Assembly: GCA_016458225.1 (NCBI GenBank) | Contig: JAEMGR010000001.1 | Location: 372,001-436,000 of the forward strand | Length of the DNA stretch: 64,000 bases | Origin: Myxococcaceae bacterium JPH2 | GTDB taxonomy: Bacteria; Myxococcota; Myxococcia; Myxococcales; Myxococcaceae | Direction: 5' to 3' | Shown: one piece after another, positions 1 to 64,000 of the stretch | How the letters are laid out: every line of letters starts with the position of its first letter | Numbering within the stretch: the first letter of the stretch is position 1 | Notes under the pieces: model-generated | Database searches by the model: none | What the model saw: the letters and a program-made list of their open reading frames with translations, nothing else | Told to the model about the DNA's origin: nothing | Made by a program: the position numbers and the translations under genes

Positions 1-859
1 GGTCGATCATCAACTCCAGCGCCCGCTCCGCCGCGCCAATGCAGCGCATGCAGTGATGGATGCGGCCCGGGCCCAGTCGCCCCTGGGCAATCTCGAAGCC
101 CTTGCCGGGCCCCGCGATGATGAAGTCGCGCGGCACGCGCACGTCGCGGAAGTGGACCTCGCCGTGGCCGTGAGGCGCATCCAGGTCACCGTAGACCGGG
201 AGCATCCGCTGGATGCTCACCCCCGGCGCGTCCAGCGGCACCAGCACCATCGAGTGCTGATGATGCCGGTCCGCGGACGCATCGGGCGTACGGGCCATGA
301 ATATGGCCACCTTCGCCCGAGGGTCCCCCAAACCCGAGGTCCACCACTTCTTACCGTTGAGGACCACCTCGTCGCCCTCGACGACCGCGGTGGCCTGCAT
401 GTTGGTGGCGTCCGACGAGGCCACGTCCGGCTCGGTCATGCAGAACACCGAGCGAATCTCCCCAGCGAGCAGCGGCGCGAGCCACTGGCGCTGCTGCGCC
501 TCGGAGCCGTAGCGCCAGAGGACCTCCATGTTGCCGCTGTCCGGCGCGTTGCAGTTGAAGACCTCGGGGGCCATCAGGCTGCGCCCCATCGCCTCCGCGA
601 GCGGCGCGTACTCCAGCGTGCTCAGTCCCGCCCCCAACTCCGGGTCGGGGAGGAAGAGGTTCCACAGCCCCTCGGCCCTCGCTCGGGCCTTCAGCGCCTC
701 CATGCGCGCGGGGACCTTCCACTGCCGCCAGTCCGGGCCCGCGCTGCTCGCCTGCACCTCGGCCCAGTACTCGGACTCCACCGGCTCGATGTGCTCGCGC
801 ATGAAGCGCCGCACCCGCTCCAGGTAGTCCTTGGCCTTGTCGCTCGGTTCGAAGTGCAT
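1..859 (-). CDS. Acyl-CoA dehydrogenase family protein (partial, C-terminus beyond left edge)
   Basis: The first 286 residues of a flavin-dependent acyl-CoA dehydrogenase, which oxidises acyl-CoA to enoyl-CoA in the cytoplasm. The frame begins at the ATG at 859 and runs off the left end of the window. An N-terminal helical domain (about residues 1-135) leads into the diagnostic FAD/substrate segment [10 protein letters not shown] (141-150), followed by NGKKWWTSG and the middle beta domain. The segment [11 protein letters not shown] near the window edge belongs to the start of the C-terminal helical domain. The sequence style resembles the ACAD10/11-like branch rather than short-chain enzymes. 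It is divergent from a LysR regulator, its likely controller. Confidence 0.9.
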
Positions 860-942
860 CTCGGCGCTCCCGCTTGGAGGAAGGCGACCATCCTCGGGTC
901 GTCACCATTGATGAATCCAGTGAATGTTGGTCATCTGTACAC

Positions 943-1872
943 ATGAAGGACGTTCAAGAGACACCGAGGCTGAGCCAGCTCGACCTCAACCTCTTCCGCG
1001 TCTTCGATGTCGTCCTGCGCGAGGGAAACCTCACGCGGGCCGCCGAGGTCCTCTTCCTCAGTCAGTCCGCCGTGAGCCACGCGCTGGCTCGACTGCGCGA
1101 ACAACTGGGCGCGCCGCTGTTCGTGCGCGAGGGCCGCGGCCTGACGCCCACCCCGCTCGCCGAGCGCGTGGCCCCCGAGATTCGCGAGGCGCTCACCCTC
1201 TTCCAGCAGGCGGTGCACCGCACCCGCCACTTCGACCCCGCGCGCGACGCCGTCCACGTCACGCTCGCCATGAACGATGAGCTGGAGCCCGCGCTCCTGC
1301 CGCCCCTGCTCGAACGACTCCGCCAGAGTGCGCCGCTCGCGCGTGTCACCAGCGTGCGGCTGGAGCGGGGCAAGCTCGAACGAGACCTCGCGTCAGGACG
1401 ACTGGACCTGGCCATCGACGTGGCGCAGGCGACGAGCCCACACCTGCGCCACGCCGTGCTGCGGAAGGACCGCTTCTGCGTGGTGAGCGCGCGCCGCCGC
1501 ACGCTGGACGTGAAGCGCTACCTCGCCGCGCGCCACATCACCGTGTCATCCCGGCGCACGGGGCTGGCCATCGAGGACCTGGTGCTGAGCCGGCTGGGCT
1601 ATCAGCGAGACCTCGCCGTGCGCTGCCAGCACTACGAGGCCGCGTGCCGCATCGTCGCGGACTCCGACCTCCTGCTGACCATGCCCCGGCATCGCGCCAA
1701 GGCCATCAACGCCCCGCTCGGCAATCACTTGCTGCCCATGCCCGTGGCGCTGCCTCCCGTGGAGTTCCACCTCTACTGGCACCGGCAGGTGGACAGTGAG
1801 CCCCTGAACCAATGGCTGCGCTCCGAGTTGCTGGCGCTGGAGACCACCGCACCGAGCGAGCGGACGCGGTAG
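943..1872 (+). CDS. LysR-family transcriptional regulator
   Basis: A 309-residue LysR-type regulator. The N-terminal winged helix-turn-helix (residues 12-72) shows the family pattern NLTRAAEVLFLSQSAVSHAL followed by LGAPLFVR and LTPT. The rest is a periplasmic-binding-like effector domain. I chose the ATG at 943 because the longer frame only adds a hydrophilic tail reading through the intergenic region. The gene is divergent from the acyl-CoA dehydrogenase with an 83-bp gap, the classical LysR arrangement, so autoregulation and control of that neighbour are likely. The effector is unknown; the family resembles NodD/LinR-like members (inference). Confidence 0.92.
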   Translation: MKDVQETPRLSQLDLNLFRVFDVVLREGNLTRAAEVLFLSQSAVSHALARLREQLGAPLFVREGRGLTPTPLAERVAPEIREALTLFQQAVHRTRHFDPARDAVHVTLAMNDELEPALLPPLLERLRQSAPLARVTSVRLERGKLERDLASGRLDLAIDVAQATSPHLRHAVLRKDRFCVVSARRRTLDVKRYLAARHITVSSRRTGLAIEDLVLSRLGYQRDLAVRCQHYEAACRIVADSDLLLTMPRHRAKAINAPLGNHLLPMPVALPPVEFHLYWHRQVDSEPLNQWLRSELLALETTAPSERTR

Positions 1873-1994
1873 GGCCGGCTTCATGTTTCTTCACGCGCCA
1901 TACAAGCGCGCGCAATGGCCCTCCCGCACATTGGGCATCGTCGAAGTCGTGACGTGCCCGCGGGCCAGGTGCCCCATTTCACTGAGAGAAACCC

Positions 1995-2444
1995 ATGATC
2001 AAGCGAATCGCCATTGCCACCACCGCCGTCGCCGCCTTCGTGCTCCTCACCGGCTTCGCCATGCGCGGAGGCCATCCGGGCTGGGGCCGCGACCCCGAGC
2101 GCATGCGGCAGATGGTGACCTGGCGCCTCAATGACAAGCTGGACGACCTGAACGCCACGCCCGCGCAGCGCCAGTCCATCGGCGCCATCAAGGACCGCGT
2201 CTTTGACGACGGCAAGCAGCTCATGGAGGACCAGCGGGCCGTGCGCGACGAGGTGGTCACCCAGCTCGAGTCGGACGCTCCCGACGCGCAGAAGCTCCAC
2301 GCGCTCGTGGATGCGCGCATCGACGCGATGCGTGCCTTCGCGCACCGCATCACGGACGCGGCCCTGGAGGTGCATCGCACCCTGACGCCCGCCCAGCGTC
2401 AGGAGCTGGCCTCGGAGTACCGGGAGCACACCGGCCAGAAGTGA
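1995..2444 (+). CDS. Spy/CpxP-like periplasmic heavy-metal-resistor protein
   Basis: A 149-residue protein with an N-terminal hydrophobic signal or anchor segment (about residues 5-22), followed by an all-helical charged body. The pattern of residues 45-140 (LNATPAQRQSIGAIKD, then a late LTPAQRQELASEYREH) is the LTxxQ-type repeat typical of the Spy/CpxP/CnrX helical hairpin family. Those proteins act in the periplasm as chaperones or metal-stress sensors. A purine-rich ribosome site (gagag) precedes the ATG. No sensor kinase or sigma factor is adjacent, so the signal it serves is unknown. Confidence 0.75.
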   Translation: MIKRIAIATTAVAAFVLLTGFAMRGGHPGWGRDPERMRQMVTWRLNDKLDDLNATPAQRQSIGAIKDRVFDDGKQLMEDQRAVRDEVVTQLESDAPDAQKLHALVDARIDAMRAFAHRITDAALEVHRTLTPAQRQELASEYREHTGQK

Positions 2445-2511
2445 GCGGCAGCCAACAGCCCCCTGCGCCTTCCGCCTCCGTGACGCACTCAACGGGCGGC
2501 GAGAAGGACAG

Positions 2512-3360
2512 GTGGGCACCGTGGAGGGCCACACCTATCGTTTTCGTGTGGACTACACCGACTATGCCCGGCGCATCCGCTCCTTCGCTTCACTGGCCGA
2601 CGTCTCCGAGTATGGCCAGGTCCTCGAAGGGGGTCGCGAGTACCCACTCTTCCGGCTCGTCCTTCCGGGCAAACGCTGGCTGGTGCTCACATCGGGCTTC
2701 CACGGTGAAGAGCCCGCGGGCCCGCTGACGCTGGCCGAGCACCTGCCCGAGGTCATCGCCCACGCGAAGGCGCGCGGCGTGGGCCTGCGCATCTATCCAT
2801 GCATCAACCCCTCCGGCTTCGAGGACGGCACGCGCTACAACCGCAGCGGCGAGAAGCCGAACAATGACTTCCTGCGCTACGAGGTCGCCCCCGGTGAGTG
2901 GCGCGGCGAGCTGAACGGAGAGCCGCCCTTCCTGCGGTGGGCGCTCTACGACGGAGGGCCCAAGGAGACGCGCGCGGTGCGAACGGACCTCGCGCGCTTC
3001 GCTCCGCCCGACGCCGCGCTGGACATCCATCAGGACAACTACCTGCCGGGTCCCGCGACGTATGCCTATACCTTCGGAGACAAGGCAGCGTACCGGCCCC
3101 TGGTCGCGGCCTGCGCGGCCCGCGTGGCGGTGCTGCGACAGCGCAAGGTGGACGAGAACAACGTCACCGACGCGGACGGACTCATCGAGTTCCACGACGG
3201 CAGCGTCACCGATTGGTACATGCGCCAAGGTGTCCCCTGGGCGGCGACGCTGGAGACCACCACGGTGACGCCCCTGGAGACGTGCCACGCGGTCAATCTC
3301 ATCTGGATTCGCGGCTTCATCGACCTGGCCGCGGGCGTGAGGCCCGGAGCGCCGCCGTGA
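2512..3360 (+). CDS. M14-family zinc carboxypeptidase-like protein
   Basis: A 282-residue cytoplasmic-looking protein (no signal peptide) of the M14/succinylglutamate-desuccinylase-like fold. The zinc ligands are visible as H64-x-x-E67 in GFHGEEP and H173 in DIHQD. NPSGFEDGTRYNR (99-111) supplies the usual substrate-binding Asn/Arg, and the candidate catalytic glutamate is E248 in ATLETTT. The start is GTG at 2512 (a second GTG lies three codons later), with the purine-rich gagaagga just upstream. It lies 67 bp after the Spy-like gene and 12 bp before the ankyrin gene, so the three may be cotranscribed. The substrate is not deducible. Confidence 0.82.
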   Translation: MGTVEGHTYRFRVDYTDYARRIRSFASLADVSEYGQVLEGGREYPLFRLVLPGKRWLVLTSGFHGEEPAGPLTLAEHLPEVIAHAKARGVGLRIYPCINPSGFEDGTRYNRSGEKPNNDFLRYEVAPGEWRGELNGEPPFLRWALYDGGPKETRAVRTDLARFAPPDAALDIHQDNYLPGPATYAYTFGDKAAYRPLVAACAARVAVLRQRKVDENNVTDADGLIEFHDGSVTDWYMRQGVPWAATLETTTVTPLETCHAVNLIWIRGFIDLAAGVRPGAPP

Positions 3361-3372
3361 TACGGATGTGGC

Positions 3373-4488
3373 ATGACTTCGAGTCCGGCAACCCAGGCGC
3401 TCTTCAAAGCCATCCACAACTATTCTCGGCTCGCCGAGTTTCGTAACGCAGAGCACGAAGACGCGGCCGCGATGCAGGCCCTGCGCGAGGCGTTGGCGCA
3501 AGGCGCGGACTGGAAGGCCCTCCTAGGACCGGGCGGGCGTGACGCCGCCTTTACCGCGGCCACGTGCGCGGATGGCGCGCCGCTCGCGGCACTCCTCGAC
3601 CATGGCGTTCCGCTGAACCATGAGGCAGGTGGGGACGGACAGTTGATCCACCGCGCGGCCTCCTTTGGCCGGCTGGGCGTCATCCAGATGCTGGTGGCGC
3701 GCGGCGTGCCCGCGGATGTGCGCGATGGGGGCAATCGGACGCCCCTGGACCATGCGCGCGCCTGGAGGCACGGTGCGAACGCGGTCTCCGGGCTGATTGA
3801 GCTGATGCAGGCCCAGGGATGCAAGCCACAGCCCGCGCGACGGACGGATGATCTGCTGGCGGACCCGGTCCGCGCCCTGCTCCCGGAACTCGCCGCCGAG
3901 CTGTCTCCGGCGACGCGCACGACGCTCGAACGCGCCGTGGCCGCGTTCTTCACCGAGTACGCCGGAGGCAAGGCGAAGGACTTCCTGTTGGAGCTGGCCG
4001 AGCATCAGGACGGCGCGATGCTCGCGGCGGGGATTCGCATCGTGCAGCGCGCGAGCACCGCCAAGGTTCAGCCGAAGACGACTCGGACGAAGCGGCTGAC
4101 GCTCGCGCACATCGGCGACCTGGAGGTGGAGGGCGACTGCAACGCGGTGAACCTCATCGTCACGGGCAACCTCACCGTGAAGGGACTGCTGTCCAACTAC
4201 GAGGGGGCGCTCGTGTGCGTGGGCGGAGACCTGAAGGTGGAGTCCGCCTGGAGCGAGGGCCCACTGTGGGTGGGCGGAGACCTGCGCGCGGACACGGTGT
4301 TCGCCGGCGCCGACAACGACTACGGCGCCACGGTGCGCGGAACCCTGGAGGCGCCCACGATCCTCCAGTTCGACCACGTCATCCAAGCGGGCACGTTGCG
4401 GGTGGAGCGCCACTTCCGCGAGCGCGGCGCCGTCCCCTCGGAGCTGACAGGGACGCTCGCAGCCGCGCTGAAGATGAAGAAGTGGTAG
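3373..4488 (+). CDS. Ankyrin-repeat protein with C-terminal beta-solenoid-like region
   Basis: A 371-residue protein without a signal peptide. Residues about 55-150 read as ankyrin repeats (APLAALLDHGVPLN, then QLIHRAASFGRLGVIQMLVARG, then RTPLDHARAW). Residues about 240-350 are a regular beta-strand ladder (GDLEVEGDCNAVNLIVTGNLTV, then VCVGGDLKVE, then LWVGGDLRAD) resembling a polymer-forming or bactofilin-like right-handed solenoid. The pairing suggests a protein-interaction module joined to a scaffold, but no function can be named. It starts 12 bp after the carboxypeptidase-like gene and ends 7 bp from the convergent GFA gene. Confidence 0.8.
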   Translation: MTSSPATQALFKAIHNYSRLAEFRNAEHEDAAAMQALREALAQGADWKALLGPGGRDAAFTAATCADGAPLAALLDHGVPLNHEAGGDGQLIHRAASFGRLGVIQMLVARGVPADVRDGGNRTPLDHARAWRHGANAVSGLIELMQAQGCKPQPARRTDDLLADPVRALLPELAAELSPATRTTLERAVAAFFTEYAGGKAKDFLLELAEHQDGAMLAAGIRIVQRASTAKVQPKTTRTKRLTLAHIGDLEVEGDCNAVNLIVTGNLTVKGLLSNYEGALVCVGGDLKVESAWSEGPLWVGGDLRADTVFAGADNDYGATVRGTLEAPTILQFDHVIQAGTLRVERHFRERGAVPSELTGTLAAALKMKKW

Positions 4489-4495
4489 GCCGCGC

Positions 4496-4930
4496 TCACG
4501 CGAACACGGGCCACGGCGTGCTGCGCAGACCGGCCGCCCAGTTGTTGTGGCGACCGTCCCAATACCCGATGGTGAGCTGACCCACGTCCACCTCGTCGAT
4601 GCAGTTGACGTTGACGGAGACGAACGCACCGCCAATCTCCTCGACGTCGCCCGCGCCGAAGCACTGGACGCCGCAGTGCTTGCAGAAGGAGCGGCTGTTC
4701 GGGCTGCCCTCGTTGCGGAACTCACCCAGGTGCTCGGCACCCGCGACCAGCCGGAACGCGTCCGGCTTCATCCCCACGGAGGTCACGCCGAACTTCGTGC
4801 AGTAGGTGCAGTTGCACCGGCTCGCGCCCCGGCTCAGGTCCATCCGCGCCTCGAACCGCACTGCGCCGCAGATGCACTTGCCCGTGTAGGTCTTCTCGTT
4901 GCTCGTCGCCTTCGAATCGGTCTGGCTCAT
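4496..4930 (-). CDS. GFA-family (CENP-V/GFA domain) zinc protein
   Basis: A 144-residue zinc-binding protein of the glutathione-dependent formaldehyde-activating (GFA/Mss4-like) fold. The cysteine sets are complete: C19-x-C21 in GKCICGAVRF, C39/C41/C44 in RCNCTYC, and C83/C86 in SFCKHCGVQCFG. Most members of this family have no proven reaction, so a role in formaldehyde handling is only a family label. The gene is monocistronic, convergent with the ankyrin gene and separated by about 190 bp from the HEAT-like gene upstream. Confidence 0.9.
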   Translation of the reverse strand: MSQTDSKATSNEKTYTGKCICGAVRFEARMDLSRGASRCNCTYCTKFGVTSVGMKPDAFRLVAGAEHLGEFRNEGSPNSRSFCKHCGVQCFGAGDVEEIGGAFVSVNVNCIDEVDVGQLTIGYWDGRHNNWAAGLRSTPWPVFA

Positions 4931-5124
4931 CGTGTGTCTCCGGTGTGTGCGCTGCGATGGGATGGTTCTATCTGCGTCAGATGACAGCCTTTTGTCAGGT
5001 TTCTTCCAGGCGACCCAGCATCCCCACGAGTCCCCCGGCGCCGCGCACGAAAAGTCGCTAATTCTGGGATCCCGGCGGAGGCCCGCCCTCCTCTACGTGG
5101 AAGGCCTTCCCCCCAGGTTCCCCC

Positions 5125-6342
5125 ATGCCGCCCGATTCCGTTCCCCGCCCCGAGTCAGCTCGGGAAGACCGTCCGGCCCGACGCACGGCGTGGCGCGCAG
5201 GGGTGTTGGGCGCGGCGCTCCTCGTGGCAGGTGTGGGCTGGTGGGCATGGCGCGAGCCCCACCCGTCTTCCGCGCAGCACTCGGCCAAGTCCAGTCCCGC
5301 GGTGATTGCACAGCCCGGCGAGACACATCGGGCCGGGGCGGGTGGGAACGTGCTCGCGGAGACCTCAGCCACCGCCGCGCCGCGCCGGTTCGATGCACCG
5401 CCCTGCTGGCAGGACCTGGAGCGCTTCAATTCGGAGGTGACGCTCGGCACGTTCCGCGAGTGGGCCGCACCGATGCTGCGCTCGGGAGATGCATTGGTGC
5501 GCGAGTACCTCCAGGCACGACTCGCGGAGCTCATTGGTCGCGACGCGGCGAGAGCCGGCGAGGTGCTCGACTGGGCACGCGAGGCCCCCACCGACGAGCT
5601 GGAGGTGCTGCTGTCTGGACTCAAGGACAGCGAGGCGGTGCACCTGCCACAGGTCGCCGCGCGCCTCACGGCCATGAGCCTGGATGCGAGCCTGGAGGCC
5701 GAGCGGCGCACGGGCCTGTTGCTCGCGCTGGAGACGCAGCGCCACTTCGAGCCCGCGGTGCTCACGCGGCTCACCGCGTTCGCGAAGGACCCGGCCTCGG
5801 GCGAGGCGGGCTGGGTGGCCACGCGCACGCTGGGCACGGTGATGGCCGAGGACGCGCACCGCACGGGCGAGGTCCGGCCGTATCTCGACAGCCTTCTCAC
5901 CGTGAGCACCGAGTCCCCCGATGAGCAGATCCGCTACCTCGCGCTGACGATGCCGCTGCACGCGGACCCCGTGCTCGACGCGAAGAGCACCGAGCGCTAC
6001 GCGCGCATCCTCACCTCCGAGGGCAGCGAGGACGGACGGCAGGCGGCGGCGCACGACCTCTCGCTGGCCGAGGACAAGGCCCACGTGTTGGACCTCTACG
6101 CGAAGGCCTTCCCTGGCGAGCAGAACGTCTGCGTGCGCTGGGCGATCTTCCGCTTCGCCGCGCGCGCCGCGGGCCGCGACGCCCTGCCTGTCATGGCCAC
6201 CATGGCGCTCGTCGATCCGCGCTTCCAGCCGACGTACCAGGACTTCGAGCGCATCTACGCCAGCGGCGTCCTCGACTTCGAGCGCGTGTGGCTGAGCCTC
6301 TCCACCCAGGACCCCTTCGGCTGCCTCCACCACGACGAGTGA
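5125..6342 (+). CDS. Membrane-anchored HEAT-like helical protein
   Basis: A 405-residue protein. An arginine-rich start is followed by one transmembrane segment at about residues 24-44 (GVLGAALLVAGVGWWAW). A low-complexity linker then leads to an alpha-helical solenoid of irregular HEAT/ARM-like pairs (about 90-390) facing the periplasm. It ends 5 bp before a second, secreted HEAT-repeat gene, which in turn is 28 bp from a secreted peptidase, so the three form an apparent operon. No enzymatic motif is visible; a binding or scaffold role is an inference. Confidence 0.72.
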   Translation: MPPDSVPRPESAREDRPARRTAWRAGVLGAALLVAGVGWWAWREPHPSSAQHSAKSSPAVIAQPGETHRAGAGGNVLAETSATAAPRRFDAPPCWQDLERFNSEVTLGTFREWAAPMLRSGDALVREYLQARLAELIGRDAARAGEVLDWAREAPTDELEVLLSGLKDSEAVHLPQVAARLTAMSLDASLEAERRTGLLLALETQRHFEPAVLTRLTAFAKDPASGEAGWVATRTLGTVMAEDAHRTGEVRPYLDSLLTVSTESPDEQIRYLALTMPLHADPVLDAKSTERYARILTSEGSEDGRQAAAHDLSLAEDKAHVLDLYAKAFPGEQNVCVRWAIFRFAARAAGRDALPVMATMALVDPRFQPTYQDFERIYASGVLDFERVWLSLSTQDPFGCLHHDE

Positions 6343-6347
6343 GCCCC

Positions 6348-7331
6348 ATGACCGTCCCCCACTCCTGTCGAGCCAGCGTCGCCGGGCTGCTGCTGATGCT
6401 CTCCCCCTTCGCAGGCGCCCACGCGCAGACGTCCTCGCCTCCGGCGCTGAAGGCCGAGACGTGTTCGCTCGACGGGCTGATGGACTCCATCCGCCGGGGC
6501 CTTGGCTCGAAGTCAGAGGCCTATCGAAGCTATCTGCGCACGCTGCTGCGGGAGACCGCCGTCACGCTCCCGGAGGCGCAGCTCCGCGACGCGTTCGCGC
6601 GTGAGCGGGACCCGGCCATGGTCGAGCACCTGGCCGCCGCGCTGGTGGCGAGGACCGACCGCGGATTGGAGTCGAGCGCCTTGGACGCGGTCCGTGAGCG
6701 AGCCCTGGGAGACGCCGACCCCGCGGTGCGCGCCGCGACCGTGCGCGCCATGCGGCGCAGCAGCGCGCTGGAGCGCACCGGGGACATGTACGAGCGATTG
6801 ATGCGCGATGCCTCGCCCGAGGTGCGGCGCGAGGCGGCGACGAACCTCATCGAGGACAACCAGTTCGTCTACTCGGGCCACCACGGCCCCGCGGCGGACG
6901 CGGCCGTGGCGGCGGCGGTGGGCTCGACGGATCCGAGCCTCACCGCGCGAATCCTCGGCACCGTGTCCACCGAGGCCATCAGCGCGGACTCGCAGGCGCG
7001 ACTCCAGCGGATGCTGCGCGGTGGAGACGCCAGCGTGCGCGCGGCCGCGGTCACCGCGCTGGGGGGCGTTCCCGCCTCCGGCATGAAGACCTCTCGGGAG
7101 TCCTTGCTCGCCATGTATCGCGAGGAGGAGGACCCCGGGGTGCGCAAAGCCATTCTTCAGAGCATCGCCCGGTTGGGGTTCTCCGGCGCGGTACCCGACC
7201 TCCAGCGCTTGCGAGAGGTGGACCCACGATTGGCGCCCGAGGTGGACGCCTGGACGCGGGTGCTCGGCATGGGCCTCCAGGAGTGGAGCCTGCTCCTGAG
7301 GGAGAAGCAGCGGTTGAGTCAGGCTCGGTGA
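6348..7331 (+). CDS. Secreted HEAT-repeat protein
   Basis: A 327-residue protein. A signal peptide (about 1-26, ending AGAHA) precedes at least four HEAT repeats with the recurring pattern DADPAVRAATVRAMRR, DASPEVRREAATNL, GDASVRAAAVTALGG and EDPGVRKAILQSIARLG. The ATG at 6348 is chosen because it opens the signal peptide and sits 5 bp after the upstream stop. Such solenoids usually bind other proteins in the envelope. The gene is cotranscribed in all likelihood with the membrane-anchored HEAT-like protein before it. Confidence 0.8.
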   Translation: MTVPHSCRASVAGLLLMLSPFAGAHAQTSSPPALKAETCSLDGLMDSIRRGLGSKSEAYRSYLRTLLRETAVTLPEAQLRDAFARERDPAMVEHLAAALVARTDRGLESSALDAVRERALGDADPAVRAATVRAMRRSSALERTGDMYERLMRDASPEVRREAATNLIEDNQFVYSGHHGPAADAAVAAAVGSTDPSLTARILGTVSTEAISADSQARLQRMLRGGDASVRAAAVTALGGVPASGMKTSRESLLAMYREEEDPGVRKAILQSIARLGFSGAVPDLQRLREVDPRLAPEVDAWTRVLGMGLQEWSLLLREKQRLSQAR

Positions 7332-7359
7332 AACGACCCGAAAGGAACAAGGAACCACG

Positions 7360-7875
7360 ATGCGCAACACGACGATGATGCTGGCGGCGCTGACGTCCCT
7401 GGCGCTCCTTCCCACGGCCTCGAGCGCGTACAGCGTCCGCTCGCCCTTCCCTGGCACCGTCACGGCCACGACGTACTACTCGTCCGGCACGTTCCACGGC
7501 GCGGTGGATATCGGCGCGAGCAGCTGCAACTACTGGGGCGCCGAGACGGGCGTGGTGGCCACCCTGTCGTGGGACGTCTCCATCCGCACCACGGGCGTTG
7601 TCTGCAACGGCAACGGCAGCGGCAACCAGAACGAGGCGAAGCACGCCTGGTCGGATGGCTACACGTTCCGTCAGTGGCACTGGATCAACACGAGCGACTC
7701 CTACGACCGCACGTGTGACCGCTGCCAGGTGGGCAACATTGGCGGGACGGGCAACGCGACGGGCCCGCACGCCCACCTTCAGTACGACCGTTACGGGACC
7801 AACGTCACGTCTTGGTACAGCGTGTCGAAGGGCCAGAGTGTCAACCGCAGCACGAACGTGGGCAGCATTCGCTAG
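7360..7875 (+). CDS. Secreted M23-like (LytM-type) metallopeptidase
   Basis: A 171-residue exported protein with a signal peptide cleaved near residue 23 (TASSA). The mature part carries the LytM/M23 zinc motif pair: H46-x3-D50 in FHGAVDIG and H137-x-H139 in TGPHAHLQYD. Cysteines at 56, 82, 119 and 122 could form two disulphides, consistent with an extracellular enzyme. M23 enzymes cut peptide cross-bridges of peptidoglycan, so a lytic or predatory role is plausible but not shown. An aaggaac ribosome site precedes the ATG. It lies 28 bp after the HEAT gene. Confidence 0.8.
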   Translation: MRNTTMMLAALTSLALLPTASSAYSVRSPFPGTVTATTYYSSGTFHGAVDIGASSCNYWGAETGVVATLSWDVSIRTTGVVCNGNGSGNQNEAKHAWSDGYTFRQWHWINTSDSYDRTCDRCQVGNIGGTGNATGPHAHLQYDRYGTNVTSWYSVSKGQSVNRSTNVGSIR

Positions 7876-8047
7876 CTCTGTGTCGTGACGTCGAGCGCCA
7901 TCCGGCGCGCCCGCGAGGAGACCCCTGGCCCCCGTGCTACGGTTCATTTCGCTGTCGCTCCGGAGCCCCGCTCCCAGCCCCGGCGGACGCCCTCGCTCCT
8001 GAAGCGAAGGCGCCCGCTGTACTCCCCAGCCCCGCGATGAAGCCCCG

Positions 8048-8650
8048 ATGAGCCCACAGACTTCTTCCCCCCGTTCAGCGGACCACCGCCCGTCGCGCGC
8101 GGATGCGCGGCGCAACTTCGAGCGCCTGTTGGCCGCGGCCGAGGCCGCCTTCGTCGAGCGCGGCACGGACGCCTCGCTGGAGGACATTGCCCGCCGCGCC
8201 GAGGTGGGCATTGGAACGCTGTATCGCCACTTCCCCACGCGCGACGCGCTGCTCGCGGCGCTGCTCCAGGACCGGCTCCGCGTGCTGGGACAGCGAGCGA
8301 CCGAGCTGCTCGAGTCGCCCTCACCCGCCGAGGCGCTGGCCATCTGGTTGCGAGCGCTCGTCCAGCACAGCGCGACCTACCGAGGGCTCGCGGGGCCGAT
8401 GCTCCAGTTGCTGTGCGCGGACGAGGACCTGACCAGCGCGTGTCACGACATGCGCGAAGCAGGACAGCGCGTGCTCGCCAGGGCCCAAGCGGCGGGAGTC
8501 ATCCGCGCGGATGTCAGCGCACCGGATGTGATGGCACTCGCCAACTCGGTGGCCTGGGCCGCGGAGCAATCCCCCGTGGATCCCGCCCGCGCGGACCGAC
8601 TGCTCGCCATCATGCTCGAAGGCCTGCGCACACCGCCGTCCGCCGCGTAG
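8048..8650 (+). CDS. TetR-family transcriptional regulator
   Basis: A 200-residue repressor-type protein. The N-terminal helix-turn-helix (about residues 20-68) reads NFERLLAAAEAAFVERGT, then LEDIARRAEVGIGTLYRHFPTRDALL, which is a textbook TetR DNA-binding domain. The C-terminal helical ligand domain resembles the TetR_C group that follows such heads in multidrug or stress regulators. It stands alone in orientation and faces the convergent end of the solute-binding operon, so its target is not evident. Confidence 0.92.
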   Translation: MSPQTSSPRSADHRPSRADARRNFERLLAAAEAAFVERGTDASLEDIARRAEVGIGTLYRHFPTRDALLAALLQDRLRVLGQRATELLESPSPAEALAIWLRALVQHSATYRGLAGPMLQLLCADEDLTSACHDMREAGQRVLARAQAAGVIRADVSAPDVMALANSVAWAAEQSPVDPARADRLLAIMLEGLRTPPSAA

Positions 8651-8707
8651 CGAAGCACGGCTGTCGGGCCACGGCCCCCAACCCACATCCGCACTGCGCG
8701 CCTGCGA

Positions 8708-9892
8708 CTACCGGCTGGACATCAGGCGCGTCCACAGCGTGAGCAGGTTGCGGACCACGGGGCCTTCGGGAATCTCGGCCACGGGGGGCACGTCCACCTG
8801 CACACCTTGCTCCGCCAGCCGTGTGAAGGGGTTCGCCGGGTCCTGCGTCTTCAACGGCACCGAGGGGTCCGCCGGACGGAAACCAAACGCCAGCGCCCGC
8901 TCCTGCACCGGACGGCTGTGCAGATATCGCAGCCACTCGGCCGCCGCGGTCTTCTGCTTCGGCGTCACCCAGCTCGCCTGCAACACCGCCGCGGGGTGGT
9001 CGCTCCACAGCGTCAACGACGGGTAATACACCTTGAGGTTTCCCCATCGGCCCTGCGCGTTGGCGATCTGCGAAATCGCCAGGTTCTCGTACACCACCGC
9101 CACGTCGTACTTGGACGGCCCGAAGCGGACCATGTCGGTCATGAACGTGCCCGTGGATGGCTCGAAGCGCGTCACGCCCTTCTCCAACTGCTTCACCCAG
9201 TCCTGGAACTTGGGGTCCAAGAGGTCCCCCACCGTCAGGCCCGTGCGCTTGCCGTAGAACTCCATCGTCGCCAGCAACAACGCCTGCAACCCCGAGTTGG
9301 AGCGCGTGGGGTCCGTGTGGCCCAGCTTCACGAAACCCCAGTCCGCCTTGCCGCCAATCGCGGGCCAGCCCTGGTCGCTCGCCACCGCCTTGTGCAGCGT
9401 CTTCCACGACACGCCCTGCCCCGCGTTCGCCTTCTGGAGCACCTGCGCGCGGTCCTCCCATACGACGAAGACGAGCGGCGTAATCACCAGCGGCTGCGGC
9501 GCCGCGTCTCCATCCGTGGCGAACAGCGGACCTCGCGAGGGGTCCGTGGCCCAGTCCGAGGAGAGCATCCGCAACACCGCGCTGTCCGCCGGGCTCCACA
9601 CCGTGGGCTTCTCTCGCCCATCCAGGATGGCCTGCGCCGCGTCCAGCGAGCCCCGCCCCACCAAGGTCACCTTGATGTCCGGGTGCTCCTGCTGGAAGCC
9701 CGCCGCCGCGGCCTCTACCCAGTCCTTCTTCTCCGTGCTGTAGAGGAAGGAGATCTCCGTCACGTCCCGAGACGGCGTCGCCGCGCTCGCGGTGCTGGCG
9801 CCCGGCACCTCGTCCCCCCGCTTGGAGGTCAGGTAGAAGACGCCGCCCACTGCGGCGAGGAATCCGATGATGATGAGGACCTTGGGCTTCAT
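8708..9892 (-). CDS. Membrane-anchored extracellular solute-binding protein (paralogue of 10760-12460)
   Basis: A 394-residue protein with an uncleaved-looking N-terminal transmembrane segment (residues 4-22), an Ala/Ser-rich linker, then a type-2 periplasmic-binding fold (about 45-350). It shares collinear motifs with the vWA lipoprotein two genes upstream: KLGHT, then SNSGL, then YENL, then FGFRPADP near the C-terminus. The start overlaps the upstream stop by four bases (ATGA), implying translational coupling. No permease or ATPase accompanies it. A sensing or capture role in the periplasm is an inference. Confidence 0.85.
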   Translation of the reverse strand: MKPKVLIIIGFLAAVGGVFYLTSKRGDEVPGASTASAATPSRDVTEISFLYSTEKKDWVEAAAAGFQQEHPDIKVTLVGRGSLDAAQAILDGREKPTVWSPADSAVLRMLSSDWATDPSRGPLFATDGDAAPQPLVITPLVFVVWEDRAQVLQKANAGQGVSWKTLHKAVASDQGWPAIGGKADWGFVKLGHTDPTRSNSGLQALLLATMEFYGKRTGLTVGDLLDPKFQDWVKQLEKGVTRFEPSTGTFMTDMVRFGPSKYDVAVVYENLAISQIANAQGRWGNLKVYYPSLTLWSDHPAAVLQASWVTPKQKTAAAEWLRYLHSRPVQERALAFGFRPADPSVPLKTQDPANPFTRLAEQGVQVDVPPVAEIPEGPVVRNLLTLWTRLMSSR

Positions 9893-10698
9893 GACGCGAC
9901 TCCCACCGCTTGGAACGACTGGAGGGACTCCTCGAAGGCACCAAGCTCGCCGTTCATCCGGCCCAGTTCCTCGTTGAGGTCCCCGTACATGCTTTCGGTT
10001 GCCTGCGCATCCAACGCGCGCAGGCGCATCACTTGGGCGGGCAGCCCCTGCATCGTCGCCGCGATGCGCGTCAGGTTGGCCAGCACTCGCTCATACGCCG
10101 CGCCAATGTCCCGCAGCGCCTTAAGCTGCGCCTCGTGCGCCGCCCGGGCGCTCTCATACTGAGCCCGCGCCTCGGCGTCCCCCGCCTGCGTCGCCTGCTG
10201 GGAGGTGACGCGAACGGCCTCTCGCACCGCCTGGGCATCCGTCGCGCGCAGGAAGGCGGACAGCTCGTCGCCGCGCGAAGCCAGCCGCCACGCCCGCTCC
10301 TCCAGCTCCTTCAGCGACGTCAGCGCCAGCCCCAGGTGGGCACGCACGCCCTCGGGCGCATCTTCCAGCGCGTTCTCCAACGAGCGCCGCGCGCCGAGCA
10401 TGCCGAGCATCGCCTCGCGCACCCGGGGGTCCACGAAGGCCCGCGCGTCCAGCGGACCGCCCGCCCGCGCGCCCTTCGGGCTGGACAGCACCCCGCGCCA
10501 GAAGTCGGGCGAGGCCAGGTCCCACGCCACCATGGCCGCGTAGGCCGCGCCGCCCAGCGCGAGCACCGGCCACGAGTGCAGCGCCGCCGCACCCAGGGCT
10601 CCAGCCCCCGCCACCCCCAGGTTCAGGGGAGCCGCCGCCGCGCGCCCCAGCACGCGGGGCAGGTGCTGCAGCAAGGTGCTCACGCCGCGCTCGGCCAT
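9889..10698 (-). CDS. Membrane coiled-coil protein between two solute-binding paralogues
   Basis: A 269-residue protein of unknown family. An Ala/Gly-rich hydrophobic stretch (about residues 22-56) could form one or two membrane helices. It is followed by a long, heptad-rich helical region (about 90-265) with many Glu, Arg and Ala residues. The ATG at 10698 (MAERGV) fits better than an upstream ATG that would overlap the preceding gene. It sits 61 bp after the vWA lipoprotein and overlaps the next gene by four bases. A structural or signalling role between its two partners is inference only. Confidence 0.75.
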   Translation of the reverse strand: MAERGVSTLLQHLPRVLGRAAAAPLNLGVAGAGALGAAALHSWPVLALGGAAYAAMVAWDLASPDFWRGVLSSPKGARAGGPLDARAFVDPRVREAMLGMLGARRSLENALEDAPEGVRAHLGLALTSLKELEERAWRLASRGDELSAFLRATDAQAVREAVRVTSQQATQAGDAEARAQYESARAAHEAQLKALRDIGAAYERVLANLTRIAATMQGLPAQVMRLRALDAQATESMYGDLNEELGRMNGELGAFEESLQSFQAVGVAS

Positions 10699-10759
10699 CG
10701 AGGCGCCTCCCAGAGGTCGGCCGTGGAAGAGTCGGCGGTGGAAGAAGAACGAGGCATGG

Positions 10760-12460
10760 TCAGAAGAACGAGGCAACGTCCCGGTATACCTGGACGATGT
10801 CCTCCACGTTGCCGCGAGAGAACGAGCCCTTGCCCGACTCGGCGATCTGCTCCAGGACCTGCCCCTCCGCGTCGTTGCCGTAGGCGATGGTGAAGACGCG
10901 CACCGCGGACTCCCGCTCGCCGTCTCCCGTGAGCCCCGCCTTGAGCTGCGCGAGCGATAGCACGCTGCTCTCGTCCCGACCGTCCGTCATCACCACCACC
11001 GCGTGGATGCGACCGGGCGCGACCTTCGCTCGCGCCTGGGAGGCCCGGTATGCGGCCAGCGTGGCCTCGTACAGCGCCGTGCCACCATCCGCGAGCGCCA
11101 GGTCGATGCGGCTGCCCAGCTCCGCGCGCCCCGCGGCATCGAGCACACGCGGCCCCACCACGGGATAGACGTTGTTGTCGAAGAAGAGCAGGGCCACCTC
11201 GTCCCGGTCGGAGAGCGTCTCGAGGAAGCGGCGAGCGCCGACCTTCGCCTCGGCCAGCGGGCGCCCCTTCATGCTGCCGGACTTGTCGAACACGAAGACG
11301 ATGTCGGTGGCCTTCTTCGTCTGGCGCCATGTGGCGAGCAGCGACTCCAGCACATTCGCCTCGGGGACCTCCAGGAGCGTCTGAGGCTGGCGGGGATCCG
11401 CGCCGTGCGCGGCGTCCACCGGCGAGGTGATGGCGATGGCGGGGTCCGCCGGACGGAAGCCGAGCGCGAGCGCCCGCTCCTGCGCGGGGCGGGCCTTGAG
11501 GAACGCGAGGAACGCCCCGGCCGCTGCCCGCTCCTCCGGTCCCACCCACTCCGCGTCCAGCACCGCGTAGGGGTGGTCCGACCAGAAGGTGCCCTCCACC
11601 GGGTAGAGCGCGACGAGCGGGAACGGCGCATCGGAGGCCTTGCCCTGGGACTCGATGACCAGGTTCTCGTACAGCACGGCGGCGGACATGTAGCCCGGGC
11701 CACGCTGGAGCATCTTGTCCGCGAAGAAGCCGGTGGACTTGCCGTAGTGCACCACCGTGGACTCGATGCGCTGGAGCATCGCCCGCGTCGCGTCCGAGCC
11801 CACGTCCTGCGCCGTCAGCCCGCGCGTCTTGCCGGCGCCCGCGTAGGCCTCGGCGAGCACGGCCAACAGCCCTGAGTTGGAGAACTCGGGATGGGTGTGC
11901 CCCAGCTTGAAGCTTCCCCACTCGGGGTGCCCGGAGTCGGCCCAGCCGCGCGGGCTGGCCGCCACCTTGAGCAGGTCCGCCCAGCCGAGCTGCCGGCCGG
12001 GCCAGCCCAGCGCCTCCGCCATGGGCTTCCACATCGCGATGACGATGGGGGACAGGAGCACCGGCTCGCCCTGCCCCACCAGCGGCTGGGTGCGGCCCGA
12101 CGTGGCCATCCACGCGCTGTTGAGCAGCGGCAGGTACGCCGTCGAGGCCGGGCTGAACACGTGGGCCTTGAGCCGCCCGGACGCAATCTCCTGCACCGCC
12201 TCACCCGAGCCCAGGGCCTTGCCCACCACGCGGATGGGCCGGCCGCTCGCCGTCACGGCGCCGCTGCTGGCCTCGAAGGCCCGGGCCTGCTCCTCCAGCC
12301 ACGTCTTCTTCTCGCTGCCGTAGGCCACGGTCAGCACCAGCGCGCGGTCTGGCATGGCCGAGGCGCGCGCGGTGGCCTCGCCCTGGGTCCCCTCGCCCGT
12401 CCCGCACTTGCAGGCGCTCAGCAGCACCAGCGCCAGCATCCCGATGTGGACCTTCCGCAT
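10760..12460 (-). CDS. Lipoprotein with solute-binding domain fused to von Willebrand A domain
   Basis: A 566-residue lipoprotein with lipobox LLSAC (C17). Residues about 38-355 form an extracellular solute-binding domain carrying GSFKLGHT, SNSGLL, YENLVI and LGFRPADP. Residues about 385-560 form a vWA domain whose metal site is D392-K-S-G-S396, with TDGRDES later. The vWA half is likely a Mg-dependent protein-interaction module on the cell surface or in the periplasm. It is the first gene of a three-gene operon. Substrate-binding plus vWA fusions are known as an uncharacterised architecture in actinobacteria and myxobacteria. The start at 12460 is chosen because it opens the lipoprotein signal. 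Confidence 0.87.
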   Translation of the reverse strand: MRKVHIGMLALVLLSACKCGTGEGTQGEATARASAMPDRALVLTVAYGSEKKTWLEEQARAFEASSGAVTASGRPIRVVGKALGSGEAVQEIASGRLKAHVFSPASTAYLPLLNSAWMATSGRTQPLVGQGEPVLLSPIVIAMWKPMAEALGWPGRQLGWADLLKVAASPRGWADSGHPEWGSFKLGHTHPEFSNSGLLAVLAEAYAGAGKTRGLTAQDVGSDATRAMLQRIESTVVHYGKSTGFFADKMLQRGPGYMSAAVLYENLVIESQGKASDAPFPLVALYPVEGTFWSDHPYAVLDAEWVGPEERAAAGAFLAFLKARPAQERALALGFRPADPAIAITSPVDAAHGADPRQPQTLLEVPEANVLESLLATWRQTKKATDIVFVFDKSGSMKGRPLAEAKVGARRFLETLSDRDEVALLFFDNNVYPVVGPRVLDAAGRAELGSRIDLALADGGTALYEATLAAYRASQARAKVAPGRIHAVVVMTDGRDESSVLSLAQLKAGLTGDGERESAVRVFTIAYGNDAEGQVLEQIAESGKGSFSRGNVEDIVQVYRDVASFF

Positions 12461-12687
12461 CGACGTTTCTCCCCCTTCGGTGAGTCGCTGCCCACTGTGA
12501 AAGGCCCCGCCGTCGCGCCACAAGCCGGCCCCCCGGCTCCGCTGCCGTTCTCACCCCCTCGTCACACGGGCGTCACCTGTCCGTGGCAGTCGTGCCCGCT
12601 TGCTCATACGGGGTGTGGGTGAATTTCGACCTCCACGCAGGCTCCTCGTCGTTGGTTTGCCTTCCAACCGGCTGGCACAGTGGCTCG

Positions 12688-13548
12688 ATGAAGGTGATTT
12701 GGCGGCGGATGGCCCTCCTGGGCCTGGGCGCGGCGCTGGGTGCCTGCGCGACGACCCCCGCGCCCCCTGTCCAGCGGTACTCCCTGGGCATGGCGCGCGT
12801 GGACTACCGGGACTACGCGGCGGCGAAGTCCAATCTCTGCAAGGCCGAACCGCGGTGGCTGTCGGACGAGCTGTCCGCGGTGAACGGGATGCTGGCGCGC
12901 TTCCTCCAGGAGACCGCGGACGCCACGCACCCGGACGCGGTGGAGCATCCCCAGCACCTGGCGCTCCTGCAGGAGGCCGCGCGCACCCTGCCCTCGGTGC
13001 TCACGGTGCACCAGCGCAACCTCATGAAGCTGCAGGAGTGCCGCTTCCGGCGCGCTGGAGCCTTCCCGGACATCGCCCAGCGTGGCGCGGCCCTGGTGAA
13101 GGAGTCCCAGGAGCGGCTGGCCCAGGCCCCCCAAGCCGCGGCGGCGGCGGCCCTGAGCGAGGCCCGACAGAAGTGGCGGGACGAGTCCCCGGACCGCGAG
13201 GCCACGGCCCGGCGCACCTGGTGCTCGAAGAAGCCGCAGATGGGCGAGCCGGACCTCTACTTCGCGCACCTGGCCGCCAACGAGCGCATCGAGTGGCTCT
13301 TCTGCGACGGGCACCGCGTGGAGCAGGGCGAGGACGGCGCGCTGCAGTTGGTGAGCCCCGATGGACTCAGCCGCCAGGAGCGCAAGCGCATCCAGGCCCA
13401 GCGCTACCTGGAGGCCGCGCGCGACTATCCGTCCGAGGAGATCGACCGGCCGCCGCGCACCGTGCCCGCCGAGGCGCCAAAGACCGAGGCGCCCACTCCG
13501 GAGGCTCCCGCCGCCCAGGAGCCCGCCCCGCCGTTCGAGTCGCCCTGA
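12688..13548 (+). CDS. Lipoprotein of unknown function
   Basis: A 286-residue putative lipoprotein (signal about residues 1-20, lipobox LGAC). The middle is helical, with an Ala-rich stretch and scattered cysteines. The C-terminus (about 250-286) is a Pro/Glu/Ala tail typical of a disordered wall-spanning linker. I recognise no family. It is divergent from the solute-binding/vWA operon across a 227-bp gap and convergent with the next lipoprotein, only 1 bp apart. The ATG at 12688 is chosen because upstream in-frame starts do not yield a signal peptide at the N-terminus. Confidence 0.7.
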   Translation: MKVIWRRMALLGLGAALGACATTPAPPVQRYSLGMARVDYRDYAAAKSNLCKAEPRWLSDELSAVNGMLARFLQETADATHPDAVEHPQHLALLQEAARTLPSVLTVHQRNLMKLQECRFRRAGAFPDIAQRGAALVKESQERLAQAPQAAAAAALSEARQKWRDESPDREATARRTWCSKKPQMGEPDLYFAHLAANERIEWLFCDGHRVEQGEDGALQLVSPDGLSRQERKRIQAQRYLEAARDYPSEEIDRPPRTVPAEAPKTEAPTPEAPAAQEPAPPFESP

Positions 13549-13549
13549 C

Positions 13550-14266
13550 TCAAGGCGTGTAGGTGACGATGACGTGGTTGCCCGTCACCATCAGCCGTCG
13601 GGGCGTCGCCGAGGTGCCCTGGATGGCCAGGTCGAACACGAGCGGTAGGCGCAGCGCGCGCTGGTTCATCTCGTCCGTGAGCTGCCGCTCGTAGCCCGCG
13701 CCTTCCTTGGAGTTGAAGCGGGCCTGCACCGCCTGCGCGCGCGCCTGCACGGTGGACCCCTCCAGCGTGAGCTGCACCTCCAGGTCGGCCACCGCGCCCG
13801 CGGCCACCGCGCGCTCGAAGTCGCGCACCTGCCCCTTGGCGAAGGACGGCACCTTGCCGGTGTAGCGCACGTTGTCGCCGCGCAGGTGGGCGCGACAGGC
13901 GAGCCGGTTGCGTGACAGCGGGCGGAAGTCGGTCAGGCGCTCGACGACGATGTCGCCGGTGAGCTTGCTGTGGAAGTCCCGACCCGGCATCCGGTACGGC
14001 ACCATCCGCGAGGCCGCCTGCTCCAGCGTGGCGGGCGCGTAGTACAGCGAGAAGGTGCTGCCCGCCTTCGCCGGGGACTGAAGCTCCTCGGTGTACTCCG
14101 CCGAGGCGCGCACGGCCTCATCGGCCGCCTTCGCGGCTTGAGTAAGCCGCGCGTTCTCCTGCTCAAGAGCCATCATGCGCGCGCGCGGATCCGACGCGCA
14201 GCCCAAGCCCACCAGCCCCATCCACGCGGCCAGTCCCATCGCGCTCCAGCGACTCGCGGCCCTCAT
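13550..14266 (-). CDS. Lipoprotein with coiled coil and beta-rich domain
   Basis: A 238-residue lipoprotein (lipobox GLGC near residue 23). A short coiled coil follows (LEQENARLTQAAKAADEAV), then a mixed, largely beta domain ending NHVIVTYTP. No family is recognised. Its ATG overlaps the stop of the gene upstream by four bases, so the two lipoproteins are translationally coupled and probably act together in the envelope. Confidence 0.72.
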   Translation of the reverse strand: MRAASRWSAMGLAAWMGLVGLGCASDPRARMMALEQENARLTQAAKAADEAVRASAEYTEELQSPAKAGSTFSLYYAPATLEQAASRMVPYRMPGRDFHSKLTGDIVVERLTDFRPLSRNRLACRAHLRGDNVRYTGKVPSFAKGQVRDFERAVAAGAVADLEVQLTLEGSTVQARAQAVQARFNSKEGAGYERQLTDEMNQRALRLPLVFDLAIQGTSATPRRLMVTGNHVIVTYTP

Positions 14267-14688
14267 GGCGATGCCACCTGGCACGTGCCCTGGGACACCT
14301 TCCACGTCCCCACCGTGCGCGCGGGCGTGAAGGAAGTCGTCACGCGATAGCTCTGGCGCTGGAGCGCGAGCTTCGCGTGCACCGCGCCAGAGCGAGGCAG
14401 TCCGCGCGCGGGCGAGGCCGCGGGCGTCGCACCCGCACAGCCCAGCGTGCCGAGCTGCGCGGCATCCTCCGCGCGAGTCACCGCCGCGAAGGACTGCTCG
14501 ACCTCCGCCTCCTTGCGGCGCAGCTCCTCACGCAGCTGTTGGTTGCGTTCCTCGAGCGCGTCCGCGCGCTTCTCCATGCTCGCGTCGGACGCCATGTTCG
14601 GGTTGCGCCCAGCGCTCCGGGATGCGCAGCCCACCGTCGCCAGCAGCACGCACAGCGCCGCCAGCCCCCCTCGTGACGAGATGTTCAT
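14263..14688 (-). CDS. Small coiled-coil lipoprotein
   Basis: A 141-residue lipoprotein (lipobox TVGC, about residue 20). A heptad segment (EKRADALEERNQQLREEL) precedes a small C-terminal domain with two cysteines. Both it and its coupled partner downstream have the layout lipobox, coiled coil, small beta domain, which suggests distant paralogy or a heteromer. The start at 14688 opens the signal peptide; a longer frame to 14721 would run into the WGR gene's end. Confidence 0.68.
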   Translation of the reverse strand: MNISSRGGLAALCVLLATVGCASRSAGRNPNMASDASMEKRADALEERNQQLREELRRKEAEVEQSFAAVTRAEDAAQLGTLGCAGATPAASPARGLPRSGAVHAKLALQRQSYRVTTSFTPARTVGTWKVSQGTCQVASP

Positions 14689-14717
14689 GCCCGCCCAGGC
14701 TAGCACTGGGCCCGGGC

Positions 14718-15572
14718 TCACGCCTCCAGGCGCGTCCGACGCTTGGCGACGTGCGCGTCACCCTGGGTATCCAGCGCCCCCAGCCACGTGGCGAACGAGC
14801 CACCCGCGTCCGTCAGGTGCGCTTCCACGTGCGGGCGCAGCTCGGTCCAGCGCTTGCCCCAGCGATCCTCCGAGTTGCCCCGCAGCTCCGGCCGCTCCAC
14901 CAGCAGCGTGCCCACGCGCAGCGCCAGCTCGGGCTCTGAGAGGGCGTCCGCCTGCTTCACCACCACGCTGGCACCCGGCACCGGCGTGGCCGCGCGACGC
15001 CAGACATCGAGCGTGCGCACGAAGGCCGCCACATCCACCGCCGACAGCAGCGCCAGCGCATGGCGCACCGGCAGCCGCGCCCGGCCCGTGGCCACCACGC
15101 GCTCCATCAGCGAAGCGAACGGGCCCGACAGCTCGGCGTGCGCGGCGGGGTCCACGCCGCCCAGGGCACGCAGCGTCCTGCGCGCACGCAGGGCCTCACG
15201 CGTCACCCGCCAGCTTCGCCGGCCCAGGCTCTTGTCCAACCCGATGAGCGCGGCGGCGGCGGCGGCCACCTGCTCCGGACGCGCGGTGAGCGCGGGCACG
15301 CGGCGAGGCAACGCAGGCCGAGGCGGCGGCCCCGCGGGCGCGGGCGGCGCGGCGGGCGCACCGTCCCCGGACACCTCGCGGTAGCCCTCGCGCAGCTTCT
15401 CCGCGACCTTCTTCTCGTACTCCCGCCGGGCGCTGGCCTCGTCGGGGAACGCCTTCTCCTTGCGCTGGCCCGCCGTGCCGATGCGACCGAACGTGACCGT
15501 GAAGACGTTGCCCGCCTGCTCCGGCTCCCAGAACTTGGAGCTGCTGCCCTCGACGAACTCGAACCTGCGCAT
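14718..15572 (-). CDS. WGR-domain protein
   Basis: A 284-residue protein beginning with a WGR domain (about residues 1-72). FEFVEGSSSKFWE, then VTFGRIGTAGQRKEKAF, then AxxEYEKKVAEKLREGY is the standard WGR pattern. WGR modules bind nucleic acids in PARPs and in many uncharacterised bacterial proteins. The following Pro/Ala linker leads to a helical domain (about 100-280) of unknown type. It is separated by 29 bp from the lipoprotein pair downstream, so a loose operon is possible. Confidence 0.85.
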   Translation of the reverse strand: MRRFEFVEGSSSKFWEPEQAGNVFTVTFGRIGTAGQRKEKAFPDEASARREYEKKVAEKLREGYREVSGDGAPAAPPAPAGPPPRPALPRRVPALTARPEQVAAAAAALIGLDKSLGRRSWRVTREALRARRTLRALGGVDPAAHAELSGPFASLMERVVATGRARLPVRHALALLSAVDVAAFVRTLDVWRRAATPVPGASVVVKQADALSEPELALRVGTLLVERPELRGNSEDRWGKRWTELRPHVEAHLTDAGGSFATWLGALDTQGDAHVAKRRTRLEA

Positions 15573-15633
15573 GCCGCGCTTCCTCCCGCGAACCTCGTGA
15601 ACTCCAGGCTACCGCACGACGGGCCCTTCTGGC

Positions 15634-16629
15634 TCAGGCGGCCTTCGGGGCCTGCTCGCGGACCTCCGCCGTCAGGCCCCGCAGGCCCGCCTCGCGCGTC
15701 ATCCGCCCCTCGTAGCCCAGCTCCATCCGGGCCTTGGCGTCGCTCACCGTCACCTCGCGCCCCACCAGCAGGTACTCCGTGCGGCTGAGCGGCGGCGGAC
15801 GCGACAGCCCGAGGAAGCTCCACGTCACGTCCCCCAGCAGCGCCACCGTGGCCGCCAGCGCCCCCGGGAACGAGCCCGTCCCCGGCTCCACGCCCTGCGT
15901 CTTCAGGAGCGCGGTGATGAACTCGCGGAACTCGACCGGCTCGCCGTCCGTGAGGAAGTAGGACTGCCCCCCGCGCCCCTTCTCCGCCGCCAGGAGCAAG
16001 CCCTCCACGCAGTTCTCCACGTGGCAGGTGGAGGTGAGGTAGCGCCCGCCGTCGATCCACTTGAAGCGCCCCGTGCGCACCGCCTCCACGAAGCCCGGCA
16101 GCACGGTCGTGTCCCCAGGCCCCCAGATGAAGCGGGGGCGCGCCACCACCGTGGTCAGCTCCGCGGAGTTGACGCTGAGCACCAGCCGCTCCGCCTCCGC
16201 CTTGGTGGAGGCGTAGTTCCCGATGGGGCGCTCCGGGATGGGTCGCGTCTCGTCCACGCGCACGAGCGGCTCGCCATCCAGCAGCACGGCCTCCGTGCCC
16301 ACGTGGACCAGCCGCTTCACGCCCGCCATGCGCGCGGCCTCCAGCACGCGCTCGGTGCCGCGCACGTTGGCCTCGAAGAAGTCCGCGCGAGGACCCCACG
16401 TCTTCACGTAGGCCGCCGAGTGGAAGACCGTGTCACAGCCTTCCATGCCCTGGCGCAGGCGGTCCGCGTCGGACAGGTCGCCCTCGAAGGGCTCCGCGCC
16501 CGCCGCGCGCACGGCCTCGACCGCCGCCGGAGAGCGGGCCAGCGCACGCGCGGGCGTCCCCTTCCGCTGAAGCTCCGCGATGAGGTGCTTGCCCACGAAG
16601 CCTGAACCGCCGGTGATGAACGCGCGCAC
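15634..16629 (-). CDS. NAD-dependent epimerase/dehydratase (3-beta-HSD-like SDR)
   Basis: A 331-residue extended short-chain dehydrogenase. The Rossmann glycine motif TGGSGFVG is at residues 6-13, an NxxxT-type segment is NVRGTERVL, and the catalytic Y-x3-K is in NYASTKAEAERL. The downstream substrate half (CHVENCVEGLLLA) resembles 3-beta-hydroxysteroid dehydrogenase or sterol/hopanoid-type SDRs rather than sugar epimerases. It probably acts in the cytoplasm or at the membrane on a hydrophobic substrate (inference). Confidence 0.9.
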   Translation of the reverse strand: MRAFITGGSGFVGKHLIAELQRKGTPARALARSPAAVEAVRAAGAEPFEGDLSDADRLRQGMEGCDTVFHSAAYVKTWGPRADFFEANVRGTERVLEAARMAGVKRLVHVGTEAVLLDGEPLVRVDETRPIPERPIGNYASTKAEAERLVLSVNSAELTTVVARPRFIWGPGDTTVLPGFVEAVRTGRFKWIDGGRYLTSTCHVENCVEGLLLAAEKGRGGQSYFLTDGEPVEFREFITALLKTQGVEPGTGSFPGALAATVALLGDVTWSFLGLSRPPPLSRTEYLLVGREVTVSDAKARMELGYEGRMTREAGLRGLTAEVREQAPKAA

Positions 16630-16716
16630 GTCCTGGTCCTTCCTGCCGTGAAGCCCCCAGCGATGGAACGACTCCGAGCGGCGCGCCGGTCTCCGCCGCT
16701 CAGTCTCTCCCGTGAA

Positions 16717-17904
16717 TCAGAACATGTCGCAGAGCGACGGCGCGACGCTCGCGAAGAGCGCCGAGGCCGTCCGCACCGAGCCGTCATCCGCCTGCACCAG
16801 CCCCACCTGACGCAGGGCCTCGGCTGACTGAAAGCCGGTGTACAGCGAAGCGAGGTCGCGCACGTGCAGCCGCATGCGCCCCTCCCCTCCGGCGCGCACG
16901 CGCGCACTCCCTCCGGAGACCTCCAGCACGAAGCGCCCGCGATTCTCCGCGAACACGTCGTCCTCCACCTCCAGGTGCAGCGCGCCCGAGACCTCCTCGG
17001 GCCAGCCGCGCGCCTCCATCGCCCCTCGGACGTCCACCAGCCGCAGCATCCAGTGCATGTGCAGCTTCACCTGATAGGTCTGCTCGCGCAGCAGCATCAG
17101 GAGCGGATCATTCGACCCGCCGAACCAGGCGATTTCGTGCACCAGCGAGCGGTGGTCGCCCAGGAAGCGCAGCAACCGCCGAGCCGCCTCGGGCGTGCTC
17201 GCCACCAGGTCCGTCAGGAAGATTTCCTGTCGGAGCAGCGGAGGAGGCGGCGCGCGACGCACCAGATAGACATAGCCCTCCACACCCGAGGCGCCCTCCA
17301 CCACGTAGCCGTACGCCACCTCACCGCGCGGCTGCCGCACCCGGCTCCACGCGTTCACGCCTCGATCCAGCCAGCCCTGTCGGTGCCGGGCCACGCGGCG
17401 ATAGCACTCGACGATGGCGGCCTCGTCCGAGGGCCGTACGGGGCGCACGCTCAGGCTCCGCTCGCCCAGCTCCAGGTCGCCAGCGCGCACGCGAACCTCG
17501 AAGCGAGAGCCGGCCAGCTCGTATCCCACGCGCCGGTACAGCGGCTGCGTCGCGGGGTACAGGACGGACAGGGGCACCCCCTCCGCGCGCACCTCGCGCA
17601 GCAGCGCCTGCATCATCCGCGTGGCCACGCCCGAACCTCGGTGCGCGGGGGACACGCCCACCGAGCCCACGCCCACCATGGGAACCGAACGCCCGCCCAG
17701 CCACTGCCCCATGCGCAGATACGACAGCGTGGACGCCACGCTGCCACCCTCGCGGAGCACGCGATAGCCCGCGGCGCCGACGCGCTGCACCAGCGCCAGC
17801 GAGTCCGCCGGAGACATCGCGAACGCCTGCGCCACGATGTCCGCCACCGCGGCCTGCTCCTGCTCATCCCGAGGTGGACTGAAATCCGCCTGCGTCTGCT
17901 CCAC
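16717..17904 (-). CDS. Eis-like GNAT N-acetyltransferase
   Basis: A 395-residue protein of the Eis group: two GNAT domains followed by a sterol-carrier-like domain. The acetyl-CoA loop is VGSVGVSPAHRGSGVATRMM. YPATQPLYRRVGYE carries the tyrosine that serves as general acid in Eis. The chain ends in phenylalanine (CDMF), as Eis does, where the C-terminal carboxylate is the base. I chose GTG at 17904 because an AGGAGG box lies 6 nt upstream; an ATG at 17949 would add 15 residues. Eis enzymes acetylate lysine or aminoglycoside amines; the substrate here is unknown. Confidence 0.88.
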   Translation of the reverse strand: MEQTQADFSPPRDEQEQAAVADIVAQAFAMSPADSLALVQRVGAAGYRVLREGGSVASTLSYLRMGQWLGGRSVPMVGVGSVGVSPAHRGSGVATRMMQALLREVRAEGVPLSVLYPATQPLYRRVGYELAGSRFEVRVRAGDLELGERSLSVRPVRPSDEAAIVECYRRVARHRQGWLDRGVNAWSRVRQPRGEVAYGYVVEGASGVEGYVYLVRRAPPPPLLRQEIFLTDLVASTPEAARRLLRFLGDHRSLVHEIAWFGGSNDPLLMLLREQTYQVKLHMHWMLRLVDVRGAMEARGWPEEVSGALHLEVEDDVFAENRGRFVLEVSGGSARVRAGGEGRMRLHVRDLASLYTGFQSAEALRQVGLVQADDGSVRTASALFASVAPSLCDMF

Positions 17905-17910
17905 GACCCG

Positions 17911-17916
17911 CCTCCT
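17911..17916 (-). promoter_or_regulatory. Strong Shine-Dalgarno AGGAGG deciding the Eis-like start
   Basis: On the minus strand the bases AGGAGG lie exactly 6 nt before GTG at 17904. This favours that GTG over the upstream ATG at 17949, whose use would place the box inside the coding region. Confidence 0.55.
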
Positions 17917-18112
17917 CACGGCAGTCCCACGCCGCCACCTGCCTAGCACGGCGCCACCGGAGGGTCAGCCCACCACGCCGCTGCCTTCCGGCCGTTCGCC
18001 ATCGGGCAAACCACCCACCCCGCCGCTTGCCCGCGTGCACTCCCGCGTGCGAACTTGACTTCGAGGCTTTTCAAGAATTTCCACTTTAAGGCGACACCTC
18101 GTCGGAGGCGAC

Positions 18113-19723
18113 ATGCACCCTCGTTCGGTCCATCCCTGGCTCGTCGCGGCACTCGTTGTTGGGGGGCTCGTGGCGACGGGCTGTGGTGACAACAACAAGC
18201 CCCCGCAGCCCGCCAACTCGGCCCCGCGCCTGACTGGTCCCACCGCACCCTCGGATGAGTTTGCCTCGGGCGAACGCGTGGCGCTGTCGCTGACCGCGAC
18301 GGACCAGGAAGGCGACACGCTCACGTACGCGTGGACCCAGGAGCCCGCCGCACCCGCGGGGACGTTCAGCAGCACGACGGAGGCGGGCCCCACCTGGTCC
18401 GCGCCGTCCGTGACGCAGGACACCTCGTTCGTCCTCGCGGTGTCGGTGTCGGACGGCAAGGGCGGGACGGTGGAAGGCTCCGTGAAGGTGCTGGTCCACG
18501 CGGCCCCCATCGTCAACCGCCCGCCTCGCATCACGGACGGACCTCGCGGCAGCGTGACCTCTGTCGCGGGCCCCGCGCCTGTCGTGCTCGGCGTCACGGC
18601 CTCGGACGAGGACGGAGACGCGTTGAGCTATGCCTGGACGCAAGCGCCGGCGACTCCCGCGGGGAGCTTCACCGACACGCACGTCCCCGCCCCGGCCTGG
18701 AGCGCGCCTGCCGTCACGACCGCTCAGCGCTTCACCCTGAAGGTCGTGGTGTCCGACGCACGGGGCGGCAGCACGCAAGGCGTGGTGGACGTGGAGGTGA
18801 CGCCGCCCGTGGCCGGCAACACCTCGCCCACGCTGAGTCAGGCGCCCGTGGCCAGCGCGGCCACCGTGGACGAGGGCAAGGCCGTGACGCTGTCCGCCGC
18901 CGCCACGGATGGGGATGGCGATGTGCTCACCTACTTCTGGACCCAGGTGTCACCCGCCAGTCCCACGGGCACCTTCGCGAATATGTTCGGCGACCACGTG
19001 ACGTGGACCGCGCCGCTCGTGCGCAGCACCACGACGTACACGCTGCGCGTCTCCGTCACGGATGGCCGAGGCGGAGTGACTCAAGGCGACGTCACCGTCA
19101 GCGTGCGGGACTTGAACCGGCCGCCCACCGTGGCTCCGGCCATCACCGCGCCGGACTCGCTCGTGGCGGGCGACACCGCGACGCTCGACATCGCGGCCAC
19201 GGATCCAGACGGGGACACGCTCACCTACGCGTGGACGCAGACCGCCCCCGCGAGCCAGGGACACTTCGTCGCGGGCACGAGCGGCGCGAGCGCGAAGTGG
19301 TTCTCTCCCGACCTGAGCACCGAGACGTCGTTCACCTTCAGCGTGTCCGTCACCGATGGGCAGAGCGCCCCCGTGGAGCGCACCGTCATCGTGCCCGTGC
19401 GCGTGCCGACGTACGCGGACGTGCAGCGCGTGTGGACGCAGAACTGCATGGGATGTCACGACACGCAGAGCACCAACGGACTGGTGCTCGCGGCCGGGAG
19501 CAGCCACACCAACCTCGTGGGCATCACCGCACGCAACCCGAACTGCAACACCCTGGCGCGCGTGAGCGCTGGCGATCCCAACAACTCGGTGCTCATCCGG
19601 AAGATGTCGGGCACGACCTGCGGTGACCGCATGGCGAAGAACAACCCCACCCTCTTCGACACACAGCCGGGCGACCTCGTCCGGGTGCGCTCGTGGATCC
19701 TCGCGGGCGCCAAGGGCCCCTGA
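18113..19723 (+). CDS. Lipoprotein with four PKD/Ig-like repeats and a C-terminal CxxCH motif
   Basis: A 536-residue lipoprotein (lipobox ATGC, about residue 23). Four consecutive Ig/PKD-like repeats of about 95 residues each contain a Y-x-WTQ strand (TYAWTQ, SYAWTQ, TYFWTQ, TYAWTQ) and a VSDGKGG-type turn. The final 90 residues contain NCMGCHD, a haem c attachment motif, and later Cys-containing segments like the cytochrome-c-like domain found on myxobacterial surface proteins. A cell-surface role in electron transfer or adhesion is inferred. A ggagg site precedes the ATG. It is followed by a porin-like gene. Confidence 0.82.
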   Translation: MHPRSVHPWLVAALVVGGLVATGCGDNNKPPQPANSAPRLTGPTAPSDEFASGERVALSLTATDQEGDTLTYAWTQEPAAPAGTFSSTTEAGPTWSAPSVTQDTSFVLAVSVSDGKGGTVEGSVKVLVHAAPIVNRPPRITDGPRGSVTSVAGPAPVVLGVTASDEDGDALSYAWTQAPATPAGSFTDTHVPAPAWSAPAVTTAQRFTLKVVVSDARGGSTQGVVDVEVTPPVAGNTSPTLSQAPVASAATVDEGKAVTLSAAATDGDGDVLTYFWTQVSPASPTGTFANMFGDHVTWTAPLVRSTTTYTLRVSVTDGRGGVTQGDVTVSVRDLNRPPTVAPAITAPDSLVAGDTATLDIAATDPDGDTLTYAWTQTAPASQGHFVAGTSGASAKWFSPDLSTETSFTFSVSVTDGQSAPVERTVIVPVRVPTYADVQRVWTQNCMGCHDTQSTNGLVLAAGSSHTNLVGITARNPNCNTLARVSAGDPNNSVLIRKMSGTTCGDRMAKNNPTLFDTQPGDLVRVRSWILAGAKGP

Positions 19724-19863
19724 CCTGCCGTTCCACCGCCATATATGAGAGGGATTCGCCGCCCGAGAGTGTCGAGGACCTGACGCTCGGGCGCGCGCGC
19801 CTCACGACGGCGCGAGAAAGCGCGTGACTGGGAGGGGAAGGACGACTGCGCTCGATAGGAGCC

Positions 19864-20973
19864 ATGGCGCATTCTCCTCTCTGCTCGTCGTGCGTGGCCG
19901 TGCTCACGGCCCTGGTCCTGCTTCCTCTCGCGTCCGCGTCCGCCGCCAAGATTCCCCTGGGCGACGACGCGAACCTCAACGTCGGCGTCTTGATTCAGCC
20001 GCAACTGCAGCTCACGAAGGACGGCGCCCCCGTGGGCCACGTGGGGACCGACTTCTTCCTGCGTCGGGTGCGGCTCATCGTGGGAGGCTCGCTCACGAAG
20101 AAGCTGTCGTTCTTCGTCGAGACGGAGCAGCCCAACTTCGGGAAGAACGGCGACTGGAACCCTGCGTTCTTCATCCAGGATGCCTTTGTGTCCTACGAGT
20201 TCACCGAGAAGGTCTGGGTGGACACAGGCTTCTTCCTCGTACCGCTCGCCCACCACACGGTCCAGGGCGCCGCGTCTCTGAATACGCTCGACCTCCACGC
20301 CGACCTCATCCGCTACCCGCCCACCGCGGGTAAAGCCTTGCGCGATGCAGGCGTCCAGGTCCGCGGCCTCGTCGGGCCGCTGTCCTTCCGCGCCGCCATC
20401 CTCCAAGGCGTGGAGGGCGCGGTGCTGGACTCCGGGCAGACCGTCAACCCGGACGACCTGCCGCGCGTGGTGGGCATGGCGCGCTGGAACTTCCTCGGCC
20501 GCGAGGAGGACATGTTCCTCAAGGGCATCTACTTCGCGAAGGCGCCGCTCGTGTCCGTGGGCGTGGGCACGGACTACCAGTTCGCCTCTGTCGCGACAGC
20601 CTCCGGCGTGCACGACGCGCTGGCGCTCGCGGCGGATGTCTTCGTCGACGTTCCCTGGAGCGAGCAGGACGAACTCATCTTCCAGACCGACGTGCTGTCG
20701 TGGCAGCAGGGCTTCGACAACCCGCGCAGCGGCACGGGGTTCTTCGCGGAGCTGGGCTGGCGCCACGGCATCGTCGAGCCCCTCTTCTCCGCCGAGTACT
20801 TCGCCTCGCGCGTCGACGCGAGGGACCTGCTCGCGCTGCGCCCCGGGTTCAACCTCTGGTTCAACCAACACACCTTCAACCTGAAGACCGAGGTCGCCGT
20901 GTCCTGGCAGGGCGACATCTCCCAGGCGCGCACGGGCATCGCGGGCACCGCGCAGCTCCAGCTCTACTACTGA
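19864..20973 (+). CDS. Outer-membrane porin-like beta-barrel protein
   Basis: A 369-residue exported protein (signal about 1-28, ending SASA). The mature region is a succession of amphipathic beta strands ending in an aromatic residue (QLQLYY), the usual outer-membrane barrel signature. FLRRVRLIVGGSLTKKLSFFVETEQ resembles the phosphate-selective porin O/P group. An aggag site lies before the ATG at 19864. It follows the CxxCH lipoprotein by 140 bp; the two could serve the same envelope process but are not tightly linked. Confidence 0.8.
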   Translation: MAHSPLCSSCVAVLTALVLLPLASASAAKIPLGDDANLNVGVLIQPQLQLTKDGAPVGHVGTDFFLRRVRLIVGGSLTKKLSFFVETEQPNFGKNGDWNPAFFIQDAFVSYEFTEKVWVDTGFFLVPLAHHTVQGAASLNTLDLHADLIRYPPTAGKALRDAGVQVRGLVGPLSFRAAILQGVEGAVLDSGQTVNPDDLPRVVGMARWNFLGREEDMFLKGIYFAKAPLVSVGVGTDYQFASVATASGVHDALALAADVFVDVPWSEQDELIFQTDVLSWQQGFDNPRSGTGFFAELGWRHGIVEPLFSAEYFASRVDARDLLALRPGFNLWFNQHTFNLKTEVAVSWQGDISQARTGIAGTAQLQLYY

Positions 20974-21021
20974 CGCGCCTTGCCTCGGCGCGCGCGAGCG
21001 ATGACCTGCTAGGCTCGCCGC

Positions 21022-21879
21022 GTGCCACCGGAGACATCCGTCACCTTGGGGACCGACGGGTCCTCCTGCTGGGAGCTGGCCCGGCGCCCCATCTCCCTCC
21101 GGCTGCGGCCCTACGTGCGCTCGTGGCTCGGCTACTCCGAGTCCGCGCCCCTCCTGAGTCGGCGGCGCGAGCTGCCCGCCCCGCAGGTCGTCGTCATCTT
21201 CGAGTTCGGCCCACCGCTGCGCGTGTCGTCGAGCGGCTCCGAAGCCTGCGTCCAGCACCACGCGGGCGGGTTCATCGCCGGGGTGGATGACAGCTTCACC
21301 GTCACCGAACACGACGGCCGGCAAGCGGGAGTCCAGGTCAACCTGACGCCCTTGGGCGGGAGGCTGCTGCTCGGCGTGCCCATGCGTGAGCTGGCGCGAA
21401 GGGTGGTCGCATTGCCCGACGTGCTCCGGGAACAGCGAGGACTGGCGGACCGCCTCGCGAACGCGCCGTCCTGGGACGCGCGCCTGGATGCGGTCGAGCA
21501 GGCCTTGCTGGCACGGCTCGACTCGGCGCGAACGCCTTGCGCGCCCATCACCTGGGCGGTGCAACGCATTGAAGCCACGACGGGGCGCGTGCGCGTGGGC
21601 GCGCTCACCGAGGCGCTCGGCTATAGCCGCAAGCACCTCAACACGCTGTTCCAGGAACACGTCGGGCTGTCGCCCAAGCTGTACGCGGAGCTGGTGCGCT
21701 TCGAGTCGCTGACGCAGCGACTGAAGTCAGGCGCACGCGAGTCCTGGGCCACGCTCGCGTTCGACCTGGGCTTCGCGGACCAGGCCCACCTGTCGCGCGA
21801 GGTGCGCCGCTTCGCGGGCGTCTCGCCCACCGAGGCGCGCGCCCTGTTGGCGGGGCCCTTCGCCGAGCCGTTGCCGTAG
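21022..21879 (+). CDS. AraC-family transcriptional regulator
   Basis: A 285-residue regulator with a C-terminal AraC/XylS helix-turn-helix pair (about residues 180-275). VGALTEALGYSRKHLNTLFQ and WATLAFDLGFADQAHLSREV, then RRFAGVSPTEARAL, match the family. The N-terminal half (DUF6597/Ada-like sensor type) holds VIFEFGPPL and VNLTPLGGRLLLGVPM, common in AraC regulators next to catabolic or methyltransferase genes. It is 49 bp before an O-methyltransferase in the same direction, which is its likely target. The start is GTG. Confidence 0.9.
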   Translation: MPPETSVTLGTDGSSCWELARRPISLRLRPYVRSWLGYSESAPLLSRRRELPAPQVVVIFEFGPPLRVSSSGSEACVQHHAGGFIAGVDDSFTVTEHDGRQAGVQVNLTPLGGRLLLGVPMRELARRVVALPDVLREQRGLADRLANAPSWDARLDAVEQALLARLDSARTPCAPITWAVQRIEATTGRVRVGALTEALGYSRKHLNTLFQEHVGLSPKLYAELVRFESLTQRLKSGARESWATLAFDLGFADQAHLSREVRRFAGVSPTEARALLAGPFAEPLP

Positions 21880-21928
21880 GTCACATTCGTTCAAGACGGT
21901 CCGAGAGCCCCGGCGGTACACGACCGTC

Positions 21929-22978
21929 ATGCTCGAACCCAAACCTGTCTCCGAGTATCAGATTGGCCGCCACATGATGAGCCTGTGGGTGCCCCAAGCC
22001 GTCCACGCGGCGGCGGAGCTGGGCCTCGCGGATGCGCTCGCGCAAGGCCCCGCCACCCCCGCGCAGTTGGCCCAGCGACTCGGCCTCCACGCGGATGCCA
22101 CGCATCGCCTGCTCAACGCGCTCGTCGTGCTCGACCTCGTCAGCGTGAGCGATGGAACCTTCGGGCTCACCGAGCAGGGGGCGTTCCTGTGCTCGGACTC
22201 ACCCAAGTCGCGGCGCGCCTGGGCTCGGCTCATGGGGGGTGACTCCGTGTGGCGCGCCTGGGGCAAGCTCACCGACTGCGTGCGCACGGGCGCTCCCGCA
22301 TATGCGGCGGGAGAACGGCGCACCTCGGAGACCGAGACCTTCGATGCGCTGGCGGAGGACCCCGTCGCCGCCGAGGTCTTCCACCGCGCCATGGCGGACG
22401 GCACGCGCGGCGTGGCTCCGGACATCATCGCGGCCCTGGACTTCAAAGGCGTCCGGAACATCGTGGACGTGGGCGGTGGGCACGGCGAACTCTTGTGCGC
22501 GGCCCTCGAGGCGCATCCCCAAGTGCGCGGCGAGGTCTTCGACCTGGCGCATGCGAAGCCCGGCGCCACCGCGCTCCTCGCGCGTCGTGGACTGTCAACG
22601 CGAGCCAGCTTCCGCGCGGGAGACCTGTTCCGCGAGCGGCCCCCCACGGCGGACCTGCTCTTGATGAAGAGCGTCATCCACGACTGGGACGATGCGCGCT
22701 CGCTCACGATTCTCCAGCGCTGCCGTGAGGCGTTGAGCGACGACGGAACCCTCGTGGTCATCGAGCCCACCGCACAGCCCGCGGGCGCGTCCGTGCCGCC
22801 GGCCTTCGCGTGGATCGTCGCGTTCAGCGACCTGAACATGTTGGTCAACACAGGCGGACGCGAGCGCACCGCCGCTGAGTTCACCGCGCTCCTGGAGCGG
22901 GCCGAGCTGCGCGTCGAGCAGGTCCGCCCCACGGCGAACGGCTTCTACAGCAACTTCGTCTGCCGGCGCGCCCGGTGA
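21929..22978 (+). CDS. O-methyltransferase, family 2, with dimerisation domain
   Basis: A 349-residue SAM-dependent methyltransferase of the plant-type/polyketide O-methyltransferase family. The N-terminal winged-helix dimerisation domain (about 10-100) is LWVPQAVHAAAELGLADAL, then LHADATHRLLNAL. The SAM motif is NIVDVGGGHGELL, and the catalytic His and its surroundings are in KSVIHDWDDARSLTILQ. It likely methylates a hydroxyl of a small secondary metabolite. It has no biosynthetic cluster around it except the AraC regulator just upstream. Confidence 0.9.
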   Translation: MLEPKPVSEYQIGRHMMSLWVPQAVHAAAELGLADALAQGPATPAQLAQRLGLHADATHRLLNALVVLDLVSVSDGTFGLTEQGAFLCSDSPKSRRAWARLMGGDSVWRAWGKLTDCVRTGAPAYAAGERRTSETETFDALAEDPVAAEVFHRAMADGTRGVAPDIIAALDFKGVRNIVDVGGGHGELLCAALEAHPQVRGEVFDLAHAKPGATALLARRGLSTRASFRAGDLFRERPPTADLLLMKSVIHDWDDARSLTILQRCREALSDDGTLVVIEPTAQPAGASVPPAFAWIVAFSDLNMLVNTGGRERTAAEFTALLERAELRVEQVRPTANGFYSNFVCRRAR

Positions 22979-22984
22979 GAGGTT

Positions 22985-23019
22985 CTCCACGGCTCGGAGC
23001 CATTGACCCGGCCGTGGAG
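22985..23019. terminator. Hairpin between convergent genes
   Basis: A perfect 9-bp inverted repeat (ctccacggc with gccgtggag) encloses a 17-nt loop. The loop shares with the left arm a nested ggctcggagcc palindrome. It sits between the stops of the O-methyltransferase and the small minus-strand lipoprotein. No clear T-run follows. Confidence 0.45.
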
Positions 23020-23056
23020 TGAGCCGAGGCGCGGCAAGAGCCGCCCTCGGAGCCCG

Positions 23057-23326
23057 TCAGCACGACTCGTTGTAGAGCTCGGACCAGTACGGCGTCTGGT
23101 GGCCTCGCACGATGACGGGGGCGTGGCAGTAACAGGTCGTGCTCCCCACCTCGACCGTCTTGGACGCATCGCTGTAATAGACAATCTTGAAGTCACCGGA
23201 GCAGTACGCGACAGCATCCTGGCGAGCGCCGATGCTGGACGAATCCGTCGGTTCCTCGACCGCGGCCCCTCCACATCCAGCCAACAGCCCCACGACAATG
23301 CATCCACCCATGATCTGCTTGCGCAT
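23057..23326 (-). CDS. Small lipoprotein (possible DUF6289-type)
   Basis: An 89-residue lipoprotein with lipobox LAGC (about residue 18). The mature domain has paired cysteines and the pattern YCSGDFKIVYYSDASKTVEVG, then CYCHAPV. That resembles the small DUF6289-type secreted proteins common in myxobacteria, though the family label is uncertain. The ATG at 23326 starts a clean signal peptide; the upstream extension is low-information. It is divergent from another small lipoprotein across a 245-bp gap. Confidence 0.65.
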   Translation of the reverse strand: MRKQIMGGCIVVGLLAGCGGAAVEEPTDSSSIGARQDAVAYCSGDFKIVYYSDASKTVEVGSTTCYCHAPVIVRGHQTPYWSELYNESC

Positions 23327-23571
23327 GAACGCTCCGGTTCCTGTGTTGAGCTTGTACGGCGGCGCGAGAATAAAAAGAGTCAATGTCTCGCTGGCAATCC
23401 GAGGCACGACAGACCCATGACTCGGACCTCTCACCTCCTGGCGCCCCCTGCGGGCACCGCGAAATGAGGTCTGACTGGAACCAGGGCGGGTGTGATTCCT
23501 CACCGGGCCATGAGTCATGACACCGAGCCGTGATATCGCACCCCCCTTCGGTGCCGGGAGGAGCATTCACG

Positions 23572-23997
23572 ATGCGCAAGGGAAGCTGGCTGGTGTTCGT
23601 GCTGTGCGCGATGGGCTGCGGCCAGGAGGAGTCCGCCACGGTGTCTCTCTTCCCCGTCGAGGACTCGGGCATCTCGGGGACCCTCACGGTGGAGGAGACC
23701 GAGGGCAAGGCCGGACTCGGCGAGGTCCGCTTCGCCTTCACCTTGGACAACCCCCAAGGCGTGAAGACGATTGGATATGTGCACGAGGGAAGCTGCGCCA
23801 ACCTGGGCATGCACGAGCACACCGAGGGCTTTGAGCCCGACAGCTTCCTGCGCCAGGCCTACGCCACGCGAGAAGGGCACTCCTTCCACCTGGAGCACCT
23901 GGACGCCTTTCAAGACAACCATGCCTTCGCGGTCCACGCGTATGGAGACAGCTCCACCGACGCGAGTGGCCGCGTGCTGGCGTGCGGCGACATCTGA
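23572..23997 (+). CDS. Small lipoprotein with SOD/CHRD-like beta pattern
   Basis: A 141-residue lipoprotein (lipobox AMGC, about residue 15). The body is a beta protein with GYVHEGSCANLG and a terminal HAFAVHAYGDSS, then VLACGDI. This layout recalls CHRD or superoxide-dismutase-like folds. The full SOD metal ligand set is absent, so enzyme activity is unlikely. The role is unknown. It ends 10 bp from the convergent MocR gene. Confidence 0.68.
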   Translation: MRKGSWLVFVLCAMGCGQEESATVSLFPVEDSGISGTLTVEETEGKAGLGEVRFAFTLDNPQGVKTIGYVHEGSCANLGMHEHTEGFEPDSFLRQAYATREGHSFHLEHLDAFQDNHAFAVHAYGDSSTDASGRVLACGDI

Positions 23998-24007
23998 CGG
24001 GCCGACC

Positions 24008-25447
24008 TCAATCGTCGGTGGCCACGGAGGACTCGAGGACGCCGCGCAGACGACGCACGCCCTCGCGAATGCGCTCCGCGGGGAGCGTGCCGAAGCCCAG
24101 CACCCAACCTGGGCGCGCGGGCTTGCCCAGGAAGTAACGCGAGAGGTTCACAATCCCGACGCCGGCTTCGCGCGCCTGCGTCGTGACGTCGCGCTCCAAT
24201 CGCAAGCCACCCTTCCGGAGCAGCACGCTCAGGTGCAGACCGGCGGTCGAGGGCAACGGCTGGAGCCACTCGCCCCCTGCGCGGTCCAGTTCCTCCAGGA
24301 TGCGCTCGTGGCGGTCTTCGTACTCGCGACGCATCTTCCGGATGTGCCGCGCGAGGAGGCCCGTGTCGATGAAGCGAGCCAGCGCCGCCTGCGAAGCCAG
24401 ATGGGTATGCCAGTCCGTTACCCGCTTCGCCGCGCGCAGCGCGCCCTGCACAGACGGCGGAGCGACCAGGAATCCCAGCCGCAGCTCCGGCAACATCACC
24501 TTGGAGAACGAGCCGACGTAGAAGACTCGCCCCGAGCGATCCAATCCGTGCAGTGTCTCCAGCGGGCGGCCACCGAAGCGGAACTCGCTGTCGTAGTCGT
24601 CCTCGATGACGACGGCGTCGCGCCGCTTCGCCCACTCCAGCAGCGCGAGCCTGCGCGCGGGCGACAAGGCCATGCCGAGCGGGAACTGGTGCGAGGGCGT
24701 CACATAGACGAGGCGCGCCGAGTCCGGGAGCGCGCTCACCACGAGCCCCTCGGCGTCCACCGGAACGGGGACGATGCGCGCGCCCATGGACTGGAAGAGG
24801 AAGCGCGCTGGTGAATAGCCGGGCTCCTCCAACGCGATGCAGTCCCCCGGCTCGATGAAGACGCGGCCGATGAGATCCAACGCCTGCTGGGCTCCACTCG
24901 TGATGAGGATGTCATCGGGACTGGCGCGGACACCTCGCGCGAGCCCCACGTGGCGCGACACCGCCTCGCGAAGGCCGCGCAGGCCGGCGGTCTCGGCGTA
25001 GCCCTCGGACCGGGTCGTGGCGCGAAACTGGCGCGCCATGAGCCGGCGCCACGCCTCGAAGGGGAAGGCCCGCGTGTCGGGGACGCCCACGCGAAAGTCG
25101 TAGGGTACGGCGGCCTCACGGACACGCTCGGGGGGAAGCGTGCTCCAGATGTCCCGCGCGCGCAGGTGCACTCCGGGCTCCGCCTTCGCGCTCGCGCCCG
25201 GAGAGGCGGCGGCCCCTTGCACGAAGCTCCCCGCGCGCGTGCGCCCCGCCATGAGCCCCTCGGCGGTCAGCCACTCGTACGCCACGCTCGCGGTGTTGCG
25301 GGACACCGACAGGCTCCGGGCCAGGTCACGCGTGGGAGGGAGCCGCTCCCCAGGCTTCAGCCGGCCATCGAGTATGGCCGCCCGCAACGCTCGGTAAATC
25401 TGCCCCGCGAGGTCTCGGCGGTCCTGGAGGTTGACGTGAAGGTCCAT
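24008..25447 (-). CDS. MocR-family (GntR-HTH plus aminotransferase) regulator
   Basis: A 479-residue PLP-dependent regulator. An N-terminal GntR winged helix (about residues 10-75: LAGQIYRALRAAILDGRLKP, then RLPPTRDLARSLSVSRNTA) is fused to a class-I aminotransferase domain (about 110-475). The PLP lysine lies in GSFSKVMLPELRLGF, and the Asp/Tyr pair in IEDDYDSEF. The ATG at 25447 is preferred because it opens just before the GntR head. It is divergent from a cupin/DoxX pair, with 101 bp between starts, where MocR operators normally lie. Confidence 0.93.
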   Translation of the reverse strand: MDLHVNLQDRRDLAGQIYRALRAAILDGRLKPGERLPPTRDLARSLSVSRNTASVAYEWLTAEGLMAGRTRAGSFVQGAAASPGASAKAEPGVHLRARDIWSTLPPERVREAAVPYDFRVGVPDTRAFPFEAWRRLMARQFRATTRSEGYAETAGLRGLREAVSRHVGLARGVRASPDDILITSGAQQALDLIGRVFIEPGDCIALEEPGYSPARFLFQSMGARIVPVPVDAEGLVVSALPDSARLVYVTPSHQFPLGMALSPARRLALLEWAKRRDAVVIEDDYDSEFRFGGRPLETLHGLDRSGRVFYVGSFSKVMLPELRLGFLVAPPSVQGALRAAKRVTDWHTHLASQAALARFIDTGLLARHIRKMRREYEDRHERILEELDRAGGEWLQPLPSTAGLHLSVLLRKGGLRLERDVTTQAREAGVGIVNLSRYFLGKPARPGWVLGFGTLPAERIREGVRRLRGVLESSVATDD

Positions 25448-25548
25448 GGACCCTGCCCATAGATTGGCCCAGTGAGATTCGTCAATCCTGGCTCTCCCAT
25501 CGGGCCAGCATCGGGCGCACAGTGCCGTCACTTCCCACGGAGAAACCT

Positions 25549-25998
25549 ATGACCGCCCTCGCTTCCCTCCCCGTCCACTCCGACCGCATCCCCTGGATTC
25601 CGATGGGCCCCCCGGGCCTCTCGTTCAAGCCGCTGCGCTTCTACAAGGACAACCGCGGCTGGACGTACATGTTCCGCGTCGAGCCGGGCACCGTCATCCC
25701 GCGCCACCGCCACACGGGCGAGGTGCATGCCTTCAACCTCGTGGGCAAGCGCCAGTTGCTCGACACCGGCGAAGTGGTGGGCCCGGGCACGTACGTCTAC
25801 GAGCCCGTCGGCAATGTCGACAGCTGGATGGCGGTGGGCGACGAGCCCGTGGTCATCCTCATCACCATCTTCGGGGCCATCGAGTACATGGGCCCGGATG
25901 GAGCGGTCACCAAGCGCGTGACGTCGGATGACCGGCTGGAGACCTACCGGCGCTGGTGCGAGACGAACGGCGCCGAGTTCCTCGCCACCCTGGAGTAA
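25549..25998 (+). CDS. Cupin of the 2,4'-dihydroxyacetophenone dioxygenase-like family
   Basis: A 149-residue single-domain cupin. The metal site is in PRHRHTGEVHAFNLVG, and the second cupin strand pair carries GPGTYVYEPVGNVDSW. It matches the DAD/ChrR-like cupin family, whose members are Fe-dependent ring-cleaving or small-ligand dioxygenases. The actual substrate is not known. A ggagaaa site precedes the ATG. The stop is 7 bp before the DoxX gene, so the two are an operon, probably controlled by the divergent MocR protein. Confidence 0.85.
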   Translation: MTALASLPVHSDRIPWIPMGPPGLSFKPLRFYKDNRGWTYMFRVEPGTVIPRHRHTGEVHAFNLVGKRQLLDTGEVVGPGTYVYEPVGNVDSWMAVGDEPVVILITIFGAIEYMGPDGAVTKRVTSDDRLETYRRWCETNGAEFLATLE

Positions 25999-26005
25999 GC
26001 CCGCC

Positions 26006-26473
26006 ATGACGACCACCGCGATCTCCTCCTCCTCCGCTTCTGTTTCGGCATCGGCTCCAGCGACCTCCACCCGCGAGGACACCCTGGAGCGCTGGGCCAT
26101 CCGCTACGCGCGCATCGCCCTGGGCGTGGCCTTCCTCTCCGCCGTGGCCAGCCGGTTCGGCGTCTGGAGTGGAGAGCCCTGGGGCCCGCGCTTCGAGCGC
26201 TTCATCGCCTACACCGCGCAGGTGAACGCCTTCGCGCCCGCGGCGTGCGTCCCCGCCCTTGCCTGGGCTGCCACCGTCGCGGAGACGACGCTGGGCACGC
26301 TGCTCGTGCTCGGGCTGTGGCGCAGGCATGTGGCCTTCGCCAGCTCCGTGCTGCTGGCGGTGTTCGGCACGGCGATGGCGGTGTCGCTCGGGCCCAAGGA
26401 GCCGCTCGACTACTCGGTGTACTCCGCGTCCGCGGGCGCCCTGCTCCTGGCGCTGGCCTCGCGTCGAAAGTGA
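26006..26473 (+). CDS. DoxX-like membrane protein
   Basis: A 155-residue protein with a Ser/Ala-rich N-terminus and four predicted membrane helices. The sequence RYARIALGVAFLSAVASRFG, then VAETTLGTLLVLGLWRRHVAF, then LLAVFGTAMAVSLG is typical of the DoxX/DUF417-type family. Such proteins are quinone-linked or redox-associated but mostly uncharacterised. It lies 7 bp after the cupin, which suggests a joint redox role. Confidence 0.85.
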   Translation: MTTTAISSSSASVSASAPATSTREDTLERWAIRYARIALGVAFLSAVASRFGVWSGEPWGPRFERFIAYTAQVNAFAPAACVPALAWAATVAETTLGTLLVLGLWRRHVAFASSVLLAVFGTAMAVSLGPKEPLDYSVYSASAGALLLALASRRK

Positions 26474-26561
26474 GTCACACACGCCATTCGTCCGGTAGTG
26501 CACGAATGGCATGGGGGTCCCCGAGGAGGCATCCAAGGGTGGTGCATAGGATGCCGCCCGG

Positions 26562-34428: not shown

Positions 34429-35174
34429 GTTTGCGCATGGCCCGGCCCGCCAATGCGGGTGTGCCATTCGAGCCCCGCGGGCAGCTCGCACGCCGCGAAC
34501 TCCAGGTGCACGACGCGACGGTGCGCAGGCACTCGCGCGGGCGACGAGGCATGCAGGAGCAACGGCCGCATCACCAGGATGCCTCGCGCGGACACGAGGC
34601 AATCCTCGGCCGGCTGTTGCTCCAGCCGGGTCTGGGTTTGCGCGGATGACAACCGCCCCTCTCGGTGCGAGCCCGGCAGCACGCGCACCGGCCCGTTGTC
34701 ACTCCCGCAGTCGTCCAGGTGCAGGCGCACCGCGACCATGGACTCCAGCACCTCGGGCGGCGGCTGCACACACTCCACACCGGCCTTGTGCGACCAGGGG
34801 CCAAACCCCGGCACCTCTCTGCGCTCACGCACCGCGATGGTCAGGTCCTGATGCCAGATGACCTTCCAGTTCGACTCGGGAGTCTTGTCGAACATCAAGC
34901 CCCGCACCGCGAAGCAGTCACGTCCGAGGACGCGCTCCGCGACGTCACGCAGGGGCCCGTGGAGCGCCAGGGCCTGGACCTCGGGTACGTCTTCCAAGAG
35001 GTTGCGCACACCGCCGCGTCGAGATGCATTCGAGGACGACTCAACTGACGGGAGCGCGCGGAGCAGGGACTCGACGGTTTCAGCGGACACGGCTTCGGGG
35101 ATGAGCGCGAAGCCCTCTTGCTCCAGTCGAGTCCGCCACGGCGATGACAGCGGACCCGACGCGAGCTCAGACAT
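34392..35174 (-). CDS. Phytanoyl-CoA dioxygenase family protein
   Basis: A 260-residue Fe(II)/2-oxoglutarate-dependent dioxygenase. The iron ligands are H108-x-D110 in WHQDLTI and H208 in PLLLHASS; an Arg in AHRRVVHLEF can hold 2-oxoglutarate. The substrate is unknown. Its ATG overlaps the stop of the vWA membrane protein by 8 bp, so it is translated as the third gene of the DUF4159 operon, an unexpected association. It overlaps the convergent SDR gene by 37 bp. Confidence 0.88.
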   Translation of the reverse strand: MSELASGPLSSPWRTRLEQEGFALIPEAVSAETVESLLRALPSVESSSNASRRGGVRNLLEDVPEVQALALHGPLRDVAERVLGRDCFAVRGLMFDKTPESNWKVIWHQDLTIAVRERREVPGFGPWSHKAGVECVQPPPEVLESMVAVRLHLDDCGSDNGPVRVLPGSHREGRLSSAQTQTRLEQQPAEDCLVSARGILVMRPLLLHASSPARVPAHRRVVHLEFAACELPAGLEWHTRIGGPGHAQTQGVANARASMT

Positions 35175-37446
35175 AGCCAAAGCGGCGACGCGCGAACCAC
35201 TCCGCGCCCAGCAGCGCGAGCAAGGCCATGAGGTAGTACCAGCGGTCCCACAAGGGCTGGTCCTGCGCCCGGCCCACTTCCACCACCGGCGGGTCCAACA
35301 GCGGCACGTCCGGCAGACCATCGGAAGGCAGGTGGTACGCCTTGCCGCCCGTCACGCTGGCAATCTGCTCCAGCAGCGCGGGCCGCACCGATGCATCCGA
35401 CAGCTCGGGCCCCACGGTGCGCACCGCCACCGCGTCCTCGCCCTTGCCCAAATCCGTCTCGCCCTTCTTCGCCGAGGCCAACAGCTTGTACGGCCCCGGC
35501 GCGGGCGGCGCGAACTCCAACCGCACCACGCCATCCGGCCCCGCCGTCCCCGTCTGCACCGCCACCGGCTTCTGCGTCGCCACCGACAGCAGCTCCACCC
35601 GAACCTGCGCGTCCTGCGCCGGCTGGTAGTCCGCCATCCGCGCCTGCACCACCACGCCCACCGGCCGCCCCGGCTCCACCGATGGCGGATCCGCCGCCAC
35701 CTTCAGCGTCGTCAGGTCCGGATCTCTCACCAACCATCGCAGCGCGTTGCCCCAGAAGCGGTCATACGCGCGGTTCGGTGAGCCATCCCGGTGCGCCGTG
35801 AAAGCCCACGACCACGTCGCATCCGTGGCCACCACCATCGAGCGCCCCCGCCCGTAATCCCAGACCGCCACCACCGGCGCGTTCTTGCCATCCGCCGTGA
35901 GGAACGGATGGTCCATCAACACCGTGGCGCCAGGCCGCGCGCGCGTCAGGTTCGCGCCAGGAATCGCGGGCAGCTCGGCCCACGCGCCCTCCGTGCTCGC
36001 CGCCCCCGTCCCGATGGACGTCACCGGATGCCGCAGTCCTTCGGGCGTCAGCCGCGGCTTGAAGGACTCCAGGTTCGCCGGCCCCGCCGCTTCCACCGGC
36101 AGCGCCTCCATCAGCGTGGGCATGCTCGCGCGCCCCTCGCCCAGCACGCTGTCGCCGCCAATCATCACGAACGCGCCACCGTTGTGGATGTAGCGCTCCA
36201 GGTTGCGCTCGTACTCCGAGATGGACAGCGACGGATCCGCGTAGCCGAAGTTCTGGAAGATGACGACGTCGAACGTGTCCAGCTTCGTGTCGAAAATCTC
36301 CTCCATCGGGAACGGGATGAGCGACAGCTCGCGGTCGTTCGTCACGCCCGGATCATCCGAGAGCGTCCTCAAGATGTAGAAGGACACCATGTCCACGTTG
36401 GCGTCCTGCCGCAGCAGTCCGCGCAGGAAGCGCTCGTCCCACGACGGACGCCCCACCACGAGCAGCACGCGCACCCGGTCCCGAATCACCTTCAGCGTGA
36501 ACGAGCGGCTGTTGTTGTCGCTCACCGCTTCGTCCGGGAAGGTGGGCACCGTCACCGTGTAGACGAAGCGCCCCGTCTGGTCCGGCGTGAAGGTGAACGT
36601 CACGGGCTTCACGTCGTCGCCGGAGTCCATCCGCACCGACTTCGTCGCGACCGTCTTGCCCTCCTGGCTGAGCACCACGGGGATGTCTCGCCCGGAGAAG
36701 CCGCGCCCGTGGATGTCCACCTCCACCGTGAGCGAGTTGCGCACGAAGGCGAAGTCATCGACCTTGAGCCCTTCCACGGCCAGGTCCTTCAGCGCCTCGC
36801 GACCCACCAGGAACGTGGACACCGGCACGCCCAGGTCCGCCAGCGCCGCGCGAGCCCGACCCGCCGCGCCCGCCTTCAGCTCCGCGTTGTCCGCGCCATC
36901 GCTGAACAGCAACACCCCGGACAGCTTGCGCGAGCCCTGCCCCGCCGCCCCCACCGCGCGCAGCGCCGACAGCAAATCCGTGCTCCCCGCCCGCGCCGGC
37001 TCACTCGCCAGTGAAGCAGGCGTCACCGGCGTCAGCTCGGGATCAAACCCATACATCTCCACCGTGAAGCGGTCCTGCAACGCCGCGAGCCGAGGCGACG
37101 CCTTCTCCAGGAACGCCGCCACCTGCGCGCTGCGGGTGGGCCCGCCCGGCTCGGTGGGGAAGTTCATGGACGCGGAGCGATCCACCAGCACCGCCACGCG
37201 GTTCTTCATCCGCGCCACCTGCAGGTGACGGATGCCCGGCTCCAGCAGGAAGAACAGCGCCGCCACGCCCGCGCCCACGCGCAGCAGCCACAGCAGCACG
37301 CGGCGGGCGCGAGAGGGCTCGCGGCGCACGCCCCAGGCCGCCAGCCCCACGCCCAGCGCCACGCAGACCCCGAGCGCCACCAGCGCCCAGGTCGGCAAGG
37401 GCGACAGGCTGACGAGCTTCCACGCGTTGAAGGAGGGGGTGTTCAT
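35167..37446 (-). CDS. Large membrane protein with vWA and GATase-like domains
   Basis: A 759-residue protein. Two N-terminal membrane helices (about 17-39 and 48-70) are followed by a vWA domain with the metal motif D89-R-S-A-S93, then Ig-like segments, then a glutamine-amidotransferase-like region around VVIFQNFGYADPSLS and GGAFVMIGGDSVLG. A final membrane helix lies near the C-terminus (WYYLMALLALLGAEW). This is the BatA-like/DUF4159-associated protein of the MoxR-type envelope systems, though MoxR and DUF58 are absent here. The preceding gene ends 10 bp before its start. Confidence 0.85.
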   Translation of the reverse strand: MNTPSFNAWKLVSLSPLPTWALVALGVCVALGVGLAAWGVRREPSRARRVLLWLLRVGAGVAALFFLLEPGIRHLQVARMKNRVAVLVDRSASMNFPTEPGGPTRSAQVAAFLEKASPRLAALQDRFTVEMYGFDPELTPVTPASLASEPARAGSTDLLSALRAVGAAGQGSRKLSGVLLFSDGADNAELKAGAAGRARAALADLGVPVSTFLVGREALKDLAVEGLKVDDFAFVRNSLTVEVDIHGRGFSGRDIPVVLSQEGKTVATKSVRMDSGDDVKPVTFTFTPDQTGRFVYTVTVPTFPDEAVSDNNSRSFTLKVIRDRVRVLLVVGRPSWDERFLRGLLRQDANVDMVSFYILRTLSDDPGVTNDRELSLIPFPMEEIFDTKLDTFDVVIFQNFGYADPSLSISEYERNLERYIHNGGAFVMIGGDSVLGEGRASMPTLMEALPVEAAGPANLESFKPRLTPEGLRHPVTSIGTGAASTEGAWAELPAIPGANLTRARPGATVLMDHPFLTADGKNAPVVAVWDYGRGRSMVVATDATWSWAFTAHRDGSPNRAYDRFWGNALRWLVRDPDLTTLKVAADPPSVEPGRPVGVVVQARMADYQPAQDAQVRVELLSVATQKPVAVQTGTAGPDGVVRLEFAPPAPGPYKLLASAKKGETDLGKGEDAVAVRTVGPELSDASVRPALLEQIASVTGGKAYHLPSDGLPDVPLLDPPVVEVGRAQDQPLWDRWYYLMALLALLGAEWFARRRFGYV

Positions 37447-37456
37447 CCGGTCGCGC

Positions 37457-38215
37457 TCAACGCCGCTTGTTGAGGATGAGAGGCAGGTGCACGGCGTCGT
37501 CCTTGTAGTCCAGACAGAGCGCGTACATGCAGGCGTTGATGCCCATGCGCAGTGCCAGCTCGCGCTGCGGCTCACCGCCCGGGGACACATCGAACTCGTA
37601 GTCGCCGGACTCGCTGCGGCTCCACGCGCCCGCCAGGTCGTTCTGCGAGTACAGCACCGCAGCGCGCTTGCCCAACGTGGCCGCCAGCGGCAGCGGCTTG
37701 TTCAACAGCCGGCCGGGCGCCGCGTCCAACAGGAAGAACGACTTGAACACCACGTGGCTGGAGGGCACCTCGGCCAGCGGACTCTGCGGCAGCACGCGCG
37801 CCATCTCGCGGCGGAAGCTGGCGTCAAAGCCGTCCCCATCGCTGCCATCGTTGGCGTCCGCCAGCATGAAGCCGCCGTACGTGAGGTAACGCCGGAGGTT
37901 GGCCACCTCCGCGTCGGTGAGCGCCGGAAACGCCCCGTCTCCGCCGAAGTACAGGAAGGGATACTCGAAGAGGTCGGGGCTGCCCACGGGGATGGCGCGA
38001 GCGTCCGGAACCACCTCCACCGAGGTGCGCCGCTGCAGCTCCCAGGCGATGCGTCGCAGGCCCGACAGTCGCGCGTCCCAGCGCCCACCATGGCGCGCCA
38101 CCGCGGGGATGAAGCGCCCGCGCTCACCGAAGGCGGACGCCCCCCGGGAAAGCAGCGAACCGAGCGCGGCAGTACCAAGCAGGAGGTTTCGACGGGTCAG
38201 GCGCCGCACGGGCAT
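37457..38215 (-). CDS. DUF4159 protein with twin-arginine signal
   Basis: A 252-residue exported protein with a Tat-type signal (RRLTRRNLLLG, then a hydrophobic stretch to about residue 30). The mature part is the DUF4159 fold: FEYPFLYFGGDGAFPALTDAEVANLRRYLTYGGFMLAD is diagnostic, as is the later ALCLDYKDDAVH. The family accompanies vWA/MoxR-type systems and is thought to be GATase-like without known activity. It is the first gene of a three-gene operon. Confidence 0.88.
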   Translation of the reverse strand: MPVRRLTRRNLLLGTAALGSLLSRGASAFGERGRFIPAVARHGGRWDARLSGLRRIAWELQRRTSVEVVPDARAIPVGSPDLFEYPFLYFGGDGAFPALTDAEVANLRRYLTYGGFMLADANDGSDGDGFDASFRREMARVLPQSPLAEVPSSHVVFKSFFLLDAAPGRLLNKPLPLAATLGKRAAVLYSQNDLAGAWSRSESGDYEFDVSPGGEPQRELALRMGINACMYALCLDYKDDAVHLPLILNKRR

Positions 38216-38271
38216 AGCGGGCTCTATATACCGTCCGCGGGTCCCCACATTCCCTGGTATAGAGAACCGCC

Positions 38272-38535
38272 ATGGCGAAAGGCGGACAGACGCCCCCGGG
38301 GCCTGGCTCCGAAGAGATGCGCGCGGCCTGGGCACGAAAGGACGCGGGCGACGTGGTCGGCGCCCGACGCGAGGCGGAGCGGATCCTCTCCACCCGCCCC
38401 TCCCCCGTGGACGAGGACGAGGCCCGCGCCCTCTTGCGCGCCACGTCCACCCCGCCGTCGCTCTATCGCTTCGCCGCGCTCGCCGCGGCCATCTTCGTCG
38501 TCCTGTTGCTGCTGGCGCTCACGCGCTACGCGTAG
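38272..38535 (+). CDS. Small membrane protein
   Basis: An 87-residue protein with a hydrophilic front (Gly/Pro, then an Ala/Arg helix) and a C-terminal membrane helix (about residues 67-84) ending TRYA. It may be a tail-anchored protein; no family is recognised. It lies 14 bp before the next membrane protein, and 56 bp separate it from the divergent DUF4159 gene. Confidence 0.62.
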   Translation: MAKGGQTPPGPGSEEMRAAWARKDAGDVVGARREAERILSTRPSPVDEDEARALLRATSTPPSLYRFAALAAAIFVVLLLLALTRYA

Positions 38536-38549
38536 GGTTGGTGACACCC

Positions 38550-39257
38550 ATGGAAGGTTTTCTCACGGCCCTCAAGGCCTATCAGACGTTCAACCCCGCC
38601 GGCTGGGTGGCCATCTATCGACTGCTGCCCATGTGGGCCGGCATCGTCGCGTGCGTCGTCGGGCTGGTGCTGCTGGTCGCGGGCGGTGGCCGAGCATTCC
38701 GCGTCCTCGCCGGCCCCGTGGGCGCCATCCTCGGGCTGGTGTGGACGGGCGCCGTCACGCAGAAGCTCGGCATGGGTGAGCTGTCCCCGCAGCTCCCCAC
38801 CTTCGTGGCCGCCGGCCTGATGGTCCTGGGCTTCCTCTTCCCCCCGGCCATCACCTTCGTGGGCGTGGGCATCCCCCTGGGCCTGGTGGCCGGGCAGATC
38901 GCCGGCCCCGGAGACTTCCTGCTCGGCTTCGCGCCCGGCGTCATCATCGGCGGCGTGGTGGGGGCGCTGCTGCACCGCGTGGTGAGCACGCTGGTGGCCT
39001 CGGCGGTGGGCGGCTGGGTGCTCGTCATCGGCGCGTTGGCCGCGCTGCACCAGTTCAGCGGGCTCGTCGGCTCGGTGGCCAATCAGCCGTGGGGCGTCAT
39101 CATCGCCGCGCTGCTCTTCGCCATCGCCGGAAGCGTCTACCAGCTCGCCGTGCGCCCCTCTCCCGAGGAGGCCGAAAAGCTCCGCGGCGAGAAGGAGCGG
39201 CTGAAGCTCCGACAGGCGGAGCAGCGGGCGCTCGAAAAGCGTTGGGGGGCCAAGTAA
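38550..39257 (+). CDS. Multi-helix membrane protein
   Basis: A 235-residue inner-membrane protein with about seven hydrophobic segments (residues about 27-200). The Gly-rich pattern GLVAGQIAGPGDFLLGFAPGVIIGG fits TMEM198/DUF4203-like families, although the assignment is weak. A charged C-terminal coiled coil follows (EEAEKLRGEKERLKLRQAEQ). ATG at 38550 is preceded by ggttggtg. Probably cotranscribed with the small gene before it. Confidence 0.72.
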   Translation: MEGFLTALKAYQTFNPAGWVAIYRLLPMWAGIVACVVGLVLLVAGGGRAFRVLAGPVGAILGLVWTGAVTQKLGMGELSPQLPTFVAAGLMVLGFLFPPAITFVGVGIPLGLVAGQIAGPGDFLLGFAPGVIIGGVVGALLHRVVSTLVASAVGGWVLVIGALAALHQFSGLVGSVANQPWGVIIAALLFAIAGSVYQLAVRPSPEEAEKLRGEKERLKLRQAEQRALEKRWGAK

Positions 39258-39337
39258 CCCACCGGAGCCGTGCTTTACCTCAGGGGTCGCGGCGCGTACA
39301 TTCCGCCGCCTTTCCCCCCGGAAACCCTCGAGACGCA

Positions 39338-40783
39338 ATGGCCCAGGCCAGCCGCAAGGAGAAGCAGGTCGAATCCCCCATGGAGTCGGCCTCCCGCCCG
39401 CAAACGGACGCTGCCCCCTGGCAGAAGCCCCAGGGGCTGACGCGCCGCGGGTGGGTCATCCTGGCCGGCATCGTGCTCGCCATCCAGTTCCCGCTCATCC
39501 ACTACGCGCTCCTTCGTGGCGAGGCGGACGTCACCACGAAGGTGCCGTACGAGCAGACCTTCTCCGACCCCTCCGTGGTGGCCCGGGACTTCTTCTCCAC
39601 GGGCGCCTACTGGCGCGTGACGGGGGGCGAGTTGCTCGGCCCCTCGCCCAAGAACAACCCGCTGTGGCTCCAGGCGCGGCTGCCGGACGACGTGGCCATC
39701 GAGTTCGACGTCCGCTCCGAGTATCCCGAAGGCGACATCCGCGTGGAGGTCTTCGGCAACGGCCGTGACCCGTCCAGCGGCTACACGCTGGTGCAGGGCG
39801 GGTGGAACAACTCGCTGTCGGTCCTCGCGCGCAACGACATCAACGCCCCCTCGATGGAGGTGCTCAAGCGCCGCGCGGCCCGCATCGCGGAGAGCAACGG
39901 CGGCCAGGGCACCGACCTCGTCGCCACGGGCGCGTTCAAGCGGGACACCGCGGTGCGGGTGGAGGCTCGGGGCAACACGGTGCAGGCCGGCCGCGTCTAC
40001 CACTGGCGCATCGAGCGGCGCGGCACCGTGCTGCGGTGGTTCATCGACGGCACGCTGCTGCTGGAGCTGGATGATCCGTTCCCGCTCAAGGGCTCGGGCC
40101 ACGACCGGCTGGGCCTGTCCGGCTGGGAGTCCCAGCTGTTCTTCGACAACCTGCGCGTGGGCACGCCGGACAGCATGCCGGCCACGTTCGTCGCGCGCCC
40201 CCCCGCGCCGCCTCCGCCCCCCGCCGGTCCGTTCGCGGACGACTTCAACCGCGCCGAGCTGGGCGAGGCCTGGAACGTCACCGGTCCGGATGCGGTGAAG
40301 CTCGAGGATGGCGCCCTGGTCGTGGAGCACACCGCCAACCGGCCCGTGTGGCTCAAGCAGCCCCTCCCGCCCAACGCCACCGTGGAGTTCGACGCCTGGT
40401 CGGACAGCCCGGAGGGCGACATCAAGGTCGAGGCCTGGGGAGACGGGCGGTCGTTCTACACGGGGGACCTGCGCCTGCAGTACACCGCCACCGGCTACGT
40501 GTTCATCTTTGGCGGATGGCGAAACACCCAGTCCGTCATCGCCCGGCAGCATGAGCACACGGCGGACCGCGCGGCGCGCGCGGGAGCGGCCGTCCAACCC
40601 GGACGGCACTATCACTTCAAGATTACTCGCCGCGGCGGCTCCCTTTCGTGGGAGATCGACGGGCAGCCTTTCCTGTCCCTCCAGGACGCGTCACCGCTGG
40701 AGGGCCCTGGCAACCAGTACTTCGGATTCTCGGGCTGGCAGACCCGCGTTCACTTCGACAATCTGAAGATCCAGCCGCTGTAA
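39338..40783 (+). CDS. Membrane-anchored protein with two tandem LamG/DUF1080-like domains
   Basis: A 481-residue protein. A single membrane helix (about residues 38-58) follows a hydrophilic head. Two tandem beta-sandwich domains (about 70-275 and 290-480) share the wording EGDIRVEVFGNGRD/EGDIKVEAWGDGRS, QGGWNNSLSVLAR/FGGWRNTQSVIAR, and a closing WxxxLFFDNLRV/WQTRVHFDNLKI. The fold resembles concanavalin-like or DUF1080-type domains that bind sugars. The intervening Pro-rich stretch is a linker. It is 28 bp from the ketoacyl synthase gene downstream. Confidence 0.78.
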   Translation: MAQASRKEKQVESPMESASRPQTDAAPWQKPQGLTRRGWVILAGIVLAIQFPLIHYALLRGEADVTTKVPYEQTFSDPSVVARDFFSTGAYWRVTGGELLGPSPKNNPLWLQARLPDDVAIEFDVRSEYPEGDIRVEVFGNGRDPSSGYTLVQGGWNNSLSVLARNDINAPSMEVLKRRAARIAESNGGQGTDLVATGAFKRDTAVRVEARGNTVQAGRVYHWRIERRGTVLRWFIDGTLLLELDDPFPLKGSGHDRLGLSGWESQLFFDNLRVGTPDSMPATFVARPPAPPPPPAGPFADDFNRAELGEAWNVTGPDAVKLEDGALVVEHTANRPVWLKQPLPPNATVEFDAWSDSPEGDIKVEAWGDGRSFYTGDLRLQYTATGYVFIFGGWRNTQSVIARQHEHTADRAARAGAAVQPGRHYHFKITRRGGSLSWEIDGQPFLSLQDASPLEGPGNQYFGFSGWQTRVHFDNLKIQPL

Positions 40784-40811
40784 TCCCCCCGAGCGGCGAA
40801 GGAACACACCT

Positions 40812-42380
40812 GTGCGCAGAGTCGGAATCTTCGGCTGGGGCGTGGTCGCCCCCCGTTCCCCCAACATCCAGGCCTTCGAGCGCAACCTCGCGTCGTCCGA
40901 GAGCTGGCTGACCCCCTTCAACGGCTTCGGACCGGACAACTTCCTGGTCGGCACGCCTGAGTTCAGCCTGGCGGACTACAAGCCGTGGATCGACGCCCGA
41001 TTCCAGGCCAGCCGCTTCTCGCAGCTCGAGCGGAAGATGGGGCAACCGACGCAGTTCGCCATTGGCGCGTTCATCCAGTCGCTCGCGCAGAACCCGGGGC
41101 TGGAGCAGGAGCTCCAGGCGCTGGGGCCCCGCGCGCACGTCTACGTGGGCACCGGCCTGGGCGACCTGCCCACCATCCAGAACATCTCGCTGGACCTGTA
41201 CCGCGCCCAGCGCCGCTGGGACCGCTTCTGGGCCAACCCCGAGCGCAACGTGAAGGCGCGCCAGTGGATGGAGACGCGCGAGCCCTTGGAGGGCCTGCCC
41301 CCCGAGCCGTCCACCGTGGTCGAGGACGAGCGCGACAAGGCCGAGGACGCGTGGTGGCACTTCTGGGCGGGCCGCTCCGCGGAGCTGCGCGAGTACCTGG
41401 AGGAGCTGCGCGAGATTGAAGCCATCGGCGTGCCCGACGAGGGCGACGTCGAGTCCGCCAAGCTGGCCGTCATCAAGGAGAAGCGCACCCGCAACGCGCG
41501 CCTCCAGAAGAAGTGGAACGCGCCCGAGCCGCCCTGGAACGCGGTGTCCTCCAACGTGCTGTGGAACATCCACAACACGCCCGCGTCGCAGATCTCCATG
41601 CTGGGCAAGATCACCGGCATGACGTTCGCGCCCGTGGCGGCGTGCTCGTCCTTTGGCTACGGCCTCAAGCTGGCGATGAACGCCATCCAGTTGGGCCAGG
41701 CGAAGGCCGTGGTGATGGGCATGACGGACGCGGCGCCCAACCCGCTGGTGGTGGGCGGCTTCTACAACGCGCGCGTCATCTCCGCGGACGCGGCCCTCTC
41801 CAAGCCCCTCACCGCCCTGCGCGGCACGCACATCGCGGGCGGCGCGGTGGTCTGGGTGCTGGGCGACTACGATTACTTCACCCAGAAGGGCTTCCAGGCG
41901 CTGGGCATGGAGCCCGTGGCCGTGGGCGTCACCGCGGACGCGGACCACATCATCACCCCGTCCAAGGAAGGCCCCACCGTGGCCATCCGCGAGGCGCTGA
42001 GCCAGGCCCAGTGCACGCCGGAGCACGTGGGGAGCTGGGACCTGCACGCCACCGCCACCCCGGGAGACTTCCTGGAGGTGCAGAACCTGCGCGACGTGCT
42101 GCCCGAGTCGGTGCTGATCACGGCGCGCAAGGGCACCTTCGGCCACGGCATGTCCGCCGGCGGCGGCTGGGAGCTGACGGCCCAGTACCTGGGCTACGCC
42201 GCGGGCAAGGTGTTCGCCACGCCGCTGGATGGCTCGGAGCTGAACAAGCAGATCGCCAAGGTGCACGGCCGCTTCGTGTTCAACCACGACGAGCCTGCCC
42301 CCGCAGGCTGCGCGGGCAAGCTCTCCATGGGCGTGGGCGGCATCAACGCCTGCGTGATTTCCCGCCCCTGGAAGAAGTAG
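40812..42380 (+). CDS. Beta-ketoacyl synthase with large internal insert
   Basis: A 522-residue condensing enzyme of the KAS/FabF superfamily that would join acyl and malonyl units on acyl carrier protein. The catalytic residues are visible: Cys278 in PVAACSSFGYG, His412 in DLHATATPGD and K440/H445 in KGTFGHG. Residues about 130-245 are a charged, helical insert not found in FabF, which makes the protein about 110 residues longer than usual. It has no acyl-carrier protein or reductase neighbours. The start is GTG with a gaaggaac site just before it. Confidence 0.85.
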   Translation: MRRVGIFGWGVVAPRSPNIQAFERNLASSESWLTPFNGFGPDNFLVGTPEFSLADYKPWIDARFQASRFSQLERKMGQPTQFAIGAFIQSLAQNPGLEQELQALGPRAHVYVGTGLGDLPTIQNISLDLYRAQRRWDRFWANPERNVKARQWMETREPLEGLPPEPSTVVEDERDKAEDAWWHFWAGRSAELREYLEELREIEAIGVPDEGDVESAKLAVIKEKRTRNARLQKKWNAPEPPWNAVSSNVLWNIHNTPASQISMLGKITGMTFAPVAACSSFGYGLKLAMNAIQLGQAKAVVMGMTDAAPNPLVVGGFYNARVISADAALSKPLTALRGTHIAGGAVVWVLGDYDYFTQKGFQALGMEPVAVGVTADADHIITPSKEGPTVAIREALSQAQCTPEHVGSWDLHATATPGDFLEVQNLRDVLPESVLITARKGTFGHGMSAGGGWELTAQYLGYAAGKVFATPLDGSELNKQIAKVHGRFVFNHDEPAPAGCAGKLSMGVGGINACVISRPWKK

Positions 42381-42410
42381 CTCCGGAAGCAGTCGCTCGG
42401 ACCCGGTGGC

Positions 42411-43523
42411 TCAGCCCTTGGGCATGGCCACCAGGTCGAAGTCCGGGATGCGCTCGCGCATGAACTCGCGCATCCGGTTGATGAGCGCGGCCTCTATCTG
42501 GCGGGCGCGCTCCCGGCTCACCCCGTACTTGTCGCCGATGTCCTGCAGGGTGAGCGGCTCGTCGGCGATGAGCCGGTTCTCGAAGATGAACCGCTCCTTG
42601 CCCTCGAGCGTCTTGGCGAACTCCTGGAGGTTCTCGCGGAAGAGGGCCTTGAGCTGCTCGGCGCCCAGCCGCTCGTCGGCGGGCATGGCGCCGGACGGGA
42701 GGAAGCGGTCCGCGCGCGTGCCCCGCGAGTCATCGTCCGGGCCCAGCGGCGCGTCGATGGACATCTCGTCGTGGCCCAGGCGCTGATCCATCTCCACCAC
42801 GTCCTGCTCGGAGACGTTGAGCCGCTCGGCCAAGAGCCGCGGGCTGGCCTCGAAGCCCTGGGCGACGAGCTTCTCCTGCTCCTGGCGCAGCTTGAAGAAG
42901 AGCTTCCGCTGGGCCTCGGTGGTGCCCAGCTTCACCATCTTCCAGTTGTCCATGATGTAGCGAAGGATGTACGCGCGGATCCACCAGGCGGCGTAGCTGC
43001 TGAGCTTCACGCCGCGCTCCGGGTCGTACTTCTTCACCGCCTGCATCAACCCGATGTTGCCCTCCTGCACCAGGTCCAGCAGGGACAACGGATTGCGGTG
43101 GTACTCGTGGGCCAGCTTCACCACCAGGCGCAGGTTGGACGCCACCAACCGGTAGGCCGCCTGCACATCCCCCGTATCCCGGTACTTCCGCGCCGTCTCC
43201 AACTCCTCCTCGCGCGACAGCAGCGGGTGGCGCGTCACCTCGGCCATGTAGGCCTGGAGCGGGTCCCGGCTGACCAGTCCGGCCTCGCCCGCGCGGATGA
43301 GCGACGCGCTGGGGGCGCGGGGGGCACTTACGGGCTCGACTTCCACCTCGACCTCTGCCTCGGCCTCCAATTCGGAGGGGTCCGGCTCCAGGGAGTCCGG
43401 ATCGAGCGTAGACTCCTCCGCCCCCGTCTCGGGCGAGTCCCCCGCGTCAGACGCGGCCGGCGCGGGCCGCTTCACGCGGCTCGGCGCGGCCGTGCCTTTG
43501 GTTCTCTTCCGCCCATTCGCCAT
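42411..43523 (-). CDS. RpoH-like sigma-32-type sigma factor with acidic N-terminal extension
   Basis: A 370-residue group-3 sigma factor. Region 2 (about residues 95-190) has DLVQEGNIGLMQAVKKYDPERG and SYAAWWIRAYILRY. The RpoH box appears as QRKLFFKLR, and region 4 is near the end (LTLQDIGDKYGVSRERARQIE). The first about 85 residues are a Pro/Glu/Ala-rich acidic extension not seen in ordinary RpoH. Such proteins direct core RNA polymerase to stress or developmental promoters; Myxococcus has several RpoH-like factors. The ATG at 43523 starts the family-like MANGRK head. Confidence 0.9.
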   Translation of the reverse strand: MANGRKRTKGTAAPSRVKRPAPAASDAGDSPETGAEESTLDPDSLEPDPSELEAEAEVEVEVEPVSAPRAPSASLIRAGEAGLVSRDPLQAYMAEVTRHPLLSREEELETARKYRDTGDVQAAYRLVASNLRLVVKLAHEYHRNPLSLLDLVQEGNIGLMQAVKKYDPERGVKLSSYAAWWIRAYILRYIMDNWKMVKLGTTEAQRKLFFKLRQEQEKLVAQGFEASPRLLAERLNVSEQDVVEMDQRLGHDEMSIDAPLGPDDDSRGTRADRFLPSGAMPADERLGAEQLKALFRENLQEFAKTLEGKERFIFENRLIADEPLTLQDIGDKYGVSRERARQIEAALINRMREFMRERIPDFDLVAMPKG

Positions 43524-43591
43524 GGCCGCCCCATAGAGCAAAGTGCCGCGATTGTTGCCAGAGGGTAATGCAGGGGCTATGCCCCTGCTCG

Positions 43592-46012
43592 ATGAGCGAC
43601 AACCAAGAGCCCCCCGCGCCGGGCAGCCCGGCGACTGACGAAGCTCCGATGCGTCCCGCTGAGTACGTCGCGGACATCAGCTTCGACGACATGAACCTCT
43701 CCGAGCCCCTCCGCCGTGCCGTGGCGGAACGCGGGTATTCGCACCCCACCCCTGTGCAGGCCAAGGCCTTCCGTCCAGTCATGGACGGCAAGGACATCAT
43801 CGTTCGCAGCAAGACGGGCACCGGCAAGACCGCCGCGTTCGGCCTGCCGCTGCTGGAGAAGATTCCCGCGGATGAGCGCCGCGTGCGCGCGCTCATCCTC
43901 TGCCCCACCCGCGAGCTGGCCCTCCAGGTGGCCGAGGAGCTGACGCTCCTGGCCAAGCACAAGGGCGTGAAGGTGGCGGCCATCTACGGCGGCGCCTCCA
44001 TGAAGCAGCAGGAGGACGCGCTGGTGGACGGCACGCCCATCATCGTGGGCACCCCTGGCCGCGTGTTCGACCACATCCAGCGCGGCAACCTCAAGCTCGA
44101 CGCCTGCGACCACGCGGTCCTGGACGAGGCGGACGAGATGCTCAACCAGGGCTTCTACGAGGAGGTCACCCGCATCCTCGACCGTCTTCCCAAGACGCGG
44201 CAGGTGCTGCTCTTCAGCGCCACGGTGCCCACCGACATCCAGAACCTCATCGCCCGGTACACGACGAACGCGGAGACGCTGCTGCTCTCCGGTGACGTCT
44301 TCACGGTCGAGCACATCCACCACATCCGCTACAACGTGTCGGATGCCTTCCCCAAGCCGCGCAACCTCATCTACGTGCTGGAGAAGGAAGAGCCCCAGAA
44401 CGCCATCATCTTCTGCAACACGCGGGATGACACGGCGCTGGTGACGGCGGTGCTCAACCGCAACGGCTTCGACGCGGAGCTGCTCAACGGAGACCTGCCG
44501 CAGAAGGAGCGCGAGCGGGTGATGGGCAAGGTGAAGCGCGGCGAGGTGGCCTTCATGGTCGCCACGGACATCGCGGCGCGCGGCATCGACATCTCCGGCC
44601 TCGAGTACGTCATCAACTACTCGCTGCCCGAGGACCCCGCCGTGTACCTGCACCGCGTGGGCCGCACCGGCCGCATCGGCAACAAGGGCACGGCCATCAA
44701 CCTCTTCTCTGGTCGCGAGCTGGCCACGTACAGCGTGCTGGAGAAGAAGTACGGCATCAAGTTCGAGCAGCGCGAGATGCCGGCCCCCGAGGAGGCCATG
44801 CGCCTGTGGACGGACCGCCACGTGCGCGAGATTCGCGAGGCGGCCGGCAGCAGCATCTTCGAGGGCTTCCTCCCGCTGGCCGCGCAGCTCAAGACGCGGC
44901 CGGACGCGGATGACCTGGTCGCCTTCCTGCTCAAGTACTTCTTCAGCCACCTGCGCATGGAGAAGGCCCAGGCCGCGCAGGAGACCGAGAAGCGCGAGCC
45001 GGTGGAGTCGCGCAAGTCCGAGCCCCGCCGCGGCAAGGACCGCGAGCGCGAGCGTCCCCGCCGCGAGGAGCGCGGTGAGCGGACCGAGCGCGCCGAGCGT
45101 CCGGCCCGCGCCGAGCACGGTGAGCGCGAGCGCCGTCCCCGCCGCGACGAGCCCCGTCGCGAGGAGCGCGGCCGCCACCCCGCCCCCTCCGCCGCGCTGG
45201 AGGCCGGCCCGGGCGAGGTGAAGCTCTGGGTCAACCTGGGCACCGCGGACAACCTGGGCCCGGGCAGCATCGCCACGGCCATGGAGGAAGCGGGCGCGCC
45301 GGTGGGCAAGCTGGTGCGCGCGGAGATGCGCCCCACGTTCGCGTACGTCTTCGTGGCCGAGGACGACTCGGCGGGCTTCGAGGCCCTCAACGGCAAGCAG
45401 CACGGCGGCAAGACGCTGCGCGTGGAGAAGAGCAAGCCGCGCAGCGAGCGCGACACGCACGCGCCCCGCCCGCCCCCGTCCCCGGACGCGGGCCCCGGCG
45501 AGGTGAAGCTGTGGGTCAACCTGGGCTCGGATGACGGCATGGACGAGGCGAAGCTGCCCGCCACGCTGGAGGCGCTCGGCGCCCCCGCCGCCCAGGTGCT
45601 GCGCGCGCTCACCCGCGCCACCTACGGCTACGTCTACGTGCCCGAGTCCGAGGCGCCCGGCTTCGAGGCGCTCAACGGCAAGACGCACGGCGACAAGCCG
45701 CTGAAGCTCGAGCGTCACCGCCCGCGCGGTCAGCGCGACGAGCGGCGTGCTCGCACCGAGGCCCTCCCGGACGTTCCGGGCCAGGCGCGCCTCTGGGTGA
45801 GCCTGGGCCGCCAGGACGGCCTGGACGAGGCCGGCGTCGCCAGCGCGCTGGAGGCCGCGGGCGCTCCGGCGGGCAAGGTGCTGCGCATGGACCTGCGCCC
45901 GACGTACGCCTACGTCTTCGTCGCCGAGGAGGATGTCACCGGCTTCGAGGCCACCCAGGGCAAGCCCCACGGCGACCGGACGCTCAAGGTCGAGCGCGCC
46001 CGGCGCAAGTAA
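43592..46012 (+). CDS. DEAD-box RNA helicase with three DbpA-like RNA-binding domains
   Basis: An 806-residue helicase. The core (about residues 25-400) has the Q motif GYSHPTPVQ, motif I GTGKT, motif II LDEADEM and motif III SATVP, then RGIDI and HRVGRTGR in the C-terminal RecA domain. A charged Arg/Glu-rich linker (about 460-535) precedes three tandem copies of an about 75-residue DbpA-like RRM: GEVKLWVNLGT, GEVKLWVNLGS and GQARLWVSLGR. One such domain is normal; three are unusual. Homologues act in ribosome or RNA remodelling. The ATG at 43592 is preferred over a longer start at 43568. Confidence 0.93.
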   Translation: MSDNQEPPAPGSPATDEAPMRPAEYVADISFDDMNLSEPLRRAVAERGYSHPTPVQAKAFRPVMDGKDIIVRSKTGTGKTAAFGLPLLEKIPADERRVRALILCPTRELALQVAEELTLLAKHKGVKVAAIYGGASMKQQEDALVDGTPIIVGTPGRVFDHIQRGNLKLDACDHAVLDEADEMLNQGFYEEVTRILDRLPKTRQVLLFSATVPTDIQNLIARYTTNAETLLLSGDVFTVEHIHHIRYNVSDAFPKPRNLIYVLEKEEPQNAIIFCNTRDDTALVTAVLNRNGFDAELLNGDLPQKERERVMGKVKRGEVAFMVATDIAARGIDISGLEYVINYSLPEDPAVYLHRVGRTGRIGNKGTAINLFSGRELATYSVLEKKYGIKFEQREMPAPEEAMRLWTDRHVREIREAAGSSIFEGFLPLAAQLKTRPDADDLVAFLLKYFFSHLRMEKAQAAQETEKREPVESRKSEPRRGKDRERERPRREERGERTERAERPARAEHGERERRPRRDEPRREERGRHPAPSAALEAGPGEVKLWVNLGTADNLGPGSIATAMEEAGAPVGKLVRAEMRPTFAYVFVAEDDSAGFEALNGKQHGGKTLRVEKSKPRSERDTHAPRPPPSPDAGPGEVKLWVNLGSDDGMDEAKLPATLEALGAPAAQVLRALTRATYGYVYVPESEAPGFEALNGKTHGDKPLKLERHRPRGQRDERRARTEALPDVPGQARLWVSLGRQDGLDEAGVASALEAAGAPAGKVLRMDLRPTYAYVFVAEEDVTGFEATQGKPHGDRTLKVERARRK

Positions 46013-46025
46013 CCCCGAGGGCCCC

Positions 46026-46050
46026 AGGCGGTCGCGTTCTGCGACCGCCT
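46026..46050. terminator. Hairpin between convergent helicase and XRE genes
   Basis: A perfect 10-bp stem (aggcggtcgc with gcgaccgcct) with a 5-nt loop lies 13 bp after the helicase stop and touches the stop codon of the XRE gene. It is a plausible shared terminator, though it lacks a long T-run. Confidence 0.55.
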
Positions 46051-46565
46051 CACCCTTCGTCGGGGCCCGGCCCGCTGGCCTTGCGGCGCCTCGCCCGGTG
46101 GTAGTGGGCGGAGCACAGGCCCCGGGCCAGCACGGGCTTGCCGCAGCCGGGCTCGTCGCACGGGGTGGGCTCGGGTCCGGGCGTGGCGGCGCTTGGAGCC
46201 GGGCCGCTGAACATCACCTCACCCACCGCCAGCAGGCGATCCACGTCCTCGCGGCGCAGCTTTCGCGCCCGCACCAGCTCCACCAACCGATGAGCCCCCG
46301 CGTCCTCCGCGTCCTCCAGCCGGAACAGCTCCCACAGTGGCAGCTCCAGCGCGCTGGCCACCTGGAGGAGCGTGTCGTAGCTGGGGTTGCGCTCACCGCG
46401 CTCCAGCAGCGAGGCGAAGCTCACGGAGATGCCGCAGCGCTCGGCGAAGTCCTCCTGCGTGAGGCCTCGTCGCTCGCGCAGCGCGCGGATCCGCCGGGCC
46501 AGCCCCTGCAACGGGCCGCTCGCGTCGGGCGCATCCGGAGTGCCAGGGGACATGCGGGCGCGCAT
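46050..46565 (-). CDS. XRE-family regulator with C-terminal Cys/His cluster
   Basis: A 171-residue DNA-binding protein. An XRE helix-turn-helix (about residues 22-85: RRIRALRERRGLTQEDFAERCGISVSFASLLERGERNPSYDTLL) is followed by a helix. A short tail has C136, C141, C151, H154 and H156 in CDEPGCGKP and CSAHYHRARRR, a probable zinc site. An aaggggtg ribosome site supports ATG 46565 over 46553. It is divergent from glutamate dehydrogenase across about 83 bp, so it may regulate nitrogen metabolism or itself (inference). Confidence 0.88.
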   Translation of the reverse strand: MRARMSPGTPDAPDASGPLQGLARRIRALRERRGLTQEDFAERCGISVSFASLLERGERNPSYDTLLQVASALELPLWELFRLEDAEDAGAHRLVELVRARKLRREDVDRLLAVGEVMFSGPAPSAATPGPEPTPCDEPGCGKPVLARGLCSAHYHRARRRKASGPGPDEG

Positions 46566-46648
46566 GGTAGCGCACCCCTTCTGTTAAGGTCTCGCGCGGC
46601 GACGGCGGCCTCGGGCCCCATCGCCGCCCACCAGGAGCCAGCCGACTT

Positions 46649-47878
46649 ATGAACCCCGTCGAGGGCACCAACTACTTCTTCCGCAAGGCCGCGCGGATCA
46701 TGGACGTGGGCACGCCCATCGAGACGCTGCTCGCCACGCCCCTGCGCGAGGTGAAGGTCCAGGTCTCCATCGAGATGGACTCGGGGGAGATCCGCACGTT
46801 CCCCGGCTACCGCATCCAGCACGACAACAGCCGCGGCCCCATGAAGGGCGGCCTGCGCTACCACCCGGGCCTCGACCAGGAGGAGTGCGTCTCGCTCGCG
46901 TCGCTGATGACGTGGAAGACGGCCGTGGTGAACCTGCCCTTCGGCGGCGCCAAGGGCGGCATCGCGTGCGACCCGTCGCAGATGGGCATGAAGGAGCTGG
47001 AGCGGCTCACGCGAAAGTTCGTGGATCAGATCCAGGACGTCATCGGGCCCACCCGAGACATCCCCGCGCCCGACGTCAACACCAACCCCCAGGTGATGGC
47101 GTGGATCATGGACCAGTATTCCAAGTACCACGGCCACTCCCCCGCCGTGGTGACGGGCAAGCCCCTGGAGCTGTACGGCTCCAAGGGCCGTGAGGCCGCC
47201 ACCGGGCGCGGCCTGCTCTACGTGTGCCGCGAAATCCTCCGCGACCTGAGCCTGCCCGTGAAGGGCACGCGCTTCGCCATCCAGGGCTTCGGCAACGTGG
47301 GCAGCCACACGGCGCGGCTCATCTGGGAAGACGGCGGCGTGGTGGTGGCGGTGGCGGACGTGCTCGGCGGCGTGCGCAATCCCCAGGGCCTGGACGTCCC
47401 GTCGCTCTTCGAGCACGTGAAGCGCACCGGCACCGTGACGGGCTTCGGCGGTGGCACGGCCTGCAGCAACGACGACGTGCTCGCGGCGGACTGCGAGGTG
47501 CTCATCCCCGCGGCGCTCGGCCACGTCCTCACCCGCGACAACGCCCACCACGTGCGCGCCCGCCTCATCATCGAGGGCGCCAATGGGCCCACCCAGCCCG
47601 AGGCGGACGAGATTTTCGAGAAGCGCGGCATCTTCGTGGTGCCGGACATCCTGGCCAGCGCCGGTGGCGTGACGGTGAGCTACCTGGAGTGGGTGCAGAA
47701 CCTCCAGCACCTGTCGTGGGAGGAGGAGCGCGTCAACGCGGAGTTGGAGAAGACGATGCGCGAGTCCTACGACCGCGTGGCCCAGGTGGCGCGCACGCGC
47801 AAGGTCTCCATGCGGACGGCGGCCTACATCCTGGCCATTGGCCGGGTGGGCAAGGCCACGGTGCTCCGCGGCATCTGA
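46649..47878 (+). CDS. gdhA: Glutamate dehydrogenase (Glu/Leu/Phe/Val family)
   Basis: A 409-residue NAD(P)-dependent enzyme that interconverts glutamate and 2-oxoglutarate plus ammonia. The substrate lysines are visible as K66 in PMKGGLRYHP, K90 in MTWKTAV and catalytic K102 in PFGGAKGGI. The catalytic Asp lies in PAPDVNTN, and the dinucleotide loop is GFGNVGSH. Family length is normal. A ccaggagcc site precedes the ATG. It is followed 109 bp later by threonine ammonia-lyase, both being amino-acid catabolic genes. Confidence 0.95.
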   Translation: MNPVEGTNYFFRKAARIMDVGTPIETLLATPLREVKVQVSIEMDSGEIRTFPGYRIQHDNSRGPMKGGLRYHPGLDQEECVSLASLMTWKTAVVNLPFGGAKGGIACDPSQMGMKELERLTRKFVDQIQDVIGPTRDIPAPDVNTNPQVMAWIMDQYSKYHGHSPAVVTGKPLELYGSKGREAATGRGLLYVCREILRDLSLPVKGTRFAIQGFGNVGSHTARLIWEDGGVVVAVADVLGGVRNPQGLDVPSLFEHVKRTGTVTGFGGGTACSNDDVLAADCEVLIPAALGHVLTRDNAHHVRARLIIEGANGPTQPEADEIFEKRGIFVVPDILASAGGVTVSYLEWVQNLQHLSWEEERVNAELEKTMRESYDRVAQVARTRKVSMRTAAYILAIGRVGKATVLRGI

Positions 47879-47987
47879 AGCAGGTGCGCGTCAGGCCATG
47901 CCGCGCCGCGTCCATGGCGGGCGGACAACCGGGCGCTCGCGCGCGGTCCCTTCCGCGCGCCGCGCGGTTCCGATACACGGCGCGGAC

Positions 47988-49205
47988 ATGGTCACCCTCC
48001 CGGACATCCAGGCCGCACGCGAGCGTCTGCGCGCCGCGCTGCGCCCCACGCCCTGCCCGCTGTCGGACGCCTTCACGGAGAAGACGGACTGCGCGGCGGT
48101 GTACTTCAAGCTGGAGAACCTCCAGCGCACGGGCGCGTTCAAGGAGCGCGGCGCGCTCAACAAGCTGCTGACGCTCACGGACGAGGAGAAGCGCCGGGGC
48201 GTCATCGCGGCGTCGGCCGGCAACCACGCGCAGGGCGTCGCGTACCACGCGCGTCGGCTGGGGGTGAAGGCCACCATCGTCATGCCCGAGCGCACGCCGC
48301 TCATCAAAGTCACACGCACGCGCGATGACTACGGCGCGCGCGTGGTGCTCAAGGGCGCCAACTACGATGAGGCCTACGCCGAGGCGCTGCGCATCCAGGC
48401 CGAGGAGAACCTCGTCTTCGTCCACCCGTTCGACGACCCGCACGTCATCGCGGGACAGGGCACCATCGGTCTGGAGCTGCTGGAGCAGTGCCCGGACCTG
48501 GAGATGGTGCTGGTCCCCATCGGCGGGGGTGGGCTCATCTCGGGCGTGGCGTGCGCGCTGAAGGAGTCCAACCCGCGCATCCAGGTCATCGGCGTGCAGG
48601 CCGCCACCATCGCGAGCATGGCCGCGTCGCTGAAGGAGGGGCACCGCGTGGAGCTGACCGCGGCGGGCACCACCATCGCGGACGGCATCGCGGTGAAGCG
48701 CCCCGGCGAGCGCACCTTCGAGATGGTCCACAAGTACGTGGACGCCGTCGTCACCGTGGACGAGGAGGAGATCGCCGCCGCCATCCTCACGCTGCTCGAG
48801 CAGGAGAAGAGCGTGGTGGAGGGCGCAGGCGCGGTGGGCCTGGCCGCGCTGCTCAACGGCCACGTCCCCCAGGCCAAGGGCAAGCGCGTGGCGCTCATCC
48901 TCGGGGGCGGCAACATCGACATGAACGTCATCAGCCGCATCATCGAGCGCGGGCTCGTCAAGGCCGGCCGATTGGTGCAGTTGGAGGTGCGGATGCCGGA
49001 CCGGCCCGGCACGCTGGCCCGCCTCACCGCGCAGATCGCCGAGCAGCGCGCCAACGTGGTGGACCTGCACCACGACCGCGCCTTCTCCCACGCGGGGCTG
49101 GGCGAGGCCATGGTCGAGGTGACGCTGGAGACCACGGGCCAGCGGCACATCCAGGAGCTGATGTCCGCCCTGGAGAGCCAGGGCTGGCAAGTGGCGCGCA
49201 AGTAA
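47988..49205 (+). CDS. ilvA: Threonine ammonia-lyase with C-terminal ACT domain
   Basis: A 405-residue PLP enzyme that deaminates threonine to 2-oxobutyrate, in isoleucine synthesis or threonine degradation. The PLP lysine is K52 in GAFKERGAL; the phosphate loop is in SAGNHAQG and GGGGLISG. The C-terminal about 75 residues (LVQLEVRMPDRPGTLARLTA) form an ACT domain, as in the shorter regulated or catabolic enzymes. ATG at 47988 is chosen because it starts the conserved N-terminus. The gene follows gdhA in the same direction. Confidence 0.93.
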   Translation: MVTLPDIQAARERLRAALRPTPCPLSDAFTEKTDCAAVYFKLENLQRTGAFKERGALNKLLTLTDEEKRRGVIAASAGNHAQGVAYHARRLGVKATIVMPERTPLIKVTRTRDDYGARVVLKGANYDEAYAEALRIQAEENLVFVHPFDDPHVIAGQGTIGLELLEQCPDLEMVLVPIGGGGLISGVACALKESNPRIQVIGVQAATIASMAASLKEGHRVELTAAGTTIADGIAVKRPGERTFEMVHKYVDAVVTVDEEEIAAAILTLLEQEKSVVEGAGAVGLAALLNGHVPQAKGKRVALILGGGNIDMNVISRIIERGLVKAGRLVQLEVRMPDRPGTLARLTAQIAEQRANVVDLHHDRAFSHAGLGEAMVEVTLETTGQRHIQELMSALESQGWQVARK

Positions 49206-49250
49206 TCCCCCTCTTGCGCGGGCGAGCGGGGGCTCGGCCATACTCGGGGG

Positions 49251-50624
49251 ATGACTGCATCCTTGCTCGCCGCCCTCCTGCTCGCCGCCGCCCCTCCGCC
49301 CCAGAAGGCCAAGGAGTTCGCCTCGCGGCAGCAGTGGGATGAGCTGTATCTGGCGTTCGCCACGGCCGAGCCCGCCAACTACGAGGAAGCGGAGCGCCCC
49401 GTGCTCGCGTCCGCGCTCCTCAAGGGCTGCGAGGCGCTGCTCAAGGACGACGCGGTGCTGGCGTACTCGCTGGGTGAGCGCGCCTCGGCCTTCCAGGAGT
49501 CCGCCGCCAGCCTGCGCTGTCTGGCGCGCGCGGCGCTGAAGACGGATCAACGCGCCGCGGCCGAGGAGGCGCTGCGCAAGGGCCTGGAGCAGTACGCCAA
49601 GGACGGCGCGTTCGGCCTGGAGCTGGGGCGCATGCTGCTGGAGGACAAGAACCCCACCGAGGCCATCGCCGCGCTGGAGAAGGTTCCCCCCAAGACGAAG
49701 GAAGCCGCCGAGGCGCGCAAGCTGCTCCAGAAGGCTCGCGCGCAGAGCAACGACGAGGCCGCGGCCCGCCGCGAGGTCGAGCGCATCGAGAAGCGCCTGG
49801 ACAACGGCCAGCCCACGGGCGGCACCACCCAGCCCGCAGTCGGCGGGGACTCGGGCGAGGTGCGCTCCACGAGCCTCAGCTACGAGTCCGGCGTGGGCAA
49901 GGACGGCATGCGCACGCGCTCCAACCGGCACTTCGTCATCCGTTACTTCAATAACGCGCGCGATTTCGGCCAGCGGGCCGAGTACGAGGGGAAGATCGTC
50001 GAGGCGCTCGACGAAGCGTACTCCTTCACGCAGGAGCTGCTGGGCGAGGCCCGCGAGTCCCCCGTGGACGTGGTCCTCTACACCCGCGACGAGTTCCGCA
50101 CGCACCACGGCGCGGCCATGGCGCGGACGGTGGCCGGGCTGTACTCGGACGATGCCATCCGCATCAACGACGCCGCCGAGCTGACCCAGGACACCAAGGG
50201 CACCCTGGTCCACGAGTACGTGCACGCCGCGGTGGACGAGTTCTGCGGCGGCAAGGACCATCGCCTGCCGACCTGGCTCAACGAGGGGCTGGCCGAGTTC
50301 GTCGAGTGGCGCTACCTGGGCAGCGACGGCCCGCCGCGCATGATGCGCGACCTGCTGCGCGGCGCCCTGAAGGCGGACGCGCTGCCCCGACTGGCGGACA
50401 TGTCCCAGGGGGCGCTCATCTCGAAGGGAAACCCCACCGTTGCCTATGGCACCTCGGCCGTGGCCGTGGGTGAGCTGGTGCGCCAGGGTGGGACGGCCAA
50501 GGTCCTGACGCTCATCCGGGCCGTGGGGGGTGGCAAGTCCTTCGAAGAGGCGCTCCAGACCCAGTACGGCATGAGCGTGGCGACACTGGACGAACAGGTC
50601 CGATCCGCCCTCTCGGGGAGATAG
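49251..50624 (+). CDS. TPR-like gluzincin metallopeptidase (peptidase MA-like)
   Basis: A 457-residue exported protein (signal about 1-14). A helical TPR-type region (about 40-170) precedes a gluzincin domain with the zinc motif H321-E-Y-V-H325 and glutamates at E345/E349 in NEGLAEF. This is the peptidase MA-like/DUF1570 arrangement, a family with mostly unproven activity. A periplasmic role is inferred from the signal. It precedes the giant repeat protein by 117 bp. Confidence 0.83.
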   Translation: MTASLLAALLLAAAPPPQKAKEFASRQQWDELYLAFATAEPANYEEAERPVLASALLKGCEALLKDDAVLAYSLGERASAFQESAASLRCLARAALKTDQRAAAEEALRKGLEQYAKDGAFGLELGRMLLEDKNPTEAIAALEKVPPKTKEAAEARKLLQKARAQSNDEAAARREVERIEKRLDNGQPTGGTTQPAVGGDSGEVRSTSLSYESGVGKDGMRTRSNRHFVIRYFNNARDFGQRAEYEGKIVEALDEAYSFTQELLGEARESPVDVVLYTRDEFRTHHGAAMARTVAGLYSDDAIRINDAAELTQDTKGTLVHEYVHAAVDEFCGGKDHRLPTWLNEGLAEFVEWRYLGSDGPPRMMRDLLRGALKADALPRLADMSQGALISKGNPTVAYGTSAVAVGELVRQGGTAKVLTLIRAVGGGKSFEEALQTQYGMSVATLDEQVRSALSGR

Positions 50625-50741
50625 CTGGCGAACGGGCCCGTCGGATTGGTTTACCCCTCGGCGGGACTCCCCTACACTCGCGGCCTCCATTTTCGCTGCG
50701 GCGGGAATCCAAGCCGTGTGCTGTCCGCAGCAAGGTGACGG

Positions 50742-53700
50742 ATGTCCGACACGCGCACCGCGATGAAAGATTTTCGCTTCCTCGACGAGAGGCGAAAGCT
50801 GGGAGGCCTGTCTCCCGACGAGGAGGCTCGCTGGGCAGAGCTGCGTGCACACCTGGGTATCCGCGACACGCCCACTGGTGAGCCTGTCCTGGCGCCCCAG
50901 GACTGGCAGCAACCCGCGCCCCAGGGCTACTACGGCCAGGACGGCCAGTGGTACGCCTACCCCGCCGATTACGCGCAGCCGCAGGCCTACGCCCAGCCGC
51001 AGGGCTACTACGGCCAGGACGGCCAGTGGTACGCCTACCCCGCCCAGCCACAGGCCTACGCCCAGCCGCAGGGCTATTACGGCCAGGATGGCCAGTGGTA
51101 CGCCTACCCCGCCCAGGCTTGGCCTCAGCAGCAAGGCGGCTACGATCCGAACCCGGGTTACGCGCAGCCGTACGATCCGAACCAGGGCTATGCCGCGCAG
51201 TACCCGGTGGATCCGAACGCGGGCTACGCGCAGCCGTACGACCCGAACCAGGGCTATGCCGCGCAGTACCCGGTCGATCCGAACACGGGCTACGCGCAGC
51301 CGTACGACCCGAACCAGGGTTATGCCGCGCAGTACCCGGTCGATCCGAACACGGGGTACGCGCAGCCGTACGATCCGAACCAGGGCTATGCCGAGCAGTA
51401 CCCCGTGGATCCGAACCAGGGCTACGCGGATCCCTCCCAGGCGCCCTACGACCCCAACGCGGCCTATGGGCAGCAGGCGTGGACGGGGTATCCGGAGCAG
51501 ACGCCTGAGCAGGCCGCGTATGCACCGCAGGAGGCAGACAGCCTCGACCTCAGCGCGGATGACGTCGACATCCCCGCCCTGAGTGAGCCGGCCCCGTGGA
51601 TGGCGCCCGCCGTGGCCCCGACCGCGATGCCGGCCCCGACCGAGGAAGAGGCCGGTGAGGACCTCTTCGAGGTCGCCGACGCGGATGTCGCGGACGTGGA
51701 GCATGCCGAGGATTCGTCCGCGTCCTTCGATGCGCTGAACTCCGATCTGGGAGCGGCAGAGCCGGCCTCGGGGTCGGGAGAAGAGACCGACTTCTCCTCG
51801 GTCCGTGACGAGGCCACGCACGCCACTGGACGCGCGACACGGGGCCCGGCCAGCGCGGAGTCCTCGCTGGAGGCGTCGTTCGCCGAGCTGTCCATGGAGG
51901 TCGAATCCGAGGCCGTGGCCCCCGCCGCGACTCCGATGGACACGGCAGCGTCCGAGACCGACTTCGGGTCGGTCGATGCGACGGCCATGGGTGCAACTGC
52001 ATCCGAGACCGACTTCGGGTCGGTCGATGCGACGACCATGGATGCGGCGGCGTCCGAGACCGACTTCGGGTCGGTCGATGCGACGGCCATGGGTGCGACT
52101 GCATCCGAGACCGACTTTGCATCCGTCGACGCGACGGCGTCCGAGACAGACTTCGCCTCGGTCGAAGCGATGCCCTTGAACGCGACGGCGTCCGAGACCG
52201 ACTTCGCCTCGGTCGAAGCGATGCCCTTGGACGCGACGGCGTCCGAGGCCGACTTCGCCTCTGTTGATGCGGAGCTGATGGATGCGGGCTCGGAGCCCGT
52301 GCTCGCGGAGGAGCGTGAGCGTTCGCCCATGGATGCGGCGTGGGACGCGGCTCCCCTCGCGGTGGATCCGCTGGAGACGCAGCCAGGCGGCGACGTCGCA
52401 ACGACGGAGTTCGCGTCCGACGCGACCGAGGTCTTCGACGCCGAGCCACTCGACCCCATGTCGGGTGAGGACGCGTCCGCGAGCGCTGTGCTCGAAGCCT
52501 CCTCGGAGGTGAGCGCGCTCGACGATTCGCCCGAGGTCTCTTCCGAGGAGTTCTCGCTCGACTCCGCGGAACTCGGTGAGCCCGCGGGCACATCCGCGAA
52601 CGCGGAGGCGTCCGGGGAGGCCGGAGCGCCCACGAGCCTCGGCGCTGACTTCGAGGCATCCATCGCCGCGCAGCAAGCGGCGTCGGGTGACGTGCACGCA
52701 TCGGGCACGGACTTCGATGCGGGCACGGACGCCCAGCCTCTCTTCGATACCACCGAGGACCTTTCGGCCGCCGGTGGGGACTCGAGCGACGCCGTCGGCT
52801 CGTTCGATGCGCATGCCGACTTGGTGGAGGGCTCCCCCGAAGAGATCGCCCTCGACACGGGTGACATCAGCGAAGCCGAAGCGCCGAGCGCACCGGCCTC
52901 TCTCTTCGAGTCGAACCCGCCGTCCCTCCAGCTCCGCGAGGTGCAGGTCGCGCCGGATCTCCACGCCGACACCATCGACGTAGGCGAGGACGATGTCGAT
53001 CACGCCCCGCTCGCGGCGCTCGCGCAGTCGCCGGATGCCATGGCGCGCCCGGCCATCGAGGACGCCTTCGACCTGAGCGGGAATCCCGACGAGGCAGTGC
53101 CGCTCGCCGCAGCGGGAGAGTTCCTCGACTACGGCCAGACCGGCGCGACGGCGGAATCGGACGTAGCGCTCGAAGGTGAGACCGCGGACGCCTCTCCCAT
53201 CGATCTGCAGCCCGAGTGGGTCTCGCCCGAGGCGGAAGCCTCCACGACGACGTGGAACGCGCCGAACGCGCCCGGCACGACCGAGTGGGCCGCCACGGCA
53301 CCGACCGCCGATGCGCCCTCGAACGAGGGCTTCGGCTCGGAATCGACAGAGCTTCAGTCCGAGTGGGCCGAGCCGGCCACCGAAGCCCCGTCGCACGAGC
53401 AAGCCGCGACGCCCGAGGCCGAACTCATCGAGGCGCAGCCCGAGTGGGAGCAGCCCACGCTGGAAGCCGCGCCGGAAGAAGTATCGACCGAGTGGGCACA
53501 GCCAACCGAGGCCACCTCCGTTGTTGGCCAGGAAGCCGCGCTCATCGAGGCCCAGCCCGAGTGGGAAACCCCAGCGGCCCCGACCGGAGCCACGCCGTCC
53601 GCATGGGGAATCCCCACGGACTCCGCCACCGTCGGGTCCAGCGAAGCCAGCTCCACCTGGCAGTCCGAGCCCGCGCTCATCGAAGCCCAGCCCGAGTGGC

Positions 53701-56700
53701 AGCAGCCTGCCGACGCCGCGCCTCACGCGGCGCAGCCCGAATGGGCGCAGCCCGCAACGGATGCGGCGGTCCTCGAAGCACAACCTGAGTGGGAACAGCC
53801 CGCCGGATCCACAACGACTGCGGCGCAGCCTGAGTGGGAACAGCCCGCCGGATCCGCAACGACTGCGGCACAGCCTGAGTGGGAACAGCCCGCGACGGAT
53901 GCTGCCGTCCTCGATGCACAGCCTGAGTGGGAACAGCCCGCGACGGATGCTGCCGTCCTCGATGCGCAGCCTGAGTGGGAACAGCCCGCGACGGATGCTG
54001 CCGTCCTCGATGCGCAGCCTGAGTGGGAGCAGCCCGCCGAAGCGGCACCGGTCGCCACGCAGCCTGAGTGGGAGCAGTCCGCGACCGATGCGGCGGTCCT
54101 CGAGGCGCAGCCTGAGTGGGGACAGCCCGCCGGATCCGCAACGACTTCAGCGCAGCCTGAGTGGGAACAGCCCGCGACGGATGCGGCGGTCCTCGAAGCG
54201 CAGCCCGAGTGGGAGCAGCCCGCTGAAGCTGAACCGGTCGCCACTCAGCCCGAGTGGGAGCAGCCCGCTGAAGCTGCACCGGTCGCCACTCAGCCTGAGT
54301 GGGAGCAGCCTGCAACCGATGCGTCGGTCCTCGAAGCACAGCCGGAATGGGAACAGCCCGCCGAAGTTGCACCCGTCGCCACTCAGCCTGAGTGGGAGCA
54401 GCCCGCTGAAGCTGCACCGGTCGCCACTCAGCCTGAGTGGGAGCAGCCTGCAACCGATGCGTCGGTCCTCGAAGCACAGCCGGAATGGGAACAGCCCGCC
54501 GAAGTTGCACCCGTCGCCACTCAGCCTGAGTGGGAGCAGCCCGCTGAAGCTGCACCGGTCGCCACTCAGCCTGAGTGGGAGCAGCCTGCAACCGATGCGT
54601 CGGTCCTCGAAGCACAGCCGGAATGGGAACAGCCCGCCGAAGTTGCACCCGTCGCCACTCAGCCTGAGTGGGAGCAGCCCGCTGAAGCTGCACCGGTCGC
54701 CACTCAGCCTGAGTGGGAGCAGCCCGCGACGGATGCTGCCGTCCTCGAAGCGCAGCCTGAGTGGGAGCAGCCCGCCGAAAGCATCTCCGCCGCTGATCAG
54801 CCTGCCTGGGAACAGCCTGTCGACACGCAGCCCGAGTGGGAGGTGTCCGCGACAGAAGAAGCACCACTCGAAGTTCAGCCCGAGGAAGAGCTGCCTGCCG
54901 GCGCTGCATCCTCCGACGCCCAAGCCACATGGCAGCAGCCCACTGCGGAGTCTGCTGTCCTCGAGGCGCAGCCCGAATGGGTGACACCTGAGGCAGAGGA
55001 AGTTCCCCTCGAAGCTCAGGCTGAGTGGGAGCAGCCCGCCGAGGCAGCCGCCCCTACGGCTCACTCCACCTGGGAGCAGCCCGCGGAGGAAGTAGCTGTC
55101 CTCGAAGCGCAGCCCGAATGGGAGCAGCCCAACACTGCCGCCTCCACGACGGCACAGCCTGCGTGGGAACAGCCCAACACGGATGCGACTGTCCTCGAGG
55201 CGCAGCCCGAGTGGGAGCAGCCCGCCGATGCCGCAGCGACCACAGCTCAGCCTACGTGGGAACAGCCCAACACGGATGCGGCTGTCCTCGAGGCGCAGCC
55301 TGAATGGGAACAGCCCAACGAGGTAGCCACTCCTGCGGCTCACGCCACCTGGGAGCAGCCCGCGGAGGAAGTGGCCGTCCTCGAAGCACAGCCGGAATGG
55401 GAGCAGCCCACCGACGCCGCAGCGACCACAGCTCAGCCTGCGTGGGAGCAGCCCGCTGACGCCGCTTCCACGGCGGACCAGCCCGCATGGGAGCAACCCA
55501 CTGAGGATGTGGCTGTCCTCGAAGCACAGCCGGAGTGGGAGCAGCCGATTGACGCGGCCTCCGCTACGGCTCAATCCGAATGGCAGCAGCCCAGCGACGC
55601 GGCTTCCGCAGCGGCGCAGCCCTCGTGGGAGCAGCCCGCCGAGGAGGTCGCTGTCCTTGAAGCGGAGCCGGAGTGGGAACAGCCCACGGAATCCGATCCT
55701 GCCGCAGTGCAGGCCGGCGCCGATGCTGCTCCGAACGCGGCCCAGCCCGCGTGGCCGCAGCCCGAAGCCACGGCCGATGCTGCCCCGCTCGATGCGCAGC
55801 AGGAGTGGGCTCAGCCTGACGCGGAAGTCGCCACGCTGGAGGCACAGCCAGAGTGGGAGCAGCCCGGTACCGCCGAGGCGTCCAGCGCCGATGCGACTCC
55901 CATCGAGGTCGAGACCGAATGGGATCAGCCCTCCACGCCGGCCCCTGTCTCGAATCAGCCGGACTGGGCCGCGCCCTCCGACGCCGCAGAGTCCTCGTGG
56001 GAGACGCCCTCCTCTGCCGCACCCGTCACGGCACAGCCCGAGTGGGCACAGCCGACCGACGCCGCTCAGCCCGAATGGGAGACGTCCACCGCCGAGGTCG
56101 TGACGCTCGACGAGCAGTCCGCCTCCGAGGCTGCGCCACTCGAAGCCCAGCCCGCGTGGGAGCAGCCCGCGGAGGCTGAACTCATCGAGGCGCAGCCCGA
56201 GTGGGAGCAGTCCGCCAGCGCCCCCGCTCCAGCGCAGAATGACTGGGCCCACGCCAACGCAACGGGCGCCGCGGCTCAGTCCCAGCCACCGCAGTCGGCC
56301 GCCTGGGAGCAGCCCGCCGAAGAGGTCGCCTTCATCGACGCGCAGCCCGAGTGGGAAGCCCCCGCCACGGCCGAAGCCTCCAGCGCGGCCGCCCCGGCAT
56401 GGGAGCAACCCATCGAAGAGGCCGCCATCGAGGCGCAGCCCGAATGGGAGACGCCCGCCGCCGAGACCGCGCCCATCGAGCTTCAGCCCGAGTGGGCCGC
56501 TACCCCGGAGGAGCAGCCCGCCCCCGAGGCCCAGACCGATTGGGCGCAGCCGGGTGACGACGCTCAGCCCATCGACCTCCAGCCCGAGTGGGCCTCCGCC
56601 GCCGAGCCCACCGCATCGGAACCACAGGCCACCTGGGAGAGCCCCGCGCACGGCGCAGCACCAGCCGCCACCCCGGCGACCGAATGGGCCTCGCACGAGG

Positions 56701-57689
56701 CGCCCAGCACCGAGACCTGGGGAGCCCTGCCTGCCACGCCCGCCGCTCCGGAGTGGAGCGCGCAGGAGTCCACGCCCGCATGGGAAGCAACCGAGTCCGA
56801 GCCCGAGTGGTCCGCCCCCGCGGAGCCCTCCGGCACGGTCGAGCTTCAGCCCGAGTGGGTGACGCCGGAGCCCGAGCCCGTCTCGGCCACCGCGGACTGG
56901 AACACGCCCGTGTCCGAGGAGATCTCCCTCACGGAAGCGGAGTCGGAACCGGTGCAGGCCACCGAGTGGCATGAGCCCGCCGTCGAGGTCGAGCCCGTCC
57001 TGGAGACAACTCCTGTCGACGTCGTCGAGTCGACCTGGAATGCCCCGCCCCCGCAGCCCATGTGGCGAGGCGCGCCCCAGACGGCTCGGTTCGCCGCGCC
57101 CACCACCGAAGTCCCCTGGCAGGAAGAGCCCCCTGCCCCGCCCCTCGTCGAAGAGGAAGTGGCGGTGGAGGCAGAGCAGGAGCTGGCGGAGATCGAACTC
57201 GTCGAGGAGGCCCCCGAGGCCATCGAGGAGGAGCTGCCCGAGCCGCCCATCGTTGGCGCGATCGAACCGCCGCTGTTCGCACCTCCCGCCGCCTCACTCA
57301 CGCTGGAGGAGCGCACCTCGTTCGTGGAGGGCGAGCACCGCGTCATCATCCACACCGTGGAAGGCCAGGTGAAGCGCGGCACCATCCGCGACCTGGACCT
57401 CCTGGACGACGTCATCTCCCTGGAGCAGCAGAGCGGCTTCGCCCCCGAGCGCATCCAGGGCAAGCGCGTGAAGGCCATCTTCTTCATGCTCGCCGCGGGC
57501 GCGCGCCAGCCGCAGCTGGACGGTCAGAAGATTCGCGTCACCTTCAATGACGGTCGCCAGGTGGCCGGCTTCTCGCGCGACTTCAAGAGCACCATCCCGG
57601 GGTTCTTCGTCGTCCCCGCGGACACGCGCACCAACACCGCGCGCATCTTCATCTACCGCTCCAGCGTGCAGGCCGTCGCCGAGGGCTGA
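50742..57689 (+). CDS. Giant 2315-residue repeat protein with conserved ends
   Basis: The largest gene of the window. A short conserved head (about residues 1-45: DFRFLDERRKLGGLSPDEEARWAEL) is followed by a Tyr/Gln/Pro tract with YYGQDGQWYAYPA and YAQPYDPNQGYAAQYPVD repeats (about 55-240). A second tract repeats ASETDFGSVDATAM (about 400-510). Several dozen copies of an acidic motif ending QPEWEQP fill about 815-2040. The last about 125 residues form a compact beta-type domain (FVEGEHRVIIHTVEGQVKRG, later GFFVVPADTRTNTARIF) resembling a domain in other myxobacterial proteins (possibly DUF6982; uncertain). There is no signal peptide. The function is unknown; a long flexible spacer is likely. 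Confidence 0.85.
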   Translation: MSDTRTAMKDFRFLDERRKLGGLSPDEEARWAELRAHLGIRDTPTGEPVLAPQDWQQPAPQGYYGQDGQWYAYPADYAQPQAYAQPQGYYGQDGQWYAYPAQPQAYAQPQGYYGQDGQWYAYPAQAWPQQQGGYDPNPGYAQPYDPNQGYAAQYPVDPNAGYAQPYDPNQGYAAQYPVDPNTGYAQPYDPNQGYAAQYPVDPNTGYAQPYDPNQGYAEQYPVDPNQGYADPSQAPYDPNAAYGQQAWTGYPEQTPEQAAYAPQEADSLDLSADDVDIPALSEPAPWMAPAVAPTAMPAPTEEEAGEDLFEVADADVADVEHAEDSSASFDALNSDLGAAEPASGSGEETDFSSVRDEATHATGRATRGPASAESSLEASFAELSMEVESEAVAPAATPMDTAASETDFGSVDATAMGATASETDFGSVDATTMDAAASETDFGSVDATAMGATASETDFASVDATASETDFASVEAMPLNATASETDFASVEAMPLDATASEADFASVDAELMDAGSEPVLAEERERSPMDAAWDAAPLAVDPLETQPGGDVATTEFASDATEVFDAEPLDPMSGEDASASAVLEASSEVSALDDSPEVSSEEFSLDSAELGEPAGTSANAEASGEAGAPTSLGADFEASIAAQQAASGDVHASGTDFDAGTDAQPLFDTTEDLSAAGGDSSDAVGSFDAHADLVEGSPEEIALDTGDISEAEAPSAPASLFESNPPSLQLREVQVAPDLHADTIDVGEDDVDHAPLAALAQSPDAMARPAIEDAFDLSGNPDEAVPLAAAGEFLDYGQTGATAESDVALEGETADASPIDLQPEWVSPEAEASTTTWNAPNAPGTTEWAATAPTADAPSNEGFGSESTELQSEWAEPATEAPSHEQAATPEAELIEAQPEWEQPTLEAAPEEVSTEWAQPTEATSVVGQEAALIEAQPEWETPAAPTGATPSAWGIPTDSATVGSSEASSTWQSEPALIEAQPEWQQPADAAPHAAQPEWAQPATDAAVLEAQPEWEQPAGSTTTAAQPEWEQPAGSATTAAQPEWEQPATDAAVLDAQPEWEQPATDAAVLDAQPEWEQPATDAAVLDAQPEWEQPAEAAPVATQPEWEQSATDAAVLEAQPEWGQPAGSATTSAQPEWEQPATDAAVLEAQPEWEQPAEAEPVATQPEWEQPAEAAPVATQPEWEQPATDASVLEAQPEWEQPAEVAPVATQPEWEQPAEAAPVATQPEWEQPATDASVLEAQPEWEQPAEVAPVATQPEWEQPAEAAPVATQPEWEQPATDASVLEAQPEWEQPAEVAPVATQPEWEQPAEAAPVATQPEWEQPATDAAVLEAQPEWEQPAESISAADQPAWEQPVDTQPEWEVSATEEAPLEVQPEEELPAGAASSDAQATWQQPTAESAVLEAQPEWVTPEAEEVPLEAQAEWEQPAEAAAPTAHSTWEQPAEEVAVLEAQPEWEQPNTAASTTAQPAWEQPNTDATVLEAQPEWEQPADAAATTAQPTWEQPNTDAAVLEAQPEWEQPNEVATPAAHATWEQPAEEVAVLEAQPEWEQPTDAAATTAQPAWEQPADAASTADQPAWEQPTEDVAVLEAQPEWEQPIDAASATAQSEWQQPSDAASAAAQPSWEQPAEEVAVLEAEPEWEQPTESDPAAVQAGADAAPNAAQPAWPQPEATADAAPLDAQQEWAQPDAEVATLEAQPEWEQPGTAEASSADATPIEVETEWDQPSTPAPVSNQPDWAAPSDAAESSWETPSSAAPVTAQPEWAQPTDAAQPEWETSTAEVVTLDEQSASEAAPLEAQPAWEQPAEAELIEAQPEWEQSASAPAPAQNDWAHANATGAAAQSQPPQSAAWEQPAEEVAFIDAQPEWEAPATAEASSAAAPAWEQPIEEAAIEAQPEWETPAAETAPIELQPEWAATPEEQPAPEAQTDWAQPGDDAQPIDLQPEWASAAEPTASEPQATWESPAHGAAPAATPATEWASHEAPSTETWGALPATPAAPEWSAQESTPAWEATESEPEWSAPAEPSGTVELQPEWVTPEPEPVSATADWNTPVSEEISLTEAESEPVQATEWHEPAVEVEPVLETTPVDVVESTWNAPPPQPMWRGAPQTARFAAPTTEVPWQEEPPAPPLVEEEVAVEAEQELAEIELVEEAPEAIEEELPEPPIVGAIEPPLFAPPAASLTLEERTSFVEGEHRVIIHTVEGQVKRGTIRDLDLLDDVISLEQQSGFAPERIQGKRVKAIFFMLAAGARQPQLDGQKIRVTFNDGRQVAGFSRDFKSTIPGFFVVPADTRTNTARIFIYRSSVQAVAEG
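51159..51422 (+). repeat. Four tandem 66-bp coding repeats
   Basis: Four copies of a 66-bp unit start at 51159, 51225, 51291 and 51357, encoding about 22 residues each with YAQPYDPNQGY and AAQYPVDPN. The copies differ at only a few bases. The unit length is a multiple of three, so copy gain or loss keeps the frame. Confidence 0.9.
54309..54722 (+). repeat. Perfect 138-bp triplication inside the giant gene
   Basis: Three consecutive copies of a 138-bp unit (54309-54446, 54447-54584, 54585-54722) are identical base for base on my reading. They encode 46 residues including SVLEAQPEWEQPAEVAPVAT. Identity at synonymous sites means a recent tandem amplification, or an assembly artefact. Confidence 0.93.
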
Positions 57690-57726
57690 CCGCCCGGCGG
57701 CGCGCCCGCGTCGCTCGCAAAAAAGA

Positions 57727-57754
57727 AGAGGGGCCTCGTCACCGAGGCCCCTCT
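57727..57754. terminator. Strong bidirectional terminator
   Basis: A perfect 12-bp stem (agaggggcctcg with cgaggcccctct) with a four-base loop is flanked by an A-run on the left and T-rich bases on the right, so it can terminate transcription from both sides. It lies between the convergent giant gene and the YceI gene. Confidence 0.88.
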
Positions 57755-57786
57755 TTGTGTCTCCGCGGTCCAGGGACTCGCGAGGA

Positions 57787-58410
57787 CTACTTCGCGTCCT
57801 TCGCCGTCGCGGGAGCGTCGGCCTTCTTGGTCAGCTCGATCTCCAGGCTGACGGCGACCTCCTCGCCGACCGCCACGCCGCCGGTCTCCAGCGCCTTGTT
57901 CCACGCCAGGCCGTAGTCCTTGCGGTTGATCTTCGTGGTCGCGGACACGCCCGAGCGGGTGTTGCCCCACGGATCCTTCGACTCCTTCGCCGGGCCCTCC
58001 ACGTCCAGGACGACTTCCTTCGTCACGCCGTGGAGCGTCAGGTCGCCCGTCACCTTCAGCTTGCCCGCGCCCGCCTTCGCGACCTTCTTCGACTTGAAGG
58101 TCATCGTCGGGAACTTGGTCACGTCAAAGAAGTCCGGGCTCTTCAGGTGCTCGTCGCGCTTCGGCTCGTTGGTGTTGACGGTGGACACGTCGATGGTCGC
58201 CTCGACGGTGGACTTGGTCACGTCCTTGTCGTCCAGGTTGATGGCGCCGGTCACCTTGCCGAAGCTGCCCTTCACGTTCGACACCATCATGTGGCGCACG
58301 GAGAAGTCGGCGCTGGCGTGCGACGAGTCAATCTCCCAGTTCGAGGCCAGGGCGGCGGACGGCAGGGACAGCGCGAGCATGGCAACGGCGGACTTCATGA
58401 ACAGCTTCAT
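57787..58410 (-). CDS. YceI-family periplasmic lipid-binding protein
   Basis: A 207-residue exported protein (signal about 1-22, ending ALA). The mature chain begins SNWEIDSSHASADFSVRHMM, the family's usual start, and continues with the YceI lipocalin-like beta barrel (INLDDKDVTKSTVEATID, FPTMTFKSKKV, GDLTLHGVTKEV). Known members bind polyisoprenoid-like molecules in the periplasm. It ends near the bidirectional terminator and follows the LigB-type gene, 34 bp apart, in the same direction. Confidence 0.93.
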   Translation of the reverse strand: MKLFMKSAVAMLALSLPSAALASNWEIDSSHASADFSVRHMMVSNVKGSFGKVTGAINLDDKDVTKSTVEATIDVSTVNTNEPKRDEHLKSPDFFDVTKFPTMTFKSKKVAKAGAGKLKVTGDLTLHGVTKEVVLDVEGPAKESKDPWGNTRSGVSATTKINRKDYGLAWNKALETGGVAVGEEVAVSLEIELTKKADAPATAKDAK

Positions 58411-58444
58411 GGGGTGTGCTCCTTGGGGAATGAGTACAGCGGGT

Positions 58445-59287
58445 TCATGCGCGCAGCGCGAAGCTGCGCATCGACAAAGTCGCGTGATGAAAACCCTCGA
58501 ACACCGAGGTGATTCCATCCTCGGGGAGAGCAGCGCCGAGAGCGAAGAAAAGCGGCAAGAAATGATCGGCGGAAGGATGCGCCAGCGCCGCATTCGGTGC
58601 ACCTCTCCAAGCCTGAAGTCCAGCAAAGTCTCGGGAGGCCAGCCGGCTCGCCACCCAGCCATCGAACTCGGCTGCCCAGGGCTCCACTGGAGCCTCCTTG
58701 GAGCGGAAGTTGACCCGCCGCAGGTTGTGCACCAGCCCCCCGCTGCCCACCAGCACCACGCCCTCCGAGCGAAGGGGCCGCAGCGCCTCGCCCAGCCGAG
58801 CCACCTCGGCGGGCTCCGCATCCGCCGGCAGCGACACCTGAATCACGGGCACGCGCGCATCGGGGAAGGCGTGCCGCAGCGGCACCCAGACCCCATGGTC
58901 CAGCCCACGCGTCGGCTCGGCGCGCGCGGGGATGCCGGCCTCGCGCAGCAGCGCCACGATGTCCACCGCCAGCCCAGGCGCGCCTCGCGCGGGATAGCGG
59001 AGCTGATACAGCGGCGCGGGGAACCCGTAGAAGTCGTAGATGAGCGGCGGGGCCTCGCTCGACGTGACGGCCACCTCGCCCTCGGTCTCCCAATGCGCCG
59101 AGACCACCACGAGCGCCCGTGCCTGGCTCGCGCTCGCCCCGAAGTCATGGAGCGCGCGCGGATACGCATCCGCGTCCAGCGCCACCATCGGCGAGCCATG
59201 CGACACGAAGAGCGCCGGAGCATGCCGCCAGGGAGCCGCCGGCCCGCCTGACTGGAGAAGTCCACTGGAGTTGCTCACGTCACTCAT
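58445..59287 (-). CDS. LigB-type extradiol dioxygenase (DODA/YgiD-like)
   Basis: A 280-residue class-III extradiol dioxygenase-like enzyme. The metal histidines are in FVSHGSPM, VVSAHWE and LDHGVWVPLRHAFPD, and the last conserved His in FEGFHHATLSMR. Members open catechol-type rings such as DOPA, but many, like YgiD, have no proven natural substrate. ATG at 59287 is preferred because the sequence before it has no family resemblance. It is divergent from the V4R sigma-54 activator across 145 bp, suggesting induction by an aromatic ligand. Confidence 0.88.
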   Translation of the reverse strand: MSDVSNSSGLLQSGGPAAPWRHAPALFVSHGSPMVALDADAYPRALHDFGASASQARALVVVSAHWETEGEVAVTSSEAPPLIYDFYGFPAPLYQLRYPARGAPGLAVDIVALLREAGIPARAEPTRGLDHGVWVPLRHAFPDARVPVIQVSLPADAEPAEVARLGEALRPLRSEGVVLVGSGGLVHNLRRVNFRSKEAPVEPWAAEFDGWVASRLASRDFAGLQAWRGAPNAALAHPSADHFLPLFFALGAALPEDGITSVFEGFHHATLSMRSFALRA

Positions 59288-59432
59288 CGCGAGCCCATGG
59301 ACTGCAACCCGCAGACCATCCCCTCCCGCCCCTCCAACCTGTTGAAATCGCGTGAGGGGCCGCGTTCTCGCGTGCGCCGAGCCTCTCAGAACGATAGACA
59401 GACACATCACTCTGAACGGGGGCGAGACGACC

Positions 59433-61073
59433 GTGCCGGCCAGGCTGGAGCTGAACCTGAAGGAGCTGCTGTCATTCGATCCGGGGGGCGGGCTCATCCA
59501 CTTCGCGGGTCAGCGGGCGCTGCTGATGGATCCGGTGGCGCTGGGGCTCCAGCGCAAGGAGCTGGTGGGCCTGCTGGGGATGACGGCGGCGCGCGGCATC
59601 TTCACGCGCATGGGCTACGCGCACGGCTGGCGCACCGCCGAGGCCATGCGAACGGCCGTCCCCTGGCCCGACGAATCACAGTGGCGCCGGGCGGGCGGCA
59701 GGCTGCACACCCTCCAAGGACAGGTGCTGGTGGAGCGCCTGGAGCGCAAGCCCGAGGATGGCCCCGAGCCCTTCGCCGAGGCCCAGTGGCGCGAGTCCTA
59801 TGAGGCCGAGCAGCACCTCTTGCACCTGGGGCTGGCGGATCAACCCGTGTGCTGGAGCCTCACGGGCTTCGCCTCCGGGTACATGAGCTTCTGCAACGGC
59901 AAGCCCATCTACTGCACCGAGGTCCGCTGCGTGGGCAAGGGCGACGCAGACTGCCGCATCGTGGGGCGCCCCGCCGAGGAGTGGAGCACCGAGTGCAAGG
60001 AGGTGCTGCGCTTCTACGAGACGCAGTGCATGGAGGGCGTGCTCGGAGACGTGACGGAGGCGCTCAAGCAGACGGAGCGCAAGCTGCGCGCGAAGCGCCA
60101 ATCCCTGGCCCGCGTGTCCGGCGTGACGGAGGACCCCTCGGGCATGGTGGCCCGCGCCGAGTCGATGCAGCGCGTGCTCGGACTCGCGCGGCGCGCGGCG
60201 AAGGTGGACTCCACGGTGCTCGTCACGGGCGAGAGCGGCGTGGGCAAGGAGCGCGTCGCGCGGCTCATCCACGATGAGTCCAGCCGCGCCCACAAGGCCT
60301 TCGTCGCGGTCAACTGCGCCGCCGTCACCGAGAGCCTGCTGGAGAGCGAGCTGTTCGGCCACGCGAAGGGCTCGTTCACCGGCGCCACGAACGACCGGGC
60401 CGGACTCTTCGAGGCGGCGCACGGCGGCACCCTCTTCCTCGACGAGGTGGGCGAGGTGCCCGCGACGATGCAGGCCCGGCTCCTGCGCGCCCTCCAGGAG
60501 AAGGAGGTCCGCCGCGTGGGCGAGAACACCCACCGCAAGGTGGACGTGCGCGTGGTGGCCGCCACCAATCGCGACCTCGCCGAGGAGGTGCGCACCGGAC
60601 GCTTCCGCCAGGACCTCTACTACCGGCTGCGCGTCATCGAGCTGCGAATCCCGCCCCTGCGCGAGCGCCGCGAGGACGTGCTGCCCCTGGCGCGCATGCT
60701 GCTCGCCGAGGCCGCCGAGCGGCTGGGCCGCAAGGTGTCCGGACTCTCCCCCGAAGCGGCGGATCAGCTCCTGCGCTACCCCTGGCCGGGCAACGTGCGC
60801 GAGCTGGGCAACGCCATCGAGCGCGCCGTGGCGCTGTGCGAGGGCCCTCGCGTGGAGCGCGATGACCTGCCCGAGGAGGTGCGCGTCGCGCCGCCCAGCC
60901 TGGTTCCCACCGGGGACCCACGCCGGCTGGAGGACATGGAGAAGGAATACATCCTCGCGGTGCTGGCGCGGAACGACGGCAACCGCGCGCGCACGGCCGA
61001 GCAGCTCGACATCGGCGTGGCCACGCTCTACCGGAAGCTCAAGCAGTACGGCCACGCCGAGGCCGCGCACTGA
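59433..61073 (+). CDS. Sigma-54-dependent activator with XylR-N/V4R sensor
   Basis: A 546-residue enhancer-binding protein. The N-terminal XylR-type region (about 10-115) and V4R domain (about 120-180, with C161, C166 and C174) bind small aromatic ligands in relatives such as XylR and DmpR. The AAA core has Walker A GESGVGKE (266-273) and the sigma-54 contact GSFTGA (313-318). The C-terminal Fis-type helix-turn-helix reads NRARTAEQLDIGVATLYRKLKQYG. The GTG at 59433 follows a gggggcga site. Divergent from the LigB-type gene, its likely target. Confidence 0.9.
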   Translation: MPARLELNLKELLSFDPGGGLIHFAGQRALLMDPVALGLQRKELVGLLGMTAARGIFTRMGYAHGWRTAEAMRTAVPWPDESQWRRAGGRLHTLQGQVLVERLERKPEDGPEPFAEAQWRESYEAEQHLLHLGLADQPVCWSLTGFASGYMSFCNGKPIYCTEVRCVGKGDADCRIVGRPAEEWSTECKEVLRFYETQCMEGVLGDVTEALKQTERKLRAKRQSLARVSGVTEDPSGMVARAESMQRVLGLARRAAKVDSTVLVTGESGVGKERVARLIHDESSRAHKAFVAVNCAAVTESLLESELFGHAKGSFTGATNDRAGLFEAAHGGTLFLDEVGEVPATMQARLLRALQEKEVRRVGENTHRKVDVRVVAATNRDLAEEVRTGRFRQDLYYRLRVIELRIPPLRERREDVLPLARMLLAEAAERLGRKVSGLSPEAADQLLRYPWPGNVRELGNAIERAVALCEGPRVERDDLPEEVRVAPPSLVPTGDPRRLEDMEKEYILAVLARNDGNRARTAEQLDIGVATLYRKLKQYGHAEAAH

Positions 61074-61085
61074 GCGAAGCCACGG

Positions 61086-61113
61086 ACGCGGCCCTGCGAG
61101 CGCGGGGCTGCGT
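61086..61113. terminator. Hairpin between convergent genes
   Basis: A 9-bp stem (acgcggccc with ggggctgcgt, one G-U pair) and a 10-nt loop lie between the stops of the sigma-54 activator and the rhomboid-like gene. There is no clear T-run. Confidence 0.4.
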
Positions 61114-61123
61114 CACGTCAGCG

Positions 61124-61846
61124 TCAGTTGAGGAACTGGTCGCGATCCTTGCGGTCCCGCTCCACCACGCGCAGGTGCTTGGAGCGGTCGCGCAGCTGCC
61201 GCTGCAGGCGCCAGTGCTGGAAGTACAGCCAGAGCCGGCGCGGGCTGCCACCGCGCACGTAGGCGAACACGAGCAGCAGGCTCAGGATGTCCGGCGCGAG
61301 GTACTGCCACGGCCTGCTCAACAGCTGCAGCACCGTGAACGCCGCGCCAATGGCGGCGAAGATGTTGCCGGACAGCGGGATGCCCCAGAAGTTCGTCTGC
61401 CCCCGGCCGATGACGAGCCCGTACGCCACCCAGAGCACCGTGGTGAGGATCCGCCCGCCCGCGTACGCGCCCGCCAGCGGCGTCACGAGCGCCAGCAGAC
61501 AGGTGAGCAGCCCGGAGAGCGTGGTGATGCCCAGCGAGGCCATCAGCAGCCGGCGGCCGCCCCAGGTGGACTCGAGGAACCCGCCGATGGACCAGGTGAT
61601 GAGCGCGCCGAACAGGATGCCCAGCACGTCCGGCGTGACGAAGGCGTAGGTGACGAGCTGCCAGAGGAAGAACCGCCCCAGGACGTCCGCCGGGTGCAGC
61701 AGCAGCAAGTTGCCCTGGCCACGCTCCGTGGCGAGGAACAGCACGGAGATGCCCACCAGGGCCACCGCCAGCTTCGCGGACAGCGTCTCCAGGCTGGGCA
61801 GGCCAAACCCACCACCACCCCCGCCAAAGCTCCTCATCGGTCGCAT
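61124..61846 (-). CDS. Rhomboid-like membrane protein lacking an obvious catalytic dyad
   Basis: A 240-residue protein with about six hydrophobic helices (residues about 25-190) and a charged C-terminal tail rich in Arg/Lys/Asp. The text QLVTYAFVTPDVLGILFGALITWSIGGFLESTWGGRRLLM is typical of rhomboid and DUF1751/TMEM115-like proteins. I see no GxSx serine motif and no downstream catalytic His, so it is probably a pseudo-protease. ATG at 61846 is chosen; GTG at 61897 or ATG at 61837 are alternatives. Confidence 0.78.
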   Translation of the reverse strand: MRPMRSFGGGGGGFGLPSLETLSAKLAVALVGISVLFLATERGQGNLLLLHPADVLGRFFLWQLVTYAFVTPDVLGILFGALITWSIGGFLESTWGGRRLLMASLGITTLSGLLTCLLALVTPLAGAYAGGRILTTVLWVAYGLVIGRGQTNFWGIPLSGNIFAAIGAAFTVLQLLSRPWQYLAPDILSLLLVFAYVRGGSPRRLWLYFQHWRLQRQLRDRSKHLRVVERDRKDRDQFLN

Positions 61847-61976
61847 AGCCGCCCAAAGTTGGTGGAAGGTCGCCCGCTTCGCAACCCCAAACGACACAAC
61901 GACGAAGGGCGCCTCACTCCGGATGAACGGAGCAAAGCGCCCTCGAGAGTCCCTGTCCGACGACAGGTCCGTCCGC

Positions 61977-62174
61977 TCAGGTCTTGTGGCGGTAGAAGAG
62001 CGTGATGGTCAGGCAGTGGAATTCCTTGTCGGAGGATTGGGTGACGACCTTGTCCACAATATCGACCTGGGAATTCTCCTTGAGCCACTTGGTGATGTTC
62101 TCACCCATGTTCTCGCGGTCACGCGCGAGCGTGGTGGAGAACACCTTGACTCCCGTGAAGCTGGCAACGCCCAT
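61977..62174 (-). CDS. Small hypothetical protein
   Basis: A 65-residue protein without membrane or signal segments, containing WLKENSQVDIVDKVV and ending LTITLFYRHKT. No family is recognised. It reads leftwards after the small zinc-ribbon gene; a hairpin separates the two. Confidence 0.5.
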   Translation of the reverse strand: MGVASFTGVKVFSTTLARDRENMGENITKWLKENSQVDIVDKVVTQSSDKEFHCLTITLFYRHKT

Positions 62175-62255
62175 TCCGACCCTCGAGTAACCAGAGATTC
62201 TCGACGTTTACACCGAAGGCCCGCCACCATCAAGAAACGGGCCCGACAAACCGGC

Positions 62256-62280
62256 GCGGGCGTGCCTTGCGCACACCCGC
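62256..62280 (-). terminator. Imperfect hairpin after the small zinc-ribbon gene
   Basis: A 10-bp stem with one mismatch (gcgggcgtgc with gcacacccgc) and a 5-nt loop lies about 39 bp beyond the stop of the upstream minus-strand gene. It could terminate that transcript or be fortuitous. Confidence 0.35.
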
Positions 62281-62318
62281 GCCCACGCCCGAGCTCCGCC
62301 CTGGGAGGCGGCAGGGGC

Positions 62319-62531
62319 TCACCGCGCGGCGGCGCGGCGGGACAGACAGGCCACCTCGTCCTTGCAGGCGGGCCCGATGCCTTCCGGGTGGGCCGTGAGG
62401 GGCGTCTTGTCACTTTCCTCCACCCCACACACCACGCACTTGCGCTTGCGGTTGCGACGCTCCGCGCGGCGCTGCTCGGCGATGGCCTTGGCCCGCTCGC
62501 GGGCCGTCTTCGCATCCACCTCGTTGCTCAT
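62319..62531 (-). CDS. Small zinc-ribbon-like protein
   Basis: A 70-residue protein with a basic helical head (EQRRAERRNRKRK), then CVVCGVEES and a later ACKDEVACL. The cysteines can form a small zinc site. It starts near the end of the acetyl-CoA acetyltransferase, and may be translated from the same transcript. Confidence 0.6.
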   Translation of the reverse strand: MSNEVDAKTARERAKAIAEQRRAERRNRKRKCVVCGVEESDKTPLTAHPEGIGPACKDEVACLSRRAAAR

Positions 62532-62579
62532 CTCACGTCCCGTCCCGAAGTCGTGTCCCCGCCAGCCCCGCCCGCGCGC

Positions 62580-63776
62580 TCAGAGCGCCTCAATCAGCAC
62601 GGCGATTCCCTGCCCACCGCCAATGCAGGCGGATCCGATACCATAGCGAGCGCCGCGACGCTTCAGCTCGTACGCCAGCGACATGGTGATGCGCGCGCCC
62701 GAGGCACCCAGCGGGTGGCCCACGGCGATGGCGCCGCCGTTGACGTTGGTCGCCTCGCGTGGCAGCCCCAGCTCCTTCTCCACCGCGAGGTACTGCGGCG
62801 CGAAGGCCTCGTTGACCTCGAAGAGGTCCACGTCCGACAGCTTGCACTGCGCGCGCGCCAGCAGGTTGCGGATGGCCGGCGCCGGGCCAATGCCCATCAC
62901 CTTCGGGTCACATCCGGAGATGCCCCAGTTCACCAGCCGGGCCATGGGCTTCAGGCCGTGCTTCTCCACGAAGCCGCGCGTGGCCATGACCATGCTGCCC
63001 GCGCCGTCACAGATGCCGCTGGCCGCGCCCGCGTGCACCACGCCGTCCTTCTTGAACACCTTGGGCAGCTTGCGCAGCGTGTCCACCGTGGTCTCCGGAC
63101 GGTTGTGCTCGTCGCGGGAGACCACCGTGTCGCCCTTCTTGCCCTTGAGCGTGACGGCGGAGATCTCGTCGTTGAGGCGCCCGGCCTCCTGCGCGGCCGC
63201 GAAGCGCTTCTGCGTGAGCACCGCGTACTCGTCCACCTGCTCCTGGCTGAGCGAGTAGTCCACCGCGAGCTGCTCGGCGGTGAGCGCCATGGCCTGCCCG
63301 GTGTAGCTGTCCGTCAGGGCCGTCCACAGCATGTCCTCCAGGCCACCCTTGCCCAGCGGCAGGCCCCAGCGGGCCCCGCGGATGACGTGGGGCGCCTGGC
63401 TCATGGACTCGGTGCCGCCCGCGAGCACGCACGCGGCCTGCTCGGTGAGCATCATCTCCGCGGCCGTCACGAAGGCCTGGAAGCCCGAGCCGCACAGCCG
63501 ATTCACGCCCAGCGCGCCCACCGGCACCGGCACGCCCGTGCGCAGGCCCACGTGCCGAGGCAGGTAGATGGCGTCCGCGCTCGTCTGGACCACGTTGCCG
63601 TACACGACGTGCTCGATGAGCTCAGGGGCCACCTTCGCCTGGGCGAGGGCCGCCTTCGCGGACTCCACCGCGAGGTCGGTGGCGCTGAGATCCTTGAGGC
63701 TGCCCCCGTAGGTGCCAAACGGGGTGCGCTTGCCGGACAGGAAGAAGATCTCCTCGGACTTGGACACGCTCTTCAT
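62580..63776 (-). CDS. Acetyl-CoA acetyltransferase (thiolase)
   Basis: A 398-residue thiolase, condensing two acetyl-CoA or cleaving 3-ketoacyl-CoA. The active-site Cys is C95 in NRLCGSGFQ, the base His is H354 in GHPLGASG, and the second Cys is C384 in ACIGGGQG. The length and motifs are standard for the degradative/biosynthetic type. ATG at 63776 gives the usual N-terminus. It points away from the right-edge membrane gene; 69 bp separate it from that gene's stop. Confidence 0.95.
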   Translation of the reverse strand: MKSVSKSEEIFFLSGKRTPFGTYGGSLKDLSATDLAVESAKAALAQAKVAPELIEHVVYGNVVQTSADAIYLPRHVGLRTGVPVPVGALGVNRLCGSGFQAFVTAAEMMLTEQAACVLAGGTESMSQAPHVIRGARWGLPLGKGGLEDMLWTALTDSYTGQAMALTAEQLAVDYSLSQEQVDEYAVLTQKRFAAAQEAGRLNDEISAVTLKGKKGDTVVSRDEHNRPETTVDTLRKLPKVFKKDGVVHAGAASGICDGAGSMVMATRGFVEKHGLKPMARLVNWGISGCDPKVMGIGPAPAIRNLLARAQCKLSDVDLFEVNEAFAPQYLAVEKELGLPREATNVNGGAIAVGHPLGASGARITMSLAYELKRRGARYGIGSACIGGGQGIAVLIEAL

Positions 63777-63845
63777 GGTGCTCGTCTACCTACTCTCGTG
63801 GGGCGCGCGGTGCACGCGCGCCGTGGATATCCAGGGTGAGGCGAG

Positions 63846-64000
63846 TCAGGAAGCCCGCCGCCCCAGGAAGGCGCTGGCGACGATGGCAAGCGCGATGGCG
63901 GTCCACAACAGCCCTTGCAGGTTCTGCCGGCGGATTTCATGGCGCCCCAGCCCCTGATACCAGGAACGCCCCGCCTGCACGCGCCCCTCCCAGGTGAAGT
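63846..64000 (-). CDS. C-terminal end of a membrane protein (partial)
   Basis: The minus-strand frame open from the right edge ends at 63846. The visible 50 residues contain RSWYQGLGRHEIRRQNLQG and a hydrophobic segment (LLWTAIALAIVASAFLG) followed by RRAS. This is consistent with a C-terminal membrane anchor. Too little is visible to name a family. Confidence 0.55.
   Translation of the reverse strand, partial: FTWEGRVQAGRSWYQGLGRHEIRRQNLQGLLWTAIALAIVASAFLGRRAS

Follow-up and report, generated by a model that had tools for sequence, protein, structure and literature searches.

A compact three-gene operon of Myxococcaceae bacterium JPH2 was found to encode two paralogous solute-binding proteins (SBPs), one of which carries a vWA domain, together with a membrane hairpin protein. 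Since this trio recurs in distant phyla without a transporter, sensing of the outside is probable rather than import, and the trio may constitute a transport-independent envelope sensor in which a pair of SBPs and a vWA docking domain serve an exchangeable output in the cytoplasm, a reading to which we assign a probability of roughly 0.5. It draws on gene content, co-conservation, the fusion of one SBP to a kinase, the conservation of the MIDAS metal site and of the folds, and the rarity of transporters. The features identified in the window, that is, the whole stretch of 64,000 nucleotides analysed, are the following:

10760..12460, minus strand: SBP-vWA lipoprotein gene, first in the operon (ORF, 566 aa; Pfam SBP_bac_11 and VWA)
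12410..12460, minus strand: lipoprotein signal peptide with lipobox LLSAC and Cys17 (translation)
11318..12340, minus strand: SBP1, type II solute-binding domain, residues 41-381 (Pfam; fold matches)
10763..11311, minus strand: vWA domain, residues 384-566, with complete MIDAS (residue conservation; fold matches)
9889..10698, minus strand: MID, a two-TM hairpin followed by a helical bundle, 269 aa, predicted cytoplasmic (ORF; model; neighbourhood conservation)
8708..9892, minus strand: SBP2, membrane-anchored solute-binding paralogue, 394 aa (ORF; Pfam SBP_bac_11; tree)

According to the window ORFs and their translations, the operon runs in the order SBP-vWA, MID, SBP2. The SBP-vWA gene starts with the ATG at 12460 and stops at 10760, 61 bp separate this stop from the ATG of MID at 10698, and the MID and SBP2 genes overlap in the motif ATGA, confirming the compact operon that a sequence-only reading of this DNA had described. 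As judged from genome comparison, the arrangement is not due to chance, because it is conserved across phyla. No sigma-70-like promoter was found upstream of the operon, a search that is uninformative for a myxobacterium.

The first product had been taken for a lipoprotein carrying a solute-binding domain fused to a vWA domain, in agreement with its lipobox and with its Pfam matches (SBP_bac_11, E 2e-19; VWA, E 3e-16), and its AlphaFold model reached a mean pLDDT of 92.3. In structure searches, the closest solved folds of the SBP domain were sulfate-, thiamine- and sugar-phosphate-binding proteins (best Z 25-27), which together with the Pfam match identifies a type II SBP fold; another near fold is 6lkg, a structure deposited as a two-component signal transduction protein. 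The vWA domain was closest to a Catenulispora protein and to inter-alpha-inhibitor (Z 24-25), and combines this vWA fold with the DxSxS...T...D signature of the family, all residues of the metal site (D392-x-S394-x-S396, T461 and D493) being invariant among 58 homologues, as is the last residue of the protein, F566. The fusion is already known to annotation pipelines under a generic product name, NCBI 'substrate-binding and VWA domain-containing protein' (Streptomyces WP_332880827.1, Variovorax WP_162570944.1), with the same domain order, and plasmid relatives exhibited about 22-43% identity to SBP-vWA over most of its length. Literature searches of open-licence papers returned no paper describing the fusion.

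The ligands of vWA domains with an intact MIDAS are usually proteins, and protein docking would be compatible with the lipoprotein signal and with the invariant last residue, Phe. These features agree with a role in surface or envelope assembly, in which SBP-vWA would be an adhesin or a co-chaperone of an extracytoplasmic structure and the SBPs would be protein- or glycan-binding folds instead of sensors. We nevertheless regard this explanation as quite unlikely, since no recurring structural or secretion genes appeared among the 25 most matched families flanking 48 loci, and sensing is favoured because SBP2 forms the outer domain of Ser/Thr kinases encoded beside SBP-vWA.

The third product exhibited an N-terminal TM segment without a lipobox and a Pfam SBP_bac_11 match (E 6e-21). 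Its alignment with SBP1 gave 36% identity over 397 columns (E 2e-63), in line with the membrane-anchored solute-binding paralogue that had been proposed. Among the motifs said to be common to both domains, KLGHT, SNSGL and YENL were found in the two proteins, but FGFRPADP must be shortened to GFRPADP, the preceding residue being L in one SBP and F in the other. In a tree of 162 SBP domains, SBP1 and SBP2 split almost completely, with each clade spanning phyla and an exclusive SBP2 clade of 69 members supported at 0.997; the apparent exceptions were two truncated or split SBP-vWA genes (L149, L209), the RHSTA-1-4 remnant (L135) and divergent TelA-branch proteins. The simplest reading of this tree is that SBP1 and SBP2 arose by a duplication older than their dispersal among phyla and have both been retained, which argues for different, paired jobs of the two proteins.

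The middle gene had been described as encoding a membrane coiled-coil protein, and two hydrophobic helices followed by a helical coiled-coil region were indeed found. Its model (pLDDT 88.7) comprises helices 24-40 and 43-62 and then 91-266, and sequence and model together suggest that MID is anchored by a TM hairpin and exposes a helical bundle to the cytoplasm. No Pfam or NCBIfam family was found for MID, and Foldseek with this model gave no match at E under 0.001. Many BAR domains, with Z 9-10, were among its structural matches, although Z values below 13 are background for helical bundles, and a BAR-domain identity was consequently discarded. XpaC (PF10112) was rejected as well, with no PF10112 match for MID and none in any of 40 related genomes. 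As regards known defence systems, PADLOC gave no match for either SBP and a single marginal cyclase match for MID (E 0.0064, in the coiled-coil region), which was disregarded.

The distribution of the trio was approached with an SBP1 alignment, which detected at least 556 relatives in 84,980 species genomes. The best 80 were kept with their flanking DNA, and 48 of these had full context; they represent the best matches to the query and not a random sample, and genes were called in a simple way, with a codon-usage model in myxobacteria and as conserved ORFs elsewhere. According to record titles, the best 80 relatives belong to Myxococcota, Chloroflexota, Acidobacteriota, Verrucomicrobiota, Gammaproteobacteria and others, to which plasmid relatives of SBP-vWA add Actinomycetota, Cyanobacteriota and Deinococcota. 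A second SBP was encoded beside SBP-vWA in 44 of the 48 full-context loci, and a MID-type protein was present too in 32, with no case of MID without SBP2 in this set. Gene order varies (SBP-vWA, MID, SBP2 in Myxococcota; SBP2, SBP-vWA, MID in Chloroflexota; and SBP-vWA, SBP2, optionally PspA, the hairpin-type protein M2 and optionally an AAA+ gene in Acidobacteriota and Verrucomicrobiota), but membership is preserved. These profile searches and the comparison across genomes, both of which the sequence-only reading had called for, favour a true unit.

Conservation of the middle gene with its neighbours is likewise upheld by profile-profile comparison and by genome co-occurrence. The myxobacterial MID is related to that of Chloroflexota with a probability of 99.8% (E 2e-27), and links to the Chloroflexota MID were also detected for the M2 family of Acidobacteriota and Verrucomicrobiota (96%, E 5e-9) and for the protein following SBP-vWA in the actinobacterium Miltoncostaea (97.5%). 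In a sample of 151 evenly drawn Chloroflexota genomes, 26 of which carry SBP-vWA, strong MID matches were found in 15 of the 26 positive genomes versus none of the 125 negative ones, and all 15 adjoin SBP-vWA or SBP2. The hypergeometric chance of such an overlap is about 4e-14, a figure to be read with the reservation that related genomes are not independent.

The absence of a nearby permease or ATPase, on which the sequence-only reading had based its preference for a sensing or surface-assembly complex over an importer, was verified in the window: flanking genes were called over about 5 to 18 kb, and none was recognised as encoding an ABC permease or ATPase. Nor do the homologues lie mostly beside ABC genes. 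In a survey of 145 proteins flanking the trio at 48 loci, PF00005 (ABC_tran) and PF00528 (BPD_transp_1) were not among the 25 most matched Pfam families, whose counts end at 2, and ABC-type genes were found in or next to the operon only at L172 (phn-like) and L176 (a pst-like operon after MID). With those two exceptions, the scarcity of ABC families around the trio makes import a poor explanation. Thus, that the two SBPs are orphan binding proteins feeding an ABC importer encoded elsewhere is very improbable, even if the type II fold of both is common to sulfate-, iron- and sugar-phosphate-binding proteins and a pst operon lies near the trio at L176 and in Thiodictyon: ABC genes are rare in the 48 neighbourhoods over many phyla, and an importer would have no use for a vWA domain, MID or a kinase fusion. 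PstS-like proteins (PBP_like_2) accounted for 4 of the 145 flanking proteins; phosphate as the ligand was set aside, the PstS-like, pst and phn-like neighbours lying mostly on the other strand or far away and offering a weak lead only.

The strongest evidence for sensing comes from Ktedonobacteria, in which SBP2, encoded by the gene preceding SBP-vWA, forms the outer domain of a longer, kinase-type protein. This was established by reading the sequences at seven loci (L182, L185, L190, L192, L196, L197 and L200) and by position at L201, and Pfam recognised a zinc ribbon, Pkinase and SBP_bac_11 in the proteins of L182 and L196. None of these eight loci yielded a MID match, and these fusions without MID suggest a sensor role for SBP2, with either MID or the kinase as the output. 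Pkinase and SBP_bac_11 were also found in one protein of a myxobacterium (L119). Against the sensor reading, neither a kinase nor a response regulator nor any other recognised enzyme of signalling is encoded in the window operon itself. At the level of gene content, the paucity of ABC genes and the conservation of the middle gene support the earlier preference for a sensing or surface-assembly complex, of which the kinase-fused SBP2 favours the sensing branch.

Other neighbours might point to a membrane-integrity module, in which MID would be a sub-membrane scaffold like PspA or BAR proteins and the SBP pair would report envelope damage or anchor the scaffold outside. PspA was the commonest Pfam family among the flanking proteins (5/145) and lies within the trio at five loci (L160, on which Pfam was run, L166, L169, L184 and L199), three of which (L166, L169 and L184) continue directly with an AAA+ ATPase; in three Chloroflexota-type loci (L174, L186 and L188) an SPFH/band-7 gene precedes SBP2. 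The BAR-like matches of MID would add to this picture, but they fall within the helical-bundle background and Foldseek did not sustain them, profile-profile comparison did not connect MID or M2 with PspA by sequence, and Pfam detected no PspA_IM30 gene in the window operon, so we consider this module unlikely. The PSP systems, which combine PspA, AAA+ and band-7 proteins (PMC11237479), resemble some acidobacterial and verrucomicrobial trios, which have PspA and AAA+, and differ from the window operon. The main text of that paper contains neither 'VWA' nor 'SBP', and the trio is therefore apparently not described there.

A further likeness was found with TelA/Ter-type operons. In betaproteobacterial relatives on plasmids, one operon combines TelA and SBP-vWA with an SBP2-like protein and a small two-TM protein; the Variovorax and Sphaerotilus relatives are each encoded in an operon with TelA, and the SBP2-like protein of this TelA branch matches the SBP2 profile with a probability of 98.5%. 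However, the window genome gave no PF05816 match, with positive controls, which excludes TelA as a missing partner there, and profile-profile comparison did not support homology of MID to PspA, TelA or the small two-TM protein.

The sensor reading can be put as a sequence of putative steps. On the periplasmic face, the clam-shell SBP domain of the SBP-vWA lipoprotein would bind a small solute, and the vWA domain would dock through the MIDAS-bound metal ion to a partner, for which SBP2 is the simplest candidate. Closure of either or both SBPs on ligand binding could then be transmitted, via the membrane anchor of SBP2, to an output in the cytoplasm, which would be MID, with its hairpin and predicted cytoplasmic bundle, in the window, and the Ser/Thr kinase fused to SBP2 in Ktedonobacteria, where MID is missing. 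More tentatively, the trio may represent an undescribed, ancient and phylum-spanning transmembrane module, consisting of a retained paralogous SBP receptor pair, one member with a MIDAS vWA domain, and, coupled to it across the membrane, interchangeable cytoplasmic outputs, possibly the hairpin-bundle protein, a Ser/Thr kinase, or the hairpin protein with PspA and AAA+.

Sensing by SBPs is itself of a known kind. In HptA-HptS, ChvE-VirA and TorT-TorS, an extracytoplasmic SBP senses a solute without transporting it and is coupled to a receptor kinase. The trio would resemble these systems in the fusion of SBP2 to kinases, found in Ktedonobacteria and one myxobacterium, and in the fold match to 6lkg, but it differs in that the window operon lacks a kinase, has a second SBP and adds a vWA domain and a hairpin protein. 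No account of the trio as a system turned up in literature searches of open-licence papers. SBPs are commonly interpreted as components of importers, and here two of them recur together, accompanied by a vWA domain and a hairpin protein and with few transporters nearby. If the receptor reading is true, many proteins now named transport binding proteins are mis-read, and the kinase fusions offer a direct route to ligand and output.

Within Myxococcota, full-length SBP-vWA was found in 11 of 146 genomes. MID orthologues above 40% identity were present in 9, eight of them adjoining SBP-vWA and one (L114) alone. SBP2 is more widespread, occurring in about 46 of the 146 genomes, about 37 of which have neither SBP-vWA nor MID; at the ten SBP2-only loci read, SBP2 is solitary and occupies the same chromosomal place with the same neighbours. 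Its frequent solitary occurrence, a point against the sensor reading, suggests that SBP2 also serves a purpose apart from the complex. An intermediate state was found in Myxococcus sp. RHSTA-1-4 (G121, L115): SBP1 breaks off at residue 385, neither the vWA domain nor MID is present, and SBP2 lies directly next to the remnant; hence vWA and MID appear to form a single functional unit. From these genomic comparisons, the trio is reduced in part of the family and RHSTA-1-4 has lost vWA and MID as a unit, a paired loss that provides a ready genetic hypothesis. A further point against the sensor reading is that in three g10 myxobacteria (G112, G141 and G145) SBP-vWA was found without MID, alone at another locus.

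The C-terminal residue of the solute-binding/vWA lipoprotein SBP-vWA, Phe566 (window 10763-10765), was invariant across homologues (n=58), whereas proteins of the TelA branch, the relatives whose genes share an operon with TelA, end in YQ. On a Variovorax plasmid, the TelA/SBP-vWA operon has a gene for flotillin on one side and Wadjet JetA-type defence genes on the other (L126:695-2437 and 12448-17293), and a Pseudanabaena plasmid carries two SBP-vWA genes in tandem (L129:4620-8311), with a prohibitin-family gene nearby.

Proteins resembling SBP2, the membrane-anchored solute-binding paralogue, were also found in other gene settings. In two g10 myxobacterial genomes (L120:9298-14273 and L122:3755-11328), they adjoin a membrane-anchored SPFH-like protein and a peptide-exporter-like ABC protein, and are accompanied by one to four copies of c14, a family of small two-helix membrane proteins. 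In the myxobacterial genome G112, an SBP2-like domain is joined to a Ser/Thr protein kinase (L119:7881-9989), distant from every SBP-vWA gene. Finally, a single Myxococcota genome, G130, encodes a solitary orthologue of the middle protein MID (42% identical; L114:9518-10264); its gene follows one resembling ilvD, and neither SBP-vWA nor SBP2 accompanies it.
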